Shown here piece by piece: positions 1 through 64,000 of a DNA stretch of 64,000 bases (position 1 is its first letter; each line of letters begins with the position of its first letter). A model generated the notes under the pieces. The model was given only the letters and a program-made list of their open reading frames with translations. It made no database searches and had not been told where the DNA came from. The DNA comes from Dyella halodurans (lineage in GTDB: Bacteria > Pseudomonadota > Gammaproteobacteria > Xanthomonadales > Rhodanobacteraceae): NCBI RefSeq assembly GCF_026283925.1, contig NZ_JAPDPF010000001.1, positions 1 through 64,000 of the forward strand, given 5' to 3'. Both the position numbers and the translations under genes were made by a program.

Positions 1-77
1 GCGCTCTCCCCGCGCGCCTTGCCCACCATGATCGCGCCTCGCTCTTCGGCGCTCAGATGACTGTAGTTCTGACCCAT
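1..77 (-). CDS. IS30-family transposase, N-terminal fragment cut by window edge
   Basis: Only the first 25 or so codons are inside the window; the gene continues off the left edge. The reverse strand reads MGQNYSHLSAEERGAIMVGK, the typical opening of IS30-family DDE transposases (tyrosine/histidine-rich start, then an SAEER helix of the N-terminal HTH that binds the terminal repeat). A short AT-richer spacer and an IS30-like terminal repeat lie just upstream (about 93-121), as expected for a complete left end. Whether the rest of the transposase is intact cannot be seen. The family call rests on a short stretch but agrees with the adjacent terminal repeat. Confidence 0.75.
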   Translation of the reverse strand, partial: MGQNYSHLSAEERGAIMVGKARGES

Positions 78-121
78 GCATCACCTCGAAGGGGGTGTTG
101 CACTTGATGTTAGAGACCGCC
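1..121 (-). mobile_element. End of an IS30-family insertion sequence
   Basis: The transposase start at 77 is followed by a stretch at about 93-121 (GGTGTTGCACTTGATGTTAG, then AGACCGCC) resembling IS30-family terminal inverted repeats, which contain a TGCACTTGA-like core. The IS therefore ends near 121 and extends left beyond the window. The other end and the target duplication are not visible. Confidence 0.65.
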
Positions 122-123
122 TT

Positions 124-151
124 ACTTCTCTTTGGGCAAGCAAAGAGAAGT
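124..151. repeat. Perfect 11-bp inverted repeat (hairpin) next to the IS end
   Basis: ACTTCTCTTTG at 124-134 and its exact complement CAAAGAGAAGT at 141-151 enclose the loop GGCAAG. Similar TTTGGGCAAGCAAA-centred hairpins recur between genes in Xanthomonadales genomes (from memory). It is followed by GC-rich sequence to 312 with no convincing gene. It may act as a terminator-like structure for the minus-strand PilZ gene ending at 313. Confidence 0.6.
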
Positions 152-312
152 GACCCGGCCTCCGGCAGGAGGGCGGAAGCCCGCCGCAGGCGAGCCAGAT
201 CGCGGTCACATCACAACAGAGCGAAAGGCGCAGGAAGCCTCGCTACGAACGTCCCGCGTGCTGCTAGGTCAGCCTGCCATCGGAGGGATGAGGGAAGCCA
301 GCAGACGAAACC

Positions 313-681
313 TTAATTCTGCCCAGGCAACTCCAACCAAGCGTCCAGCAAGGCCGCATCCGAATCCCCGATGGCCACGATGCGATAGCCGGCCCAAACC
401 TGGCCCGGACTGGCCGCCTCCTCCTGCCACTGCTCCTGGATGCCCACCTCGATGGTCTGCGGTGAACTGCCCAGGCCGGGCAGGGAAAGGCTGACCTGAT
501 AAATCGCCTCGCTGCGTGGCGGATGGGGGCTGATCAACAGCATGCCGTTGGCCGACAGGTTGCCCAGGTGTCCGATCGACTGGCCGCTGATGACGTCGGT
601 CACCAGGGCGGTGAAATTGGCCCGCTTGCGCAACGCCCGACGCTGGTCGATGGAAGTGATGTTCTCCGTCACGTCGCTCAT
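313..681 (-). CDS. PilZ domain protein (122 aa)
   Basis: Small stand-alone PilZ protein, probably a cyclic di-GMP receptor in the cytoplasm. The sequence carries both signature parts: RRALR at residues 14-18 (RxxxR) and NLSANG at 41-46 ((D/N)xSxxG), followed by the alternating beta strands of the barrel. These are the residues that bind c-di-GMP in the family. The start overlaps the stop of the DUF1631 gene by 4 bp, so the two are translationally coupled and probably work together. Length is normal for a single PilZ domain. The output partner is not evident; the coupled DUF1631 protein is the obvious candidate. Confidence 0.88.
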   Translation of the reverse strand: MSDVTENITSIDQRRALRKRANFTALVTDVISGQSIGHLGNLSANGMLLISPHPPRSEAIYQVSLSLPGLGSSPQTIEVGIQEQWQEEAASPGQVWAGYRIVAIGDSDAALLDAWLELPGQN

Positions 682-2951
682 GCTCCCTCACGCTGTGCGC
701 CCGCCAGCGGCTTGGTGACTTGGCGCAAGTGGCTGGTCAGGGCCTGCCAGGCTCGATCAAGCAGGTTCTCGCGCACCGGGGCCATTTCGCTCGCTCGACC
801 GCAGGCCATTTCGTGCGCCAAGTGCTCCAGGCTCATTTCCTCGCCGCGCATGCCGCGGCGCGTCACGAACAGGCTGTTGCCGGATACCGGCGAGTACCAG
901 GCCAGCTTGCGTTGGGTGACTTGCCCGGTGGCAGGGTCGATGAACTCGAACCAGCTGCCGAAGGGGAGCTGGCGCAGGCGGTTGTGGATACGCTGCGTCT
1001 GCGGCTCCAGTGGGGCAGCAGGGCGCACGACCGGTTCGGGCGCAGGAGTTTCGGTCGTGGCGTGCTCGCCGAGCCGCTGGTGCTGCTTCAGCTTGAGCGC
1101 GAGCTCGGTCGTGGTCGTGGTTTCGTTGCTGACAGGGGTGTTCTGGGGAATGCCCAGCAGGCGCTGCGCGACCTGGACGGCTTCCTCGGCATGCATGCCA
1201 ATTTGCTGCAGTCCGGATTCCACTTCGGCCTGCAGCAGGTTGCGGTCGGTGACGGCCTGTTGTCCCAGCAACTGATCGGTAATGCGCAGGCGCGTGGCAA
1301 ACGCCTCGCTGTCTTCGCCATGGCGTAGCAGGGTCAGCGCCAACACGTCGGACCAGGCCCGTTCCAGCAGGGTGCGCAACAGGCCCCGCGGATTACAGCG
1401 CTCGAAGCGCTCAAGCATCAATTCCGCGGCGCGATGGCGTGCCTGTTCCAGGCGCTCGCGGCCCTGCATGGCTTCCACCTGGCGCCGCTCGGCGATCTGC
1501 GCCTTGCGGTTGAGCAGGTTCAGATGGTGCTCGATATCGGCCATCAAGCTGGTATACAGACCGGTGCTGGGCGGCTCGCGGCGGGCCCGGTCGACCAGCT
1601 GGTTGAGCTTGGCGGAAAGCGAGCGATCAGCGTCCCCTTCGGGACCGTCCAGCCAGTCGTTGGCCGCTTCGGCCACCATGCTCAGCAGCTTGCGCGCCGG
1701 GTGTTCGCGCTGGTTGAAAAAGCCCTGGTCGGCCACGGCCATGCGCAGCAGTGGCAGCTGCAGGTCACCTAGCAGCGAATGCGCGTTGCCACCGCGTTGC
1801 ATCTGTTGGCCCAGCTGCTCGAACAGCATCGACACCAGCTCAACCGTGTCGCCCTGTTCGTCACTCAGGTGCATCTGGCTGGTGCCGGCCGGCCGGCCGG
1901 CGTTGAGCTGGGTGAGCAGCTCTTCGCGCAGCGCCTTGGCGCTGTGCAGCTCGCGGGTGGCATGGTCGGTCACATCGGAGACGTGCAGCTGCAAGGCGTC
2001 CAGCGCAAGTTGCAGTTCTTCCGGCGAGGCGGCACGCCCTCCGCTCTGATAGTTCAGCGCACCCTGGCCGGCGCGATGCTGCGCCAGCATTTCGCGGAGG
2101 CTGTCGAGCACCGCAATGCTGTCGGTGCGTGGCGCGGTTGCATTCGGCGGGGGCGTCGACGGCGCAGCTTGATTCCGTGCGAAGGCGCTCGGCGCCTGTT
2201 CCGCGAACGGCGCGCGCTGCCGTTCCAACTGGACGCGCGGCGCGGTCGGGAACGCACGCAACTGCGGCAGGATGCCATCGCTGCGCAGGTGCTCGTTGAC
2301 CGTCTCGTAGATCGAGGGCAATGACTGCACGACGGCGTTGTCAAAACTCTGCAACATCAACAATCGGTGTTCGACCGGCAGGTCCATCGAGGCGCTGGCG
2401 TCGCGGAACGCACATGCCAGTGCCTGCGGGCCCAGCGGCAGGACCTCGCCCTCCAGCGGCGGCTGGCCGACCAGCACCGCAAAGCGATAGCCCAGCTCGA
2501 ACAGCAAGGTGCCGTTGCGCGCTTCGCCGCGAGCGACCAGCTTGTTGAGGGCCACCGTCTGTTCGTGCTCGGTCTGGTCGAGCAGGGCCAGTGGGCGGCG
2601 CAGCGCATCGGGCTCTTCTTCCGCCGCGGCAGGCGCGCCAAGCTTGCTGAAGCTGGTGCGCACGCCCTGGATAAAGCGCCGCTCCAACGCGACGCGATGC
2701 TGTTGCAGTTGCTGCCTGCTGAAGAGATGTTGCTGCTGCTCGAGATGATTGCGCGAGCGTTCGGCCAGCGCATAAAGGCGCTGCTCGATATCCCCCAGGC
2801 ACAGCCGCACGGGCGATTCCAGCCAGCTCGCGCAAAGTGCGTGTGTTTCCTCGATCAGGCGTCGCGCACGCGGCGGCCAGCCCGCATTGTCAGGACGGGC
2901 GTCCTGATCGGCTGCAAACGGCTGACGTCGACCCTGCTGTTCGACATCCAT
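678..2951 (-). CDS. DUF1631 family protein (757 aa)
   Basis: Large, mostly helical soluble protein with no signal peptide or membrane segment. The overall pattern (N-terminal helical region, glutamine/arginine-rich heptad-like stretches, a C-terminal module with LPFGSWFEFIDPATGQVTQRKLAWYSP) matches the DUF1631 family of Gammaproteobacteria. The C-terminal part (about residues 610-690) resembles a PilZ-like beta barrel without clear c-di-GMP-binding residues; this is inference. It precedes and overlaps the PilZ gene, which suggests a shared c-di-GMP-linked role. No enzymatic motif is recognisable. About 100 bp separate it from hemW upstream, so it may have its own promoter. Confidence 0.8.
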   Translation of the reverse strand: MDVEQQGRRQPFAADQDARPDNAGWPPRARRLIEETHALCASWLESPVRLCLGDIEQRLYALAERSRNHLEQQQHLFSRQQLQQHRVALERRFIQGVRTSFSKLGAPAAAEEEPDALRRPLALLDQTEHEQTVALNKLVARGEARNGTLLFELGYRFAVLVGQPPLEGEVLPLGPQALACAFRDASASMDLPVEHRLLMLQSFDNAVVQSLPSIYETVNEHLRSDGILPQLRAFPTAPRVQLERQRAPFAEQAPSAFARNQAAPSTPPPNATAPRTDSIAVLDSLREMLAQHRAGQGALNYQSGGRAASPEELQLALDALQLHVSDVTDHATRELHSAKALREELLTQLNAGRPAGTSQMHLSDEQGDTVELVSMLFEQLGQQMQRGGNAHSLLGDLQLPLLRMAVADQGFFNQREHPARKLLSMVAEAANDWLDGPEGDADRSLSAKLNQLVDRARREPPSTGLYTSLMADIEHHLNLLNRKAQIAERRQVEAMQGRERLEQARHRAAELMLERFERCNPRGLLRTLLERAWSDVLALTLLRHGEDSEAFATRLRITDQLLGQQAVTDRNLLQAEVESGLQQIGMHAEEAVQVAQRLLGIPQNTPVSNETTTTTELALKLKQHQRLGEHATTETPAPEPVVRPAAPLEPQTQRIHNRLRQLPFGSWFEFIDPATGQVTQRKLAWYSPVSGNSLFVTRRGMRGEEMSLEHLAHEMACGRASEMAPVRENLLDRAWQALTSHLRQVTKPLAGAQREGA

Positions 2952-3049
2952 GATTAACCCTGTTTCAGACTCCCCCCGGAGCCTCGAGTTTAAGCGGGTT
3001 GCGGCGTTGCCGCCATCGGCTGGACGGGTGATCTCTTTAGAACAGGCTC

Positions 3050-4216
3050 TCAGTCCAGGAAGCCGGCGATCACATCATTGAGAAAACGCTGGCCCAGGGG
3101 GGTCGTGCGCAGCAGATCAGGCTCGTCGGTGAGCCAGCCGCGCCCGCGGGCGGCAGCCAGGGCCGGGGCGATCCGCGCAGCCGGCAGGCCGGTGCGTTCG
3201 GCAAAGTCGGCCAGGGGCACGCCGTCGATCAGGCGCAGTGCATTGAGCATGTACTCGAACGGCAGTTCGTCGCTGGCCACGGCGCCATCGCCGCCGATGC
3301 GCTCCTGGCCGCCCGGTGCGGCCAGATAGGCCTTGGGGTGACGGGTCTTCCAGCGTCGTCGTACGGCACCCGCAGCGGGATCGCTGAGCTTGCCGTGGGC
3401 GCCGGCGCCGATGCCCAGGTAGTCGCCGAAGCGCCAGTAATTGAGGTTGTGCACGCAGCGGCGGCCGGCCTGGGCATAGGCGGATATCTCGTATTGGCTA
3501 TAGCCAGCGTCCGCCAATTGCTGTTCACAGGCCTCTTGCATGGCCCAGGCATGGTCGTCATCGGGCAATGGCGGCGGGTTAGCGGCGAATGCCGTATTCG
3601 GTTCCAGGGTCAGCTGGTAATGCGAGATATGCGTAGGCTGCAGCGCGACCGCGCGTGCCACATCGTCCAGCGCACCTGCCTGCGCCTGCTGGGGCAGCGC
3701 ATACATCAGGTCCAGGTTGATATTGGCGTAGCCGGCGTCCTGGGCGGACTTCACCGCCGCTTCCGCCTCGCTGGCGGAGTGGATGCGGCCCAGGCGGCGC
3801 AATTTATCGTCATCGAAGCTCTGGATGCCGAACGAAAGGCGATTCACCCCCGCCGCCAGATAGCCGTCGAAACGGCCGTGCTCGACCGTGCCCGGGTTGG
3901 TCTCCAGGGTGATCTCAGCCTCGGTCGCCAGCGGCAGGCGCGAGCGCACGCCGTCGAGGAAGCGGTCGATCAGCTCCGGCGCGAACAGGCTGGGCGTGCC
4001 GCCGCCGAAGAAGATGCTGTGCACCGGTCGGCCAAAGGCGGCCTCGCCAAAATCGCGCAGGTCGGCATCCAGGTCCGCCAGCAGCACGTCCACATAAGCG
4101 GCATATGGCGGTGGTTCGTTGCGTAAGCCGTGCGAATTGAAGTCGCAATAAGGGCACTTCTTCACACACCACGGCATGTGGACGTACAGCGACAGCGGCG
4201 GTGCGATCAGCGGCAT
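3050..4216 (-). CDS. hemW: Radical SAM family heme chaperone HemW
   Basis: HemW binds heme and inserts it into respiratory enzymes; older annotation calls it an oxygen-independent coproporphyrinogen III oxidase-like protein. The radical SAM cluster motif is CVKKCPYC at residues 17-24 (CxxxCxxC), followed by FFGGGTPSLF, the SAM-binding GGGTP motif. The 388-aa length is typical. It has the HemW-type CxxxCxxC without the extra N-terminal residues of true HemN. The start lies 4 bp from the rdgB stop, so it is part of an rph-rdgB-hemW operon, a common proteobacterial arrangement. Confidence 0.93.
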   Translation of the reverse strand: MPLIAPPLSLYVHMPWCVKKCPYCDFNSHGLRNEPPPYAAYVDVLLADLDADLRDFGEAAFGRPVHSIFFGGGTPSLFAPELIDRFLDGVRSRLPLATEAEITLETNPGTVEHGRFDGYLAAGVNRLSFGIQSFDDDKLRRLGRIHSASEAEAAVKSAQDAGYANINLDLMYALPQQAQAGALDDVARAVALQPTHISHYQLTLEPNTAFAANPPPLPDDDHAWAMQEACEQQLADAGYSQYEISAYAQAGRRCVHNLNYWRFGDYLGIGAGAHGKLSDPAAGAVRRRWKTRHPKAYLAAPGGQERIGGDGAVASDELPFEYMLNALRLIDGVPLADFAERTGLPAARIAPALAAARGRGWLTDEPDLLRTTPLGQRFLNDVIAGFLD

Positions 4217-4220
4217 GAGC

Positions 4221-4820
4221 TTAGAGATGCTGTGCGTTCAGGCGTGCGCGCAACTGGATCAAGGCCTGGGCGCGGTGACTGATGCGGTTTTTCAGCGCTG
4301 GCGCCAGTTCGGCGGCGCTGACGTCCTGGCCATCCGGCAGGAACAGCGGGTCATAGCCAAAACCGTGGGTGCCACGCTGCTCGGTCAAGACCCGGCCGTA
4401 CCAGCGGCCTTCGGCGATCAGTGGCGAAGGGTCATCTGCGTGCTGCAGCAGCACCAGCACGCAGATGAAGAAGGCGCCGCGTTGTTCGCTGGGCAAGCCG
4501 TCCAGCTCGCGCAGCAGCTTGGTGTTGTTGGCCGCGTTGTCGCCGTGGTTGCCGGCGTAACGCGCCGAATACAGCCCGGGCGCACCGCGCAGGTGGTCGA
4601 CGCAAAGCCCCGAATCGTCGGCCAGGGCTGGCAGACCACTGATGCGCGAGGCATGGCGCGCCTTCAACAACGCGTTCTCCACGAAGCTGAGACCGGTTTC
4701 TTCCACGTCCTCCACATCGTACGCCGACTGCGCCACGAAGCTGCGCTCGCTGCCGGCGAGCAGGTCGTTGAACTCGGCCAGTTTGCCGGGATTGCTGCTG
4801 GCGATGACGATACGGGACAT
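4221..4820 (-). CDS. rdgB: RdgB/HAM1 family XTP/dITP pyrophosphatase
   Basis: House-cleaning nucleotide pyrophosphatase that hydrolyses dITP, XTP and ITP to monophosphates and keeps deaminated purines out of DNA and RNA. The 199-aa protein starts at MSRIVIASSNPGKLAEF, the family's SxNxxK nucleotide-binding motif, and contains ADDSGLCVD and the C-terminal THGFGYDPLF and SHRAQA motifs. The reading frame is open upstream to 5447 but that part is antisense to rph, so the start at 4820 is chosen by homology. It sits 20 bp after rph and 4 bp before hemW. Confidence 0.95.
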   Translation of the reverse strand: MSRIVIASSNPGKLAEFNDLLAGSERSFVAQSAYDVEDVEETGLSFVENALLKARHASRISGLPALADDSGLCVDHLRGAPGLYSARYAGNHGDNAANNTKLLRELDGLPSEQRGAFFICVLVLLQHADDPSPLIAEGRWYGRVLTEQRGTHGFGYDPLFLPDGQDVSAAELAPALKNRISHRAQALIQLRARLNAQHL

Positions 4821-4840
4821 GCGTGGTTTTCCGGTGGGGA

Positions 4841-5572
4841 TCAGCTCAGTTCCAACGCCGCGCGCTGGGCGGCGACAAGTTCGGCGATGCCCTTTTCGGC
4901 CAGGCCGAGCAAGGCGTCCATCTCGTCGCGGCGGAAGGCATGGCCTTCGGCCGTCCCTTGTACCTCGATGAAACCACCGCCGTCGTTCATCACCACGTTC
5001 ATGTCGGTATCGCAGTTGGAGTCTTCGGCATAGTCGAGATCCAGCACCGGTACCCCCTGGTAAATGCCTACCGACACCGCGGCCACGGCGCCAACGACTG
5101 GGTTGCGTCGAAGGTTTTCGCGCTTCATCAGCAGGTTTACCGCGTCCACCAGGGCCACGTAGGCACCGGTGATGGCGGCCGTGCGGGTGCCGCCATCGGC
5201 CTGGATCACGTCGCAATCGAGGGTGATCACACGCTCGCCCAGGGCCTGGCGATCGACGCAGGCGCGCAGGCTGCGGCCGATCAGGCGCTGGATTTCCATG
5301 GTGCGGCCACCTTGGCCGCCGCGCGCGGCTTCGCGCTGCATGCGGGTATTGGTGGCACGGGGCAGCATGCCGTATTCGGCCGTGACCCAGCCCTCGCCCT
5401 TGCCGCGCAGCCACGGCGGCACGCGGTCTTCGACGCTGGCGGTGCAAAGCACGCGGGTATCGCCAAAACCGATCAGCACCGAGCCTTCGGCATGGCGTGT
5501 GTAATGGCGTTCGATGGTAATGGTGCGCAGCTGGTCGCTGGCGCGACCGCTAGGGCGGCTTTGGGAGCTCAT
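4841..5572 (-). CDS. rph: Ribonuclease PH
   Basis: Phosphorolytic 3'-5' exoribonuclease that trims the 3' ends of tRNA precursors. The protein shows the family signature [16 protein letters not shown] and [15 protein letters not shown], and the catalytic region [20 protein letters not shown]. Start at 5572 gives 243 aa ([16 protein letters not shown]), close to the usual 238; an in-frame ATG further upstream at 5623 would add 17 non-conserved residues. First gene of the rph-rdgB-hemW operon and divergent from yicC, with an 81-bp shared promoter region. Confidence 0.95.
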
Positions 5573-5653
5573 GGGGCGAATGGCCTTAGGAATTGGGCAA
5601 GGCAGGGCGGGAGAGTTTACCATTGCGCCTTTCCAGACATCCGCAGGCTCTCA

Positions 5654-6514
5654 ATGATCCGCAGCATGACGGCTTACGCCTCCGCCGAGACGACCGGCCC
5701 CGCCGGCACGCTCAGCTGCGAATTGCGCACAGTCAACCACCGTTATCTTGAGCTCAGCCCGCGCCTGCCGGACGAATTGCGCGTGTTCGAGTCGGCCTTG
5801 CGCGAGCGCATCGGCGCACGCCTTTCACGGGGCAAGGTGGATGTCACGGTGCGCTTGCGTGGCGATGCCCGCGGTGAATCGCTGCAGGTCAATGCCGGCG
5901 TGCTGGCGCGGCTGTCCGAGCTGGCGCTCGACATGGAGGCCCGCTTCCCGCGCATGAAGATCGAGTTCACCGAGTTGTTGCGCTTTCCGGGCGTGCTGCA
6001 GCAAGCCGAGGTGGACCCGGACCTGTTGCAGGGCGCCTTGCTCGAGGTGCTCGAGCGCGCGCTGGACGCGCTCACCGCAACGCGCGAGCGTGAAGGCGCC
6101 AAGCTGGGTGAGTTGCTGAAGGACCGCCTCGACGCCATCGAGCGCATCGTGGCGGATGTGCGCACCTGGATGCCGCAGATCCGCGAAGGCCTGCGTGCAC
6201 GCCTGGAGTCGCGGCTGGCCGACATCAAGCAGCCAGCCGACCCGGGCCGACTCGAGCAGGAACTGGTGCTGCAGATCACGCGCACCGATGTGGACGAGGA
6301 GCTCGATCGGCTCAGCACGCATATTTCCGAGACGCGTCGCGTGCTCGGCATGAAGGAGCCGGTGGGTCGCCGCCTGGATTTCCTCATGCAGGAATTCAAC
6401 CGCGAAGCGAACACGCTCGGCTCCAAGTCGGTCGATTCGCGCAGCACCAATGCCGCGGTCGAGCTGAAGGTGTTAATCGAGCAGATGCGCGAGCAGGTGC
6501 AGAACATCGAATGA
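5654..6514 (+). CDS. yicC: YicC/YloC family endoribonuclease
   Basis: YicC-family proteins are stress-related RNA-cleaving enzymes. The 286-aa protein opens with MIRSMTAYA, the conserved N-terminus (MIxSMTGFG-like), and has the C-terminal block EPVGRRLDFLMQEFNREANT followed by LGSKS, the most conserved part of the family and the metal/RNA-binding site. Start at 5654 is set by homology; the frame is open from 4823 but that stretch is antisense to rph and rdgB. It overlaps gmk by 4 bp (ATGA), the usual yicC-gmk pairing. Confidence 0.93.
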   Translation: MIRSMTAYASAETTGPAGTLSCELRTVNHRYLELSPRLPDELRVFESALRERIGARLSRGKVDVTVRLRGDARGESLQVNAGVLARLSELALDMEARFPRMKIEFTELLRFPGVLQQAEVDPDLLQGALLEVLERALDALTATREREGAKLGELLKDRLDAIERIVADVRTWMPQIREGLRARLESRLADIKQPADPGRLEQELVLQITRTDVDEELDRLSTHISETRRVLGMKEPVGRRLDFLMQEFNREANTLGSKSVDSRSTNAAVELKVLIEQMREQVQNIE

Positions 6515-7152
6515 GCACCAGCACGCCCAGCCTGGCGACCTCCGAAGGCACCTTGTTCGTGGTGGCCGCGCCGTCGGGTGCGGGCAAGTCCACCCTGGTC
6601 AATGCGCTGCTTGAGCGTGAGCCGGCGATTTCGCTGTCGATTTCCCATACCACGCGCCCGCCGCGTCCTGGCGAGTTGTACGGCCGGCACTACTACTTCG
6701 TCGAGCGCGTGGCGTTCGAGCGCGAGGTCGCTGAAGGCATCTTCCTGGAACATGCCGAAGTGCATGGCAACCTGTATGGCACGTCGCGCACCACGGTGTC
6801 CGAGCTGCTGGAGCAGGGGCGCGACGTGCTGCTGGAGATCGATTGGCAGGGCGCGCGGCAGATTCGCCAGAGCAAGCCCGATTGCGTCAGCGTGTTCATC
6901 CTGCCACCTTCGCGGGCGGAGCTGGAGCGCCGTCTGCGCGGCCGCGGATCCGACAGCGCTGAGGTCATCGCACGCCGGCTGCATAACTCGCGTGAGGAAA
7001 TCGCCCACGCCCACGAGTTCGACTACGTCATCGTCAATGATCGCTTTGAGGACGCCCTGGCCGACCTGCAAGCCATTGTGCACGCGGTGCGCCTGCGCAC
7101 CTCGCTGCAATGGCAGCGCCACGAGGCGCTGATCGCCGAGCTGCTGGCGTAA
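6511..7152 (+). CDS. gmk: Guanylate kinase
   Basis: Phosphorylates GMP to GDP with ATP, an essential step in guanine nucleotide supply. The P-loop PSGAGKST is at residues 21-28, followed by SISHTTRPPRPGE and the GMP-binding YFV/HAEVHGNLYGTS segments. The 213-aa length is normal. It is translationally coupled to yicC. In Xanthomonas and many relatives gmk is followed directly by rpoZ and spoT; here the mla block separates them (see findings). Confidence 0.95.
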   Translation: MSTSTPSLATSEGTLFVVAAPSGAGKSTLVNALLEREPAISLSISHTTRPPRPGELYGRHYYFVERVAFEREVAEGIFLEHAEVHGNLYGTSRTTVSELLEQGRDVLLEIDWQGARQIRQSKPDCVSVFILPPSRAELERRLRGRGSDSAEVIARRLHNSREEIAHAHEFDYVIVNDRFEDALADLQAIVHAVRLRTSLQWQRHEALIAELLA

Positions 7153-7355
7153 GGCTAATCTGACCTTGGATGAGGCAGAGTCGTCAGCCGGGCGGATGTC
7201 CGTCATGCCAGCACTCGCCGGGGTCGCGGAAAAACGCTGGCAGGAATCCGCAAATCCTTGTTTCGTTAGCGGAAGCTGAGCGCATCGACGATCGGTGCAT
7301 GGTCTTCAAAGGCTTATTCAGCTAACGTGGCGGCTTTCCTCGCGCAGCCTCGCCC

Positions 7356-8192
7356 ATGACCGACTCCGTTAGTGCCAAGCCCGAAGACAGCGCCCTGGTG
7401 CGCGTCCGTGGCCTGACCACGGTGCTCAATGGCAAGAAGGTCTTCGATGCGCTGGATATGGACATTCCACGCGGCAAGATCACCGCCATCATGGGCCCCA
7501 GCGGCACCGGCAAGACCACCTTGCTGAAGCACATCACCGGCCAGATGCGTGGCGACGCCGGGGATGTGATGGTGGATGGGCAGAGCGTGTCCAGGCTGTC
7601 GCGCGACAAGCTGTTCGAGCTGCGCGAGCGCATCGGCTACCTGTTCCAGAATTCCGCGCTGCTGACCGATTTCGACGTGTTCGAGAACGTGGCGTTTCCC
7701 CTGCGCCAGCACACCCAGCTGCCCGAGGTGCTGATCCGCAACATCGTGCTGACCAAACTGCAGGCCGTGGGTCTGCGCGGCGCCGCCGGCCTGATGCCGA
7801 GCGAACTTTCCGGCGGCATGGCCCGTCGCGTGGCGCTGGCGCGTGCGATCGTGTTCGACCCCATGTTGATCCTGTACGACGAACCGTTCGTCGGCCTCGA
7901 TCCCATCGCCTTGAATCAGGTGCTCAAGCTGATCCGCACGCTCAACCAGACCCTGGGCATCACCAGTGTGCTGGTGGCGCACGAGCTGGAAGCGATCAAG
8001 CAGGTGGCCGACCACATCTACCTGATCGCCAATGGCAAGGTCGTTGCGCAAGGCGATCCGAAGACGATTGCGAATGACGGCTCGCCGTGGACGCGGCAGT
8101 TCTTCGGTGGTGAGGCCGATGGCCCGGTGCCGTTCCAGTATCCGGCCGGCGATCTCGCCGCGTCGCTTGGTTTTCCAGGGAGGGGCGCATGA
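7356..8192 (+). CDS. mlaF: Phospholipid ABC transporter ATP-binding protein MlaF
   Basis: ATPase of the inner-membrane MlaFEDB complex, which moves phospholipids between inner and outer membrane to keep outer-membrane asymmetry. Walker A GPSGTGKTT at residues 47-55, ABC signature LSGGMARRVALARAI and Walker B LILYDEPFVGLDP are intact. The signature LSGGM, with Met in place of the common Gln, is characteristic of MlaF-type ATPases. Overlaps mlaE by 4 bp, first gene of an mlaFEDCB operon. The 203 bp upstream hold a short inverted repeat (TGCCAGC/GCTGGCA at about 7204-7244). Confidence 0.95.
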   Translation: MTDSVSAKPEDSALVRVRGLTTVLNGKKVFDALDMDIPRGKITAIMGPSGTGKTTLLKHITGQMRGDAGDVMVDGQSVSRLSRDKLFELRERIGYLFQNSALLTDFDVFENVAFPLRQHTQLPEVLIRNIVLTKLQAVGLRGAAGLMPSELSGGMARRVALARAIVFDPMLILYDEPFVGLDPIALNQVLKLIRTLNQTLGITSVLVAHELEAIKQVADHIYLIANGKVVAQGDPKTIANDGSPWTRQFFGGEADGPVPFQYPAGDLAASLGFPGRGA

Positions 8193-8962
8193 GCGTGCCG
8201 ATGAGTCGCGACAACATCGTGCTGCGCTCGCTGTCGCAGATCGGCGATTGCGGCCTGTTCCTGCTGCGCATCCTAGCCTCCGTGCCGCGCAGCCTGCGCC
8301 ACCTGCGCGAGACCGTGCGCCAGCTGTGGTTTGTCGGCGCGATGAGCCTGATCATCATCATGGTCTGCGGCCTGTTCGTCGGCATGGTGCTGGGGCTGCA
8401 GCTATATGACGTGCTGTCGATCTTCGGCGGCACCTCGGCCACCGGCACGGTGGTGGCGATCGCGATCTATCGTGAGCTCGGTCCGGTGGTGACGGCGCTG
8501 CTGTTTGCCGGTCGCGCGGGCACCTCCGTCACCGCCGAGATCGGCCTGATGCGCGCCACCGACCAGATCGCCGCGATGGAGATGATGGCGGTTGATCCCA
8601 TCGCCTATGTGATCGTTCCCCGTTTCCTGGCCGGCGTGATCGCCATGCCCCTGCTGTGCTGCGTGTTCTGCGCGCTGGGCATTTTTGGCGGCCACCTGGT
8701 GGGCGTGAGCTGGCTGGGCATCGACAACGGCACGTTCTGGTCGAACATGACCGCGACCGTCGACCTGGTGAAGGACGTGATCAACGGCGTGCTGTGGAAG
8801 AGCGTGGTATTCGGCACCGTGGTATCGCTGATCGCGGTGTTCCAGGGCTACACCACGCCGCCGACCAGCGAGGGCGTCGCCTACGCCACGACCCGTACCG
8901 TGGTGGCGTCCTCGATCGCCATCCTGGCGCTCGATTTCGTGCTGACCGCATTCCTGATGTGA
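8189..8962 (+). CDS. mlaE: Phospholipid ABC transporter permease MlaE
   Basis: Multispanning inner-membrane permease of the Mla system. The 257-aa protein has the MlaE-family segments ELGPVVTALLFAGRAGTSVTAEIG and the MRATDQIAAMEMM coupling helix that docks on MlaF, then DPIAYVIVPRFLAGVIAMPLL. About five hydrophobic segments are visible, as in the family. Between mlaF (4-bp overlap) and mlaD (64-bp gap). Confidence 0.95.
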   Translation: MSVPMSRDNIVLRSLSQIGDCGLFLLRILASVPRSLRHLRETVRQLWFVGAMSLIIIMVCGLFVGMVLGLQLYDVLSIFGGTSATGTVVAIAIYRELGPVVTALLFAGRAGTSVTAEIGLMRATDQIAAMEMMAVDPIAYVIVPRFLAGVIAMPLLCCVFCALGIFGGHLVGVSWLGIDNGTFWSNMTATVDLVKDVINGVLWKSVVFGTVVSLIAVFQGYTTPPTSEGVAYATTRTVVASSIAILALDFVLTAFLM

Positions 8963-9026
8963 CCGGCCTGATGACGAGCGCCCACATGAAAACCGTAACC
9001 CTCCCTATTCGATTGAGGATTGTGCC

Positions 9027-9893
9027 GTGAGCCAGAGACCCTCTTATGCCGTCGGCACCGGCCTGTTCATCGTGCTTGGCTTTGCCGCGCTGGGCTATCT
9101 CGCCACCCAGACCACCTCGGTAGCGAATAGCAGCCGTGGCCCGAGCTATACGGTGCAGGCGCACTTCGCCAACATCGGCCAGCTCAAGGAGCGCGCGCCG
9201 GTGAAGGTGGCAGGCGTGCGCATCGGCCAGGTGCAGTCGATCATGCTCGACCCGAGCCGGGAGACGGCGGACGTGAAGCTGGCCATCGACCAGCGTTACA
9301 ACCAGATTCCGAATGACTCGGTGGCCACCATCTTCACCAGCGGGCTGCTGGGCGACCAGTACGTGGGCATCCAGTACGGCAACTCCAAGAAGACCGTGGC
9401 CGATGGCGACACGCTGGCGCTGACGCGGCCGGCGCAGCAGTTGGAAGAGATGCTGGGCCGCTTCTTCGGCGCCGGCGGCGCAGCGGACAACCTGTCCGGC
9501 AGCTACCTGGTCAAGGCGCGCTTCACCAATGTGGGCGCACTCTCGGCAGGTGCCCCGGTGAAGATGGCTGGCGTGGCCATCGGCAGCGTGCAGTCGGTGA
9601 AGGCCGACCCAGTCAAGCTCGATGCGGAGGTGACCCTTTCCATCGACAAGCGCTACGACCAGATTCCCGATGATTCGGCGGCGGCCGTGTTTACCAGCGG
9701 CTTGATCGGCACCCAGTTCGTCGCGATTCAGCCTGGCGGTTCGCCCGATATGCTGAAGAACGGCGACGAAATGGTGCTTACCCAGTCGGCGCTGCAGATC
9801 GAGGATCTGATCGGCAAGTTCCTGGTCAGCGGCTCGTCCAGCGACAAAAAGAGCCCCGACGCCGGCAAGCCCGACGCTGGCAGCAAGCATTGA
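9027..9893 (+). CDS. mlaD: MlaD-type MCE protein with two tandem MCE domains
   Basis: Periplasmic, membrane-anchored lipid-binding subunit. GTG start at 9027. One N-terminal membrane helix at residues 8-27 is followed by two MCE domains instead of the single one in E. coli MlaD: residues about 40-120 and 159-238. They align along their whole length (VKVAGVRIGQVQSI against VKMAGVAIGSVQSV; QIPNDSVATIFTSGLLGDQ against QIPDDSAAAVFTSGLIGTQ). Each is followed by the amphipathic helix that lines the MlaD pore (QQLEEMLGRFF at 137-147; LQIEDLIGKFL at 256-266). The 288-aa length is about 100 more than typical MlaD. It most resembles an internal duplication of the whole MCE-plus-helix unit. Neighbours mlaE and mlaC fix its system. 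Confidence 0.9.
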   Translation: MSQRPSYAVGTGLFIVLGFAALGYLATQTTSVANSSRGPSYTVQAHFANIGQLKERAPVKVAGVRIGQVQSIMLDPSRETADVKLAIDQRYNQIPNDSVATIFTSGLLGDQYVGIQYGNSKKTVADGDTLALTRPAQQLEEMLGRFFGAGGAADNLSGSYLVKARFTNVGALSAGAPVKMAGVAIGSVQSVKADPVKLDAEVTLSIDKRYDQIPDDSAAAVFTSGLIGTQFVAIQPGGSPDMLKNGDEMVLTQSALQIEDLIGKFLVSGSSSDKKSPDAGKPDAGSKH

Positions 9894-9946
9894 GTCCGCG
9901 TCACGCGACCCGATATTCCCTAAAGATCTTGTCGAGGAGTCTCCCC

Positions 9947-10621
9947 ATGTTGCGCAGTCTGGCCCTTGCCACCGCCATCGCCTTCGGTGGCGTGGTTGCC
10001 GCCCCCGCTTTCGCCCAGAACGCTGCCGCCCCGGCTGCGGATACCCAGCAGACGCCGACCCAGGTGGTGCAGGTCATTACTGACCAGCTGTCGAAGGCCA
10101 TCGAAGGCCACCAGCAGGAGCTGAAGAACAACCACGAAAAGTTGATCGGCGTGATCGACGGCGTGTTCCTGCCGCACTTCGATATCGACTATGCGTCGAT
10201 CCTGGTGCTCGGCCAGCATGCCCGCGAGGCGACGCCGGAACAGCGCTCCCGCTTTGCCAAGGCGTTCTACAACTCGATCACCCATCGCTATGCCGAGGGC
10301 CTGCTCGACTACACGCGCGGCCGGGTCAAGGTGCTGCCGTCCAGCGGCGACGTCAACGACAAGCGCACCATCGTGCGTACCCAGGTCGTTCTGGACGATG
10401 GCAAGACCGTCGCTGTCGACTACGCCTTCCGCAAGGATCGCGATGGCAACTGGAAGGCTTACGACGTGATCATCGAAGGCATTTCCTACATCACCAACTA
10501 TCGCAACCAGGTCGACGCCGAGATCCGCAAAGTGGGCATCGACCAGCTGATCACCAACCTTGAGACGCAGGGTGACAAGGCCTTGGAGTCGATGGAAAAG
10601 GACACCAAGGCCGCCCCGTGA
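9947..10621 (+). CDS. mlaC: Periplasmic phospholipid-binding protein MlaC
   Basis: Soluble periplasmic carrier that shuttles phospholipid between MlaA/OmpC at the outer membrane and MlaFEDB at the inner membrane. Start at 9947 is chosen because it gives a clean signal peptide (MLRSLALATAIAFGGVVAAP, cleavage after AFA) and follows a GAGGAG ribosome-binding site; the frame is open from 9890 without a plausible leader. The mature part has the Ttg2D/MlaC fold signatures HFDIDYASILVLGQHAREATPEQ and FVKAFYN-like FAKAFYNSITHRYAEGL. 224 aa, normal length. Confidence 0.93.
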   Translation: MLRSLALATAIAFGGVVAAPAFAQNAAAPAADTQQTPTQVVQVITDQLSKAIEGHQQELKNNHEKLIGVIDGVFLPHFDIDYASILVLGQHAREATPEQRSRFAKAFYNSITHRYAEGLLDYTRGRVKVLPSSGDVNDKRTIVRTQVVLDDGKTVAVDYAFRKDRDGNWKAYDVIIEGISYITNYRNQVDAEIRKVGIDQLITNLETQGDKALESMEKDTKAAP

Positions 10622-10926
10622 TGGCTTCCGCGATAACGCCCCTGCAAGTGGACGACAGCGCGCCGGATGGCGTGCGCGTGTCGGGCCCACTGACGTTCGC
10701 CAATGCTGCGGTGGCCCTGGATGCCCTGACGGCGGCGGTGGCTCGCGACGGCCGCCATACGCTGGACCTGGCCGGGGTGACCCGTTCCGACAGCGCCGGC
10801 CTCGCCTGCGTGCTGGCGGTACTGGCCCAGGCGGCCGAGCAGGGACGCAAGCTCACGGTGCGCAACATTCCCGAGGGCATGCACCTGCTGGCCAGCGTCT
10901 GCGAAGTGGAAGACCTGATGGCCTGA
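10621..10926 (+). CDS. mlaB: STAS domain protein MlaB
   Basis: Small STAS-domain subunit that binds MlaF and stabilises the transporter. The 101-aa protein has the STAS pattern: beta strand VRVSGPLTFANA, then LDLAGVTRSDSAGLACVLAVL, where DSAGL is the phosphorylatable-loop position. The start overlaps the mlaC stop (TGATG); a GTG three bases upstream is an alternative. Last gene of mlaFEDCB, followed by a strong bidirectional terminator. Confidence 0.9.
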   Translation: MASAITPLQVDDSAPDGVRVSGPLTFANAAVALDALTAAVARDGRHTLDLAGVTRSDSAGLACVLAVLAQAAEQGRKLTVRNIPEGMHLLASVCEVEDLMA

Positions 10927-10937
10927 GGGTCCGCCGG

Positions 10938-10983
10938 TCGCGCCAACAAAAAGGGGCCTGATGGCCCCTTTTTGTTGGCGCGA
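10938..10983. terminator. Bidirectional intrinsic terminator between mlaB and mlaA
   Basis: A perfect 21-bp inverted repeat (38-58 and 63-83 of the 10900 block, loop TGAT): GC core GGGGCC/GGCCCC flanked by AAAAA on the left and TTTTT on the right. It can terminate mlaB on the plus strand and mlaA on the minus strand. Confidence 0.93.
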
Positions 10984-10992
10984 TGGCAGCGA

Positions 10993-11847
10993 TTACTGCT
11001 GTTTCGGCGGATTCTGCGTCGGCTTTTCGGTTGGCTGCTGGTTCTGCCACTTCTGCTGCTCTTCCAGCAGCTCGTCCGGATTGAAATTCTTGTCCTTCAG
11101 GCCCTGCATCTGCTCGATGACGTCTTCCGGCGGGTTGCCGCGGTAGATCATGTACAGGCGCTGCTGGCGAAACGCATCGCGTAGGAAGGCGTAGGGGTCG
11201 TAGGCCGAATTCAGGAAGCTCTCCGCGTCGACGGCGCTCGAGCGCAGCGAGATCAGGTACAGCACCTGCGGCAGGTATTCCTGCCCGTACTCGTAGCTGT
11301 TGTTGCGTGCGAAATAGCTCAGCGGGTCGAAGAAGTAGCCGTCCACCGGGATGCGCCAGACATCGCGCATGGTGGTGGGGCCAAGGAATGGCAACATCAG
11401 GAAGCTGCCTTCGGGCACGCCCCAGCGAGCGAGCGTGACGCCGAAGTCGGTCTCATTCAGCGGGATACCGAGCTCGCTGGCCGGGTCAAACAGGCCCCCG
11501 AGGCCGAAGGTCAGGTTCACGATGAAGCGGCCGCTGCTTTGCACCGCCTCCTTGGGACGAGCCTGCAGCAGGTCGTTGGCCACGGTGATCGGCAGGCGGA
11601 TATTGGTGAAGAAGTCACTCACCGAGCGCCGCATTCCTTCCGTGGTCACCTTGCGATAGCCCATCGCCACCGGGCGTACGACCGCCTTGTCCACCGAGTT
11701 GTTGAACGCGTACACGCTCCGGTTGAACTTCTCGTGCGGATCGTCGGTGCGCGGCTTGGCGATCGCACAACCGGTCAGCAAGGCCACGGCCACCAGAGGC
11801 AGACTGCGCGTGAGGAGGGAGCGGAAGACTGGCGACATGGGTGGCAA
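10993..11847 (-). CDS. mlaA: Phospholipid-binding outer membrane lipoprotein MlaA (VacJ)
   Basis: Outer-membrane lipoprotein that removes mislocalised phospholipids and passes them to MlaC. A lipobox LLTGC lies after an N-terminal hydrophobic stretch. The conserved MlaA/VacJ blocks are present: DPHEKFNRSVYAFNNSVDKAV, RPVAMGYR, FFTNI, NDLLQAR, and the FGVTLARWGVPEG...LPFLGPTTMRD segment. The C-terminus has a Gln/Pro-rich tail. Convergent with mlaFEDCB, so all six mla genes are clustered, unlike E. coli, where mlaA is elsewhere. An internal ATG at 11838 is an alternative start. Confidence 0.95.
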   Translation of the reverse strand: MPPMSPVFRSLLTRSLPLVAVALLTGCAIAKPRTDDPHEKFNRSVYAFNNSVDKAVVRPVAMGYRKVTTEGMRRSVSDFFTNIRLPITVANDLLQARPKEAVQSSGRFIVNLTFGLGGLFDPASELGIPLNETDFGVTLARWGVPEGSFLMLPFLGPTTMRDVWRIPVDGYFFDPLSYFARNNSYEYGQEYLPQVLYLISLRSSAVDAESFLNSAYDPYAFLRDAFRQQRLYMIYRGNPPEDVIEQMQGLKDKNFNPDELLEEQQKWQNQQPTEKPTQNPPKQQ

Positions 11848-11971
11848 CGGTCCCGGGGTTGGCTTAAGCAGAATATTGTACTTGGTAGTTTTTTATTGTG
11901 TACAGAACCCATTATGTCTCAGGCAGCTGCGCTGCAGGCTGGCTGAACCGCGCATCATAAAGCTTGCTGCA

Positions 11972-12000
11972 TTGCCAGCAAAGCGCCCTCTGGCTACACT
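11972..12000 (+). promoter_or_regulatory. Sigma-70-type promoter for rpoZ
   Basis: TTGCCA at 11972-11977 and TACACT at 11995-12000, spaced 17 bp, 38 bp before the rpoZ ATG. Confidence 0.65.
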
Positions 12001-12038
12001 GACACACGATAAGTCGCTTTATTCTCTAAGGATTTCAG

Positions 12039-12329
12039 ATGGCCCGCATTACCGTCGAGGACTGCCTGCAGGTGGTCGACAACCGCTTCGAACTGGTGCT
12101 CATGGCGACCAAGCGCGCCCGCCAGCTTGCCAACGGTGCTGAGCCGGCAGTCAATCCGGATCATGACAAGCCGACCGTGCTCGCCCTGCGCGAGATCGCC
12201 GACCGCCGCATTGACCAGATCACGATTGACGAAATCGACAAGGCCGAGCGCGAGCGCGCCGAGCGCGAAGCCCTCGAGTGGGCTGCGGCCGAGGTGGACG
12301 ATGACCTCTCCAAGGGTGGAGATGACTGA
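12039..12329 (+). CDS. rpoZ: RNA polymerase omega subunit
   Basis: Smallest RNA polymerase core subunit, which aids folding of beta-prime and forms part of the ppGpp-binding site. The 96-aa protein begins [20 protein letters not shown] and continues with KRARQL and [15 protein letters not shown], the canonical omega pattern. AAGGA lies before the start. Followed after 136 bp by spoT, the classic rpoZ-spoT pairing. Confidence 0.95.
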
Positions 12330-12465
12330 TGGAAGGCGGTGGCTGTAGACCACGCTCGCAAGCAGCCGGCATGACCGGCACTTGGCGCTGGCGCGTCCAC
12401 CCAGCCACGGTTTTTGCTTCTAGCAAACGCACGGAGGCGGTCGCCTGAGCGGGGACCGAACATCC

Positions 12466-14631
12466 ATGCCGGCAGTCACGGATCCGACCCCTCAGGATAC
12501 GTCGACGCTGCCGCCTTACGTCCTGGCCTTGAAGGAACGCGTGGCCTACCTGCCCGAAGCGCAGGTGGCCCGCGTGATCCGCGCATACGAAGTGGGCGCG
12601 CAGGCGCATGAGGGCCAGGCCCGCAAAAGCGGCGAGCCCTACATCACCCATCCGGTGGCCGTGGCCGGCATCCTGGCCGAGCTGGGCCTGGACGCCGAGA
12701 CCATCATCGCGGCGATCCTGCACGACACGCTGGAAGACACGGCGCTCAGCCGCAGCGAGCTCGCCGGCGAGTTCGGTGAAACCGTGGCCGAACTGGTCGA
12801 TGGTGTCACCAAGCTGGACAAGATGAGCTTCAGCAGCCGCCAGGAAGCGGATGCGGAAAGCTTCCGCAAGATGCTGCTGGCGATGGCGCGCGACCTGCGC
12901 GTGATCCTGATCAAGCTCTCCGACCGTCTGCACAACATGCGCACGCTGGGCGCCAAGGATGCGCCATCGCGTCGGCGCATCGCGCGCGAAACGCTGGAGA
13001 TCTACGCGCCCATCGCGCAGCGCCTGGGCATGAACAAGGCCAAGGCGGAACTGCAGGACCTGGGCTTTCGCGCGCTTTATCCCGATCGCTATCGCGTGAT
13101 CAGCGAGCGCATCCGCGCGGCGCTGGGCAATCGCCGCGAAGCGATGGGCAAGATCGAGACGGCGTTGTCGGCGCGACTCACCGCCGAGCACCTCACGGCA
13201 CGCGTAGTCGGGCGCATCAAGTCGCCGTGGAGCATCTATTCCAAGATGCACAACGAGCACAAAAGCTTCGCGCAGCTGATGGATGTCTACGGCTTCCGCG
13301 TGGTGGTCGAATCGGCGATGAGCTGTTACATGGCGCTCGGCGCGGTGCATGGCCTGTACAAGCCGGTGGATCGCCGCTTCAAGGATTTCATCGCGATTCC
13401 GAAGGCCAATGGCTACCAGTCGTTGCATACCGTGTTGCTCGGGCCGTTCGGCGCGCCAATCGAGGTGCAGATCCGCACCGCCGAGATGGATTCGGTGGCC
13501 GAGCGCGGCGTGGCTGCGCACTGGGCCTACAAGACCGACTCCGGACCGGCCAACAGCGCGCAGGCACGTGCGCGCGAGTGGCTGTCGTCGCTGGCCGACA
13601 GCCAGGCCAATACGGCGTCGTCGTCGGAATTCATCGAAAACGTGAAGATCGACCTGTTCCCGGACGAGGTCTACCTGTTCACGCCGCGCGGCGACATCCT
13701 GGCCTTGCCACGCAATGCCACCGCGCTGGATTTCGCCTACGCCGTGCATACCGACGTGGGTGATCACGCGGTGGCGGCGCGCGTCGACAAGAAGCTGCTG
13801 CCGCTGCGCACGCGCCTCGAATCAGGCCAGCTGGTGGAGATCATCACCGCGCCGTCGGCAGTGCCCAATCCCGCGTGGCTGGAATCCGTCGTCACCGGCA
13901 AGGCGCGTACGGCCATCCGCCAGTACCTGAAGCATCTGCAACATGAGGATGCGGTGGACTTCGGTCATCGCATGCTCGATCGCGCGCTCGATGCGCTGGG
14001 TTCGAGCCTGGATGCGATTCCTCCAGCCGTGCTCGACCGATTCCTGGAGACGTCCAAGCTCAAGCGTCTTGAAGAACTGCTCTCCGATATCGCGCTGGGC
14101 AACCGCATGCCGCACCTGGTGGCCAGTCAGCTGGTGGCTGCGCGCGGCAAGAAATCGTCCGATGTGCAGCAGTTGCCGCATGTGGCGGAGAAGATCCGCA
14201 TCACCGGTGCGGAGCGCGGCGTACTCAGCTTCGGCAATTGCTGTCACCCGCTGCCGGGCGACGAGATCATCGGTTACCTGTCGTCGGGCAAGGGCATCGT
14301 GGTGCATCGGGTCGAATGCCCGAACGTGGTGGAGCTGCGCAAGTCGCCGGAGCGCTGCGTGGCGATCGAGTGGGATCGCGACGTGCAGGGCGACTATCGC
14401 GCCGAGCTGCGCATCGAGGTCATCAATCGACCGGGCGTGCTCGCCACCGTGGCTGCCGCCATCGCTGCCGCCAACTCGAACATCGAGAACGTGGAGTACG
14501 TCGAGCGCGACGCGGCGGCGGCCACGTTGCTGTTTGCGCTGGAAGTGAAGAATCGCAAGCACCTGGCTGAAGTGATTCGCCGCGTGCGGCGTACCGGCGT
14601 CGTCAGTGGTGCGTATCGCTATCCTCTGTAG
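12466..14631 (+). CDS. spoT: Bifunctional (p)ppGpp synthetase/hydrolase SpoT
   Basis: Controls the stringent-response alarmone (p)ppGpp. Domains in order: HD hydrolase (His62 in ITHPVAVA, His86-Asp87 in AAILHDTLEDT), intact and therefore likely active; RelA/SpoT synthetase (YGFRVVV, KDFIAIPKANGYQSLHT, EVQIRTAEMDSVAERGVAAHWAYK); TGS (VYLFTPRGDILALPRNATALDFAYAVH); and a C-terminal ACT domain (RIEVINRPGVLATVAAAIA). The 721-aa length is typical of the long Rel/SpoT enzymes. Start at 12466 has no strong Shine-Dalgarno but no better alternative is seen. Confidence 0.95.
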   Translation: MPAVTDPTPQDTSTLPPYVLALKERVAYLPEAQVARVIRAYEVGAQAHEGQARKSGEPYITHPVAVAGILAELGLDAETIIAAILHDTLEDTALSRSELAGEFGETVAELVDGVTKLDKMSFSSRQEADAESFRKMLLAMARDLRVILIKLSDRLHNMRTLGAKDAPSRRRIARETLEIYAPIAQRLGMNKAKAELQDLGFRALYPDRYRVISERIRAALGNRREAMGKIETALSARLTAEHLTARVVGRIKSPWSIYSKMHNEHKSFAQLMDVYGFRVVVESAMSCYMALGAVHGLYKPVDRRFKDFIAIPKANGYQSLHTVLLGPFGAPIEVQIRTAEMDSVAERGVAAHWAYKTDSGPANSAQARAREWLSSLADSQANTASSSEFIENVKIDLFPDEVYLFTPRGDILALPRNATALDFAYAVHTDVGDHAVAARVDKKLLPLRTRLESGQLVEIITAPSAVPNPAWLESVVTGKARTAIRQYLKHLQHEDAVDFGHRMLDRALDALGSSLDAIPPAVLDRFLETSKLKRLEELLSDIALGNRMPHLVASQLVAARGKKSSDVQQLPHVAEKIRITGAERGVLSFGNCCHPLPGDEIIGYLSSGKGIVVHRVECPNVVELRKSPERCVAIEWDRDVQGDYRAELRIEVINRPGVLATVAAAIAAANSNIENVEYVERDAAAATLLFALEVKNRKHLAEVIRRVRRTGVVSGAYRYPL

Positions 14632-14797
14632 GGATTAGCGGCGGGCAGCGAGGGTGCTCCGCTGGGGTGCTGCACCTTGATCCTGGCTGTTTTTCAGCGC
14701 GCCTGAGGCCATGCGCGGGGCAGGGCCATGCGTCCTCGCTACCCACCTCTCGTCCCTCGCTTTAAACTCGTCGCTCCCCCGACCCGAGGAACACCCC

Positions 14798-15181
14798 ATG
14801 TCCCGCAGCATCATTTCCACCGATCAGGCACCGGCCGCCATCGGCCCGTATTCGCAGGCCGTGCGCGCGGGTAGTACGGTGTATTTCTCCGGGCAGATTC
14901 CGCTGGATCCGGCGACGGGCGCGCTGGTCGATGGCGATATCAGCGCACACACGCGTCGCGTGTTCGACAACCTCAAGGCGGTGGCGGTTGCGGCGGGTGG
15001 TTCGCTGGACAAGATCGTCCGCGTTGGCATCTACGTCACCGACCTCGCCAATTTCGCCGCGGTGAATGCGGTCATGGCGGAGTACTTCCAGGCGCCGTTC
15101 CCCGCCCGTTCCACCATCGAAGTCGCCGGCCTGCCCAAGGGTGCCGAAGTGGAGGTCGACGCGGTCATGGTGCTCGACTGA
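14798..15181 (+). CDS. ridA: RidA family reactive intermediate/imine deaminase
   Basis: Hydrolyses reactive enamine/imine intermediates, for example 2-aminoacrylate made by PLP enzymes. The 127-aa protein has the YjgF/RidA signatures: [25 protein letters not shown], and the active-site region [22 protein letters not shown], with Arg of PARST binding the carboxylate. ATG at 14798 follows GAGGAA. It lies between spoT and recG, as in many gammaproteobacteria. Confidence 0.93.
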
Positions 15182-15261
15182 TCCCTGCACGTGCCATGTG
15201 CCGACAGCCGGAAGCGCGCCGCCGGCTGCGCGCCTGGCAGTTGCTCGGTTAGGCTTTGCCG

Positions 15262-17382
15262 ATGCCGACCCCTAGCGCTCTCGCCCTGACCTCGACGCAT
15301 GCTGCTCCTGGCGATACGCCGGTTTCGGCCTTGCCCGGGGTGGGCCCTGCGTTGGCCGATGCGCTGGCGCGGCTCGGGCTGGAGCGGGTGCAAGATCTCT
15401 GGTTCCATTTGCCACTGCGCTACGAGGACAAGACGCGGGTTGTCGCCATCGCCGACCTGCGCCCTGGCGAGCGTACCCAGGTGGAAGGCGTGGTGGAGGC
15501 GGTGGAGCGGGGCTTTCGCTATCGCCCGCAACTCAAGGTGGCGATCAGCGATGACTCGCTGCAGACACTGGTGTTGCGCTTTTTTCATTTCCGGCGCAGC
15601 CAGGCCGAACAGATGCAGCCGGGCACGCGTCTGCTTTGCTACGGCGAAGTGCGCCAGGGCCCGCAAGGGCTGGAAATGGTGCATCCGCAGTATCAGCGGA
15701 TCAGCGGCGACGAGCCGGCGATCGTCGATGAGCTGCTGAGTCCGATTTATCCGACCACCGAGGGCCTGGGGCAAAAGCGCCTCGCCGGCGTCATTGCCAA
15801 GGCGCTGGCCCTGCTGCCGCCCGACGCGCAACTCGAGCTGATCCCGCCCGCACTGTGCGCGCAACACGGCCTCACGTCGTTGCGCGATGCCCTGCTTTAC
15901 GTGCATCGGCCGCCGCCGGATGCGCACATCGGTCAGCTCACGGCAGGGCGTCATCCGGCGCAGCAGCGCTTGGCCTTCGAGGAACTGCTGACCCAGCATC
16001 TGAGCCTCAAGCGCATGCGCGCGGCCGTGCGTCGTCGCCATGCGCCAAGCCTGCGTGGCACGGGGCAGCTGCGCGAACGCCTGTTGGCCGGCCTCCCGTT
16101 CGGCCTGACCGGCGCGCAACAGCGGGTGACGGCGGAGATTGCCGTCGACATCGCGCAAGCCAAGCCGATGTTGCGGCTGGTGCAGGGCGACGTCGGCAGC
16201 GGCAAGACCATCGTCGCGGCGCTGGCCGCCATTGCCGCGGTGGAATCAGGGCAGCAAGTGGCCTTGATGGCGCCGACCGAGCTGCTGGCCGAACAGCATC
16301 TTCACCACTTCCGTCACTGGCTGACGCCGCTAGGCGTCGACGTGGCGTGGCTGGCCGGCAAGGTGGCGGGCAAGGCACGGCAACAGGCGCTGCAGCGCGT
16401 CGCCGAAGGTGCCCACGTGGTCATCGGCACGCACGCGCTGATGCAGGAAGGCGTGACGTTCGCCCAGCTCGGCCTGGTGATCGTGGACGAACAACACCGC
16501 TTTGGCGTGCAGCAGCGCCTGGCGTTGCGCGACAAGGGGGCGGACCAGGGTTCCGGATTGGTGCCGCACCAACTCGTGCTCACCGCAACGCCGATTCCGC
16601 GCACGCTGGCGATGAGCGCGTATGCCGACCTCGATGTTTCCGCCATCGACGAATTGCCGCCGGGCCGCACGCCCGTGCAGACCATCGCGATCTCCAATGC
16701 GCGCCGCGCGGAGGTGATCGAACGCATCCATGTCGCCTGCCTGGAAGGACGGCAGGTGTACTGGGTGTGCACCTTGATCGAGGAGTCCGAGCAGCTGCGG
16801 GCGCAAGCCGCCGAGGTCGCCTATGCCGAGCTCTCCGCCGCACTGGCCGATTGCCGGATCGGTCTGATCCATGGGCGCATGAAGCCCAGGGAAAAGCAGC
16901 TCGTGATGGACGCGTTCAAGGCGGGCGAGTTGAGTGTGCTGGTGGCAACCACGGTCATCGAGGTGGGCGTGGACGTTCCCAACGCGAGCTTGATGGTCAT
17001 CGAGAACAGCGAGCGGCTCGGCCTGGCGCAGCTGCATCAGTTGCGTGGCCGGGTGGGGCGCGGTTCGGTGGCCTCGAATTGCGTGTTGTTGTACCAGCCG
17101 CCGCTGGGGCAACTGGCTCGCGAACGCCTGCAAGTGATGCGCGAGACGAATGATGGTTTCCGCATCGCGGAAAAGGATCTGGAGCTGCGTGGTCCCGGCG
17201 AAGTGCTGGGCACGCGCCAGACCGGCCAGCTCAGTTTTCGCATTGCCGATCTGGCGCGCGATGCGCATTTGTTGCCGGCCGTGCAGGAGGTGGGGGCGTA
17301 TCTGCTATCCCATCACCCACAACAGGCAGAGCAGTTGATCGTGCGCTGGATCGGCGCCGCCGCCCGTTATGTCCACGCCTGA
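15262..17382 (+). CDS. recG: ATP-dependent DNA helicase RecG
   Basis: Branch-migration helicase that remodels Holliday junctions, R-loops and stalled forks. The N-terminal wedge/OB region (about residues 1-230, PGVGPALADALARLGL and FRYRPQLKVAISDD) is followed by the helicase core: Walker A QGDVGSGKT near residue 310, DEQH box near 407 (RecG-specific DEQHRFGV), and TATPIPRTLAMSAYADL. The C-terminal lobe has ATTVIEVGVDVPNA and LHQLRGRVGRG. ATG at 15262 gives 706 aa; a TTG 6 bp upstream is possible. Followed by inverted REP-like repeats. Confidence 0.95.
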   Translation: MPTPSALALTSTHAAPGDTPVSALPGVGPALADALARLGLERVQDLWFHLPLRYEDKTRVVAIADLRPGERTQVEGVVEAVERGFRYRPQLKVAISDDSLQTLVLRFFHFRRSQAEQMQPGTRLLCYGEVRQGPQGLEMVHPQYQRISGDEPAIVDELLSPIYPTTEGLGQKRLAGVIAKALALLPPDAQLELIPPALCAQHGLTSLRDALLYVHRPPPDAHIGQLTAGRHPAQQRLAFEELLTQHLSLKRMRAAVRRRHAPSLRGTGQLRERLLAGLPFGLTGAQQRVTAEIAVDIAQAKPMLRLVQGDVGSGKTIVAALAAIAAVESGQQVALMAPTELLAEQHLHHFRHWLTPLGVDVAWLAGKVAGKARQQALQRVAEGAHVVIGTHALMQEGVTFAQLGLVIVDEQHRFGVQQRLALRDKGADQGSGLVPHQLVLTATPIPRTLAMSAYADLDVSAIDELPPGRTPVQTIAISNARRAEVIERIHVACLEGRQVYWVCTLIEESEQLRAQAAEVAYAELSAALADCRIGLIHGRMKPREKQLVMDAFKAGELSVLVATTVIEVGVDVPNASLMVIENSERLGLAQLHQLRGRVGRGSVASNCVLLYQPPLGQLARERLQVMRETNDGFRIAEKDLELRGPGEVLGTRQTGQLSFRIADLARDAHLLPAVQEVGAYLLSHHPQQAEQLIVRWIGAAARYVHA

Positions 17383-17402
17383 GCCTGACGCACCGGCATG
17401 CG

Positions 17403-17505
17403 TGTAGGAGCGCACCCAGTGCGCGACCGCGGAGTGACGGCGTTACCCCTGCGCCAGGCCCTCTTGGGGGGCTGGTTGTTCGCGCACTGGGTGCGCTCCC
17501 GCAAA
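17403..17505. repeat. Pair of inverted REP-like repeats after recG
   Basis: TAGGAGCGCACCCAGTGCGC with flanks occupies 17403-17432, and an inverted copy (CGCGCACTGGGTGCGCTCCC) lies at 17481-17500. Each unit also contains its own short palindrome (GCGCAC...GTGCGC). A third copy is at 20511-20537. This pairing is typical of REP/REPIN-type intergenic elements mobilised by RAYT transposases; no RAYT gene is in the window. The 192-bp gap between recG and the nucleoside hydrolase holds nothing else clear. Confidence 0.8.
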
Positions 17506-17574
17506 AGGGCCGCGAACTTGCGCCTGCGCCCAGAGCTTTTAAGCTAGCTGGTTCACACCCAACGACGAAGTCTC

Positions 17575-18501
17575 ATGAGCAAGCCACAACTGCTGATCGA
17601 TACCGACCCCGGCGTGGATGACGCGCTGGCCATCCTGATGGCGCATGCCCACGCAGACGTCCTGGGGTTGACCATCGCGGCGGGCAACGTCGGTCTCGCG
17701 CATACCGTGCGCAATGCGCGAACCCTGGTCGATCTGGTGGGAACGCCGACGCCGGTCTTCGCGGGTTGCCCGACGCCACTGGTGCGCATGCCGGAAGAAG
17801 ATGCGGTGCACGTGCATGGCGTGGATGGCCTGGGTGATGTGGGCTTCGCGGAGCCGCAGGCGGTGGCGTCCGCCGAGCATGCCGCTCACGCCATCCTGCG
17901 GCTGACGCGCGAACATCCTGGCTTGACCCTGGTGGCGCTGGGGCCGTTGACCAATCTGGCGCTGGCCTTGCGCCTGGATCCCGCCTTGCCGCAACGCGTG
18001 ACGCGACTGGTCGTGATGGGCGGGGCGGTGACCGGCCAGGGCAACACCGGCAAGATCCCGGCCGAGTTCAATATCGGTTTCGATCCGGAAGCTGCGCACG
18101 TCGTCTTCGAAGCCTTCCCGATGTTCGACCTGGTCGACTGGGAAGCCACGCTGCGGCACGCCTTCATCGACGAAGACTTCGATGCCTGGCTGGCTGCGGG
18201 CGATAAACGCGCCGCATTCTTCGGGCAGGTATTCGGCACCGCGCGAGCCTTCAATCGCCAGCGCGGCCGTCGCGGCGTGATCGCGGCCGATGCGCTGGCC
18301 ATGGCCGTGGCACTCGATCCGGACATCGTGACGCGCAGTGAACAGCGGCATGTCGCGGTAGAATTGGACGGTCGCCTGACGCGCGGCGCGACGGTGGTCG
18401 ATTGGCTGGGGCGCCTGGGGCAGCCGGCGAATGCGCGCATCGTGATGGAAGTGGATCAGGCCCGTTTTGCCGCCATGGTCAGGCGGGCGCTGGGGGCCTG
18501 A
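17575..18501 (+). CDS. Inosine/uridine-preferring nucleoside hydrolase
   Basis: Calcium-dependent hydrolase that cleaves the N-glycosidic bond of ribonucleosides for purine/pyrimidine salvage. The metal-binding N-terminal motif DTDPGVDD is at residues 9-16, with LVALGPLTNLALAL, VVMGGAV and AEFNIGFDPEAAHVVF further on, and a C-terminal AADALAMAVAL carrying the last metal aspartate. 308 aa, normal. No signal peptide, so it acts in the cytoplasm. Substrate preference cannot be read from the sequence. Confidence 0.92.
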   Translation: MSKPQLLIDTDPGVDDALAILMAHAHADVLGLTIAAGNVGLAHTVRNARTLVDLVGTPTPVFAGCPTPLVRMPEEDAVHVHGVDGLGDVGFAEPQAVASAEHAAHAILRLTREHPGLTLVALGPLTNLALALRLDPALPQRVTRLVVMGGAVTGQGNTGKIPAEFNIGFDPEAAHVVFEAFPMFDLVDWEATLRHAFIDEDFDAWLAAGDKRAAFFGQVFGTARAFNRQRGRRGVIAADALAMAVALDPDIVTRSEQRHVAVELDGRLTRGATVVDWLGRLGQPANARIVMEVDQARFAAMVRRALGA

Positions 18502-18543
18502 ATCGCCTCGCGCCGGGCCCCCGGGCCCAAGTGATTGACCGAC

Positions 18544-18573
18544 TTGCCAATGAGCGAGGTTGGTCGATATAAT
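18544..18573 (+). promoter_or_regulatory. Sigma-70-type promoter for rpmE2
   Basis: TTGCCA at 18544-18549 and a perfect TATAAT at 18568-18573, spaced 18 bp, about 33 bp before the start codon at 18607. Confidence 0.7.
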
Positions 18574-18606
18574 GCCGCTCTTTTCACCCACCGCTTTGAG
18601 TCAGTC

Positions 18607-18852
18607 ATGAAGCCCGATACCCATCCGAATTACCGCCCGGTGGTGTTCCAGGACCTGTCGTCCGATTTCGCGTTCCTCACGCGCTCGACGATTGCCACCA
18701 AGGAAACCGTCAAGTGGGAAGACGGCAACGAGTACCCGCTGATCAAGGTGGATATCTCCAGCCAGTCCCATCCGTTCTACACCGGCAAGCAGAAGACGCT
18801 TGACGTTGGCGGTCGCGTCGACAAGTTCCGTCGCCGCTACGCGCAGAAGTAA
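18607..18852 (+). CDS. rpmE2: Type B 50S ribosomal protein L31
   Basis: Ribosomal protein L31 of the zinc-independent type. The 81-aa sequence [20 protein letters not shown] lacks all cysteines, so it has no CxxC zinc ribbon, and carries the type B blocks FLTRSTI and [11 protein letters not shown] type B protein in place of the zinc type usually spares zinc; no Zur operator was identified by eye. Single-gene unit with its own promoter and terminator. Confidence 0.95.
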
Positions 18853-18910
18853 GAGCGCGCAAAGCATTGTCTGGGCACCGCGCTCGCGTGGTGCTGCACG
18901 GATAAGAAGC

Positions 18911-18944
18911 GCGGGGCGAGCCTAGGCTCGCCCCGTGTTTTTTT
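18911..18944 (+). terminator. Intrinsic terminator after rpmE2
   Basis: An 11-bp GC-rich stem (18912-18922 with 18925-18935, CGGGGCGAGCC/GGCTCGCCCCG) is followed by a run of seven T at 18938-18944. Confidence 0.9.
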
Positions 18945-18993
18945 GTGCTCGCAATCCGACCATTCGCTAGGGCATGCCCCCGGAACGTTGTGC

Positions 18994-18999
18994 GATAAT
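18994..18999 (+). promoter_or_regulatory. Extended -10 element of the gltA promoter
   Basis: TGCGATAAT at 18991-18999 is an extended -10 (TGN then GATAAT) without a clear -35, 108 bp upstream of the gltA start. Confidence 0.4.
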
Positions 19000-19107
19000 G
19001 GGCGCTGAGGTGTCGCAGTCAGTCCCCGAGGGCGACATCAACCCTACCTCGCCGGCCCTCGCGCTTTCGCGACGCGCCGACGATGACATTACGTGAAGGA
19101 GGTTTCC

Positions 19108-20403
<1,296 letters not shown>

Positions 20404-20430
20404 GCGCAGTCGGTATTGAGGTAAAGAAAA

Positions 20431-20460
20431 ACGCCCCGGTGGTTGCCGGGGCGTTTTTTT
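20431..20460 (+). terminator. Intrinsic terminator after gltA
   Basis: A 9-bp stem (ACGCCCCGG/CCGGGGCGT at 20431-20439 and 20446-20454) with a 6-base loop runs into a T tract ending at 20460. Confidence 0.92.
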
Positions 20461-20510
20461 GTGGATGTCTTACCGGCGCCAGGGTCGCCCATTCAAAACC
20501 GCGAGAACCC

Positions 20511-20537
20511 TGTAGGAGCGCACCCAGTGCGCGACCC
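20511..20537 (+). repeat. Solitary REP-like repeat copy
   Basis: Third copy of the unit with TAGGAGCGCACCCAGTGCGC found after recG, here in the short gap between gltA and the minus-strand gene ending at 20566. Confidence 0.8.
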
Positions 20538-20565
20538 AACGCGCCTCAACCCAACCTGCCTTCGT

Positions 20566-21240
20566 TCAGCGCAGCGCGGTCGAAAGCATCCGCTCGAAAT
20601 CATCTTCCTCGTCGCCCGTCGCCAACAGCTCCTCGACTGCGGCGAGCGGCGCGCGCCGCATGGGTTTCTCGTCGATGCGATCAAGCGGTGGCTGCCGCAG
20701 CGAGTCGAGCGGTAGTACGGTGATATCGAAGGGCAGGCCGTCGGCGGAGAACAGCAGCACCGGATATTCGGCTTGTTCATCACGGGTGGTGCGCAGGCGC
20801 CGGGTCTGCTGGGTCAGTGGCACGCCACGTTCCTGCAGGAACAGCACCACCGCTTCGGCGTGGTCGCTGAACACGTGCAGGCATACCGCCGAATGCGCGT
20901 CGGCGGTGCCATCGAGGACGGCGCCGACCAGGCGTGGTTCGAAGCGCTCGAGGAAGCGCATGGCCTCGGCCGCCGCCTCCCGTCGTTGCTGCAGCAGCTG
21001 CGGCTGGGTGTCGGCATGGAAGATGCGCTGGTGCTCGCGCAGCGCCTGTTCGATCTCGTTGTTGCGCGGCAGGGCCTGCGCATCGACGATGCCAAGCCGC
21101 TCGGCGGCCTTGATCTTGGCGTGGTGGAAGTCGCGGATGCCGTGTTCGCTCATCAGGCGCGCCGCCTCCTGGGCGACGCGCAGACGGTTGCGCTGAAGAC
21201 GATCCTGCGCGTGGATACGGTGATGTTCGCCTCGTGCCAT
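20566..21240 (-). CDS. Conserved uncharacterised protein, 224 aa
   Basis: Soluble protein with no signal peptide or membrane segment, not recognised with certainty. The N-terminal 75 residues are helical and charged (RLRVAQEAARLMSEHGIRDF, then HHAKIKAAERLGI), which looks like a DNA/RNA-binding or helical-bundle module. Residues about 105-145 (LVGAVLDGTADAHSAVCLHV and on) look like a small alpha/beta domain. The acidic C-terminus ends EEDDFERMLST. It is probably conserved in Xanthomonadales, judging from the ordered pattern. Convergent with gltA and 88 bp downstream of mrcA. A nucleotidyltransferase-like fold is possible but unproven. Confidence 0.7.
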   Translation of the reverse strand: MARGEHHRIHAQDRLQRNRLRVAQEAARLMSEHGIRDFHHAKIKAAERLGIVDAQALPRNNEIEQALREHQRIFHADTQPQLLQQRREAAAEAMRFLERFEPRLVGAVLDGTADAHSAVCLHVFSDHAEAVVLFLQERGVPLTQQTRRLRTTRDEQAEYPVLLFSADGLPFDITVLPLDSLRQPPLDRIDEKPMRRAPLAAVEELLATGDEEDDFERMLSTALR

Positions 21241-21328
21241 GCCCCTTTCCTCCGGCGAAGCTGGCGTTCGCTTCCGCGAACGCGGGCGGCAGGACGGGCC
21301 AGTGTGGTCGGAACCCGGCTGCCGACGA

Positions 21329-23866
21329 TTAGAAGATGTCGTAGGCGTGCTGCTGGTCCTGATCCTCCTGCTGCTGGTTGGCCTGGTTGCGCAGGCGATC
21401 CACGTCTTCCACCTTGAAAAACTCGGGCATGCTGTTCGGCGCGCCCGCGCCGGCCGGCAAGCCGCTGGCGCGGTCTATCTGCACCGTACTGATACCGGGC
21501 GGCATCGGCAAGATGCTCGAGGGAGCGTCCTTCAGCACCGCTCCCATATAGGACATCCAGATCGGCAGGGCGGCCTTGGCGCCGAACTCACCCTTGCCGA
21601 GCGAGCTGAAGTCGTCGAAGCCCACCCACACGGTGGTGACCAGGTTGGCATTGAAGCCGGCAAACCAGGCGTCGCGATGGTCATTGGTCGAGCCCGTCTT
21701 GCCGGCCAGGTCGTCGCGTCCCAGCGCCATGGCGGCCGCGCCCGTGCCTCGCTTGATCACATCCTGCATCAGCGAAGTGACCAGGAAGTCGTTGCGCACG
21801 TCGATGACCTGGGGCGCGAGCACCGGGGCGTGCACACCCTCACCATGTGCATCTGCCGGGAGCACGGCGTCACCCACGCCAGCGACACTGCCGGAAGTGC
21901 CGGGCGCGCCGGCCGAGCTGCTGCCGGCCACGGCATTGCTTGGGCTGGCGGTGGCGCTGCTCGCCGGCGGCGGGCCGGGCGGGCGGGTATCCAGCAGGCG
22001 CTCGGCGCAGGTGCGGCAGGCGCGCGCCGGGTTCGCCTGGTAGACCGGCTTGCCGTCGCGGTCGGTGATCTCGCTGATGAAGTAAGGCGTCACCAGGTAA
22101 CCACCGTTGGCGAATACGGCATAGCCGCGGGCCATGGTCATCGGCGACACCGAGGCGGTGCCCAGCGCCATCGACAGGTTGCCGGGCAGCGAGTCGAGGG
22201 TGAAACCGAAGCGAGTGATGTAATCGCGCGCAAAGCGCACGCCGATGGCGTCGAGCAGGCGCACCGAGACCAGGTTCTTGGACTGGACCAGGGCCTCACG
22301 CAGGCGGATCGGGCCGTCGAACTTGTCGTCGTCGTTGGACGGCGTCCACAGGCCGCCCGGTCGCGAGGGATCGGGCAGGGCGAGCGGCGCGTCATTGACG
22401 ATCGATGCCGGGGTAAAGCCGCGCTCGAAGGCGGCCGAGTAGATGAACGGCTTGAAGCTCGAGCCCGGCTGGCGGGCCGCCATCACGGCGCGGTTGAACT
22501 TGCTGCGCAGGAAGTTGAAGCCGCCGACCAGTGCCTGCAGCGCGCCATCTTCCGGATTGACCGAGACCAGGGCGCCCTGGGCGGCCGGGATCTGGGTCAG
22601 CTGCCATTGACCCTTCTCATCGCGAAACAGGCGCACGATGTCGCCGCGCTTGAGTACGCTGGACACGCTCTTCGGGGCGGTGCCGACACGGGTGTCACTG
22701 ATATAGGGATGGGCCCAGTCCATCGCTTCCAGTCCCAGCTTCACGGTTTCGCGGTTGGGTAGGAAAATGCTGGCCTCGGTGGCCGATACCGCGGTGACGA
22801 GGCCCGGATCCATGCCGGAGATATCGGTGTAGCCGGCCAGGGCCCGGTCAAAGTCCTCTGCGCTGGCGTCGGCAGCCAGGTCTTGATGGGCTTCGGGTCC
22901 GCGCCAGCCGTGGCGATGGTCGTATTCAACCAGGCCCGAGCGCATGGCGTTCACGGCGGCCTGTTGGCGGTCGCTCTGCAAGGTGGTTTTCACCACATAG
23001 CCTTCGGTGAGTGCGTCATTGCCCAGGCGGTCCAGCACCTGCAGACGCACCATTTCGGCCAGATAGGGCGCATCGAGCTCGATCGCCGGCTCATGCGGGG
23101 CGGCGTCGTTTGGCTCGGCAATCGCCTGTTCGTACTCCGCCTTGCTGATATATCGGTTTTCCAGCATCTGGCCGAGCACCCAGTTGCGGCGGGCCAGGAT
23201 GCGCTTGGGGTTGTTGAGCGGATTGACTACCGAGGGCAGCTGGAAGGTCGAGGCCAGCGTGGCGGCTTCGGCAATGGTCAGCTGGTCCAGGGTCTTGCCA
23301 TAGTAAAAGGACGCCGCTGCAGCCACGCCATAGGAGCGGTGACCCAGGAACATCTTGTTGAGATAGAGCTCCAGGATCTGGTCCTTGGTCAGCTCGCTCT
23401 CCATGCGCAACGCGATGAAGATTTCGGTCAGCTTGCGCGAATACAGCTTCTCGGGACTCAGGAAGAAGTTGCGCGCGACCTGCTGGGTAATCGTCGATCC
23501 GCCCGGTCCCTTATCGCCACCCGACACGATGACGTGCCAGCCGGCGCGGGCAATACCGTGCCAGTCGACGCCCGGATGGTTGTAGAAGCTCGCGTCCTCG
23601 GCGGCCAGCACGGCATGCTTGAGGCGCTCGGGCACGTCGGCGATGGCGATCGGGATGCGCCGCGTCTCACCGAAGCTTGCGATTAGCTTTCCATCGGCAC
23701 TGAGCACACGCAGGGGTACCTGCATATGGTAGTCCTTGAGCACGGCTACCGAGGGCAGGCGGGGGGAGATAAGCCAGTACGCCACCCCCACGGCCGCAAC
23801 GCCCAGCAGTAACCCGGTAAAGGCCAGAACGAGGATCCAGCGTACCAACCGCTTGAGAATTTGCAT
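21329..23866 (-). CDS. mrcA: Penicillin-binding protein 1A (bifunctional)
   Basis: Class A PBP that polymerises and crosslinks peptidoglycan. One N-terminal membrane helix (LVRWILVLAFTGLLLGVAAV) anchors it. The glycosyltransferase-51 domain has the catalytic EDASFYNHPGVDW, GGSTITQQVARN and ELYLNKMFLG. An OB-like insertion follows, then the transpeptidase with SSFK (PGSSFKPFIYSA), SKN (VQSKNLVSVR) and KTG (AGKTGSTNDHRDAWF). A Pro/Ser/Ala-rich insert (about 21828-22005) sits between the SKN and KTG motifs. The frame extends to 23890; 23866 gives the usual MQILKRLVRW start. 845 aa. Divergent from pilM, as in Pseudomonas and Xanthomonas. Confidence 0.94.
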   Translation of the reverse strand: MQILKRLVRWILVLAFTGLLLGVAAVGVAYWLISPRLPSVAVLKDYHMQVPLRVLSADGKLIASFGETRRIPIAIADVPERLKHAVLAAEDASFYNHPGVDWHGIARAGWHVIVSGGDKGPGGSTITQQVARNFFLSPEKLYSRKLTEIFIALRMESELTKDQILELYLNKMFLGHRSYGVAAAASFYYGKTLDQLTIAEAATLASTFQLPSVVNPLNNPKRILARRNWVLGQMLENRYISKAEYEQAIAEPNDAAPHEPAIELDAPYLAEMVRLQVLDRLGNDALTEGYVVKTTLQSDRQQAAVNAMRSGLVEYDHRHGWRGPEAHQDLAADASAEDFDRALAGYTDISGMDPGLVTAVSATEASIFLPNRETVKLGLEAMDWAHPYISDTRVGTAPKSVSSVLKRGDIVRLFRDEKGQWQLTQIPAAQGALVSVNPEDGALQALVGGFNFLRSKFNRAVMAARQPGSSFKPFIYSAAFERGFTPASIVNDAPLALPDPSRPGGLWTPSNDDDKFDGPIRLREALVQSKNLVSVRLLDAIGVRFARDYITRFGFTLDSLPGNLSMALGTASVSPMTMARGYAVFANGGYLVTPYFISEITDRDGKPVYQANPARACRTCAERLLDTRPPGPPPASSATASPSNAVAGSSSAGAPGTSGSVAGVGDAVLPADAHGEGVHAPVLAPQVIDVRNDFLVTSLMQDVIKRGTGAAAMALGRDDLAGKTGSTNDHRDAWFAGFNANLVTTVWVGFDDFSSLGKGEFGAKAALPIWMSYMGAVLKDAPSSILPMPPGISTVQIDRASGLPAGAGAPNSMPEFFKVEDVDRLRNQANQQQEDQDQQHAYDIF

Positions 23867-24031
23867 GATGTGGGTATTTGCGAGACGCAAGTCAAAACAA
23901 GACAGAGTATAGATGTTGCAGTATCCACGACATGAATCGAGTGCGTCTCAGCTAAGACAGGCCAATCGATGCTCTTGATCCAAGGTGTGCGTACCATCAC
24001 GCGAATGTGTCGAGAAAAAGCTCGTAGGCCA

Positions 24032-25173
<1,142 letters not shown>

Positions 25174-25174
<1 letters not shown>

Positions 25175-25926
25175 TGGCACATATCAACCTACTTCCGTGG
25201 CGCGCAGAGCGCCGCAAGCAGCGAGAGCGCGAGTTCTTCCTGCAGCTAGGTGCTGCCCTGGTGGCGGCGATCCTGGTGCTGATGCTGTGGTCATTCTGGA
25301 TGGGCGAGCGCGTCGACAACCAGAACGACCGCAACGCCTATTTGCAGGGCGAGATCAAGCAGCTGGACGAGCGCATCGTCAAGATCAAGGATCTGGAGAA
25401 GGTGCGTGAGCGACTGCTGGCGCGCAAGCAGATCATCGAGCAACTGCAGGCCAATCGCTCGCAGATGGTGCATCTGTTCGATGAGCTGGTAAGGACGATT
25501 CCGGCCAGCGCGCGCCTGGGTGGCCTCAAGCAAAGCGGTGACTCGCTGACCCTCGACGGTGTCGCGCAGTCCAATGCCAGCGTGGCGGAGTACATGCGCA
25601 ATATCGAGGCTTCGCCGTGGATGGGGCATGCCGATCTGCGCAAGACCGAGAACACGCACGCTGGCGACACGCGGATGCCCTATAACTTCGGGCTGGACGT
25701 CGCGCTGAGCCGACCCAAGTCCGACGAGAACGGTGAAGTCTCCGACGACGATCAGGCGCCCATCCTGCCAACCGCCAAGCCCGCAGCGGCGGCTGGCGCC
25801 ACGGCTACGCCAGCGGCTCCTGCTCCGGCCGCAGCCACCCAGCCAAGCAAGCCGGCGGCGGCGAGCAGTGTCTCCGCGGGGGCCAAGCCCACGAGCCCGG
25901 CAGGTAATGGAGGAGCCAAGTCATGA
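25174..25926 (+). CDS. pilN: Type IV pilus inner-membrane protein PilN
   Basis: Bitopic protein whose cytoplasmic N-terminus docks in PilM: INLLPWR at residues 4-10 is the conserved PilM-binding motif. One membrane helix (about residues 24-44) is followed by a coiled coil and the ferredoxin-like periplasmic domain that pairs with PilO. The protein ends in an Ala/Pro/Ser-rich tail of about 60 residues (from about 190) that makes it longer (250 aa) than the usual 180-200; the tail is probably disordered. Overlaps pilO by 4 bp. Confidence 0.94.
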
Positions 25927-26639
25927 AGTTCCTCAGCGACCTGCAAAACCTAGATCGCAACAATATTGGCGGCTGGCCGCAGTCGATCAAGGTGTTCTTT
26001 ACCGCCTTGGTATTCGTCGTGGTGGTGTTCCTGGGCTGGTACCTGTACGTCAGCGACCAGCAGACGACGCTCGAACAGCTGGTAGGCAAGGAAGACCAGC
26101 TCAAGCAGGAGTTCTCGCAGAAGCAGGCCAAGTCGGTCAATCTCGAGGCTTTGCAGCAGCAGCTCGACGAGATGCAGGACATGCTGCGCCAGTTGCTGCG
26201 CCAGCTGCCCAGCAAGACCGAAATGCCGGAACTGCTGGTTGATATTTCCCAGACCGCGCTGTCGGCAGGCCTGGAAACCGAGCTGTTCCAGCCGGGACCG
26301 GAGTCGCCGAAGGACTTCTACGCGGAGAAGCCGATCACGCTGCGCATGGTGGGTACGTATCACCAGTTCGGCACCTTTATCAGTGGCGTGGCATCGCTGC
26401 CGCGCGTGGTGATCCTGACCCTGCACGACGTGTCGCTGACGCCGAAGAATGCGCCCGCCGCCGCCGGCAAGCCAGGCGCGCCCGCCAGCGCGGCACCTCC
26501 GGGTGGCTTGCTTGTGCTGCAAGGCACGGTAAAGACCTATCGCTATCTGGAAGATGACGAGAGTGCCGAGGCCAAGGCAGCCAATGCCAAGTCAGCCGGG
26601 GGCAAAACACAGGCTGCTAAGACTGGGGGGCAGAAATGA
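25923..26639 (+). CDS. pilO: Type IV pilus inner-membrane protein PilO
   Basis: Partner of PilN; one membrane helix (about residues 19-41), a coiled coil (KEDQLKQEFSQKQAKSVNLE) and a ferredoxin-like periplasmic domain (PGPESPKDFYAEKPITLRMV is a conserved PilO block). The C-terminus is Ala/Lys-rich. 238 aa. Overlaps pilN and pilP by 4 bp each, so the operon is tightly coupled. Confidence 0.94.
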   Translation: MKFLSDLQNLDRNNIGGWPQSIKVFFTALVFVVVVFLGWYLYVSDQQTTLEQLVGKEDQLKQEFSQKQAKSVNLEALQQQLDEMQDMLRQLLRQLPSKTEMPELLVDISQTALSAGLETELFQPGPESPKDFYAEKPITLRMVGTYHQFGTFISGVASLPRVVILTLHDVSLTPKNAPAAAGKPGAPASAAPPGGLLVLQGTVKTYRYLEDDESAEAKAANAKSAGGKTQAAKTGGQK

Positions 26640-27178
26640 GCAAGTTGACTGCCATCCGGTCCGTCCGGGCGACGCGCGTGCTGCTGGTGCTCGGTGCCTT
26701 GCTGGTGCTCGCCGGTTGCACCCGCGGTACCTCCGATCTGCGCGACTGGGTCGACCAGGAAAAGCACAAGAAGGGAGCGCCGATTCCGCCGCTGCCCGTC
26801 ATCAAGACCTTCGAAACCTTTCAGTACAACGATCAGGGTCGCCGTGATCCGTTCAGTCCGAGCACGGTCGAGCTGCAGCAAAACAACGCCAACAGCGGCC
26901 CGCGCCCGGACGAGAACCGTTCCAAGGAGCCGTTGGAAATGTTTGCGCTGGACAGCCTGAAGATGGTCGGCACGGTGGGAGGGGGCACGGGCATGGAAGT
27001 GCTCGTGAAGGATCCCGGTGGGGTGATTCACCGTGTCCATCGCAACGAATACATGGGCCAGAACTACGGTCGGATCACCGCCATCAGCGATGACCATATC
27101 GACCTGGTAGAGCTGGTTTCCAACGGAAATGGTGGCTGGATGGAACGTCCTGCCAGCATCGCGCTCAGCGAGAAATGA
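26636..27178 (+). CDS. pilP: Type IV pilus lipoprotein PilP
   Basis: Inner-membrane lipoprotein that links PilN/PilO to the PilQ secretin. Lipobox LVLAGC near residue 28. The HR domain has the family blocks FQYNDQGRRDPFSPS, LEMFALDSLKMVGTV and VHRVHRNEYMGQNYGRI. 180 aa, typical. It overlaps pilQ if the pilQ start at 27175 is used. Confidence 0.94.
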   Translation: MSKLTAIRSVRATRVLLVLGALLVLAGCTRGTSDLRDWVDQEKHKKGAPIPPLPVIKTFETFQYNDQGRRDPFSPSTVELQQNNANSGPRPDENRSKEPLEMFALDSLKMVGTVGGGTGMEVLVKDPGGVIHRVHRNEYMGQNYGRITAISDDHIDLVELVSNGNGGWMERPASIALSEK

Positions 27179-27198
27179 GAAATACAGGGGCTGATGCA

Positions 27199-29472
27199 AT
27201 GACCAACCAAATCAAACCTGTTCGGGGCCGTGTCATGCGCCAGGCAAGCCGCTTTGTGATCGTGGGCCTGCTGACGCTCGGTGCCGCCTGGTCGAACGTG
27301 GCCGCTGCCGCCACCAGTACCCTGAAGGAGATCAGCTACGACATGCTGCCGGGTGGCCGCGTCGAGCTGCATCTCAACTTCGCGCAAGGGCCGGTGCCGG
27401 AGCCTAAGATCTTCACCACCGGCAACCCGCCGCGCATCGCTGTCGACTTCGCCGACACCGACAACGCGGCACCGCGCCATATCGATATCAACAAGGGTTC
27501 CACCACCGGCGTGTCCGCCGTGTCGGCCGGGGGGCGTACCCGCGTCGTGGTGGAATTGGTGCGCGAATCGACTTATCGCTCGCGCGTCGAGGGCAATAGC
27601 CTCGTACTGACCGTGAATAACGGTACGGAGGCGGCTACCACCACGACCGCAGCCACCATCGATCCGTCCAAGGCGCTGCCGTCGGCGATGAATGGACCCT
27701 CGGTGTCGAATATCGACTTCCGTCGCGGCCCGAACGGCGAAGGCCGCATCCTGATCGACTTCAGCGGCGCGGGCGCCAATGCCGACATGAAGACCCAGGG
27801 TGACAAGGTGGTGGTCGAACTCGGCCAGGTGACCTTGCCGTCCAACCTCGCGCAACGGCTGGATGTGCTCGACTTCGCCACGCCCGTGCAGTCCATCGTG
27901 ACCAAGGCCGGTGTGCGCGGCGGTGCGCGCATGGAGATCGCCGTGAAGGGCCCGATCGATGCATCGGCCTACCAGAGCGGCAACCAGTACGTGGTCGAGA
28001 TTGCGGCCAAGAAGAAGGATCCGAAGGCTGCGGACGGCAAGCTGGCCAAGGGTCAGGACCCCGTCTACAACGGCAATCGCGTCACTTTCAACTTCCAGGA
28101 CATCCCGGTGCGCTCGGCCCTGCAATTGCTCGCCGACATCTCGGGCCTGAACCTGGTGGCGTCCGACACGGTGGGTGGCAGCGTCACGCTGCGGCTGGTC
28201 AACGTGCCATGGGACCAGGCGCTCGATGTGGTGCTGCGCGCCAAGAGCCTGGACAAGCGCCGCAACGGCAATGTGATCTGGATTGCGCCGCAGGAGGAGC
28301 TGGCCAAGTACGAGCAGAACATTGCCGATGCCCGCCTGAAGGCGGAAGACAATGCCGAGCTGGTCACCGACTATGTGCCGATCAGCTATGGCAAGGCCAA
28401 GGACATCGCCAAGCTCCTGACCACCGGCAGCATGCAGTCTGGTAGCGGTGGCGGTGGCAGCAGCGGTAGTACATCGCACGGCTTCCTGTCCTCGCGCGGC
28501 AGCGTCTCGTTCGACGAGCGCACCAATACCCTGCTGATCAACGACAACCCGCAGAAGATCCGTGAGCTGCGTGAGCTGATCGCCGTGCTCGACAAGCCGG
28601 TGCAGCAGGTGCTGATCGAGTCGCGCATCGTGATCGCCACCGACAACTTCACCCGTGACCTCGGCGTGAAGTGGGGCGTGCAGGCCACTCGCACTCTTCC
28701 AGGCGGCAATGTAATTTCGACCAATCCGACGGGTGACGGCGCCGTTTCCTTGGCTCAAAGCCAGCACAATGCCAATGTCACCAATGCGGTCAATGCGGCC
28801 AACTGTCTGCTGACCCCCTGTACCACCGTGCCGACACCACCGACGGTCACCTACCCGGGTGGTTCGAACGTCAACCTGCCCGTGACCAGTCCTGCCGGCT
28901 CGCTCGGCCTGGCGATCCTGGGCAAGAACTTCCTGGTCGACCTGGAGCTTTCGGCTGCCCAGACCGAGGGACGTGGCGAGGTCATCTCCAGTCCTCGCGT
29001 GATCACCTCCAACCAGCAGGAGGCGGTGATTCGCCAGGGTCAGGAAATCGGCTATGTGACGTTCCAGAACAGCGCCACCGGTGCGGCCGGTAGTGGCACC
29101 GCGACGGTGCAGTTCAAGGACGCCGTGCTGGAGCTGAAGGTGACGCCGACCATCACGGCCGACAATCGTGTCTACCTGATGATCAACGTGAAGAAGGACG
29201 CACTGAACTCGTTCATCACCGTGCCCGGCAGCGGCCAGGTTCCGCAGATCGACACCCGCGAAATCAATACATCGGTGCTGGTGGACAACGGTCAGACCGT
29301 GGTGCTCGGTGGCATCTATGAAATCACCAAGCAGAACACCGCGACCAAGGTGCCTGGGCTGGGCGATATCCCGGGTATCGGCTTCCTGTTCCGCAGCACC
29401 TCGCGTGAAAGCGACAAGGCGGAGCTGTTGATCTTCGTGACGCCGCGCATCCTCAGCGATAGCCTGCAATAA
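27199..29472 (+). CDS. pilQ: Type IV pilus secretin PilQ
   Basis: Outer-membrane secretin through which the pilus passes. Signal peptide (FVIVGLLTLGAAWSNVAAAA), two AMIN domains (about residues 45-240) that bind peptidoglycan, the secretin N domains (NRVTFNFQDIPVRSALQLLA and on), and the C-terminal secretin domain (VISSPRVITSNQQEAVIRQG, PGLGDIPGIGFLFRS). A Gly/Ser linker (SGSGGGGSSGS) lies in the N1 region. ATG at 27199 follows AGGGG at 8 bp; the upstream ATG at 27175 overlaps pilP and is an alternative. Last gene of pilMNOPQ, followed by a terminator. Confidence 0.95.
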   Translation: MTNQIKPVRGRVMRQASRFVIVGLLTLGAAWSNVAAAATSTLKEISYDMLPGGRVELHLNFAQGPVPEPKIFTTGNPPRIAVDFADTDNAAPRHIDINKGSTTGVSAVSAGGRTRVVVELVRESTYRSRVEGNSLVLTVNNGTEAATTTTAATIDPSKALPSAMNGPSVSNIDFRRGPNGEGRILIDFSGAGANADMKTQGDKVVVELGQVTLPSNLAQRLDVLDFATPVQSIVTKAGVRGGARMEIAVKGPIDASAYQSGNQYVVEIAAKKKDPKAADGKLAKGQDPVYNGNRVTFNFQDIPVRSALQLLADISGLNLVASDTVGGSVTLRLVNVPWDQALDVVLRAKSLDKRRNGNVIWIAPQEELAKYEQNIADARLKAEDNAELVTDYVPISYGKAKDIAKLLTTGSMQSGSGGGGSSGSTSHGFLSSRGSVSFDERTNTLLINDNPQKIRELRELIAVLDKPVQQVLIESRIVIATDNFTRDLGVKWGVQATRTLPGGNVISTNPTGDGAVSLAQSQHNANVTNAVNAANCLLTPCTTVPTPPTVTYPGGSNVNLPVTSPAGSLGLAILGKNFLVDLELSAAQTEGRGEVISSPRVITSNQQEAVIRQGQEIGYVTFQNSATGAAGSGTATVQFKDAVLELKVTPTITADNRVYLMINVKKDALNSFITVPGSGQVPQIDTREINTSVLVDNGQTVVLGGIYEITKQNTATKVPGLGDIPGIGFLFRSTSRESDKAELLIFVTPRILSDSLQ

Positions 29473-29494
29473 GCGCGGTTACATGGCGATTCGG

Positions 29495-29522
29495 AAAGGG
29501 CGGCCTCGGCCGCCCTTTTTTC
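29495..29522 (+). terminator. Intrinsic terminator after pilQ
   Basis: AAAGGGCGGC and GCCGCCCTTT (29495-29504 and 29509-29518) form a stem with a short loop, followed by six T (29516-29521). Confidence 0.9.
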
Positions 29523-29620
29523 GTTGTGACCCGGGCGCACCGCGTGCTGGCGCCACCAGCCAAAAGTCATGGGTACTAAACTTCTCCGTCGGTTTAAGGT
29601 CTGTAACCGCGCAACCTTTG

Positions 29621-30628
29621 ATGGAACACCCGATGGACATGCCCCAAGCCCAGCCTGCATCCCGCTTGCAGCAGGCGTTTCTACGTGTACGTGACGAGCT
29701 GCAGCGCAGCGTCATCGGCCAGCCGCACCTCATTGACTGCCTGCTGGTGGCGCTGCTGGCCGACGGCCACTTGCTCGTCGAGGGCGCGCCCGGCCTGGCC
29801 AAGACCACCGCGGTAAAGGCGCTGGCAGGTTGCATCGAGGCGGATTTCCATCGCGTCCAGTTCACGCCGGATCTGCTGCCCGCGGATCTCACTGGCACCG
29901 ATATCTTTCGTCCGCAGTCCGGCAGCTTCGAGTTCGAGCGAGGCCCGCTGTTTCACAACATCGTGTTGGCCGACGAAATCAATCGCGCACCGGCAAAGGT
30001 GCAGTCGGCCTTGCTGGAAGCCATGGCCGAGCGCCAGATCACGGTGGGCCGCAGTACCTGGCACCTGCCCGAGCTGTTCATGGTGATGGCGACGCAGAAT
30101 CCGATCGAGCAGGAGGGCACCTTCGCGCTGCCCGAGGCACAGCTCGACCGCTTCGTCATGCACGTGACCATCGGTTATCCGGATGCCGCTTCCGAGCTGG
30201 CGATCCTCAAGCTGGCGCGCGACCAGGCACGCCGCAGCCTGCATCCGGTGCCCGCGTCACGCCCGGCCCTGAGCCAGGCCGACGTGTTCGAGGCACGCGA
30301 CGCCGTGCTGGCCGTGCACATGGCGCCGGCGCTGGAGGAGTATCTGGCGCAACTGGTGCTGGCTACGCGCAATGCGGCTGCCTATGGGCCTGAGCTCAAG
30401 CGCTGGATTGCCTGGGGTGCGAGTCCACGTGGCACCATCGCGCTGGATCGCTGCGCCCGTGCCCACGCCTGGCTGGCCGGTCGTGACTACGCCTTGCCCG
30501 AAGACGTGCATGCCATTGCCCATGAAGTGCTTCGCCACCGCGTCTTGCTCAGCTATGAGGCAGAGGCCGAGGGCGTGCGCAGTGATCAGGTCATCAAGCG
30601 CGTGCTGGACATCGTGCCGCTGCCGTGA
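29621..30628 (+). CDS. MoxR family AAA+ ATPase
   Basis: Chaperone-like AAA+ ATPase of the MoxR group, which works with VWA-domain proteins. Walker A GAPGLAKTT, Walker B VLADEINRAP, the sensor region MVMATQNPIEQEGTFALPEAQLDRF, and the arginine finger/sensor-2 region toward the C-terminus are intact. ATG at 29621 gives 335 aa; the open frame extends to 29483 but crosses the pilQ terminator, and ATG 29633 is also possible. First gene of a six-gene cluster with DUF58, DUF4381, BatA, BatB-C and BatD; overlaps the DUF58 gene by 4 bp. Confidence 0.92.
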   Translation: MEHPMDMPQAQPASRLQQAFLRVRDELQRSVIGQPHLIDCLLVALLADGHLLVEGAPGLAKTTAVKALAGCIEADFHRVQFTPDLLPADLTGTDIFRPQSGSFEFERGPLFHNIVLADEINRAPAKVQSALLEAMAERQITVGRSTWHLPELFMVMATQNPIEQEGTFALPEAQLDRFVMHVTIGYPDAASELAILKLARDQARRSLHPVPASRPALSQADVFEARDAVLAVHMAPALEEYLAQLVLATRNAAAYGPELKRWIAWGASPRGTIALDRCARAHAWLAGRDYALPEDVHAIAHEVLRHRVLLSYEAEAEGVRSDQVIKRVLDIVPLP

Positions 30629-31557
30629 GCGCTGTCGTGAATATGCCATTGGAGGCCGACGGTCGCACCCGCGTTCGACTGTCGGAACTGGTTGCACTGC
30701 GCGCGCGCGTGGCGAAGGCCGCCTTGCCGCGGCTGGAAAGCCGGGCCATGCGCGCGGGGCAGCAGTCCAGCCGTCTATACGGCCGTGGCATGGACTATGC
30801 CGAGTCCCGCGTGTATCAGCCGGGCGACGACGTGCGCCGACTCGATTGGCGTTTGACCGCCCGCAGCGGACGGCTGCATACCAAGCTGTTCCAGGAGGAG
30901 CGCGAAGGGCGCCTGCTGATCCTGCTGGATACGCACGAAAGCATGCGTTTTGGCACGCGTGCGCGCTTCAAATCGGTGCAGGCCGCCCGGGCCGCGGCGC
31001 TTGCCGCCTGGTACGCGGTGCGCGCCGGGGAGCGCGTCGGGCTGATGGAGTTCGGCGGCGGTGATCGCTTGCTGCGTCCCCAGTCGGGTCCGCGAGGAGC
31101 ACTGGCCGTCTGCGGCGCACTGGCCGAGTGGGATGGCGCGCGCGCGCGATCGCAGGGCGAACCGTTGTCGGATGCGCTGCTGCGTGCGTCCCGCCTCATG
31201 CATGGTGCCAATCGCGTCCTATTGATCAGTGATGGACTCAGCTGTGACGAGGCGGCACATGGCCGTCTGCTCGACCTCACAAGGAAGGCAGGGCTGCGTG
31301 TACTAGTGGTGGCGGATGCGCTCGAACTGTCCATGCCGGCGCCAGGCCGCTACCCCCTCGAGCATGCAGGCGAGCGTCGGGAGGTGGTTTTGCTCGGTGA
31401 ACGCCAGCGCCGCGAATTCCAGCAGTTGCTGGGAGCGGGACAGGCGCGTTTGAACGAACAGGCGCAACGACTGGGACTGCCTCATCGTACGATCGATACG
31501 GCGAGCGACCCGGTCGATGCCGTCATCGCCTTGCTGGCACCAGGGGTGCGCCGATGA
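30625..31557 (+). CDS. DUF58 domain protein
   Basis: Soluble VWA-like protein of the MoxR-DUF58 pairing. The signature YQPGDDVRRLDWRLTARSGRLH is at about residues 69-90, followed by a VWA-like domain (LLILLDTHESM, where the MIDAS-like motif is DTHES). GTG start overlaps the moxR stop. 310 aa. Function is unproven; such proteins are thought to be clients or partners of the MoxR ATPase. Confidence 0.88.
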   Translation: MSAVVNMPLEADGRTRVRLSELVALRARVAKAALPRLESRAMRAGQQSSRLYGRGMDYAESRVYQPGDDVRRLDWRLTARSGRLHTKLFQEEREGRLLILLDTHESMRFGTRARFKSVQAARAAALAAWYAVRAGERVGLMEFGGGDRLLRPQSGPRGALAVCGALAEWDGARARSQGEPLSDALLRASRLMHGANRVLLISDGLSCDEAAHGRLLDLTRKAGLRVLVVADALELSMPAPGRYPLEHAGERREVVLLGERQRREFQQLLGAGQARLNEQAQRLGLPHRTIDTASDPVDAVIALLAPGVRR

Positions 31558-32099
31558 TGGCCGCGCCTGGCCATGCGCCGGTGGAAGCAGGTCCCGTGCT
31601 GCGTGACATTCACCTGCCGCGCGATCCTTCCTGGTGGCCGCCCGCGCCCGGCTGGTGGATGCTTGCGCTCCTGCTGCTGGCAGCAGGCTCGATAGCTGCC
31701 TGGTGGTGGCTGCACCGTTACCGGCGCCATGCGATTGAGCGAGCCGTGTTGGCAGAAGTGGACCTGCTGGCGAAGCAATGGAACGGTCAGTCCCAGCGAC
31801 TCGCCGCCGGCTTGCACCAGCTGCTGCGTCGTGGCGCGCTGCGTTATGACAGCGGGGCCGCCCGCGCACACGGCAATGACTGGCGCCGTATCCTGGCCGT
31901 CGTGTCCGATGACCAGGCCATGTTGGCGCAACTGACGCTACTCGATTCGGCCATGTATCGACCGGATGCCGCGTTCGACCAGGATGCCGCCGTGGCGGCT
32001 ACGCGGCAGTGGTTGCTGATGGCATGGCGCCATCGGCCGATCCGCAAGGCTTCGTCCGCGACGCCGCTGTCCCCGCCGGTGGAGTCCAGTCATGCCTGA
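31554..32099 (+). CDS. DUF4381 domain protein
   Basis: Small single-pass membrane protein: the N-terminus LRDIHLPRDPSWWPPAPGWW is the conserved DUF4381 opening, followed by one membrane helix (MLALLLLAAGSIAAWWWL) and a cytoplasmic helical domain. Standard member of MoxR-Bat clusters, of unknown function. Overlaps neighbours on both sides. Confidence 0.88.
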   Translation: MMAAPGHAPVEAGPVLRDIHLPRDPSWWPPAPGWWMLALLLLAAGSIAAWWWLHRYRRHAIERAVLAEVDLLAKQWNGQSQRLAAGLHQLLRRGALRYDSGAARAHGNDWRRILAVVSDDQAMLAQLTLLDSAMYRPDAAFDQDAAVAATRQWLLMAWRHRPIRKASSATPLSPPVESSHA

Positions 32100-33072
32100 G
32101 TTCGCTTGGCCGTGGGTATTCCTGTTGCTGCCGTTGCCATGGCTGCTGCGTCGCTGGTTGCGCCCGGCCCAGCCGGGACAGGCGTTGCACTTGCCTCATC
32201 CAGGCCTGCATCTGGCGGCCGCCGAGCGGAGCCAGGAAGGCGGCGCCCGCTTCTGGCTTTTATTGCTGGCGTGGCTTTGCCTGCTCGTGGCCGCGGCGCG
32301 CCCGCAGTGGGTAGGCCCGCCGCAAGCACAGCAGCGCAGTGGACGGGCCTTGATGCTGGCGGTGGATCTGTCCGGAAGCATGCGCACCGACGATATGCAG
32401 CTCGGCGGTCAGCCGGTCAGTCGGTTTGGGGCCGTCGAGGCGATCGCCGGCGATTTCATTTCGCGTCGTAGCGGCGATGAAATGGGGCTCATCGTGTTTG
32501 GCAGTCGCGCGTTCCTGGTGACGCCATTGACCTACGACCTGAATGCGGTGCGTGCCCAACTCCAGGGCGCGGCCGTGGGCCTGGCAGGCACCGAGACCGC
32601 CATTGGCGATGCGATCGCGGTGGCAGTGAAGCGGCTGGCAAGCCTGCCCGAGCAGGCCCGCGTGGTGGTGTTGCTCACCGATGGCGTGAACAATGCCGGC
32701 AGCATCGCGCCGCTGGACGCAGCACATGCTGCCAAGGCGGCGGGCGTGCGCATCTATACGATCGGCATTGGCGCGACCGAAATGCGCGTTCCCGACTTTT
32801 TTGGATCGCGCACGATCAACCCGTCGGCGGATCTCGACGAGGGCATGTTGCGTTCAATGGCCTCCCAGACCGGAGGGCGTTATTTCCGTGCCACTGATTC
32901 AGGGCAATTAGCCGATGCCTATCGCGCCATCGATGCCCTGGAGCCGATGCCACAGCAGGGGCCGACGCTGCGACCACGCCACGAACTGTTCCCGTGGCCT
33001 CTCGCCCTGGCCACGCTCGCATGGCTGCTTGCGCTGGCGCCGCGCGCGCGCCGCGTCGAGGTGCTGGCATGA
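32092..33072 (+). CDS. VWA domain protein, BatA type
   Basis: Membrane-anchored von Willebrand factor A protein: two N-terminal hydrophobic segments, then a VWA domain with an intact MIDAS motif DLSGS at residues 92-96, the second-site T in VGLAGTETAIGDA and the third-site D in LTDGVNNAG. A final membrane helix closes the protein (WPLALATLAWLLALAP). 326 aa, typical of BatA. Overlaps the following gene by 4 bp. Confidence 0.92.
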   Translation: MPEFAWPWVFLLLPLPWLLRRWLRPAQPGQALHLPHPGLHLAAAERSQEGGARFWLLLLAWLCLLVAAARPQWVGPPQAQQRSGRALMLAVDLSGSMRTDDMQLGGQPVSRFGAVEAIAGDFISRRSGDEMGLIVFGSRAFLVTPLTYDLNAVRAQLQGAAVGLAGTETAIGDAIAVAVKRLASLPEQARVVVLLTDGVNNAGSIAPLDAAHAAKAAGVRIYTIGIGATEMRVPDFFGSRTINPSADLDEGMLRSMASQTGGRYFRATDSGQLADAYRAIDALEPMPQQGPTLRPRHELFPWPLALATLAWLLALAPRARRVEVLA

Positions 33073-34970
33073 CCGAGGCATGGCAGCAGTTTCATTTCTT
33101 GCGACCCTGGTGGCTGCTGGCGCTGTTGGCGCTGCCGCCACTGCTGATGTTGGCGACGCGGCGGAGCGTGGGGCGCGAGGCATTGGCCTCCCTGGTCGAT
33201 GCCGAATTGCTCCCGCATCTGCTGCAAGGTCGTGAACGCAGTCAGAAGCTACCGTACGTATTGCTAGCGCTGGGCTGGACGCTGTGCGCCTTGGCCATGG
33301 CCGGCCCGACCTGGAGCCGCGTCGCGCAACCGCTGTTTGCACAGCGTGCGGCCCAGGTGGTTGCCTTGTCGCTGTCCCAGCACATGCTGGCGCGTGATGT
33401 GGCGCCAAGCCGTCTCGATCGCGCCCGTTACAAGGTGCGCGACCTGTTTGCTGCCAATCACGATGGGCTCAATGGGCTGCTCGCGTATGCGGGGGAAGCG
33501 TTCGTGGTGGCGCCGCTGACCACGGACGCGGGCAGCCTCAATGATCTGCTCGACGCGCTGGCGCCCGACACGATGCCGGCCGACGGCGACAATGCGACGC
33601 AGGCCATCGAGCGTGGCGTGGCCTTGATGCGCGATGCCAAGGCCGGCGGTGGTTCGCTGGTGCTGGTTACTGACAGCGCCGATGCTTCAGCACGGGAAGC
33701 TGCACGCAAGGCATTGAGCGAGGGTGTGCGTGTCTCGGTGCTCGGCGTCGGCACGTCGCAGGGCGGCCCGGTGCCCTTGGCGGACGACAGCTTCTTGCGT
33801 GATGCGCAAGGTGGCCTGAGCATGGCGCGTCGCGACGACGATGCGTTGCGCGCGCTTGCCGCCGCGGGTGGTGGTCGCTATGCGCCGATGAGCGACGGTC
33901 GCAATGACATCGATGCCTTGCGCGGCGAATTGCATGTAGCTGGGGCGGCAACCGTGGCGGCCGACCAGCATGGCGACGAATGGCAGGATCGCGGACCCTG
34001 GTTGCTGCTGCCGCTGCTGCTCTTGCTCGCGATGGCGTTTCGGCGCGGCTGGCTGATGCTGCTTCCGCTGGTGGTATTGCCCTGTTTCCCCGATGTCGCC
34101 CATGCCGGTGCGTGGAGCGACCTGTGGCGGCGGCCCGACCAGCAGGCCGCCGCGGCGCTCAGCCAGGGTAGGGCGAAGGAGGCCGAGCAGCTGGCACGCG
34201 ATCCGGCCTGGCGTGGAGCCGCCGCCTATCGCGCCGGTGACTACGCTGCAGCCAGCACCGCGTTGAAGCATTCGTCTGGCACGGACGCGCCGTACAACCT
34301 GGGCAATGCCCTGGCCAAGCAAGGTGATTATCAGGGCGCGCTGGACGCCTACGATCAAGCGCTGAAGTTGGCCCCGACCAACGCAGATGCGCTGGCGAAC
34401 CGTAAGGCCGTCGAGGACTGGCTGCATCGCCAGCAGCAAGAACAGTCCCGCGACAAAGGTGCGCGCAACGACAAGAACAAGTCGGGGCAGGGCAAGCAGA
34501 ACACGCCGTCGGACGACGCACAAAACCAGAGCGGACAGCAGCACGAGCGTGCCGACCAGGACCATGGCGAAGGCAAACCTGGGCAGGATGCAAAAGGTGA
34601 CTCCCGCGATGCCGACAAGGACAAGGGCGACCAGAAGCAGGATCAGGCCAAGCCAGCGGACGAGTCATCCCAGACCAAGCCGCTGACGCCACAGGAACAG
34701 GCCGAGCAACACGCGCGTGAACAACAGGCGCAACAAGCGCTGCAAAAGCAGATGGACAAGGCCCTCGGAAAACCGGGGCAGGAACAGCGGCCGGCTACGC
34801 ATGAGCTGGGTGCGGTATCCGCGGATGACCCGCAATCCAAGCTTCCTGCCGATGTTCGGCAAGCGCTGCAGCGCGTACCCGACGATCCGGGCGCGCTGTT
34901 GCGGCGCAAGTTCGATCTTGAATACCGGCAGCGCCACGGCACTGCACCACTGGAGGACGACTCGCCGTGA
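33069..34970 (+). CDS. BatB-BatC fusion: VWA domain with degenerate MIDAS plus TPR
   Basis: Fusion of a BatB-like VWA protein and a BatC-like TPR protein. Residues 1-30 and 61-80 are hydrophobic, then the VWA domain; at the MIDAS position the sequence is SLSQH (residues 101-105) instead of DxSxS, followed by the usual MLARDVAPSRLDRAR. A second membrane pair follows (about 310-345), then a periplasmic TPR region (residues about 370-455, PYNLGNALAKQGDYQGALDA) and a long Gln/Lys/Asp-rich tail. Start at 33069 is set by homology and by the ATGA overlap; the frame is open from 32994. 633 aa. The loss of metal-coordinating residues suggests a structural role. Confidence 0.88.
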   Translation: MTEAWQQFHFLRPWWLLALLALPPLLMLATRRSVGREALASLVDAELLPHLLQGRERSQKLPYVLLALGWTLCALAMAGPTWSRVAQPLFAQRAAQVVALSLSQHMLARDVAPSRLDRARYKVRDLFAANHDGLNGLLAYAGEAFVVAPLTTDAGSLNDLLDALAPDTMPADGDNATQAIERGVALMRDAKAGGGSLVLVTDSADASAREAARKALSEGVRVSVLGVGTSQGGPVPLADDSFLRDAQGGLSMARRDDDALRALAAAGGGRYAPMSDGRNDIDALRGELHVAGAATVAADQHGDEWQDRGPWLLLPLLLLLAMAFRRGWLMLLPLVVLPCFPDVAHAGAWSDLWRRPDQQAAAALSQGRAKEAEQLARDPAWRGAAAYRAGDYAAASTALKHSSGTDAPYNLGNALAKQGDYQGALDAYDQALKLAPTNADALANRKAVEDWLHRQQQEQSRDKGARNDKNKSGQGKQNTPSDDAQNQSGQQHERADQDHGEGKPGQDAKGDSRDADKDKGDQKQDQAKPADESSQTKPLTPQEQAEQHAREQQAQQALQKQMDKALGKPGQEQRPATHELGAVSADDPQSKLPADVRQALQRVPDDPGALLRRKFDLEYRQRHGTAPLEDDSP

Positions 34971-36664
34971 AGTTGCGTCATTTGCTCGCCCTGCTGTGGT
35001 TGGTCGCCTGCCTGCTTCCCATCGCGTCGCGCGCGGCCGAGGTGCAGGCCACGCTGGACCGGGCGCGCGTGGAGCTGGGCGAAACCGTGACGCTGAATTT
35101 GCGCGCCGACGGTGGCGGCCTGGTCCAGGTGCCGGACCTGAGTGTCCTGGCGCGTGACTTTGCCGTGCTGGGGACATCCAGCAACTCCAGCGTCAGCATC
35201 GTCAATGGCAACCGCACGGCGCAGGTCGTCGTTGGCGTGGCGTTGCGCCCATTGCATGAGGGCACGCTGAAGATTCCGTCCTTCTCGTTTGCCGGTGGTA
35301 CGACGGCGCCGTTGACGCTGGAAGTCGTGGCGCCCGATCCGTCAGCCGCCGCATCCGGCCATAAAGACGTCTTTCTGGAAGCTACGGTTGACCCGGCGAG
35401 TGGCTATGTCGGGCAGCAGCTGGTCTATACCATGCGCCTGTATTTCGTGGCGAACCTGACCAACGGCGCTTTGGAGGATCCCCAGTTGGCCGGTGTGGAC
35501 GTGCGGCCCCTGGGAGGCGAGACGAACTACCAGGCCGAGCGCGCTGGACGGCGCTACAACGTCGTCGAGCGCCGATACGCGCTTATGCCGCAGCGCGAAG
35601 GCCACCTGGTGATTCCGCCCGTCGCCTTCCAGGGCGACATGGTGAATCTGGCCGACCCCGATGCGTTCTTCGGCAATGCCACGCCGGTGTCCGCATCGTC
35701 GCCCCCGGTTGGCATCGACATACGGCCGGCGCCCGCCGGGGCCGCGCGCAGCGCGTGGCTACCGGCACGTGAGTTGACCCTGACCCTGGATGGCGGACCC
35801 GCACAAGGCGAACTTCGCGTTGGCCAGCCGCTGAACCTGGTGATGAGCCTGCAGGCCACGGGCCTGCCCTACGAGGCATTGCCGGCACTGAGTCTGCCCA
35901 CGCTGGATGGCGCCACCGTATATCCGGACAAGCCTGTCAACGGCACGCGCGTGGACGGCCAGTGGATCGTCGGCCGTCGCCAGCAGGGCTTCGCCATCGT
36001 GCCCAATCGTGCTGGCACGTTGACGATTCCCGAAACCACGCTCACCTGGTGGAACGTGGTGTCCGATCATGCCGAGGTGGCGCGCATTCCGGCGCAGAGT
36101 CTCACGGTATTGCCTGCCACGGGCCCTGTGGCATCGCCTCCGACCCATGCCGCGCAGCCATCACCGACCCCGGTGACGCCGGCTCCGTCGGTGGTCTCCA
36201 TAACTCCCACGACGCCCTGGCGTTGGATCGCACTGGGCAGCTTCGGCCTGTGGCTGGTCAGCGTGATCGGCTGGCTGTGGTGGCGGCGTCGACGCCTGCG
36301 GGCCCCCAGCGAGCACGCGCGGAGCGCTGCGGCGAAGGTGACACCTGCGCAGCTGCACTCGGCTTTCCTGGATGCTGCCCGCAGTGGCGATGCGGCAACA
36401 CAAGCCGCAGCTCTGCTGGCCTGGGCACGGGCCGAGCGCCCGGTTTTGCAGAATCTGGGCGAGCTGTCCCTGGCCCTGGCAGCGGACAGCCAGCGTGAGA
36501 GTATTGCCGCCCTGCAGCGCCAGCACTACGCAGGCGTGGACGAGTCGGGGGTGGGAGAGCGACTGGCCAAGGCTTTCCGCGATGGCTTCGCGTGGCGCCA
36601 GGACGAGCAGGCCATCAACGCGTCACCGCTGCCGCCGCTGTACCCGTTCAACCTGCATCGTTGA
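34967..36664 (+). CDS. BatD family protein
   Basis: Periplasmic protein anchored by a C-terminal helix. Signal peptide ([20 protein letters not shown]), repeated Ig-like beta domains ([19 protein letters not shown] is the BatD start), a hydrophobic segment around residues 418-437, and a cytoplasmic helical tail. Members are linked to oxidative stress tolerance in Bacteroides and Leptospira; the role here is unknown. Overlaps the previous gene by 4 bp and its 3' end overlaps the convergent macro gene by 17 bp. Confidence 0.9.
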
Positions 36665-37172
36665 GTGCGGCCTGCCAGATCGACGCCATCGACGGGCTGA
36701 AGCAGCACACCAACACGCGGATGGGAGCGATGCCCTCTTGTGCAACGCGAAGGTTCCGCAAGGCGAGGGGTGCGGCCAGCTCGGGTGGGTAGCCGTAGAT
36801 GCCGCAGCTGATGGCCGGGAAGGCGATGGACTCGACCGCGTGCTCGATCGCCAGCGCCATGCTTTGCTGGTAGCAGCTTGCCAGCAGCGAAGCTTCGTCA
36901 TGGGCGCCACCGCGCCAGACCGGGCCCACCGTGTGGATGACATAGCGTGCCGGAAGATTGAAGCCTGGCGTGAGGCGGGCTTCTCCGGTAGGGCAGCGCA
37001 CGCCAGGTTGTACTTGCGGCAATCCGCGACAGGCTTCCAGCAACGCCGGCCCCGCGGCGCGGTGAATGGCGCCATCGACGCCACCGCCGCCCAACAGACT
37101 GGTGTTGGCGGCATTCACAATGGCATCCACGTCGAGCCGGGTAATGTCGGCAGTGACGATTTCGATAGACAT
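36648..37172 (-). CDS. Macro domain protein, O-acetyl-ADP-ribose deacetylase type
   Basis: Single macro domain (174 aa) that hydrolyses ADP-ribose esters or removes ADP-ribose. Starts [20 protein letters not shown] with the ligand-binding [21 protein letters not shown], then [22 protein letters not shown] and [12 protein letters not shown], the family's active-site loops (MacroD/YmdB type). The frame is open to 37346 but that extension lies in the palindromic element, so the start at 37172 is set by homology. The element ends 33 bp upstream of this start. Confidence 0.93.
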
Positions 37173-37204
37173 AAGGCGTGGTTTCGTGGGAATTTTCAGC
37201 CCAT

Positions 37205-37499
37205 GCTTAAGGCAACACTGATTAAGTCTCGCCGTCGTCACCGCCCCTGTCTGCCCGCAGATCGTTGGGGCGTCGGCGAAGGCAGACTGGCCGTCTGTCG
37301 AGCCGGCGGACCGGCGAGCTGGGGGCAGACAGGGGCGGCCCCTCATATGATTTCAAAGGTTTGGGTGATGCCTGGAAGGCCCGCAGACGAAGACGCGCGG
37401 CTTGGCAAGACGGCCAGTCTTCCCGGCGCCGCGCGCCTTCCCCTGCGAACCTTCCAGGCATCATGACGACGGCGAGACTTAATCAGTGTTGCCTTAAGC
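37205..37499. repeat. 295-bp palindromic element with 36-bp perfect terminal repeats and two 98-nt hairpin arms
   Basis: Outer repeats at 37205-37240 and 37464-37499 are perfectly complementary over 36 bp (core GGCAACACTGATTAAGTCTC). Between them lie two self-complementary arms, each exactly 98 nt: arm A 37241-37338 (basal stem of 16 perfect bp, 37241-37256 with 37323-37338) and arm B 37366-37463 (14 perfect bp, 37366-37379 with 37450-37463), separated by a 27-nt linker. The apical hairpins share GACTGGCCGTCT in opposite orientation, at the same offset (44) in each arm. The ends look like insertion-sequence ends, so a MITE is the simplest reading. No ORF of note. It fills the divergent intergenic region of the macro and MarR genes. 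Confidence 0.9.
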
Positions 37500-37533
37500 T
37501 TACACTTGGACAGCGCGGATCGACAGCACCCCT

Positions 37534-37998
37534 ATGACTAAGGTGGAAAATATCTCCTTTGGTTATCTGTTGAACGATGTGACCTTGCTGTTTCGCAAGC
37601 ACTTCGACCGACGCGCCGTGAAATTCGGGTTGACTCGCGCGCAATGGCGGGCCACCAAGATGTTGTATTACCGCGAAGGCTTGCGTCAGACCGAGCTCGC
37701 CGATCTGCTGGAAATGGAGCCCATCGCCGTCGGGCGAGTCATCGACCGCCTGCAGGCGGCCGGCTTCGTCGAGCGGCGCCCGGACCCGAAGGATCGTCGC
37801 GCCTGGCGCCTGTACGTGACCGATCAGGCGCGTGGCGTGATTGCCGATATGGAGCTTATCGCCCAGGGCCTGCGCAAGGACGCCACCGTGGGCATCGACG
37901 TCGCCGAGATGGAACAGGCCATGGGCGTGCTGAACCGGATCAAGGAAAACCTGCAGGCGCTGGATGCCTCGTCCGCGGAGGACGAGCAGGCATCGTAA
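37534..37998 (+). CDS. MarR family transcriptional regulator
   Basis: Winged-helix regulator of 154 aa. The HTH and wing are clear: LTRAQWRATKMLYYREGLRQ, TELADLLEMEPIAVGRVIDRLQAAGFVERRPDPKDRRAWRLYVT, where RRPDPKDRRAWR is the wing DxRxxx motif. A dimerising helix follows. It is transcribed toward the RND pump genes 324 bp downstream and is the likely local repressor. The start has only a weak ribosome-binding site and lies 34 bp after the palindromic element, which may therefore supply part of its promoter. Confidence 0.92.
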   Translation: MTKVENISFGYLLNDVTLLFRKHFDRRAVKFGLTRAQWRATKMLYYREGLRQTELADLLEMEPIAVGRVIDRLQAAGFVERRPDPKDRRAWRLYVTDQARGVIADMELIAQGLRKDATVGIDVAEMEQAMGVLNRIKENLQALDASSAEDEQAS

Positions 37999-38322
37999 TC
38001 CCATGTCGGTGCGGCCTGCTGGCGTCCACAGCATGGTCGTGCAGGTCGGAACAGGATTCGCCATTGGTATCTCAACCAGCGGCGCGCGTAATGTCCTGCG
38101 ATCAGATCGGCTCACGGCTCGCACGCATGCCGCATAGTGGAGTGTTTGCCAAGTGCTGTCGGTCGTGCCGTTCGACGGTGCCGACTACCGCACAATGTCC
38201 GATGCGGCGCGCTGTTCCATGCAAAGAGGGGAGTGGCGCACCTTCTGTGGCATATATCGAGTCGATACCGTGGCGCGCGGCCTCCAGCCGAGCCCAGTCC
38301 GCGGACGATGGTCGGAGAACTC
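37999..38322. other. Gap of 324 bp between marR and the efflux adaptor
   Basis: No convincing gene on either strand; the adaptor's reading frame runs back to 38137 but the extra N-terminus is Arg/Cys-rich and not conserved. A small palindrome-containing patch (GTGCCGTTCGACGGTGCC near 38167-38184) and an AT-richer stretch near 38250-38270 (GCATATATCGAGTCGATACC) are candidates for the promoter and operator of the efflux genes. No site can be assigned with confidence. Confidence 0.4.
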
Positions 38323-39453
38323 ATGCAGCGTACGTCCCGTAGGAAATCCGTCTTGCTTGTCGCGGTGCTGGTTGCGACGGCTTTGGCCGTCCAGATGTTC
38401 CGCGGGAATGAGCGCGCTGCCGCCAAGACGCCTGCGGCGCCTGCCGTGGTTCCGGTCAAGGTGGTGAGTGCGCACCGCGGCGATCTCGACCTCACGCTGA
38501 AGGTGATTGGTCGCGCCGAGGCCTTCTCCACGGTCAATGTGCAGGCGCGTGTCAGCGGCCAGCTGCAATCGTTGCTGTTCATCCCCGGCGCCCACGTCAA
38601 GAAGGGCGACACGATCATCCGCATCGACCCCAGCCTGCTGCAGGCCCAGCTCGACCAGGCCCTGGGCAACCTCGCCAAGGACCAGGCGCAGCTGGCCAAT
38701 GCCGAAACCGTGCTGAAGCGCTACCAGCCGCTGCTTGGCAAAGGTTATGTAGCACAGTCCGATTACGACACCTACAAGGCCAACCAGGGCATTTATCAGG
38801 CATCGGTAAAGTCGGACCAGGCCGCGGTGGAGCTGGCGCGCACCCAGCTCAGCTACGCGCAGATCCAGGCGCCGTTCGACAGCGTCGCCGGCGCGCCGTT
38901 GATCTATCCGGGGGCGCAGGTGACGGCAAACGACACGTCCATCGTGGTGCTGAACCAGATTCGCCCTATCCACATCACGTTCTCCATTCCGGAAACCGGG
39001 CTGGCGGGAACCAGGGCCGCCATGGGGCGTGGCATGGTGGCAGTCACGGCCAGCATTCCCGGGACTAAGGCGGCTCCCATGCAGGCCGACCTGGACTTCA
39101 TCAACAACGCCGTCGACCCCACCACCAGCACGATCCAGCTCAAGGCCCGTTACGACAATAACGACGATCGGCTCACGCCAGGTCAGTTTGTCGAGGTCGT
39201 CTTGCCCACAACGCGCTTGACCAACGTGGTGACGGTGCCGGTGGTGGCCTTGCAGAATTCGCCCTTGGGCAGCTTCGTCTTTGTCACCGATGCCGACGGC
39301 ACGGTGCAGCAACGCATGGTCACGGCTGGGCCTACCAGCGGCTCGCAGGTCGTGATCGAGAAAGGCCTGCTTGGCAATGAGCGGGTGGTGACCGATGGCC
39401 AGCTGTTGCTGGTGGATGGCGCGCACGTGCGTATCGTTACCGACAACGGATAA
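38323..39453 (+). CDS. RND efflux periplasmic adaptor subunit
   Basis: Membrane-fusion protein of a tripartite efflux pump. Hydrophobic N-terminus (residues 9-24), lipoyl-like and coiled-coil hairpin (AQLDQALGNLAKDQAQLANA), beta-barrel (VTASIPGTKAAPMQADLDF) and membrane-proximal domains in the usual order; 376 aa. ATG at 38323 follows GGAG at 5 bp; an upstream ATG (38308) is an alternative. No lipobox cysteine is present, so it is anchored by its N-terminal helix rather than lipid. The permease gene starts 92 bp later. MdtA/AcrA-like. Confidence 0.93.
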   Translation: MQRTSRRKSVLLVAVLVATALAVQMFRGNERAAAKTPAAPAVVPVKVVSAHRGDLDLTLKVIGRAEAFSTVNVQARVSGQLQSLLFIPGAHVKKGDTIIRIDPSLLQAQLDQALGNLAKDQAQLANAETVLKRYQPLLGKGYVAQSDYDTYKANQGIYQASVKSDQAAVELARTQLSYAQIQAPFDSVAGAPLIYPGAQVTANDTSIVVLNQIRPIHITFSIPETGLAGTRAAMGRGMVAVTASIPGTKAAPMQADLDFINNAVDPTTSTIQLKARYDNNDDRLTPGQFVEVVLPTTRLTNVVTVPVVALQNSPLGSFVFVTDADGTVQQRMVTAGPTSGSQVVIEKGLLGNERVVTDGQLLLVDGAHVRIVTDNG

Positions 39454-39545
39454 GCGCCTGTCATGCCAACTCCTTCGACCCACTCCGCGTGTCCATGTCG
39501 TGGCGACGCGTCGCCGCTTGAAACTGCCGTGAAGGAAGCTGGTGC

Positions 39546-42500
39546 ATGAACCTGCCTGCGCTTTGCATCCAGCGGCCGGTGATGACGACGCTGTTGATGA
39601 TCGCCTTGCTCGTGTTCGGCATCGTGGCTTACCCGAAATTGCCGGTCAACGAATTGCCCAACGTCGACTTCCCGACCATCACGGTCAGCGCGAGCTTGCC
39701 CGGTGCCGCGCCGGAAACCATGGCGACGGCCGTGGCCACGCCGCTGGAAAACCAGTTGTCGACGATCGCGGGCATCCAGTCGATGACCTCCACCAGTGCC
39801 TTGGGTGGCACGTCGATCACGCTGACCTTCGAGCTGGACCGCAATATCGACGGTGCGGCGCAGGACGTGCAGGCGGCCATTTCCGCAGCGCTGCGCCAGT
39901 TGCCCACCAGCATGCCGACGCCGCCGACGTTTCGGAAGGTGAATCCGGCGGATGCGCCAATCATCTATCTCACCCTGCGTTCGAAAACCCAGCCGCTTTC
40001 GGTTGTCGATGACTACGCGGAGACCCAGCTGGCCCAGCATCTGTCGATGATCGATGGCGTGGCCCAGGTGAATGTGTACGGCGCGCAGAAGTATGCCGTG
40101 CGCATCAGCGTGGACCCGCAGAAACTGGCGGCCAGCGGCATCGGCATCGATACCGTGCAAAACGCGATTGCCAACGCCAACGTCAACCTGGCGACGGGCT
40201 CGCTGAACGGCAATCGCCAGCTGCTGTCGATTCGTTCGGACGGTCAGCTGCAGCGCGCCGACCGCTACAACAGCATCATCGTCGCCTACCGCAACGGTGC
40301 ACCGGTGCGCCTGTCCGACCTGGGCAGCGCCGAGGACAGCGTGCAAAACGACCAGGTGGCGAGCTGGTACAACGGCGAGCGCGCGATCATCCTGGCCATC
40401 CAGCGCCAGCCGGGTTCGAACACGGTCGCCACCATCGATCGCATTCGCGCCGCGTTGCCCCAGTTCGAAGCGACGCTGCCGCCGTCGGTCAAGATGGCCG
40501 TGCTGTACGACCGCTCGGATTCGATTCGCGCCTCGGTTGACGATGTGCAGTTCACCTTGCTGCTCGCAGGCGTGCTGGTGGTGCTGGTGATTTACCTGTT
40601 CCTGGGCAATGCGTCGGCTACGCTGATTCCGGGCCTCGCCTTGCCGGTATCGATCGTGGGTACGTTCGGCGCGATGTTCGCGCTCGGCTACAGCCTGGAC
40701 AACCTGTCGCTGCTCGCGCTGACCCTGGTGGTCGGCTTCGTGGTGGACGACGCGATCGTGATGCTGGAGAACATCGTGCGGCATGTCGAAGACGGCATGA
40801 ATCCGTATGAGGCATCGCTCAAGGGCGCGAGCGAGATCGGTTTCACGATTTTCTCGATGACGCTGTCCCTGGTCGCGGTGTTCCTGCCCGTGATGTTCAT
40901 GGGCGGCATCGTCGGTCGCCTGTTCCACGAGTTCGCCGTGACCTTGAGCGTGGCCATCCTGATTTCCGGCTTCGTCTCGATCACGCTGACACCGATGCTG
41001 TGCAGCCGCTTTCTGCGCCATGCCGAGCACGAGAAGAAGGCGCGCGTGGTGCTCTGGTTCGATCGCGGTTTCGAGCGCGTGCGACAGGGGTATGCGCACA
41101 GCCTGGCATGGGCCGTAAGGCACCCGCGTTCCATTCTCGGTGTGTTCTTCGGCAGCCTGCTGTTGACCGGCGTGTTGTTCGTGGTGGTCGACAAGGACTT
41201 CATCCCGGCCGGTGATTCCGGCCAGCTCAATGTGAATGTCGAAGGTCCTGACGATATTTCGGTCAGGGGCATGGGACAGCGTCAGCAGGCGTTGGCGGCC
41301 ATCGTGGCCAAGGATCCGAACATCGATGCCTACATGTCATCGGTAGGCAGCGGTGGCGCGCGTACCACTACGAACAACGGCTCGATCCTGCTGCGGCTGA
41401 AGCCGGCCAGCGAACGCGCGCTCGATCCCAACGGCATCATCCAGGAGCTGCGCAAGAAGTTTGCGGAGGTTCCGGGCATTCGCGCCTATATCCAGAACCC
41501 GCCGTCGATCCAGGTGGGTGGCCGCCAATCCAAGGCGCAGTATCAGTACACCTTGCAGTCCATCGATATGGAGGCCTTGTATAGCTGGTCGGGCAAGGTC
41601 ATCGACGCGTTCAGCAAATTGCCCGGTTTCCAGGATGTCACCAGCGATCTGGACCTCAACGGCCCATCGATCGTGGTCAATGTCGATCGCGACAAGCTGG
41701 CCACGCTGGGGCTGACCATGGATCAGGTGCAGACCGCGCTTGGATCGGCGTTCGGCGCGAACCAGATCTCCACGATTTATGGTGCGTCATCGCAATACTG
41801 GGTGATCCTGCAGGTCTACTACGCCCTGCAAAACGACGCCGACGTGCTGTCGCAACTCTATGTCACCTCGAGCGGCGGTACGCTGGTGCCACTCAATGCG
41901 GTGGCGAGCTTCGAGCGCAAGCCCCAGGCACTCACCGTCAATCACCAGGGCCAGAGTCCGGCCGTGACGGTGTCGTTCAACCTGGCGCCAGGCGTCAGCC
42001 TCAGCCAGGCCGTGGCGAGTATCGACGGCGCGATGAAGAAGATGGACTTGCCGCCATCGATCACCGGCAGCGTGCAGGGTACCGCGCAGGCGTTCCAGGA
42101 CTCGATGCAGGGCATGGGCCTGTTGCTGGTGCTGGCCTTGTTCGTGATCTACCTGGTGCTTGGCATTCTGTATGAGAGCTTCATCCATCCACTGACCATC
42201 CTCTCGGGCCTGCCTTCCGCAGGTGTTGGCGCGCTGTTGACCTTGATGATCTTCCGCGCGCCGCTGGACCTGTTCTCCTTCGTCGGCATCGTCATGCTGA
42301 TCGGCATCGTGAAGAAGAACGCGATCATGATGATCGACTTCGCGCTGGAGCGGCAGCGCAACGACGGCATCTCGCCAGCCGAGGCCATCGTCGAGGCCTG
42401 CCATGTGCGTTTTCGACCGATCATGATGACGACGATGGCTGCCTTCGCCGGCACCTTGCCGATTGCCCTGGGCCTGGGTGCGGGTGCGGAGACGCGTCGT

Positions 42501-42650
42501 CCCCTCGGGCTTGCCGTGGTGGGTGGCCTGCTTGTTTCGCAAGTGCTCACCCTGTACCTGACGCCGGTGATCTACCTGTACATGGATCGCTGGAGCGAAC
42601 GGCTCTCGAGCAAGCGCCGTCTTCCACAAGTGAGTCCTGCCCACGAGTAA
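39546..42650 (+). CDS. RND family multidrug efflux permease
   Basis: Twelve-helix HAE1-type RND transporter driven by proton flow (1034 aa). The N-terminus MNLPALCIQRPVMTTLLMIA and periplasmic porter domain are followed by the TM4 proton-relay motif LTLVVGFVVDDAIVMLEN (double Asp); the second half repeats the fold (FVGIVMLIGIVKKNAIMMIDFALE in TM10-11). It is closest in pattern to MdtB/MdtC-type permeases. Substrates cannot be inferred. No outer-membrane factor gene is adjacent, so the pump presumably shares a TolC homologue encoded elsewhere. Confidence 0.94.
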   Translation: MNLPALCIQRPVMTTLLMIALLVFGIVAYPKLPVNELPNVDFPTITVSASLPGAAPETMATAVATPLENQLSTIAGIQSMTSTSALGGTSITLTFELDRNIDGAAQDVQAAISAALRQLPTSMPTPPTFRKVNPADAPIIYLTLRSKTQPLSVVDDYAETQLAQHLSMIDGVAQVNVYGAQKYAVRISVDPQKLAASGIGIDTVQNAIANANVNLATGSLNGNRQLLSIRSDGQLQRADRYNSIIVAYRNGAPVRLSDLGSAEDSVQNDQVASWYNGERAIILAIQRQPGSNTVATIDRIRAALPQFEATLPPSVKMAVLYDRSDSIRASVDDVQFTLLLAGVLVVLVIYLFLGNASATLIPGLALPVSIVGTFGAMFALGYSLDNLSLLALTLVVGFVVDDAIVMLENIVRHVEDGMNPYEASLKGASEIGFTIFSMTLSLVAVFLPVMFMGGIVGRLFHEFAVTLSVAILISGFVSITLTPMLCSRFLRHAEHEKKARVVLWFDRGFERVRQGYAHSLAWAVRHPRSILGVFFGSLLLTGVLFVVVDKDFIPAGDSGQLNVNVEGPDDISVRGMGQRQQALAAIVAKDPNIDAYMSSVGSGGARTTTNNGSILLRLKPASERALDPNGIIQELRKKFAEVPGIRAYIQNPPSIQVGGRQSKAQYQYTLQSIDMEALYSWSGKVIDAFSKLPGFQDVTSDLDLNGPSIVVNVDRDKLATLGLTMDQVQTALGSAFGANQISTIYGASSQYWVILQVYYALQNDADVLSQLYVTSSGGTLVPLNAVASFERKPQALTVNHQGQSPAVTVSFNLAPGVSLSQAVASIDGAMKKMDLPPSITGSVQGTAQAFQDSMQGMGLLLVLALFVIYLVLGILYESFIHPLTILSGLPSAGVGALLTLMIFRAPLDLFSFVGIVMLIGIVKKNAIMMIDFALERQRNDGISPAEAIVEACHVRFRPIMMTTMAAFAGTLPIALGLGAGAETRRPLGLAVVGGLLVSQVLTLYLTPVIYLYMDRWSERLSSKRRLPQVSPAHE

Positions 42651-42674
42651 ATCGACGGGCGGACGTCGCGTCAC

Positions 42675-42713
42675 CAACAAAAAAGGGCGGCCCGGAGGCC
42701 GCCCTTTTTGTTG
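42675..42713. terminator. Bidirectional terminator between the RND permease and the M28 peptidase
   Basis: CAACAAAAAAGGGCGGCC and GGCCGCCCTTTTTGTTG around loop CGGA: GC stem with A-run on the left and T-run on the right, so it serves both converging genes. The arms share the CAACAAAAA...TTTTTGTTG layout with the mla terminator at 10938. Confidence 0.9.
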
Positions 42714-42731
42714 CTCGCTGGCTAGGGTGGA

Positions 42732-44171
42732 TCAGTCTTCGGCAGCGTCGTTGGCGAAAGCGCCCGCTGCCGATCCGAAGTCGCCATTCGCTTGCGCCGC
42801 CATATACGAGAAGGCGGCATAGACTGCGACGTTCTGCGCCAGCTCCTTCGGGTCGATCTTGTCGAGTGTGTCGTTGGCGGTGTGGTGGAAGTCGAAGTAG
42901 TCGGTGCCGTCCTGGGTCAAGCTGAGAGCGGCCATGCCCTTGGCGTGCATCTGCGACAGATCGGAGCCGCCGCCACCCGCCATCTTGGCGTCATAGGCCA
43001 CGCCGATCGGCGCCAGCACCTGGGCCATCTGCTCGATGGCGCCGCGGGCCTCGGGCTTCACGCTGGCACTCATGCGCCATACTTTGCGTGCACCGAAATC
43101 GGATTCGGTGCCGAGCTGGAACTTGGCGACATCGGCGCCATGCTTTTCCGCATAGGCTTTGCCGCCCCACAGCCCCATCTCTTCGTTGGCGAAGGCGATG
43201 ACGCGGATGGTGCGGTCTGGGCGCTGCGGCATGTCGCCGATCAACTTGGCTGCGGCCATGGCGATGGCGACGCCGGCGCCGTCGTCGATGGCGCCCGTGC
43301 CCGGGTCCCAGGAATCAAGATGGCCACCGATGGCGACGATCTGCTCCGGGTGCTTCTTGCCGGTGAACTCGCCGATCACGTTGGCGCCCGTATACGTGCC
43401 GGTGATGCCGCAATCGAGGTCCAGCTTGATGCTGACCGGCTTGCCAAAGGCCAGCACGCGGGTGAGCTGGTCGGCATCGGGATTGGAGAGTGCGGCGGCG
43501 GGGATGGCTTCCTTCGGATCCTTGAAGCCGGTCACGCCGGTGTGTGGCGTACGGCTGTGGGCATCGGTGCCAGCCGAGCGCAGCAGGAAGGCAGCGGCAC
43601 CCATCTTCGATGCAATCACCGGGCCGCCCACGCGGATGGCCGAACCGATGGCGTAATCCTGGCCGTCCTTGTGACGTTCCATGCGGGCGTCGACGTAAAC
43701 GATCTTGCCCTTCACGCTGGCCGGATCAGCCTTATTCAGCGCATCGAGGCTGTCGAATCGCACCACCTCGGCGGTGAGGCCGCCCTTGGGGGTGCCGGAC
43801 GAATAACCGAGCGCGATCAGGGCCAGCGGCTGCGGAAACGGCGCGACGATTTCCGCGTGTTCGCTGCGACGCTCCCACAGGGGATAGCTGACCTGCTCGG
43901 TATAGACCTTGTCAAAACCAAGGGCCTTGAACTTGGCGATGGCCCATTCGCGGCCGCGCTGGTCTGCCGGGCTGCCGGCGAGACGGGGACCGACTTCGGT
44001 CGTCAGTGACTCGACGATCTGATAGCTGGTGTTGTCGTTCATCGCCTTGTCGCGCAGCTGTTCGGCCGCCTTTACGGCTGCAGCAGGGATGGTGGTCTGG
44101 GTAGCGGCACTGGCGTTGCCAACGGCCAGGATCAGGCTGGCGGCAAGCACGGTGAGGGGCAGGCGGCGCAT
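42732..44171 (-). CDS. M28 family zinc metallopeptidase, secreted
   Basis: Aminopeptidase-like enzyme (479 aa) with a signal peptide (MRRLPLTVLAASLILAVGNA). A protease-associated insert lies in the middle, and the M28 catalytic zinc ligands appear in order: GGHLDSWDPG (His, and the catalytic Asp), AIDDGAGVAI (bridging Asp), NEEMGLWGG (catalytic Glu and metal Glu), ESDFGA (Asp) and DFHHTANDTLDKID (His). Probably acts in the periplasm or outside on peptides. Its specificity is unknown. Shares a convergent terminator with the RND gene. Confidence 0.92.
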   Translation of the reverse strand: MRRLPLTVLAASLILAVGNASAATQTTIPAAAVKAAEQLRDKAMNDNTSYQIVESLTTEVGPRLAGSPADQRGREWAIAKFKALGFDKVYTEQVSYPLWERRSEHAEIVAPFPQPLALIALGYSSGTPKGGLTAEVVRFDSLDALNKADPASVKGKIVYVDARMERHKDGQDYAIGSAIRVGGPVIASKMGAAAFLLRSAGTDAHSRTPHTGVTGFKDPKEAIPAAALSNPDADQLTRVLAFGKPVSIKLDLDCGITGTYTGANVIGEFTGKKHPEQIVAIGGHLDSWDPGTGAIDDGAGVAIAMAAAKLIGDMPQRPDRTIRVIAFANEEMGLWGGKAYAEKHGADVAKFQLGTESDFGARKVWRMSASVKPEARGAIEQMAQVLAPIGVAYDAKMAGGGGSDLSQMHAKGMAALSLTQDGTDYFDFHHTANDTLDKIDPKELAQNVAVYAAFSYMAAQANGDFGSAAGAFANDAAED

Positions 44172-44298
44172 GGGGAACTCCTTGGGCGGAAACGACGATT
44201 ATGGCGTGCCTGCCCCGTCGCGCTTAGGCCAGAAGTCATGCCGGTGCCAAAACCACAGCGGCCGCACGGGGGCGGGCCGCCGTGGATGATCGCGGGCC

Positions 44299-44709
44299 TT
44301 ATGGCCTGGTCTTGAGCAGGTCGCGGATTTCGGTAAGCAACACCACATCCGCCGGCGGTGGCGCTGGCGCGGCTTCCTGGCGGCGGGTGAGCCGGTTGAT
44401 CGCCTTGACCACCAGGAAGATGGCGAATGCGATGATGATGAACTGGATCAGCGTATTGATGAAGGCGCCATAGCCGATGGCCACCTCGGCCACCTTATGC
44501 GCCGGGTTGCTGTTATCGGCCGGCTTGAGCACCCACTTCATGTCGGAGAAGTCGATGCCGCCGGTGAGGGCGCCGATCGGCGGCATGATGATCTGGTCGA
44601 CCAGCGACGTCACGATCTTGCCGAACGCGCCGCCAATCACCACACCGACGGCAAGGTCGATGACGTTGCCGCGCATGGCGAATTCTTTGAACTCTTTCAG
44701 CATGCTCAT
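44299..44709 (-). CDS. mscL: Large-conductance mechanosensitive channel MscL
   Basis: Inner-membrane channel that opens on membrane tension to release osmolytes after hypo-osmotic shock. The 136-aa protein has the N-terminal helix [22 protein letters not shown]1 [29 protein letters not shown], a periplasmic loop, and TM2 [28 protein letters not shown], with the C-terminal bundle ([10 protein letters not shown]). It could start at MLKEF (two codons later). Confidence 0.96.
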
Positions 44710-44805
44710 GCTGCACTCCCTCGATAAGGCCGTGGATGGCGAGGGAACTCTAACGCAGCATGGGCCGGCCGCGACAGAATCGCGACCGGCAGGGCGGTGC
44801 GTTGT

Positions 44806-45492
44806 TCAGACGACCCGGCCGTCCAGTGTCGCCACGCCCGCGACCTCGGCGTGGAAGCGGTCGCCCCGCTGCAGCGCGGATACGCCCGCCGGCGTGCCGG
44901 TAAAGATCAGGTCGCCGGCTTTCAGTTCAAACAAGGTCGACAGGATGGCGATGATTTCCGCCACCCCATGCACCATCTCGCCGAGCCTACCCTGCTGGCG
45001 CAGCTGGCCGTTGATGCTCAGGCTGACGCTGGTGTCGTCGCTCAAGCCGACCTGGGCAGCCGGCCGCAAGGCGGATACCGGCGCGGAGTGATCGAAGCCC
45101 TTGGCCACGTCCCACGGATGGCTCTTGGCTTTGGCGATGGCCTGCAGGTCACGGCGGGTGAGGTCCAGGCCGACGCCATAGCCCCAGATCAGCGAGGCGG
45201 CGCGTTCCCGCGGAATGTCCCGGCCGCCAGCCCCCAGCGCGACCACCATTTCCACCTCGTGATGGAGGTCCTGGGTCGCCTGCGGGTAAGGCACGTCTGC
45301 ACCGTCGGCGACGATGGCGTCGGCCGGCTTGCAGAAGAACATCGGCGTGTCCTTGTCCACGGTCGCGCCCATTTCACGGGCGTGTTCGGCATAGTTGCGG
45401 CCGATGCAAAACACCCGGCGGACCGGGAAGCGCTGGTCGCTGCCAAGGATCGGCAGGCTCGGAATCGCGGGGGGCGTGATGGCGTATGACAT
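44806..45492 (-). CDS. Fumarylacetoacetate hydrolase family protein
   Basis: FAH-fold hydrolase, 228 aa. The metal-binding carboxylates are in HHEVEMVVALG (ExE) and GVGLDLTRRDLQ (Asp), with KGFDHSAPVS, GEMVHGVAEIIAILSTLFEL and GDLIFTGTPAGV as the conserved core. Closest in look to fumarylpyruvate hydrolase or 2-keto-hydroxy acid hydrolases of aromatic degradation, or to acylpyruvases; no pathway genes are nearby, so the substrate is undefined. Single gene, upstream of mscL in the same direction. Confidence 0.9.
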   Translation of the reverse strand: MSYAITPPAIPSLPILGSDQRFPVRRVFCIGRNYAEHAREMGATVDKDTPMFFCKPADAIVADGADVPYPQATQDLHHEVEMVVALGAGGRDIPRERAASLIWGYGVGLDLTRRDLQAIAKAKSHPWDVAKGFDHSAPVSALRPAAQVGLSDDTSVSLSINGQLRQQGRLGEMVHGVAEIIAILSTLFELKAGDLIFTGTPAGVSALQRGDRFHAEVAGVATLDGRVV

Positions 45493-45722
45493 GGTCGTGC
45501 AAGATTAGCAGTTCAGGCTGGATTGCTCCCAGTGAGCAGGCAAGCTTCACGTCAGCTTTTCTCCAGCCGGACTTGCGAGTACAAACGGCGGGGTCACCCG
45601 GCGGCACGCCGCTGGTGACAGCTGTCATCGTCGATGCCTGATGGCGTGCCCTGGTTGCGCAGTGGCCGTTCCATCATGGTGTTGCACACGGAACAACCGG
45701 CAGCCGCCGGCGGGGAGCCATT

Positions 45723-46970
45723 GTGGCGAATACGGATCTTTTGAAGGAACTGCGCATCGAGAAGCATCAGCGCGAGGAGCATGGCCAGGGATCGGGTCGT
45801 TGGCCGTGGATCGTCGCTGTTGCCCTCCTGTTGTTGGTGGTGCTCGGACTCGGCGGCTGGTGGCTGAGCGCTGGACACGCAGTCGAGGTGCAGACCGCCC
45901 TGGCCCAGTCGCCCGCATCGAATGCGGGCGCCGGCGCCGTGCTGCAAGCCACCGGCTATGTCACGGCACGCCGCCAGGCGACGGTGTCGGCCCAGATCAC
46001 CGGCACGCTGACGCAGGTGCTGATCGAAGAGGGCGATCACGTCAAGCTGGGGCAGATCGTGGCCCGTCTCGACGATGCCCAATACAAGGCCGCGCTGGAG
46101 GCCGCCCGTACCCAGGCCGCTGCTGCGCACGCGCTCGTGGCGCAATACCAGGCGCAGCTGGTGCAGAACATCAAGGATGCGTCGCGCCAGGAGTCCCTGG
46201 TCGGCAAGGGACTGGTGGCGGCACAGGCGGCGGAACAGGCGCGCACGCTGGCCGATACGACTCGCGCCCAGCTGGTCTCCCAGCAGCGGCAGGCCGATTC
46301 GGCGGATGCCCAGGTGGTGGAGGCGCGCGTCAATTTCGACTACTGCGTGATCCGTGCGCCGTTCGACGGCGTCATCACCACCAAGGACGCGCAGGTGGGC
46401 GAAATCATCTCGCCGTTTTCGGCCGGCGGTGGTTTCACGCGCACGGGCATAGGCACCATCGTCGACATGGATTCGCTGGAAGTCGACGTGGACGTCAACG
46501 AGGCGTATATCGGTCGGGTGAAGCCGAACATGCCCGCCGAGGCCGTGCTCGATGCGTATCCGGACTGGAAGATACCGGCCCACGTCATCGCCATCGTGCC
46601 CGCGGCGGACCGCGGCAAGGCCACCGTGAAGGTGCGCGTGGCCTTGGAACAAAAGGATGCGCGCATCGTGCCCGACATGGGCGTGCGCGTATCGTTCCTG
46701 GAACAGAAGCAGGCGCATCCGGCGGCCCAGGCTCCACAAGGCGCGCTGGTGCCAGCGGCAGCCATCGCGCAGCGCGATGCGCGTGCGGTGGTCTTCGTCG
46801 TCAGCGGCGAGCTTGCGCAGGAGCGTACGGTGACGCCAGCAGCATCGAGCCAGGGCGACCTGCGCCTGCTGACTGCCGGCGTGCAGGTCGGTGAAACGGT
46901 GGTGGTATCGCCGCCGGCGGCATTGAAAGACGGTATGCGCGTCGTCGCAACCGGCAAGGCGAAGAACTGA
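45723..46970 (+). CDS. HlyD/MacA-like periplasmic adaptor subunit
   Basis: Membrane-fusion protein of an ABC exporter. A charged cytoplasmic start (MANTDLLKELRIEKHQREE) and one membrane helix (WPWIVAVALLLLVVLGLGGW) precede a lipoyl domain (VSAQITGTLTQVLIEEGDHV), an alpha-helical hairpin and a beta-barrel. GTG start at 45723 preceded by GGGGAG. 415 aa. It leads a four-gene set with the ATPase (47047) and two FtsX permeases, and is anchored by its N-terminal helix, not a lipid. Confidence 0.92.
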   Translation: MANTDLLKELRIEKHQREEHGQGSGRWPWIVAVALLLLVVLGLGGWWLSAGHAVEVQTALAQSPASNAGAGAVLQATGYVTARRQATVSAQITGTLTQVLIEEGDHVKLGQIVARLDDAQYKAALEAARTQAAAAHALVAQYQAQLVQNIKDASRQESLVGKGLVAAQAAEQARTLADTTRAQLVSQQRQADSADAQVVEARVNFDYCVIRAPFDGVITTKDAQVGEIISPFSAGGGFTRTGIGTIVDMDSLEVDVDVNEAYIGRVKPNMPAEAVLDAYPDWKIPAHVIAIVPAADRGKATVKVRVALEQKDARIVPDMGVRVSFLEQKQAHPAAQAPQGALVPAAAIAQRDARAVVFVVSGELAQERTVTPAASSQGDLRLLTAGVQVGETVVVSPPAALKDGMRVVATGKAKN

Positions 46971-47046
46971 GCGGGCAGGGAATTGCCGCGCATGACTGAG
47001 CGCATCGCTAGTCGCGATGCTACAAATCCGCATAGGGAGCACACGC

Positions 47047-47733
47047 ATGGGCACGTTGATCGAAACCCGCGACCTTTCCAAGGTGTACGAACGCGGTAAG
47101 CAGAAAGTCGAAGTGCTGCATCACATCAACCTGGATATTGCCGAGGGCGATTTCCTCGCCCTGATGGGGCCGTCGGGCTCCGGCAAGACCACCTTGCTCA
47201 ATCTCATCGGTGGCTTGGATACACCGACCGGCGGCAGCATCACCGTGGCCGGGCAACGGCTCGACCAGCTCAGCGGCGGCACGCTCGCCAAGTGGCGCGC
47301 AGCGCACGTCGGCTTTGTATTCCAGTTCTACAACCTGATGCCGATGCTCACGGCCCAGCGCAATGTCGAACTGCCCTTGCTGCTGACCAAGCTTTCCGCG
47401 GCGCAGCGGCGCAAGAACGCGTCCATTGCGCTGCAGCTGGTCGGACTCGCGGATCGCGCGACGCACAAGCCCAGCGAGTTATCCGGTGGCCAGCAGCAGC
47501 GCGTCGCCATTGCGCGTGCCATCGTTTCGGACCCCACCTTGCTGGTCTGCGACGAGCCCACCGGCGACCTGGATCGCCAATCGGCGGAGGAAGTGCTTGG
47601 CCTGTTGCGTCTGCTCAATCGCGAGCATGGCAAGACCATCATGATGGTTACGCATGATCCCAAGGCAGCCGAGTACGCGAACCACACCCTGCATCTGGAC
47701 AAGGGCACCCTGGTCGAACAGGCCATGGCCTAA
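47047..47733 (+). CDS. ABC transporter ATP-binding protein (MacB/LolD type)
   Basis: ATPase of the type VII (MacB/LolD) ABC family, 228 aa. Walker A GPSGSGKTT, Q-loop FVFQFYNLMPMLTAQRNVE, signature LSGGQQQRVAIARAI and Walker B LLVCDEPTGDLD are all intact. ATG at 47047 follows AGGGAG. Followed within 10 bp by the first permease, with AAGGAGG at 47732-47738 overlapping its own stop codon. Confidence 0.94.
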   Translation: MGTLIETRDLSKVYERGKQKVEVLHHINLDIAEGDFLALMGPSGSGKTTLLNLIGGLDTPTGGSITVAGQRLDQLSGGTLAKWRAAHVGFVFQFYNLMPMLTAQRNVELPLLLTKLSAAQRRKNASIALQLVGLADRATHKPSELSGGQQQRVAIARAIVSDPTLLVCDEPTGDLDRQSAEEVLGLLRLLNREHGKTIMMVTHDPKAAEYANHTLHLDKGTLVEQAMA

Positions 47734-47743
47734 GGAGGCGGCG

Positions 47744-48910
47744 ATGAAATATCTCCATCTCATCTGGGCTGCGCTGTTCCGGCGCAAGGCCCGCACGATC
47801 CTGACCCTGGTCTCGATCATCGCCGCGTTCCTGTTGTTCGGCATGCTCGATGCGGTGCGCACCTCGTTCAACCAGGCCGGCCAAAGTGCGAATGGCGCAC
47901 AGCGCCTGCAGACGGGCTCGAAGCTGTCGTTCATCCAGACCTTGCCGCAGTCGCTGGAGGCGCAAATTGCGCAGGTGCCCGGCGTGAAAATGGTCACCTA
48001 TGCCAACTGGTTTGGCGGAGCCTACCAGGATCCGCACAACCAGGTTTTCAGCTTTGCAGTGGAGCCGAACTACATCGATCTGTATCCCGAGATCGAGGTG
48101 AGCCCGGCCGAGCGCAAGGCCTTCGACGACACGCGTACCGGCGTGCTGGTGGGTGAAAAACTGGCGCAACGCTTCAACTGGAAAGTCGGCGACAAGATCC
48201 CGCTGCAGTCGACCATCTTTCCCAATCGCGAAGGCAGCAAGAACTGGACCTTCGACATCGTCGGCATCATGCACTCGAAGGATAAGAAGGCCGGTGGTTT
48301 CTACGATCAGCTGCTTTTGCTGCACTGGAAGTATTTCGATGAAACCACGCCGTTCAATCGAGGCACGGTCGGCTGGTATGTGACGCGCGTAACCGACGTG
48401 AATCAGGCGGACCGGGTGGCCAAGGCGATCGATGCGATCTCGGCCAACTCCGACCACGAAACGCGCACGCAGACCGAACAGGCCGCCACCGCGAACTGGA
48501 TGAAGCAGTTGGCGGACATCGGCCTGATCGTCGGCTCGATCATGGGTGCCGTGTTCTTCACCCTGTTGCTGCTGTCCGGCAACACCATGATGCAGGCGGT
48601 GCGCGAGCGAACCAGCGAGCTGGCGGTGCTCAAGACCATCGGCTTTTCCAATCACAGCGTGTTGGCGATGGTGCTGGCCGAGTCGGTGCTCTTGCTGCTG
48701 CTGGGCGGTTGCATCGGACTCGGCCTGGCCACGTTGATCATCCCGACGATCAGTGCGGGCAGCGGGGGCATGTTGAACCTCGGTGCCGTCAGCGGCAGCA
48801 GCTGGCTGCTCGGCATCGTCCTGATGGTCCTGATCGGTCTGCTGGTAGGTGCGTTGCCGGCGCTGCGCGCCATGCACCTGAATATCGTCGACGCACTGGC
48901 AGGACGCTGA
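47744..48910 (+). CDS. FtsX-like ABC permease 1
   Basis: MacB/FtsX-type permease (388 aa) with one N-terminal membrane helix (TILTLVSIIAAFLLFGMLDAV), a large periplasmic domain (residues about 40-260), then three C-terminal helices (FFTLLLLSGNTMMQ, VLAMVLAESVLLLLLGG, LLGIVLMVLIGLLVGALPALRA). ATG at 47744 follows a strong AAGGAGG. Partner of the second permease downstream; the pair probably forms a heterodimer. Confidence 0.92.
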   Translation: MKYLHLIWAALFRRKARTILTLVSIIAAFLLFGMLDAVRTSFNQAGQSANGAQRLQTGSKLSFIQTLPQSLEAQIAQVPGVKMVTYANWFGGAYQDPHNQVFSFAVEPNYIDLYPEIEVSPAERKAFDDTRTGVLVGEKLAQRFNWKVGDKIPLQSTIFPNREGSKNWTFDIVGIMHSKDKKAGGFYDQLLLLHWKYFDETTPFNRGTVGWYVTRVTDVNQADRVAKAIDAISANSDHETRTQTEQAATANWMKQLADIGLIVGSIMGAVFFTLLLLSGNTMMQAVRERTSELAVLKTIGFSNHSVLAMVLAESVLLLLLGGCIGLGLATLIIPTISAGSGGMLNLGAVSGSSWLLGIVLMVLIGLLVGALPALRAMHLNIVDALAGR

Positions 48911-48920
48911 GGAGACCGAC

Positions 48921-50237
48921 ATGAGCCTATTGACGAATTTCCTGTTGTTGCTGCTGGTCGTCGCCGTGATGGTCATCTGGGTGATGCTGCCCTGGTACGG
49001 CGTGGTGGCGCTTGCGGTGCTGTTTGCCGGCTGGATGATGTTTACCCGGCGTGGACAACAGGCGGCCTCCGTGGCCGGCGTTGGCATCAGCACGCTGGGT
49101 CAGCGTATCGGCTCATCGGCCGTGATCGTGATCGGCATCGCCGGTGTGGTCGGCGTGCTGGTCGCCTTGCTTGCCATGGGCGAGGGTTACGCCGAAACGC
49201 TGCGCAAGACCGGCAGCGACGATACCGCCATCGTGATGCGTGGATCTTCCGCCGCCGAAGTGATGTCGGTGCTCGATCACGACAGCGTGACGCTGATTCC
49301 GCAGGCACCCGGCATCTTCAGGGACGCCAAAGGACAGCCGATCGCCTCGCCCGAACTGGTGGTCGCGGCGAATCTTCCGCTCAAGGGTGGCAGCGCTGAC
49401 GACGAAGGCAGCGTGCAGCTGCGCGGCGTGAGTGAGCAGGCGTGGGCGGTGCGCCCGAACGTGAAGATCGTGGAAGGGCGCAACTTCCAGCCCGGTATGC
49501 GTGAGCTGGTCGTGGGCAAGGGCGCGGCGAAGGAGTTCGCGGGCCTTGAGCCTGGTCATACGATCCATCTGGGCAACCAGCAGTGGACGGTGGTGGGCGT
49601 GTTCTCTTCCGGCGATGCGATGGACTCGGAAGTATGGGGCGATGCCAACGTGGTGGCGGATACCTATCGCCGTGGCAGCAGCCGTGCCTCGGTGACGGTG
49701 CGGCTGACCGATCCCAAGGCCTACGACGCGTTCAAGGCCGAGCTCGATGGCAATCCGCAGTTGAAGGTGGACGTGGACACCACGCTCGACTACTTCAGCA
49801 AACAATCGGAAGGCATGACCAAGGTGATCCGCATCGTCGGCATCACGGTGGGCCTGATCATGGCGATCGGTGCGATGTTCGGCGCGCTCAACACCATGTT
49901 CGCTGCGGTCGCCGCCCGTGCCAGGGAGATTGCCACGCTGCGGGCGATCGGTTTCCGTGGCGTGCCGGTGGTGGTCGCCGTGATGCTGGAGACCATGCTG
50001 CTTGCCTTGATCGGCGGCCTGCTTGGCGGCTTGCTCGCGTGGTTGATCTTCAACGGCTATAGCGCGTCGACTTTGGCGGCCGGCACCGTGGGCAAGCTCA
50101 GCTTCGAACTGCGGGTGTCGCCGACCTTGCTCTGGACCGGCCTGAAATGGGCACTGGCCATCGGCTTTATCGGCGGCCTGTTTCCTGCCGTGCGGGCGGC
50201 GCGCTTGCCGGTGACCACGGCTTTGCGGGAACTGTGA
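48921..50237 (+). CDS. FtsX-like ABC permease 2
   Basis: Second permease (438 aa), diverged from the first: it begins with two hydrophobic segments (LLTNFLLLLLVVAVMVIWVM and VVALAVLFAGWMMF) before a helix that matches the usual first FtsX helix (VIVIGIAGVVGVLVALLAMGEGYA), then the MacB-like periplasmic domain and three C-terminal helices. The extra N-terminal hydrophobic pair is unlike MacB. Starts 10 bp after the first permease; AGGAG precedes it. Confidence 0.92.
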   Translation: MSLLTNFLLLLLVVAVMVIWVMLPWYGVVALAVLFAGWMMFTRRGQQAASVAGVGISTLGQRIGSSAVIVIGIAGVVGVLVALLAMGEGYAETLRKTGSDDTAIVMRGSSAAEVMSVLDHDSVTLIPQAPGIFRDAKGQPIASPELVVAANLPLKGGSADDEGSVQLRGVSEQAWAVRPNVKIVEGRNFQPGMRELVVGKGAAKEFAGLEPGHTIHLGNQQWTVVGVFSSGDAMDSEVWGDANVVADTYRRGSSRASVTVRLTDPKAYDAFKAELDGNPQLKVDVDTTLDYFSKQSEGMTKVIRIVGITVGLIMAIGAMFGALNTMFAAVAARAREIATLRAIGFRGVPVVVAVMLETMLLALIGGLLGGLLAWLIFNGYSASTLAAGTVGKLSFELRVSPTLLWTGLKWALAIGFIGGLFPAVRAARLPVTTALREL

Positions 50238-50386
50238 TGATGAGGGCGTGCCGGTGCTTGTCGGCGCGCCCCTTCTGCAACCATCAACTGGCGTGGTACG
50301 GATTGCAGAACTTCAGACGTCGCGTGCTCGCAAGCCGCCTCTCAGCGCGGGTGTTGCCGGTGGTGTCCTGCGGTCGAGATAGGGAT

Positions 50387-51310
50387 TCAGCGGGTGACGC
50401 GACGTTGCCTGGCCAGGGTGATCGCACCCACGCCAAGCAGGATGATGGCCATGCCGACCAGATCATACGTACCGACATGTTCCCCTAGCAGCATGACGCC
50501 AAACAGCACCGCCACGGGTGGGTTGACGTAGGCGTAGCTGGTGGCCAGTGCCGGGCGCGCGTGCTTGAGCACGTAGAGATAGGCGCTGAACGCGATGATC
50601 GAGCCGAACACGGCGAGATAGACCACGGCGGCGGTTGCGCGCATGGTGGGATGTGCCGGCAGGTGTTCGCCGCTGCCAAAACCTACCAGCATCAGCGCCA
50701 CGCTGGCGCACAGCATCTGCGCAGCGGTGTTCATGGGTCCCGCAGGCATGTCCTGGCGACGGCTCCAGACCGAACCGAAGGCCCAACTCATCGCGGCAAC
50801 CAGCAAGGCGATCGCACCGATGCGCGAGCCGGAAAGACCGCTGCCCAGGTTCAGCACGACCACGCCGACAAAGCCGATCACCAGGCCGACCGTTTCCCGG
50901 CGCGACGGCCATTCGCCATACATGCCGGCGAACATTGCGGCAAACAGCGGCATGCTCGCCACCGCTACGGCGGCAATGCCCGAGCTCACGCGCTGCTCGG
51001 CGAAGCAAACCAGTCCGTTGCCGAAGCCAAGCAGCAGCACGCCGGTAAACGCGGCATTACGCCATTGGTGCAGCGTCGGTGCCTTCATGCCACGCAGGCG
51101 CAGGAAGGCAAACAAGGCCACACCTGCACCGAGAAAGCGGATGCCCGCCAAGAGGAAAGGCGGGTAGCTCTCCAGCGCGACGCGGATGCCGAGATAGGTC
51201 GAGCCCCAGATGACGTAGAGCGCAAACAGCGCCAGCGGCACGAAAACGCGCATGTCCGCGACAGGGGCAGGCGCCGCCGCAGCGGCGGATGTCATGGCAG
51301 TGTTGTTCAT
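50387..51310 (-). CDS. EamA/DMT family transporter (YedA-like)
   Basis: Inner-membrane exporter of ten helices and 307 aa made of two EamA repeats. The N-terminal repeat begins FALYVIWGSTYLGIRVALES; the C-terminal one ends YVNPPVAVLFGVMLLGEHVG, the classic DMT/RhaT signature. Start at 51310 (MNNTAMTSAAAAAPAPVADM) gives the YedA length; the open frame extends to 51553 but overlaps the next gene without homology. Substrate unknown. Confidence 0.92.
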   Translation of the reverse strand: MNNTAMTSAAAAAPAPVADMRVFVPLALFALYVIWGSTYLGIRVALESYPPFLLAGIRFLGAGVALFAFLRLRGMKAPTLHQWRNAAFTGVLLLGFGNGLVCFAEQRVSSGIAAVAVASMPLFAAMFAGMYGEWPSRRETVGLVIGFVGVVVLNLGSGLSGSRIGAIALLVAAMSWAFGSVWSRRQDMPAGPMNTAAQMLCASVALMLVGFGSGEHLPAHPTMRATAAVVYLAVFGSIIAFSAYLYVLKHARPALATSYAYVNPPVAVLFGVMLLGEHVGTYDLVGMAIILLGVGAITLARQRRVTR

Positions 51311-51446
51311 GGGCTCGAAGCGCGGGGAAGCATCACGGGGGGATGCACGCCATAGTCTACAGGGCTCACAACATATTCCGGTCCGGACGCGGGCAGAAGC
51401 GAGACCTGTACAAGGCTGATTTGAGATTTCCTCAAGTCGCCTGGGG

Positions 51447-52328
51447 CTATGCGACGGCTTTACGGCGTGCTTGACGGTGCTCATCGCACTGTTCGCTCGC
51501 CAGCAATTCTCGCTTTCGCTCCACGCCCCAGCGCCAGCCACCCAACGAGCCATCCTCGCGCACGATGCGGTGGCACGGCACGATCAAGGCGAGGCGATTG
51601 CTGCCACAGGCGCGACCAATGGCGCGCGCCGCCTTGGGCATGCCCAGCTCGGCGGCGAGTTCACCGTAGCTCTTGGTGGCGCCGCTGGGTATGCGCGTCA
51701 AGGCCTCCCACACACGCCATTGGAAGGCGGTCGCGGCGACATCGAGCGGCGGTAGAGCGGGTGCTTCGGCGTCGTTCCAGCCCAGCTCGCTGGCAATGCG
51801 CGCTATGACCGCGTCCAGCCATTCCTCGCGGCCGGCGTCGACGCGCTGGCGCGTGGCCTGTGGGAATTCAGCGGCGAGACGTGTTTCCAGTTCCGCATCG
51901 TCGTCGCCAAGCGTGACGGAACAGATGCCGCGCACCGTGGTGGCTACCAGCAAGCGGCCCAGTGGCGTGTCGGTGGTGGTGTAGCGGATATCCGCACCGG
52001 CGCCACCGGCTCGATAGCTGGCCGGGGTCATGCCGAGCAGGCGATCGCTGTGCTCATAGACACGGCTACCCGAGCCGAAACCGGCGTCATAGACCGCGTC
52101 CGTCACTGCCGAGCCAGTGCGCAGCGCCGCCTTCAGCTGATCGAAGCGACGCGCACGATGATATTCGGCGGGACTCATGCCGTAGCGGCGGCGAAAGGCG
52201 CGCTGCAAATGCGTGGGGCTGAGCCTGGCCGCATCGGCCAGCACCTGCAGGGTGGGCGCCTCGTCGGCGCGCTCCACCAGCAAGCGGACATGTTCCAGGG
52301 CGATTTCGGTGGCGCTGCGTGCAGTCAT
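51447..52328 (-). CDS. AraC-type regulator fused to methylated-DNA cysteine methyltransferase (Ada-like, lacking the Ada zinc domain)
   Basis: Two-domain protein of 293 aa. Residues about 1-108 are an AraC-type double HTH (LADAARLSPTHLQRAFRRRY and GSGSRVYEHSDRLLGMTPAS). The rest is an O6-alkylguanine-DNA methyltransferase: ribonuclease-like N-domain, then FQWRVWEALTRIPSGATKSYGELA and IVPCHRI with the acceptor Cys252. The N-terminal zinc domain of E. coli Ada, which senses methylphosphotriesters, is absent. Repairs O6-methylguanine; its regulator half may still bind DNA. Direct upstream neighbour of the EamA gene, divergent from nothing. Confidence 0.92.
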   Translation of the reverse strand: MTARSATEIALEHVRLLVERADEAPTLQVLADAARLSPTHLQRAFRRRYGMSPAEYHRARRFDQLKAALRTGSAVTDAVYDAGFGSGSRVYEHSDRLLGMTPASYRAGGAGADIRYTTTDTPLGRLLVATTVRGICSVTLGDDDAELETRLAAEFPQATRQRVDAGREEWLDAVIARIASELGWNDAEAPALPPLDVAATAFQWRVWEALTRIPSGATKSYGELAAELGMPKAARAIGRACGSNRLALIVPCHRIVREDGSLGGWRWGVERKRELLASEQCDEHRQARRKAVA

Positions 52329-52486
52329 GGCGGCATCCGCAAAACGAATGCCCTCAGGCTAGTCGCCGCCTGGGGCGATGACCATCCGGATCTTGCGCGG
52401 GGCAGGGCCGAGCCGACATGCCGGGGCCAACGCGTGGCGCTCGCCCGTTTCATGTAGCCTCGCCGTTGAGGCGGGAGCGATGCTGC

Positions 52487-52756
52487 TCAACGCACCGCGT
52501 GACGACGCTGGTTCAGGACCACGAACTCGCCCTCGATGACTTCAGGCTGATGCGGGCGGCCTGCCACGGAAGCCGTGGAACGGCTGCGGGACCAGTGGCG
52601 CAAAGCGAACACGAGGCTGCCGCCGACCAGCAGCACGCCGGCAACGACCAGTCCAAACACCATCAGCACACCGACCAGCGCCAAGCCGACGATGAGTGAC
52701 AGGGCGCGAACCAGCGGGTGACGGGAGCGACGTGGCATGGGCATCGAAAAGCGCAT
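52487..52756 (-). CDS. Small membrane protein, 89 aa
   Basis: Short basic protein with one or two hydrophobic segments (ALSLIVGLALVGVLMVFGLVVAGVLLVGGSLVFAL, residues about 18-52) and a soluble tail ending in the motif PEVIEGEFVVL. The pattern of an Arg-rich start, hydrophobic span and EGEFVVL tail looks conserved, so it is likely a real small gene. Function unknown. Divergent from the Rieske gene, with 78 bp between the starts. Confidence 0.7.
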   Translation of the reverse strand: MRFSMPMPRRSRHPLVRALSLIVGLALVGVLMVFGLVVAGVLLVGGSLVFALRHWSRSRSTASVAGRPHQPEVIEGEFVVLNQRRHAVR

Positions 52757-52834
52757 GTGTTAAAAATCCGTGTGGTAAAATCAAGGACTTACAGGCGCAA
52801 CGATGGGGCCTTAGGGCTAAAGAGGCAAGTGCCG

Positions 52835-53179
52835 ATGGATGCAGCTACTCCCGACCAGGCGCTTTGCCGACTGGACGATATTCCCAATGGTGGCGCGATT
52901 GCCGTCGATGCCGTGCTGCGTGACGGCGAGGAAAACGTGATCGTGCTGCGTCGCGATGACGCAGTGCGCGCTTACCTCAATATCTGCCCGCACGCAGGCC
53001 GCCGGCTGGACTGGGCGCCCGGCAGGTTCCTGATCAAGGACAACCTGCTGATCTGCGCCGCCCACGGCGCCTCGTTCAACGAAAGCGACGGTCTTTGTGT
53101 AGGCGGCCCATGTCGCGGCGACCATCTCCGCGCAGTAGCGTTGCGGATCGACGACGGTGAGGTTTATCTCGAAGGTTGA
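52835..53179 (+). CDS. Rieske [2Fe-2S] domain protein, small
   Basis: Ferredoxin-like Rieske protein of 114 aa. The two cluster-binding boxes are CPHAG (Cys51, His53) and CAAHGA (Cys74, His77), the NirD/naphthalene-dioxygenase-ferredoxin style. No oxygenase or reductase is adjacent, so its electron partner is unknown; it may be an assimilatory or oxygenase-associated ferredoxin. ATG at 52835 chosen; a GTG 6 bp earlier is possible. It converges on the SLC13 gene. Confidence 0.9.
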   Translation: MDAATPDQALCRLDDIPNGGAIAVDAVLRDGEENVIVLRRDDAVRAYLNICPHAGRRLDWAPGRFLIKDNLLICAAHGASFNESDGLCVGGPCRGDHLRAVALRIDDGEVYLEG

Positions 53180-53195
53180 AGCGTACGCGCTGCGA

Positions 53196-55037
53196 TCAGT
53201 GGTACATCAAGTTGATCGCCACCAAGGTGATCACGAGCACGATCGCTGTAAGCGGCAGCCCGACGCGCAGGAAATCCTTCGCGCGATAACCGCCGGGGCC
53301 GGCGACCATCATCAGGGCAGGGTGGCCGGAGCTGAGCAGGAAGGTATTGGACGAAGACACCGCGACGATCAACGCATACGCCGACGGGTTGCCGCCGGTG
53401 GCGACGGCCACGCTGATGGCGATGGGCACCATCATCACGGTGGCGCCGACGTTGGACATCACCTGCGAGAACATCAGGGTAAGCACGGCCAGCGACAGCT
53501 GCAGGATCCAGTGCGAGGTATGACCCAGGTGCTGCAGCACGCCCTGCGCCAGCCACGCGGCCGCGCCGGTGGCGTCCATCGACCAGCCCAATGGAATCAG
53601 GCAGGCGGTGACGAAGATGGTCTTCCAGTTGATCGCCTTGTACGCCTCGTCCATGTTCAGCACGCCGGTGAGCAGCATGCCGACGGCGCCGGTCATCATG
53701 GCCACGGACAGGTCGAGATGGGTGAACAAGGCCAGGCACTTGGCCAGCACGAAGAAACCTACCGCCTGCCAGACCTTGCCCGGGCGCTGTTCTTCTTTCG
53801 GGATATCGGTGACCACGACGAGGTCTTTGTCCTCGGTGGCCAGGCCTAGATCGCGCCAGCTGGAATGCAAGACCAGCGTGTCGCCTGCGCGCAGGCTGAC
53901 CGAGCGCACGTCGTCGCGATAAACCTGGTCGCCGCGGTTCACCGCCAGCACCGAGATGCCGTAGCGCTTGCGCAGGCGCAGATCGCCGACGGACTGCTTG
54001 AGGAAGCGCGAGCTGGGCGGAATCACCGCTTCGGAAATACCCGCACGGGTGGGATTGAACAGCTCACCCAACTGGCGCATGCGCGGCGACAGCTTGCACA
54101 GCTGGTTATTGGCGAACTGATTGAGCTGTTCGCGTGGCCCCAGCACGCCGAGCACGGAGCCGACCCAGATGACGTGGTCTGCCGGCGGCGCCATGCGCGC
54201 ATCATTGCCGCTCTTGATGGCCAGGATCAGCGGCGCACCGTAGAGCTGCTCGACTTCGCCGATGCTCATGCCGACCAGAGGGCTTTCCGCGGTCACGGTA
54301 AGTTCGGCGGTTTCGCCAACGATGCCGTAGGTGTCGGCAAAATAGCTTTCGGTGCGGCCGGGTGTGACCTTGAGGCGTTCGTCCTCGCGCTCGGGCAGCA
54401 GCTTCTTGCCGAAGAAGTAGAAGAAGCCGACACCGGTCAGCGCCAGCACCAGGCCCACGGGCGTGACGCTGAACAGGCCGAACTTGGGAATCGTGTGGGC
54501 ACCCGCCGGCAGGTTGGCGTTGGCGCTGGCCACCAGGTCGTTGAGCACGATCAGCGGCGAGTTCGCGATCAGCGTCGTGTTGGTGGCGGCCAGGATGCAG
54601 AACGCCATTGGCAGCAGCAGTCGTGAGATCGGTACGCCGGTACGTGCAGAGAGGCGGCTGGTCACCGGGATCATCAGGGCGGCGAGCGCCTGGCTGGGAA
54701 TGACGGCGCTGAACAGGCTGGTGACGAGGTTGATCACGAGGCCCAGGCGCGACTCCACGCCGCGCGCCATGCGCATCACGAAGCTGGCGGTGAGGGTGAG
54801 TACGCCGGCGCGATCCAGGCCTGCACCCATGATCATGATCGCGATGATCGCGATGACAGCGTTACCGGCGAAGCCGTTGAAGACGCGCTCGGAGGGAATC
54901 AGGCCGGTGAGGCCGATCACCACCACGACCAGCAAGGCCACCATATCGGCGCGGATCCATTCCAGCACCAGCATCAGCATGGTGAAGCCCACCAGCCCGA
55001 GCACCAGAATCATTTCGGGGGTGAGCGAGAGACCCAC
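53196..55037 (-). CDS. SLC13/DASS family permease with two TrkA-C domains
   Basis: Anion transporter of 613 aa (Na+/dicarboxylate or sulfate family). Hydrophobic membrane segments at both ends frame a central soluble region with two TrkA-C (RCK_C)-like modules: GETAELTVTAESPLVGMSIG and PSSRFLKQSVGDLRLRKRYG, each with the KxG-type fold. The C-terminal part has the family's SNVGATVMMVPIAISVAVATG loop. GTG at 55037 is chosen; the open frame extends to 55190 without homology, and ATG 55013 is an alternative. Substrate cannot be read from the sequence. Confidence 0.9.
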   Translation of the reverse strand: MGLSLTPEMILVLGLVGFTMLMLVLEWIRADMVALLVVVVIGLTGLIPSERVFNGFAGNAVIAIIAIMIMGAGLDRAGVLTLTASFVMRMARGVESRLGLVINLVTSLFSAVIPSQALAALMIPVTSRLSARTGVPISRLLLPMAFCILAATNTTLIANSPLIVLNDLVASANANLPAGAHTIPKFGLFSVTPVGLVLALTGVGFFYFFGKKLLPEREDERLKVTPGRTESYFADTYGIVGETAELTVTAESPLVGMSIGEVEQLYGAPLILAIKSGNDARMAPPADHVIWVGSVLGVLGPREQLNQFANNQLCKLSPRMRQLGELFNPTRAGISEAVIPPSSRFLKQSVGDLRLRKRYGISVLAVNRGDQVYRDDVRSVSLRAGDTLVLHSSWRDLGLATEDKDLVVVTDIPKEEQRPGKVWQAVGFFVLAKCLALFTHLDLSVAMMTGAVGMLLTGVLNMDEAYKAINWKTIFVTACLIPLGWSMDATGAAAWLAQGVLQHLGHTSHWILQLSLAVLTLMFSQVMSNVGATVMMVPIAISVAVATGGNPSAYALIVAVSSSNTFLLSSGHPALMMVAGPGGYRAKDFLRVGLPLTAIVLVITLVAINLMYH

Positions 55038-55189
55038 TAGCGCGCATCCCCCTGCCGGGCTGCCTTGCGATGGATGGTGCTGGGCAGTGGAAGCTTCACG
55101 CTGCGACGACTCGTCCCTGTTTGAGGGGCGAGTATAAGCGGGTCGTGATGAGTGCTGGTGAACTGAGTCCGCACTAATGAAGCCGCGCA

Positions 55190-55333
55190 TTCCCTCTCCC
55201 CTCGGGGGAGAGGGCAGGGTGAGGGGCGGGTGCTCGCGACAGCATTGCTCATGGCGAGCTTGAAGAAGTCGGATTTGAAGGACCGCGGCCAGAGTGTCCC
55301 CTCACCCCAGCCCTCTCCCCGGAGGGTAGAGGG
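55190..55333. repeat. Inverted pair of intergenic repeat units
   Basis: Two copies of a roughly 35-bp GA/CT-rich unit (core CCCTCTCCCCTCGGGGGAG at 55191-55210) lie at about 55191-55226 and, inverted, at 55299-55333. Each contains its own short palindrome (CTCTCCC...GGGAGAG). They fill most of the 308-bp gap between the SLC13 gene and trmB; the rest shows no gene. This kind of repeat is common between genes in Xanthomonadales. Confidence 0.75.
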
Positions 55334-55345
55334 AGTAGAGCAAGC

Positions 55346-56062
55346 TCAAGCGATGCGGTACAGCAGGTCCCACACCCCATGGCCAAGCTTCAGGCCGCGG
55401 CGCTCGAAGTGGGTCTCGATGCGCCAGGCCGGCTTCTCGGCGTACTGGCCGGCACCAAGGTCGTTGCGCCAAGCCGGCGCCGCTTCCATCACTTCCAGCA
55501 TGTGCTCGGCATACGGCTGCCAGTCAGTGGCCAGGTGCAGCAGGCCGCTGGGCGCCATGCGCGAAGCGAGCAGGGCGACGAATTCGGGCTGGATGATGCG
55601 GCGCTTGTTGTGGCGCTTCTTGTGCCAGGGGTCGGGGAACCAGATACGGGCCTCGGCCAGTGTGCCGGCGGGCACCTCGTGCTCCAGCACTTCCACGGCA
55701 TCGTGTTTGTACAGGCGTACATTGCTGGCGTCACGCGCGGCCAGCGCGTTCATCAGCCTGCCCACGCCCGGACCATGCACTTCCACGCCGATGAAATCGC
55801 GCGCCAGGTCATGCTCGCTCGCCCAGGCCAGGGCTTCGCCGTTGCCAAAGCCGATCTCCAGCACCAGCGGCGCCGTGCGGCCAAAACGAGTGGCATAGTC
55901 CTGCGGCGCGCGGGTGTAATCGATGCCGTAGCGAGCCCAGTGCTCGTCGAAGGCGCGCTGCTGGGCTGGCGTCATGCGGCCTTCGCGCAGCACGAAGCTG
56001 CGGATGCGGCGCATATAGCCAGGGTGCCCGGCGTCCTGATCGTGGTCGTGCGTGTCGCTCAT
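55346..56062 (-). CDS. trmB: tRNA (guanine-N7-)-methyltransferase
   Basis: Makes m7G46 in the variable loop of tRNAs, using SAM. The 238-aa protein has the SAM-binding [16 protein letters not shown], the acidic [13 protein letters not shown] and [20 protein letters not shown], the family's FPDPWxKxRH motif. Starts 8 bp after thiG in the same direction, so trmB is in the thiS-thiG operon, as in many gammaproteobacteria. Confidence 0.95.
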
Positions 56063-56070
56063 GCGCGGAA

Positions 56071-56871
56071 TCAGCCGATGGTGCCGTCGATCGGCGAGGA
56101 GGCCGAGGCGAAACGCTTGCGCGGGATGCGTCCGGCCTTGAAGGCGGCACGGCCGGCCTGGATTGCCAGCTTCATGGCGTGTGCCATCAGCAGCGGGTCC
56201 CTGGCGCCGGCAATGGCGGTATTCATCAACACGCCGTCGCAGCCCAGCTCCATCGCGATCGCCGCGTCCGAAGCGGTGCCCACACCGGCGTCGACGATGA
56301 TCGGCACCTTCGCGTTCTCGATGATTTCCAGCAGGTTGTAGCGGTTCTGGATGCCCAGGCCCGAGCCGATCGGCGCGGCCAGCGGCATCACCGCCACGCA
56401 GCCGATCTCTTCCAGGCGCTTGGCCAGGATCGGATCGTCGCTGGTGTAGACCATCACGTCGAAACCATCGGCCACCAGGGTTTCTGCGGCCTTGAGCGTC
56501 TCCACGACGTCGGGGAACAAGGTGCGCTGGTCGCCCAGCACTTCCAGCTTCACCAGCTTGTGGCCATCCAGCAGCTCGCGAGCGAGCTTGCAGGTGCGTA
56601 CGGCGTCCACGGCGTTGTAGCAGCCGGCGGTGTTCGGCAGCAGGGTGAATTCCTCGGGCGGCAGTGCGTCCAGCAGATTGGGCTGGCTGGCATCCTGACC
56701 GATGTTCACGCGACGGATCGCCAAGGTGACGATCTCGGCGCCGGCGGCCTGGGTGGCGCGGCGGGTTTCGTCGAAATCCTTGTACTTGCCGGTGCCGGTG
56801 AGCAGGCGCGAGCCATAGCTTTTGCCTGCAATGATCAGCGGATCGGCGGAATCGAGCGTCTTGATGTTCAT
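56071..56871 (-). CDS. thiG: Thiazole synthase ThiG
   Basis: Builds the thiazole ring of thiamine from 1-deoxyxylulose 5-phosphate, dehydroglycine and ThiS thiocarboxylate. TIM-barrel protein; the Schiff-base lysine is K108 in [10 protein letters not shown], followed by [20 protein letters not shown], the phosphate-binding [20 protein letters not shown] and [18 protein letters not shown]. 266 aa from 56871. Forms an operon with thiS upstream (60-bp gap) and trmB downstream. Confidence 0.95.
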
Positions 56872-56931
56872 CGTGATGTCTTGGTCTGCGGGCAACGCCA
56901 CGGTGGCGCCGCCAGGGGGACTAGCGCGGGA

Positions 56932-57132
56932 TCAGCCGCCACCGATGGCGTGAACGATTTCGACCTGGTCGCCTTCGGCCAGCGCGTGGCTGATATGCAG
57001 GCTGCGCGGAACGATCTCGTGATTCACTTCCACGGCGACTCGACGGGTACCGTAACCGGCTTCCTGCAGCAACTGGGCGACCGTCGTGGCGGGGGCGCAG
57101 TCGCGTGGACTGCCATTGAGCGTGATATGCAT
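56932..57132 (-). CDS. thiS: Sulfur carrier protein ThiS
   Basis: Ubiquitin-like sulfur carrier; its C-terminal Gly-Gly is thiocarboxylated and donates sulfur to ThiG. The 66-aa protein ends VEIVHAIGGG and begins MHITLNGSPRDC. First gene of thiS-thiG-trmB. No TPP riboswitch was found in the 80 bp upstream, so thiamine control of this operon is not visible here. Confidence 0.93.
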   Translation of the reverse strand: MHITLNGSPRDCAPATTVAQLLQEAGYGTRRVAVEVNHEIVPRSLHISHALAEGDQVEIVHAIGGG

Positions 57133-57165
57133 CCCCGTATTGTAGCGGCTACCGACACGCCACAA

Positions 57166-57190
57166 AGAGGCCCGGCATTCGCCGGGCCCC
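57166..57190 (-). terminator. Weak intrinsic terminator of the DUF6600 gene
   Basis: On the minus strand a GGCCCGGC stem (loop GAAT, 57169-57188) is followed by TCTTTG, directly after the large gene ending at 57214 and before thiS. The T tract is short. Confidence 0.5.
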
Positions 57191-57213
57191 TGGAGAGACG
57201 CATGAAACCGGCG

Positions 57214-59376
57214 TCAATTGTGTTGATCGTCCTTGCGGCGGTCGTCGTGGTGGGGCTGGCTGTGCGGCTGCTCATGCGGCTGGCCAGCATTCTGGGCCGG
57301 GCGTGGCTGCGGCTGCGGAGCCTGGTTGCCTCGCGGTGGCTCGTAGGCACGCTGCGGTGTTTCGTAGCCCCGCTGCTGGGGCTGGGCAGCCCGCTGCTGT
57401 GGTTCGACGCTCGGTGGCGGCGCAACGTTGCGCGGTTGCTGGAATTCCGGTCGCTGGACGGCGCTTTCCCGCTGGTAGCGTGGCTCGTTGTCGGGGCCCG
57501 CAGGGGCGCGCTCGACGCGTGGCACGTTGGGCAGGACGCCCGCCGAGGGCTGGGCTCGCGCGCGATCGGACTCGGCGCTGGGGATATAACTCACGCCCGG
57601 GCGTGGCTGATTGCCTGGTGTGGCGCGTTCGATCGTGGGCATATCTTCCCTTGAATGGGCGAATCGAGCGGACGGCATTTCACCCGGGCGCATGGCTGCA
57701 CGCTCGTTGTCCTGCATGGCCGGCTGGCGCATGCCGGGCTGCCCGGCCGGCCCCGCTGACGACATGTCGGCGGAACGATTCGGCGCAAACCCACCTGCCG
57801 GCCGGTTGCCCTGGGCCTGCCCATTCAGCAGTCGAACATTGGTCGGGCCCTGGAAAGCGTGCTGCCCACCCGCCGGGGCGGCGTTGGCAGCGCGAGCGCC
57901 AAAGCTCGCGGCCGGTGCATTGCGAGCCACCACCTCACGATCGAAACCACCTGCCGGCAAGGTTCGGCCTGACCCGCTGCGTGCCGGCGCGAAGCTGGCC
58001 TGCTCGGGGCGCACGCCGGCGCCGCGCGGCATCACCTGGGCGCCGGCAAAGCGTTGCGGGTCCACGGCCATCATGTGGTGCTGTGCGTTGCGGGCGGCGG
58101 CGAAATCCTGGCCGGACATGGCGGTAAAAGCATGCGGCGCCTCGCGGTTCAAGAAACGCTCATTCGGCACCGGCCGGCCATCGCGGAAGTAGTTGTAGTG
58201 ATTGTTGATGTTCTCCATCACCACGCTACGGCCATTGCGCTCGTAGATATTGGTGACGTTGACGTTGGTGTAATAGCCGCGGCTGGCGTGATACCACGGG
58301 TTGTAGACCTCATGCGGACCCAGCGGGAACCAGCCCACGGGGGCGCTGCTGATGCCGATGGATGCGCCGCCGACAAAGGCGACCAGCGCCGGTGCATAGA
58401 CCGGCCGCTCCCGCACGGGGCCGGGGACCCAGCCCCAGTTGCCGCGCACATAGGCCCAGCGGCCGTAGTGGTATGGCGCAAAGCCCCACGGCGAATCGTC
58501 CACCCAGGTCCAGCCCCAGGGCGCGATATAGGCCCAGTGGCCATCGCGATACGGTGCCCAACCCACCGCCACATTGGACGGGTACCAGACCTGGCCGTAG
58601 TCGGGGTCGGCCTGCCAGTTGCCGTACTGGTTCAGGTCCTGGGCGCCGACGACTTCGTCGGAGACATAGCGGTCCGACTGCGACTGCTCCTGCGCGTTGC
58701 GCTGATCGCGACTATTGCTCCAGGCGTCGAAGTCGTCGCCGCCGTCGATATCGCTGATGACCACGTTGTTGAGCGAGGAGTCGGCGAACTCGTAGCTGCG
58801 TCCGCTGGCGACATTGCGTTGCGTGTTGCCTTCGCCATACACCACGGCGCGGCCGTCGAAGTCGATGATGCGCGTGGATTTGCCGTCGTCGCCGATGTCG
58901 ACGCGGAAGTTGCCGGGCTGATCCACCACAAGGGCGACGGTGGGTGTGTCGATCTCGTAACTCTGGCCCTCGGCCAGGCCCCGCACGGAGAGATTCAAGG
59001 TGCCCTGGGTGAGTTCCACCTGGGTCAGCTGATCATTGAGCGTGAGAAAGCCGAAGTCCGAATCGTCCGCGATGCGCAAGGTGCCGCCACCCAGCTCCAG
59101 CTCGGCGCGGGCGTTTTGCCCGGTGGAAAGGCGGTCGCCGGTGGTCAGTGGGCGGTTGAGGCTGGCGTCGCCCCAGTCCTTGGTGCCGGCCGGCAACAAG
59201 CCGACATCGCCGGTTCGGTAGGACAGGCGCGCCACGCGCGAAGGCGGGTCGCCCGCGCTGTCGCCGTCAGGTGTTTGTGCCTGGGCCAGGGCGAGGCCGC
59301 CGACGCCGATCAGCAAAGCCGCCGCCAGCCATCGCCAGCCCCGCGGCGAGGTCAGGGAAGCAGGAAACACGCGCAT
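57214..59376 (-). CDS. FecR domain/DUF6600 secreted protein, 720 aa
   Basis: Large exported protein. Signal peptide (WLAAALLIGVGGLALAQAQ), then a FecR-like beta domain (residues about 45-200: VARLSYRTGDVGLLPAGTKD, GDRLSTGQNARAELELGGGT, GNFRVDIGDDG), then DUF6600: a Trp/Tyr/Pro-rich repeat region (PSNVAVGWAPYRDGHWAY, WGWTWVDDSPWGFAPYHYGR, WAYVRGNWGWVPGP). The last 320 residues are low-complexity, Pro/Gln/Ala/Arg-rich. No anti-sigma membrane helix is present, so it is not a FecR sensor but probably a cell-surface or periplasmic structural protein. Followed by a weak terminator. Confidence 0.85.
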   Translation of the reverse strand: MRVFPASLTSPRGWRWLAAALLIGVGGLALAQAQTPDGDSAGDPPSRVARLSYRTGDVGLLPAGTKDWGDASLNRPLTTGDRLSTGQNARAELELGGGTLRIADDSDFGFLTLNDQLTQVELTQGTLNLSVRGLAEGQSYEIDTPTVALVVDQPGNFRVDIGDDGKSTRIIDFDGRAVVYGEGNTQRNVASGRSYEFADSSLNNVVISDIDGGDDFDAWSNSRDQRNAQEQSQSDRYVSDEVVGAQDLNQYGNWQADPDYGQVWYPSNVAVGWAPYRDGHWAYIAPWGWTWVDDSPWGFAPYHYGRWAYVRGNWGWVPGPVRERPVYAPALVAFVGGASIGISSAPVGWFPLGPHEVYNPWYHASRGYYTNVNVTNIYERNGRSVVMENINNHYNYFRDGRPVPNERFLNREAPHAFTAMSGQDFAAARNAQHHMMAVDPQRFAGAQVMPRGAGVRPEQASFAPARSGSGRTLPAGGFDREVVARNAPAASFGARAANAAPAGGQHAFQGPTNVRLLNGQAQGNRPAGGFAPNRSADMSSAGPAGQPGMRQPAMQDNERAAMRPGEMPSARFAHSREDMPTIERATPGNQPRPGVSYIPSAESDRARAQPSAGVLPNVPRVERAPAGPDNEPRYQRESAVQRPEFQQPRNVAPPPSVEPQQRAAQPQQRGYETPQRAYEPPRGNQAPQPQPRPAQNAGQPHEQPHSQPHHDDRRKDDQHN

Positions 59377-59620
59377 CGAGTTCTCCGAAGGGTAGGGCGC
59401 GACCCGGTCGCGCGAGCAGATTTCATCGTCCCCAAAACGCGCAAGAACCAGCGGACGCTGACGAACACATTATGTTGACGGTTGATGAGGTGTCGGCAAG
59501 GACTTGCTGGCTACATCGCCATAACCGATTCAGCGGGCCGCCATGTGCGGTTCATGCCGCGTTCGGCTCTCGCCGGCGGTTCCAAATTCACGCAGTCCCG
59601 GGTTACCATCGCCGAACCCC

Positions 59621-59694
59621 GCGGGTGTAGCTCAATGGTAGAGCTGTAGCTTCCCAAGCTACTGACGAGGGTTCGATTCCCTTCACCCGCTCCA
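59621..59694 (+). tRNA. tRNA-Gly (anticodon CCC)
   Basis: A 74-nt tRNA folds fully: acceptor GCGGGTG/CACCCGC with encoded CCA, D-arm GCTC...GAGC, anticodon stem GTAGC/GCTAC around loop TTCCCAA (anticodon CCC), and T-arm with loop TTCGATT. CCC reads GGG glycine codons. Confidence 0.96.
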
Positions 59695-59751
59695 AAATGC
59701 TCTCGACCCCACCGAGCTTTCTTTCACGTAACCCTGCGGCGTGCGCTGATA

Positions 59752-60207
59752 ATGGCGGATGTGATCACCCTCGGCTGGCGGGAGCGTCTGGCGTTGCCGG
59801 AACTCGGCATCCCCCTGCTCAAGGCCAAGCTGGATACCGGCGCGCGCAGTAGTTCACTACACGTGGACGCGCTGGAAAGCTTCGAGCGCGATGGTGAAAC
59901 CTGGCTGCGTTTTGCAGTGAATGTCGGTGGCCGTCACCGGGTCGGCGTGGCTTGCGAAACGCTGGCACTGGATCGCCGTGCCGTGACGGACACCGGTGGG
60001 CGGCGCACCTTGCGTTGGTTCATTCGCACCGACGTCATGGTCGCGGGGCAGCGCTTTGCGGTCGACATCAATTTGACTGATCGGCGGCATATGCTGTTTC
60101 CCATGCTGCTGGGCCGCACGGCATTGCACGGCCGCTTCGCGGTCGACCCTGCCCTTTCCTATACACAGCCACGACCGATCTGGGGCGTGGCCACGGGTGT
60201 TTCATGA
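59752..60207 (+). CDS. Retropepsin-like putative ATP-dependent zinc protease (RimK-associated)
   Basis: Small protein (151 aa) of the RimB/YcgR-neighbour aspartyl-protease-like family (Pfam Zn_protease, annotated ATP-dependent zinc protease): the conserved [16 protein letters not shown] carries the DTG of a retropepsin fold, and [20 protein letters not shown] is the second half-site. It overlaps rimK by 4 bp. Such proteases reverse the glutamate tails added by RimK or process its substrates; the exact activity here is inferred from the pairing. Confidence 0.88.
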
Positions 60208-61112
60208 AGATCGCCATTCTCTCCCGCAACACCCGCCTCTATTCGACCCAGCGCCTGATCGAAGTGGCGCGGGATCGTGGCCATGTCGTGCGTGTACTCG
60301 ATCCGCTGCGCTGCTACGTGCGCATTGCGCCTGGCAACATGTCGATTCGCTACAAGGGCAAGGCGCTCAAGGGTATCGACGCTGTGATTCCGCGCATCGG
60401 CGTCACCAGCACGTTCTATGGCACCGCCGTATTGCGCCAGCTGGAAATGATGGGCGTGTACTCGCCCAATTCCTCCGATGCGGTGCTGCGCGCGCGCGAC
60501 AAGCTGCGCTGCCTGCAGATTCTCGCCGCCCAGGGCCTGGACATGCCCGCCACCGTGTTCGGTGACAACCCGGACGACACCGCCGACGTGCTGGCCATGC
60601 TTGGCGAGCCGCCGCACGTGATCAAGCTCAACGAAGGCAGCCAGGGCACCGGCGTCGTACTGGCGGAAAAACGCAGCGCCTCGCAAAGCGTGATCGAGGC
60701 TTTTCGTGGCCTTTACGCCAACTTTCTCGTGCAGGAATTCATTGCCGAGGCCAAGGGCAGCGATCTGCGTTGCTTCGTGGTGGGCAAGAAGGTCGTGGCC
60801 GCCATGCAGCGCGATGCCAGCCCCGGCGAGTTTCGCGCCAACCTGCACCGCGGCGGCACGGCCAGCCCGGCCACGCTGAGCCCCGAAGAACGCCGGATCG
60901 CCGTGAAGGCCGCCTCGGCCCTGGGCCTGGGGGTTGCTGGTGTCGACATGCTGCGCTCCAAGCGTGGCCCGCTCATTCTGGAAGTGAACGCCTCGCCAGG
61001 CCTGGAAGGCATCGAGGCCGCCACCGGCGTGAATGTGGCTGCCGCCATCATTGGCCTGCTCGAAACGGAAGCGGCGCCCCAGGCTGTCGTGACGTCCGCC
61101 CGGCGCCGCTAG
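60204..61112 (+). CDS. rimK: RimK, ribosomal protein S6-type glutamate ligase
   Basis: ATP-grasp ligase that adds glutamate residues to the C-terminus of ribosomal protein S6 and can make poly-glutamate. ATP-grasp motifs: [58 protein letters not shown] and [17 protein letters not shown]. 302 aa. Coupled to the protease gene just upstream, a conserved pairing. Confidence 0.94.
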
Positions 61113-61119
61113 CCGGGTT

Positions 61120-61148
61120 TTGACCTGAGGGCGGGACGGGCATAGGAT
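61120..61148 (+). promoter_or_regulatory. Sigma-70-type promoter of the first secreted-protein gene
   Basis: TTGACC at 61120-61125 and TAGGAT at 61143-61148, spaced 17 bp. The second paralog's promoter has the same layout (TTGACC-17-TACCAT at 61801-61829), preceded by the same GTTTTGACC context. Confidence 0.65.
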
Positions 61149-61206
61149 TTCCCGCTCCTGCAGGGCGTGTCCCGCGCTGGGATGCGGCAGGACCAGGGAG
61201 GTAGGC

Positions 61207-61698
61207 ATGAAGCTCAAGCCCTCATCGTTCCTCGTGATTGTCACGCTAGCCATGGCTCCCATGGCATGTGTTCAAGCCAAGCAGGCGCCCCCACCGCCCA
61301 GCGTCAAGGCGGATACGAAGGATCAGTTCGCCACCGTGGCGAATAATGTTCGCGAACAGATGGGGCCCGGTGGCCGGTTCGAATTCGTCGATCCAGGCGA
61401 GCGCAGTACGGTCGAGCAGAATCTCGGGCAAATGCAGGCGCTATTCGATAAGTTCGGCAGCGTCGATGCGATGGACATGCCTTCGAAGATTCAGCTTTAC
61501 AACGATCAGTCCGCAGTCAATGCGATCCTGACCCGTCGCGATGGCGATCGCGAAGTCTGTGAGCAGGCGCCACCGACGGGCACGCTCATTCCCAAGACCA
61601 CCTGTCGTAAATACAGCGACATAGAGCGTGAAAGGCGCGACACCATCAAGATGAAGGACGACATGTTGCACACCATGAATCCGCAGCCTTCGCACTGA
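61207..61698 (+). CDS. Uncharacterised secreted protein A (163 aa), first of a tandem pair
   Basis: Exported protein: signal peptide MKLKPSSFLVIVTLAMAPMA, then a mature domain of about 140 residues with an almost invariant block MGPGGRFEFVD, the DKFGSVDAMD segment and two cysteines (REVCEQ and KTTCRKY) that probably form a disulfide. It is not a family known to me. It is the tandem partner of the next gene and the promoter is duplicated too. Role unknown; periplasmic by sequence. Confidence 0.8.
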   Translation: MKLKPSSFLVIVTLAMAPMACVQAKQAPPPPSVKADTKDQFATVANNVREQMGPGGRFEFVDPGERSTVEQNLGQMQALFDKFGSVDAMDMPSKIQLYNDQSAVNAILTRRDGDREVCEQAPPTGTLIPKTTCRKYSDIERERRDTIKMKDDMLHTMNPQPSH

Positions 61699-61800
61699 CC
61701 GCCGCTCGGGCTCCCTCGGGCGCCCTGGCCGAAGCTGCCCGTTCGTTCGCTCGGAAACTGGCGTTCGCTGACACCGTGAAAGTGAATCCCTGGCGAAGTT

Positions 61801-61829
61801 TTGACCAGGGCCCCTACGCGTCATACCAT
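61801..61829 (+). promoter_or_regulatory. Sigma-70-type promoter of the second secreted-protein gene
   Basis: TTGACC at 61801-61806 and TACCAT at 61824-61829, spaced 17 bp, 58 bp before the ATG. Confidence 0.6.
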
Positions 61830-61887
61830 CGGCCGGTCCTGCGAAGCGTACCCCAAGGGGGGGTGCGGTAGGGCTCGGGAGGAAAGC

Positions 61888-62376
61888 ATGAAGGTGAAAT
61901 TCTGGTCGCCATTGATGGCGGCTGCGGTGATTTTGCTGCAAGTGGCGTCCGTGCAAGCCAAGGAGGCCAAGCCTGATGTCAAGGCGAATACCAAGGATGA
62001 GTTCGCTGCTGTTGCGGATCACGTTCGCCAGCAGATGGGGCCAGGAGGTCGTTTTGAGTTTGTCGACAAGACCGAGCATGAAATGGTCGATCGCGACCTG
62101 ACCAACATGCAGTCGCTATACGACAAGTTCGGCACGGTCGACGCGATGGACCAGGCGTCCAAAGTCCAGCTCTATAACAACCAGTCCGAAGTCAATGCCA
62201 TCCTGACCAAGAAGGATGCTGACCGGGAGATTTGCGAGCAGGTCAAACCGATGGGCTCCAATATTCCCAAGACGGTCTGCCGCACCAATCGCCAGGTGCA
62301 GGAAGACAACGGGGCTGCGCAGCGGTACATGCAAGACATGAAGCAGGTGCAGACCCTGAAGGGCAGCAAGGGTTAA
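61888..62376 (+). CDS. Uncharacterised secreted protein B (162 aa), second of a tandem pair
   Basis: Paralog of the previous gene: signal peptide (FWSPLMAAAVILLQVASVQAK), then the same block MGPGGRFEFVD, DKFGTVDAMD, NQSEVNAILTKKD and the two cysteines (REICEQ, KTVCRTN). Identity over the mature part looks about half or more. GGAGGA lies before the start. The tandem copy together with its own promoter argues for selection to keep both. Directly upstream of the two-component system leader. Confidence 0.8.
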   Translation: MKVKFWSPLMAAAVILLQVASVQAKEAKPDVKANTKDEFAAVADHVRQQMGPGGRFEFVDKTEHEMVDRDLTNMQSLYDKFGTVDAMDQASKVQLYNNQSEVNAILTKKDADREICEQVKPMGSNIPKTVCRTNRQVQEDNGAAQRYMQDMKQVQTLKGSKG

Positions 62377-62392
62377 CGCTGAAGTGAGAGTC

Positions 62393-62427
62393 GGTTAACC
62401 AACGTGTAACCGCAGGGCCCCTATAAA
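62393..62427 (+). promoter_or_regulatory. Tandem half-sites with -10 element, OmpR/PhoP-type promoter
   Basis: GGTTAA (62393-62398), five bases, GTGTAA (62404-62409), then 12 bp to the -10 element TATAAA (62422-62427). No -35 box is present at the normal place. This is the spacing of PhoP-box class II promoters (hexamer-N5-hexamer-12 bp to the -10); the half-sites match the PhoP consensus only partly. Confidence 0.45.
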
Positions 62428-62549
62428 GGTTTCACTGCAATTTGCTTGACACTTCAACCGCAAGGTCGGGTGACAGCAGATTACGGTATCGGGGCAGTAG
62501 CTTGGGCCCAGGCGAACGACGACAAGTCGACCCGCCTGGGCCTTTTTCT
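62428..62549 (+). ncRNA. Short leader or small RNA ending in an intrinsic terminator
   Basis: Transcription from the TATAAA at 62422 would start near 62434 and meet a strong intrinsic terminator (stem GGCCCAGGCG/CGCCTGGGCC at 62505-62514 and 62533-62542, loop 18 nt with its own 4-bp stem CGAC/GTCG, then five T at 62543-62547), giving an RNA of about 110 nt. The response-regulator gene starts 117 bp further on with no clear promoter in between, so the RNA may be a free small RNA or an attenuated leader of the two-component operon. Confidence 0.4.
62503..62549 (+). terminator. Intrinsic terminator upstream of the response regulator
   Basis: Ten-bp perfect stem (62505-62514 with 62533-62542) containing an inner CGAC/GTCG hairpin, followed by TTTTT. 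Confidence 0.85.
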
Positions 62550-62665
62550 TTACGCCCGGCCGGTTTTATTCAGCTTGGCGCCCTTCCGACCCCCCTTTCC
62601 CGCATTCAAGCTTGTTAAGCTTGCCACCTCGGCCGGTCCCTATGCCGGCTGCGTATGGAGGACGC

Positions 62666-63352
62666 ATGCGCGTACTGGTGATTGAAGACAACAGCGATAT
62701 CGCGACCAATATCGGCGATTACCTGGAAGATCGTGGCCATGTGGTCGATTTCGCCGGCGACGGCGTTACCGGACTCCATTTGGCCGTGGTGCACGACTTC
62801 GACGTGATCGTGCTCGATCTCACCCTGCCAGGCATGGATGGCCTCGACGTGGCGCGCAAGCTGCGCCACGAGGCGCACAAGCAGACGCCCATCCTGATGC
62901 TGACCGCGCGCGACGCGCTGGAGCAGAAGCTGACCGGCTTCGAGTCCGGTGCCGACGACTACATGACCAAGCCGTTCGCCCTGCAGGAGCTGTCCGCGCG
63001 CCTGGAAGTGCTGGCGCGTCGCGGCAAGGGCCCGCAAAGTCGCGTCCTGAAGGTGGGTGACCTTACCTACAACCTCGACACGCTCACGGTGACCCGCGAG
63101 GGCAAGTCGATCCAGCTCAACCCCATCGGCCTGAAACTGCTGCAGGCGCTGATGGAGGCGAGCCCGTCGGTGGTGACCCGCCAGGATCTGGAGCAGCGCG
63201 TGTGGGGCGAGGAGCTGCCCGACAGCGATTCGCTGCGCGTGCACATCCACGGTCTCCGCGCAGCCATCGACAAACCGTTTGAAAAGCCGCTGATCCACAC
63301 GCGGCACGGTATCGGATATCGGATGGTCGAGCCGGATGCGGTCCAGGCGTAA
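62666..63352 (+). CDS. OmpR/PhoB family response regulator
   Basis: Two-domain response regulator, 228 aa. Receiver domain: acidic pair E7-D8 (VIEDNSD), phosphoacceptor Asp51 (IVLDLTLPGMDGL), Thr80 (LMLTARD), Lys102 (MTKPF). C-terminal winged helix of the OmpR type: LNPIGLKLLQALMEASPSVV, RQDLEQRVWGEELPDSDSLR and HTRHGIGYRM. ATG at 62666 follows GGAGGA. Its 3' end overlaps the kinase gene by 17 bp. Confidence 0.94.
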   Translation: MRVLVIEDNSDIATNIGDYLEDRGHVVDFAGDGVTGLHLAVVHDFDVIVLDLTLPGMDGLDVARKLRHEAHKQTPILMLTARDALEQKLTGFESGADDYMTKPFALQELSARLEVLARRGKGPQSRVLKVGDLTYNLDTLTVTREGKSIQLNPIGLKLLQALMEASPSVVTRQDLEQRVWGEELPDSDSLRVHIHGLRAAIDKPFEKPLIHTRHGIGYRMVEPDAVQA

Positions 63353-64000
63353 GCTCAGGTTTCGCCTGGTCGTCTCGTTCGCGCTGTTCGGCTTTGGCCT
63401 CAGCGCGTTGTTCGCGATCGCGGCGCTGAATATCCGCGGTCGCGTGGAAGATCAGCTGGTCAACGCCAGCCTGCTCGACGATGCGCGTTGGGCCAATCAG
63501 CAGGCCCACGAACACCCCGGCACGCCGAGCGGCTCGCGCCTGCTCACCGGCACCGTGCTCAGCGATCGCACGCTCTACAAGGCACCGCTTTCATGGCAAA
63601 ACCTGCCGAACGGCGTGCATGACATCTTTGAGACCGATGAAGAGGGCCAGCGGCATCACTACAAGCTGGCGGTCTACCACGAAAACGGCATCATCAGCTT
63701 TATCCGCTACGACGTTTCGCGCGAGGAGCTGGGCAAGCAGCAGCTGCTGGTCAGCGTCATTGGCGCGGTTTTCCTGTTTGGTCTGCTATCGCTTGCGCTC
63801 GGTCTGTGGCTCTCGCGCAAAGTCCTGAAGCCAGTCAGCGACCTGGCGCGACGCCTGCGCGACTTTCGCAAGAACGGCAAGGCCGAGCTGCTGGCACCGC
63901 ATTTTGCAGACGACGAAGTGGGCGAGCTGGCGCTGGCGCTGGACGAGTACGCGCAACGGCTTACCGCCATGGTCGAGCGTGATCGCGAATTCAATTCCGA
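63336..64000 (+). CDS. Sensor histidine kinase, N-terminal part (cut by right edge)
   Basis: Begins at ATG 63336 and runs open to the end of the window (221 codons), so only the sensor part is visible. N-terminal membrane helix (LVVSFALFGFGLSALFAIAA), a periplasmic sensor domain of about 110 residues (residues 34-140, LVNASLLDDARWANQQAHEH and following), a second helix (VSVIGAVFLFGLLSLALGLWL), then a HAMP domain (LSRKVLKPVSDLARRLRDF, DDEVGELALALDEYAQRL). The phosphoacceptor His lies beyond the window. Cognate to the preceding regulator by overlap. The signal is unknown. Confidence 0.9.
   Translation, partial: MRSRRKLRFRLVVSFALFGFGLSALFAIAALNIRGRVEDQLVNASLLDDARWANQQAHEHPGTPSGSRLLTGTVLSDRTLYKAPLSWQNLPNGVHDIFETDEEGQRHHYKLAVYHENGIISFIRYDVSREELGKQQLLVSVIGAVFLFGLLSLALGLWLSRKVLKPVSDLARRLRDFRKNGKAELLAPHFADDEVGELALALDEYAQRLTAMVERDREFNS

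Follow-up and report, generated by a model that had tools for sequence, protein, structure and literature searches.

ERIC, Correia/NEMIS, RUP and QMITE-type elements, the structured MITEs, are organized along one hairpin axis, and the interior of a MITE is commonly, but not necessarily, derived from a parent IS. In REPINs, an inverted doublet of hairpins constitutes the replicative unit in extragenic space, with compensatory changes in the stems, as described in PMC3116915. Here, we analyzed a 64,000-nucleotide stretch of Dyella halodurans DNA (positions 1 to 64,000 of contig NZ_JAPDPF010000001.1; hereafter the window), in which an initial annotation had singled out a palindrome at positions 37205–37499 and proposed it to be a MITE with IS-like ends. 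The proposal is supported, and further copies, alike in ends, arms and target, exist in Dyella and Rhodanobacter.

Like the ERIC, Correia/NEMIS, RUP and QMITE-type elements, the element is small, palindromic and non-coding and can fold over its whole length (reviewed in PMC10969869). Unlike them, it is built of a long terminal stem and two equal side arms, and shows a strand-specific bias. With REPINs/BIMEs it shares the inverted extragenic hairpin doublet and the compensatory stem changes reported in PMC3116915, yet it has IS5-type ends, target copies and much longer hairpins. As in IS5-group MITEs, its terminal repeats follow the layout of IS5-group elements from the same order and genus, a YTAR-type target is present on both sides, and the element is intergenic and devoid of coding capacity. 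In contrast to such MITEs, its interior is not visibly a deleted IS, but an inverted pair of conserved 98-nt hairpins, and its intact target copies are exclusively self-complementary (37/37). The literature searched held no description of this element; within the searches made, the interior with its inverted pair of conserved hairpin modules is new.

Structure of the Palindrome and Its Insertion Site

The palindrome at 37205–37499 is real, and its 36-bp perfect inverted repeats were confirmed at 37205–37240 and 37464–37499. Between them lie arm A (37241–37338) and arm B (37366–37463), each closing on itself and each 98 nt long, separated by a 27-nt linker (37339–37365) at the symmetry centre. 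The motif GACTGGCCGTCT (37285–37296) and its reverse complement (37408–37419) occupy the same offset in their respective arms, 44 nt in from the outer arm edge. Folding with DNA parameters likewise returned the three-way junction that had been proposed, with a predicted energy of -134.4 kcal/mol against a mean of -61.4 kcal/mol (sd 4.3) for shuffled sequences (z -16.9), a value reached by 0 of 100 shuffles. No transposase gene is found inside the window copy, which spans 295 bp with two structured arms; the open reading frames listed across it are mechanical.

The element proper extends over about 37211–37493 and is thus narrower than the palindrome as first delimited. The TTAA on each side (37207–37210 and 37494–37497, YTAR-type) is most likely a duplicated target, as indicated by an empty site in a relative and by the end statistics, while the outermost GC of the palindrome is flanking DNA, palindromic by chance. 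This leaves a left terminal inverted repeat at 37211–37240 (plus strand) with the IS5-group layout GGnnnCnCTGA... (GGCAACACTGATTAAGTCTCGCCGTCGTCA) and a right one at 37464–37493 (minus strand). The flanking genes are divergent and encode a macro-domain protein (PF01661; 36648–37172, minus strand) and a MarR-family regulator (PF01047; 37534–37998, plus strand), both starting about 40 nt from the element. Among 24 relatives searched by marR, genome G014 carries the closest gene (94%), and its empty site reads ATGCTTCAGGTTACACTTGG, while the window copy's own site reads ATGCTTAA[element]TTAAGCTTACAC. Judged by this comparison, the window copy is a clean insertion between the macro and marR genes.

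To describe the ends, we anchored 120 elements (144 items minus 13 duplicates and 11 without clear ends), and in 117 of them the base adjoining one end is complementary to its partner at the other. TA is present on both sides in 63 elements, including 20 with TTAA/TTAA, 17 with CTAG/CTAG and 26 imperfect cases; intact CTAA/CTAA or TTAG/TTAG pairs were found in none of the 63. Target duplication of the YTAR type is therefore seen intact in 37/63 elements, in addition to the G014 empty site, although a 4-bp duplication is not fully separable from a 2-bp (TA) one because the targets are palindromic. In genome G023, CTAG flanks both sides of 19 of the 20 inspected copies, and the twentieth has CTAG/CTAA. 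As for the IS5-group elements sharing the end layout, the targets on their two sides were CTAA in three cases and TTAG and CTAG in one case each, with one further mismatched pair. Self-complementary intact targets are thus found in 37/37 MITEs vs 1/5 IS5 elements (Fisher p 4e-5). Either target choice differs between the two, or the stem is homogenized outwards after insertion, and TTAG/CTAG-like forms fit the latter.

Distribution and Variant Forms

The palindrome belongs to a large family of dispersed elements. Seven full copies are present in the window's own genome (blastn; 14 match rows, including self-complementary ones), and blastn matches occur in 17 of 41 genomes, the own one included, covering 5 of 20 genera. 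With a 28-nt arm-B pattern, we obtained 95 matches in 94 stretches of named genomes. Among the copies listed with a name, 75/80 belong to Dyella or Rhodanobacter, and the others come from Dokdonella, Mizugakiibacter, two Lysobacterales bins and one contig labelled Eremiobacteraeota. The latter (L088, Candidatus Eremiobacteraeota) carries a typical element and is possibly a misbinned contig. The pattern had no match in viral contigs, and plasmids gave no match either. The outer inverted repeat accompanies 80 of the 95 arm-B matches, that of L150 being only 11 nt long and probably spurious; several of the 15 matches devoid of it are positioned at the edge of the fetched DNA. An arm-B covariance model, for which no more than 10 candidates were scored in each genome, matched at least 120 of 398 genomes of the order and at least 39 of 98 genera, the matches outside family f1 being mostly weaker. 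G014, with no blastn match, has four matches to this model. Among the best 30 covariance-model loci, 28 had enough flank to be tested, and the outer repeat was present in all 28, including L320, whose span is only 168 nt.

The regular layout consists of an IS5-type terminal repeat of about 30 nt, the 98-nt arm A, a linker, the 98-nt arm B and the second terminal repeat. Arms of exactly 98 nt with a paired base were counted in 98/110 (A) and 107/110 (B) non-redundant copies. The linker varies between 8 and 32 nt and is mostly 9 or 28–30 nt long (97 copies with both arms of 98 nt). We extracted 64 elements and aligned the 45 with the standard layout; the 19 left out are longer forms, deletions, one-arm forms, the divergent G023 type and same-site duplicates.

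Several variants were observed. In the own genome, L002 (G000:C19:355137-355475) and L003 (G000:C2 near 69850-70200) contain a nested palindromic insert of about 45–48 nt with the core GAGGACATGGATGTCCTC, located at the identical place in both, close to the arm A apex. Another group of longer forms (L036, L048, L049 and L057; 354–365 nt) is devoid of this core, and its left arm after the end repeat starts with GTCCCACGGG, not GTCACC. One-arm or shortened forms include L060, L076 and L320. A shortened form reduced to palindromic end repeats was found at L304 (G003:C16), and shortened forms with hybrid or partial arms at L305 (G015:C32) and L306 (G005:C27); L304–L306 retain CTAG at both ends. 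In turn, L007, L113 and L314 represent different subfamilies at different points of seemingly one intergenic neighbourhood in different species.

The arm module is also found with other ends. A related arm B is combined with unrelated ends, GGGCGTGTCATCAATC, in G023 and with TAAGAGCCTGCTTACTATC in Dyella choica. The single-contig G023 genome contains 21 copies (L279–L298 and L030) of a 271-bp relative that are 97–100% identical and have another arm A. We found in it neither an IS bearing such ends nor two of these ends spaced as in an IS; its unpaired end matches at 2204005, 2006788 and 1704733 have no second end nearby, and its one distant IS5-like gene (34% identity) is without such ends. 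For the D. choica element (L134:2053-2316), a search of 336 loci returned its TAAGAGCCTGCTTACTATC ends in none of the other loci.

IS5-Group Ends and Candidate Partner Transposases

IS5-group partners whose gene is bracketed by the end motif were found in G012 (L253/L302) and at L250, L251, L254, L225 and L230. The G012 element, from the genus of the window copy, is an IS of 1153 bp (L302:1008-2160) with the ends GGATGCTCTGAACTAATCAC and GGATGCTCTGATTTATTCCC and TTAG on both sides. Its ends, GGATGCTCTGA..., are matched by the GGATGCTCTGATCTATTC subfamily of the element, through which terminal repeats are shared with an IS5-group IS. The window copy carries the GGCAACACTGA variant of the G012-type layout. 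No IS with exactly GGCAACACTGA ends was found; this end gave a few unpaired matches in other genomes. End patterns of 17 and 19 nt, searched in 24 relatives and the own genome, recovered mainly pairs that belong to the elements themselves, and an unpaired match at G012:C14 is the end of an IS5-group element.

The transposase encoded at L230 (P0001) was assigned to NF033581, IS5 family (E 9.7e-102), with relatives in 43 of 197 genomes of the family (E 1e-20). The end motif flanks the gene on both sides in 5 of 30 fetched loci with P0001 relatives, among which L250, L251, L253 and L254 are convincing and L256, with two matches about 240 bp apart, is not. No P0001-like IS5-group transposase was detected in the own genome at E 1e-20, nor in the element-rich G011 and G013, and the own genome yielded no DDE_Tnp_1 (PF01609), PF13358 or PF01797 gene; the mobilizer has therefore been lost or missed there. 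The arm model had no match in 33 loci carrying IS5-group genes, L302 included, and so the interior is not visibly inherited from these IS. An IS630/Tc1-mariner partner was ruled out, with PF13358 in none of the 17 same-genus genomes, including the own one.

The Arms as Inverted Paralogs and Their Strand Bias

The suggestion that two palindromic units had been joined was borne out in the form of inverted paralogs. Applied to arm A of the window copy (L001), the arm-B model scored 49.3 bits on the plus and 22.4 bits on the minus strand, and the plus strand likewise prevailed in L004–L007, while L002 and L003 gave no arm-A match. By these scores, arms A and B are homologous modules in inverted orientation. 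The pattern of changing sequence and conserved fold noticed in the initial annotation also holds across copies, with compensatory double changes in 72/105 pairs (RNAalifold, 45 copies). In each arm, conservation is 97% or higher at the unpaired T48, G49 and G50 (a TGG, or UGG, loop) and at A61; the arm-B pattern search biases the copies towards this motif for arm B but leaves arm A free of that bias. Together, the unpaired A61 of both arms and G38–A40 of arm A are retained at 93–99%. A loop–loop (kissing) interaction between the arms was considered and rejected, as the variable loop positions show no clear covariation when judged by eye, without a statistic; the complementarity of the loops follows from the inverted duplication of the arms.

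Wobble pairs distinguish the two strands. When the 45-copy alignment is folded on a single strand, GT and AC cells number 129 and 11 in arm A, with 45 of the GT cells being one invariant pair, and 15 and 52 in arm B. The 110-copy global alignment was gappy, and the strand test was rerun on ungapped 98-mers, where GU and AC in inward-strand pairs stand at 266:27 (A) and 358:25 (B). A fold computed on one strand enriches for wobbles there, so we turned to strand-neutral pairs, with which the bias was smaller but still present: 101:70 (A) and 163:114 (B) in cells, 19:6 and 18:10 in columns, and 69:29 and 89:41 in inferred events. The combined sign tests give p 0.006, arm B alone being weak (p 0.09); with pairs folding on both strands, the bias stays in arm A (16:4 columns) but not in arm B (9:8). 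No strand bias is seen in the terminal stem (GU 37, AC 45 cells). G-U wobbles thus prevail on the strand that runs inward from the respective end, i.e., the plus strand for arm A and the minus strand for arm B. The individual arm therefore appears to be the unit under constraint, rather than the junction as a whole. The idea that the three-way junction itself is selected is not supported, as each arm tolerates wobbles on its own, opposite strand.

Copies at Shared Sites and Gene Context

Four same-site sets were kept (L047/L052/L054, L028/L071, L032/L033 and L110/L115), and other apparent same-site pairs, which occupy different points of one neighbourhood, were dropped. The L110/L115 pair is 99.7% identical and uninformative. 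Double to single changes stand at 3:19 for L047/L054, 2:13 for L047/L052 and 0:21 for L052/L054; as a share of single plus double changes, doubles make up 3/22 in L047/L054, 4/17 in L028/L071 and 4/9 in L032/L033. In different-site pairs of similar identity (n=187), double changes account for 43–53%. The pooled comparison, 11/48 at shared sites vs 592/1289 in 83 different-site pairs of 84–92% identity, gives a Fisher p of 0.002, with pairs that are not independent. The insertion shared by L047, L052 and L054 has lost pairs, as well as six arm-B bases in one species, and the L032/L033 site alone shows no deficit of double changes. Compensation thus seems, from three sites only, to go with transposition more than with residence, and its rarity at sites shared between different species suggests a constraint acting during copying rather than in host regulation. 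As a separate observation, L032 (G008) and L033 (G006) occupy one site in two species in opposite orientation, and are 89% identical when flipped.

In 96 copies with called flanks, none is located inside a gene; for 15 of them, the overlap is limited to the 5' start of a gene called heuristically. With our home-made gene caller, 81 classified copies fall into 48 tandem, 21 divergent and 12 convergent gaps, close to the distribution of all gaps of at least 40 nt (199 tandem, 99 divergent and 80 convergent). The regulatory role and the outward promoter that had been suggested for the window copy were not supported, as the copies sit in the three gap types roughly as intergenic space does, and a sigma-70-type promoter scan of the window element returned no hit, although both named hexamers are present. 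At 37479–37506, TACACT comes from the older flank (also present in G014) and TTAATC from the element end. The terminator search gave one weak hit at 37331–37343 vs 0.4 expected, and Rfam searches of the window stretch and L002–L007 returned only hits far below gathering scores, mostly to microRNA families.

Discussion

That the element is a MITE is well supported. The probable reading is a non-autonomous MITE of the IS5 group whose arms are constrained modules that aid its own copying or survival. By comparison, its ends have the IS5-group layout, with YTAR-type targets on both sides that are predominantly the self-complementary CTAG or TTAA, and a putative IS5-group transposase would act on them in trans. 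Between the ends lie two inverted copies of one 98-nt hairpin module, an arrangement that is borne out statistically and whose cause we infer; owing to the inverted orientation, the first module met from either end has the same orientation. The module is constrained in length, pairing, apical loop and bulged bases, and its most likely working form is a single-stranded hairpin made of the inward strand, either ssDNA or RNA. It would help the element's own copying or survival, and apparently not the surrounding genes.

The main rival, considerably less probable, is an ordinary IS5 MITE whose paired changes have no function and arise by palindrome correction: a hairpin or cruciform forms at replication and one arm templates the other (quasi-palindrome correction). 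Consistent with it, double transversions approach double transitions in frequency, making up 59/127 (A), 50/128 (B) and 41/102 (terminal stem) of double changes, and the mismatched intermediates that selection alone would need are often absent. The terminal stem, without strand bias, is matched up to the adjoining target base in 117/120 copies, which correction would also explain. Yet, correction should erase internal loops, and the bulged A61 and G38–A40 are kept; nor would it account for a wobble tolerance that is strand-specific and opposite in the two arms, and correction in resident copies would not predict the few compensated changes in the L047/L052/L054 trio.

Spread as a REPIN-like inverted hairpin doublet, mobilized through ssDNA by a REP-associated Y1 transposase (RAYT), is very improbable. 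The doublet, its extragenic location, the strand-specific hairpins and the compensatory changes resemble what PMC3116915 describes, and among 16 genomes of the genus searched, 9 carry a Y1-family gene (PF01797). Yet PF01797 is missing from the own genome, G011 and G013, all element-rich, no arm was found in 26 loci around PF01797 genes, the terminal repeats are long and of the IS5 layout, CTAG/TTAA targets flank the element at either end, and the arms measure 98 nt, not 20–40 bp. Slightly less improbable, but still unlikely, is a regulatory RNA or bidirectional terminator serving the adjoining genes. The hairpins are stable, their G-U bias would fit RNA folding, and the window copy sits in a divergent promoter region. 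Against this stand the gap composition near the intergenic background, which argues against a terminator or 3'-end role, the single weak terminator-like hit with no sigma-70-like one, the lack of Rfam matches near gathering score, and same-site copies that tend towards losing pairs instead of compensating.

The occurrence of related arms with other ends, and the amplification to 21 copies in G023, which has no recognizable IS of its own for them, raise the tentative possibility that the 98-nt module itself is a persistent selfish unit, needed in copying as an inward-read single strand and joined to different transposon ends.

The element family offers a natural experiment for asking why hairpins persist in the small mobile DNAs of bacteria. 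In more than 100 diverged copies, arm length is nearly fixed at 98 nt, unpaired bases are conserved and the two arms show opposite strand preferences. These copies make it testable whether selection acts on structure (of ssDNA or RNA) in the course of transposition itself or whether palindrome correction yields the structure as a by-product, and they offer a way of tracing how non-autonomous elements change their ends.
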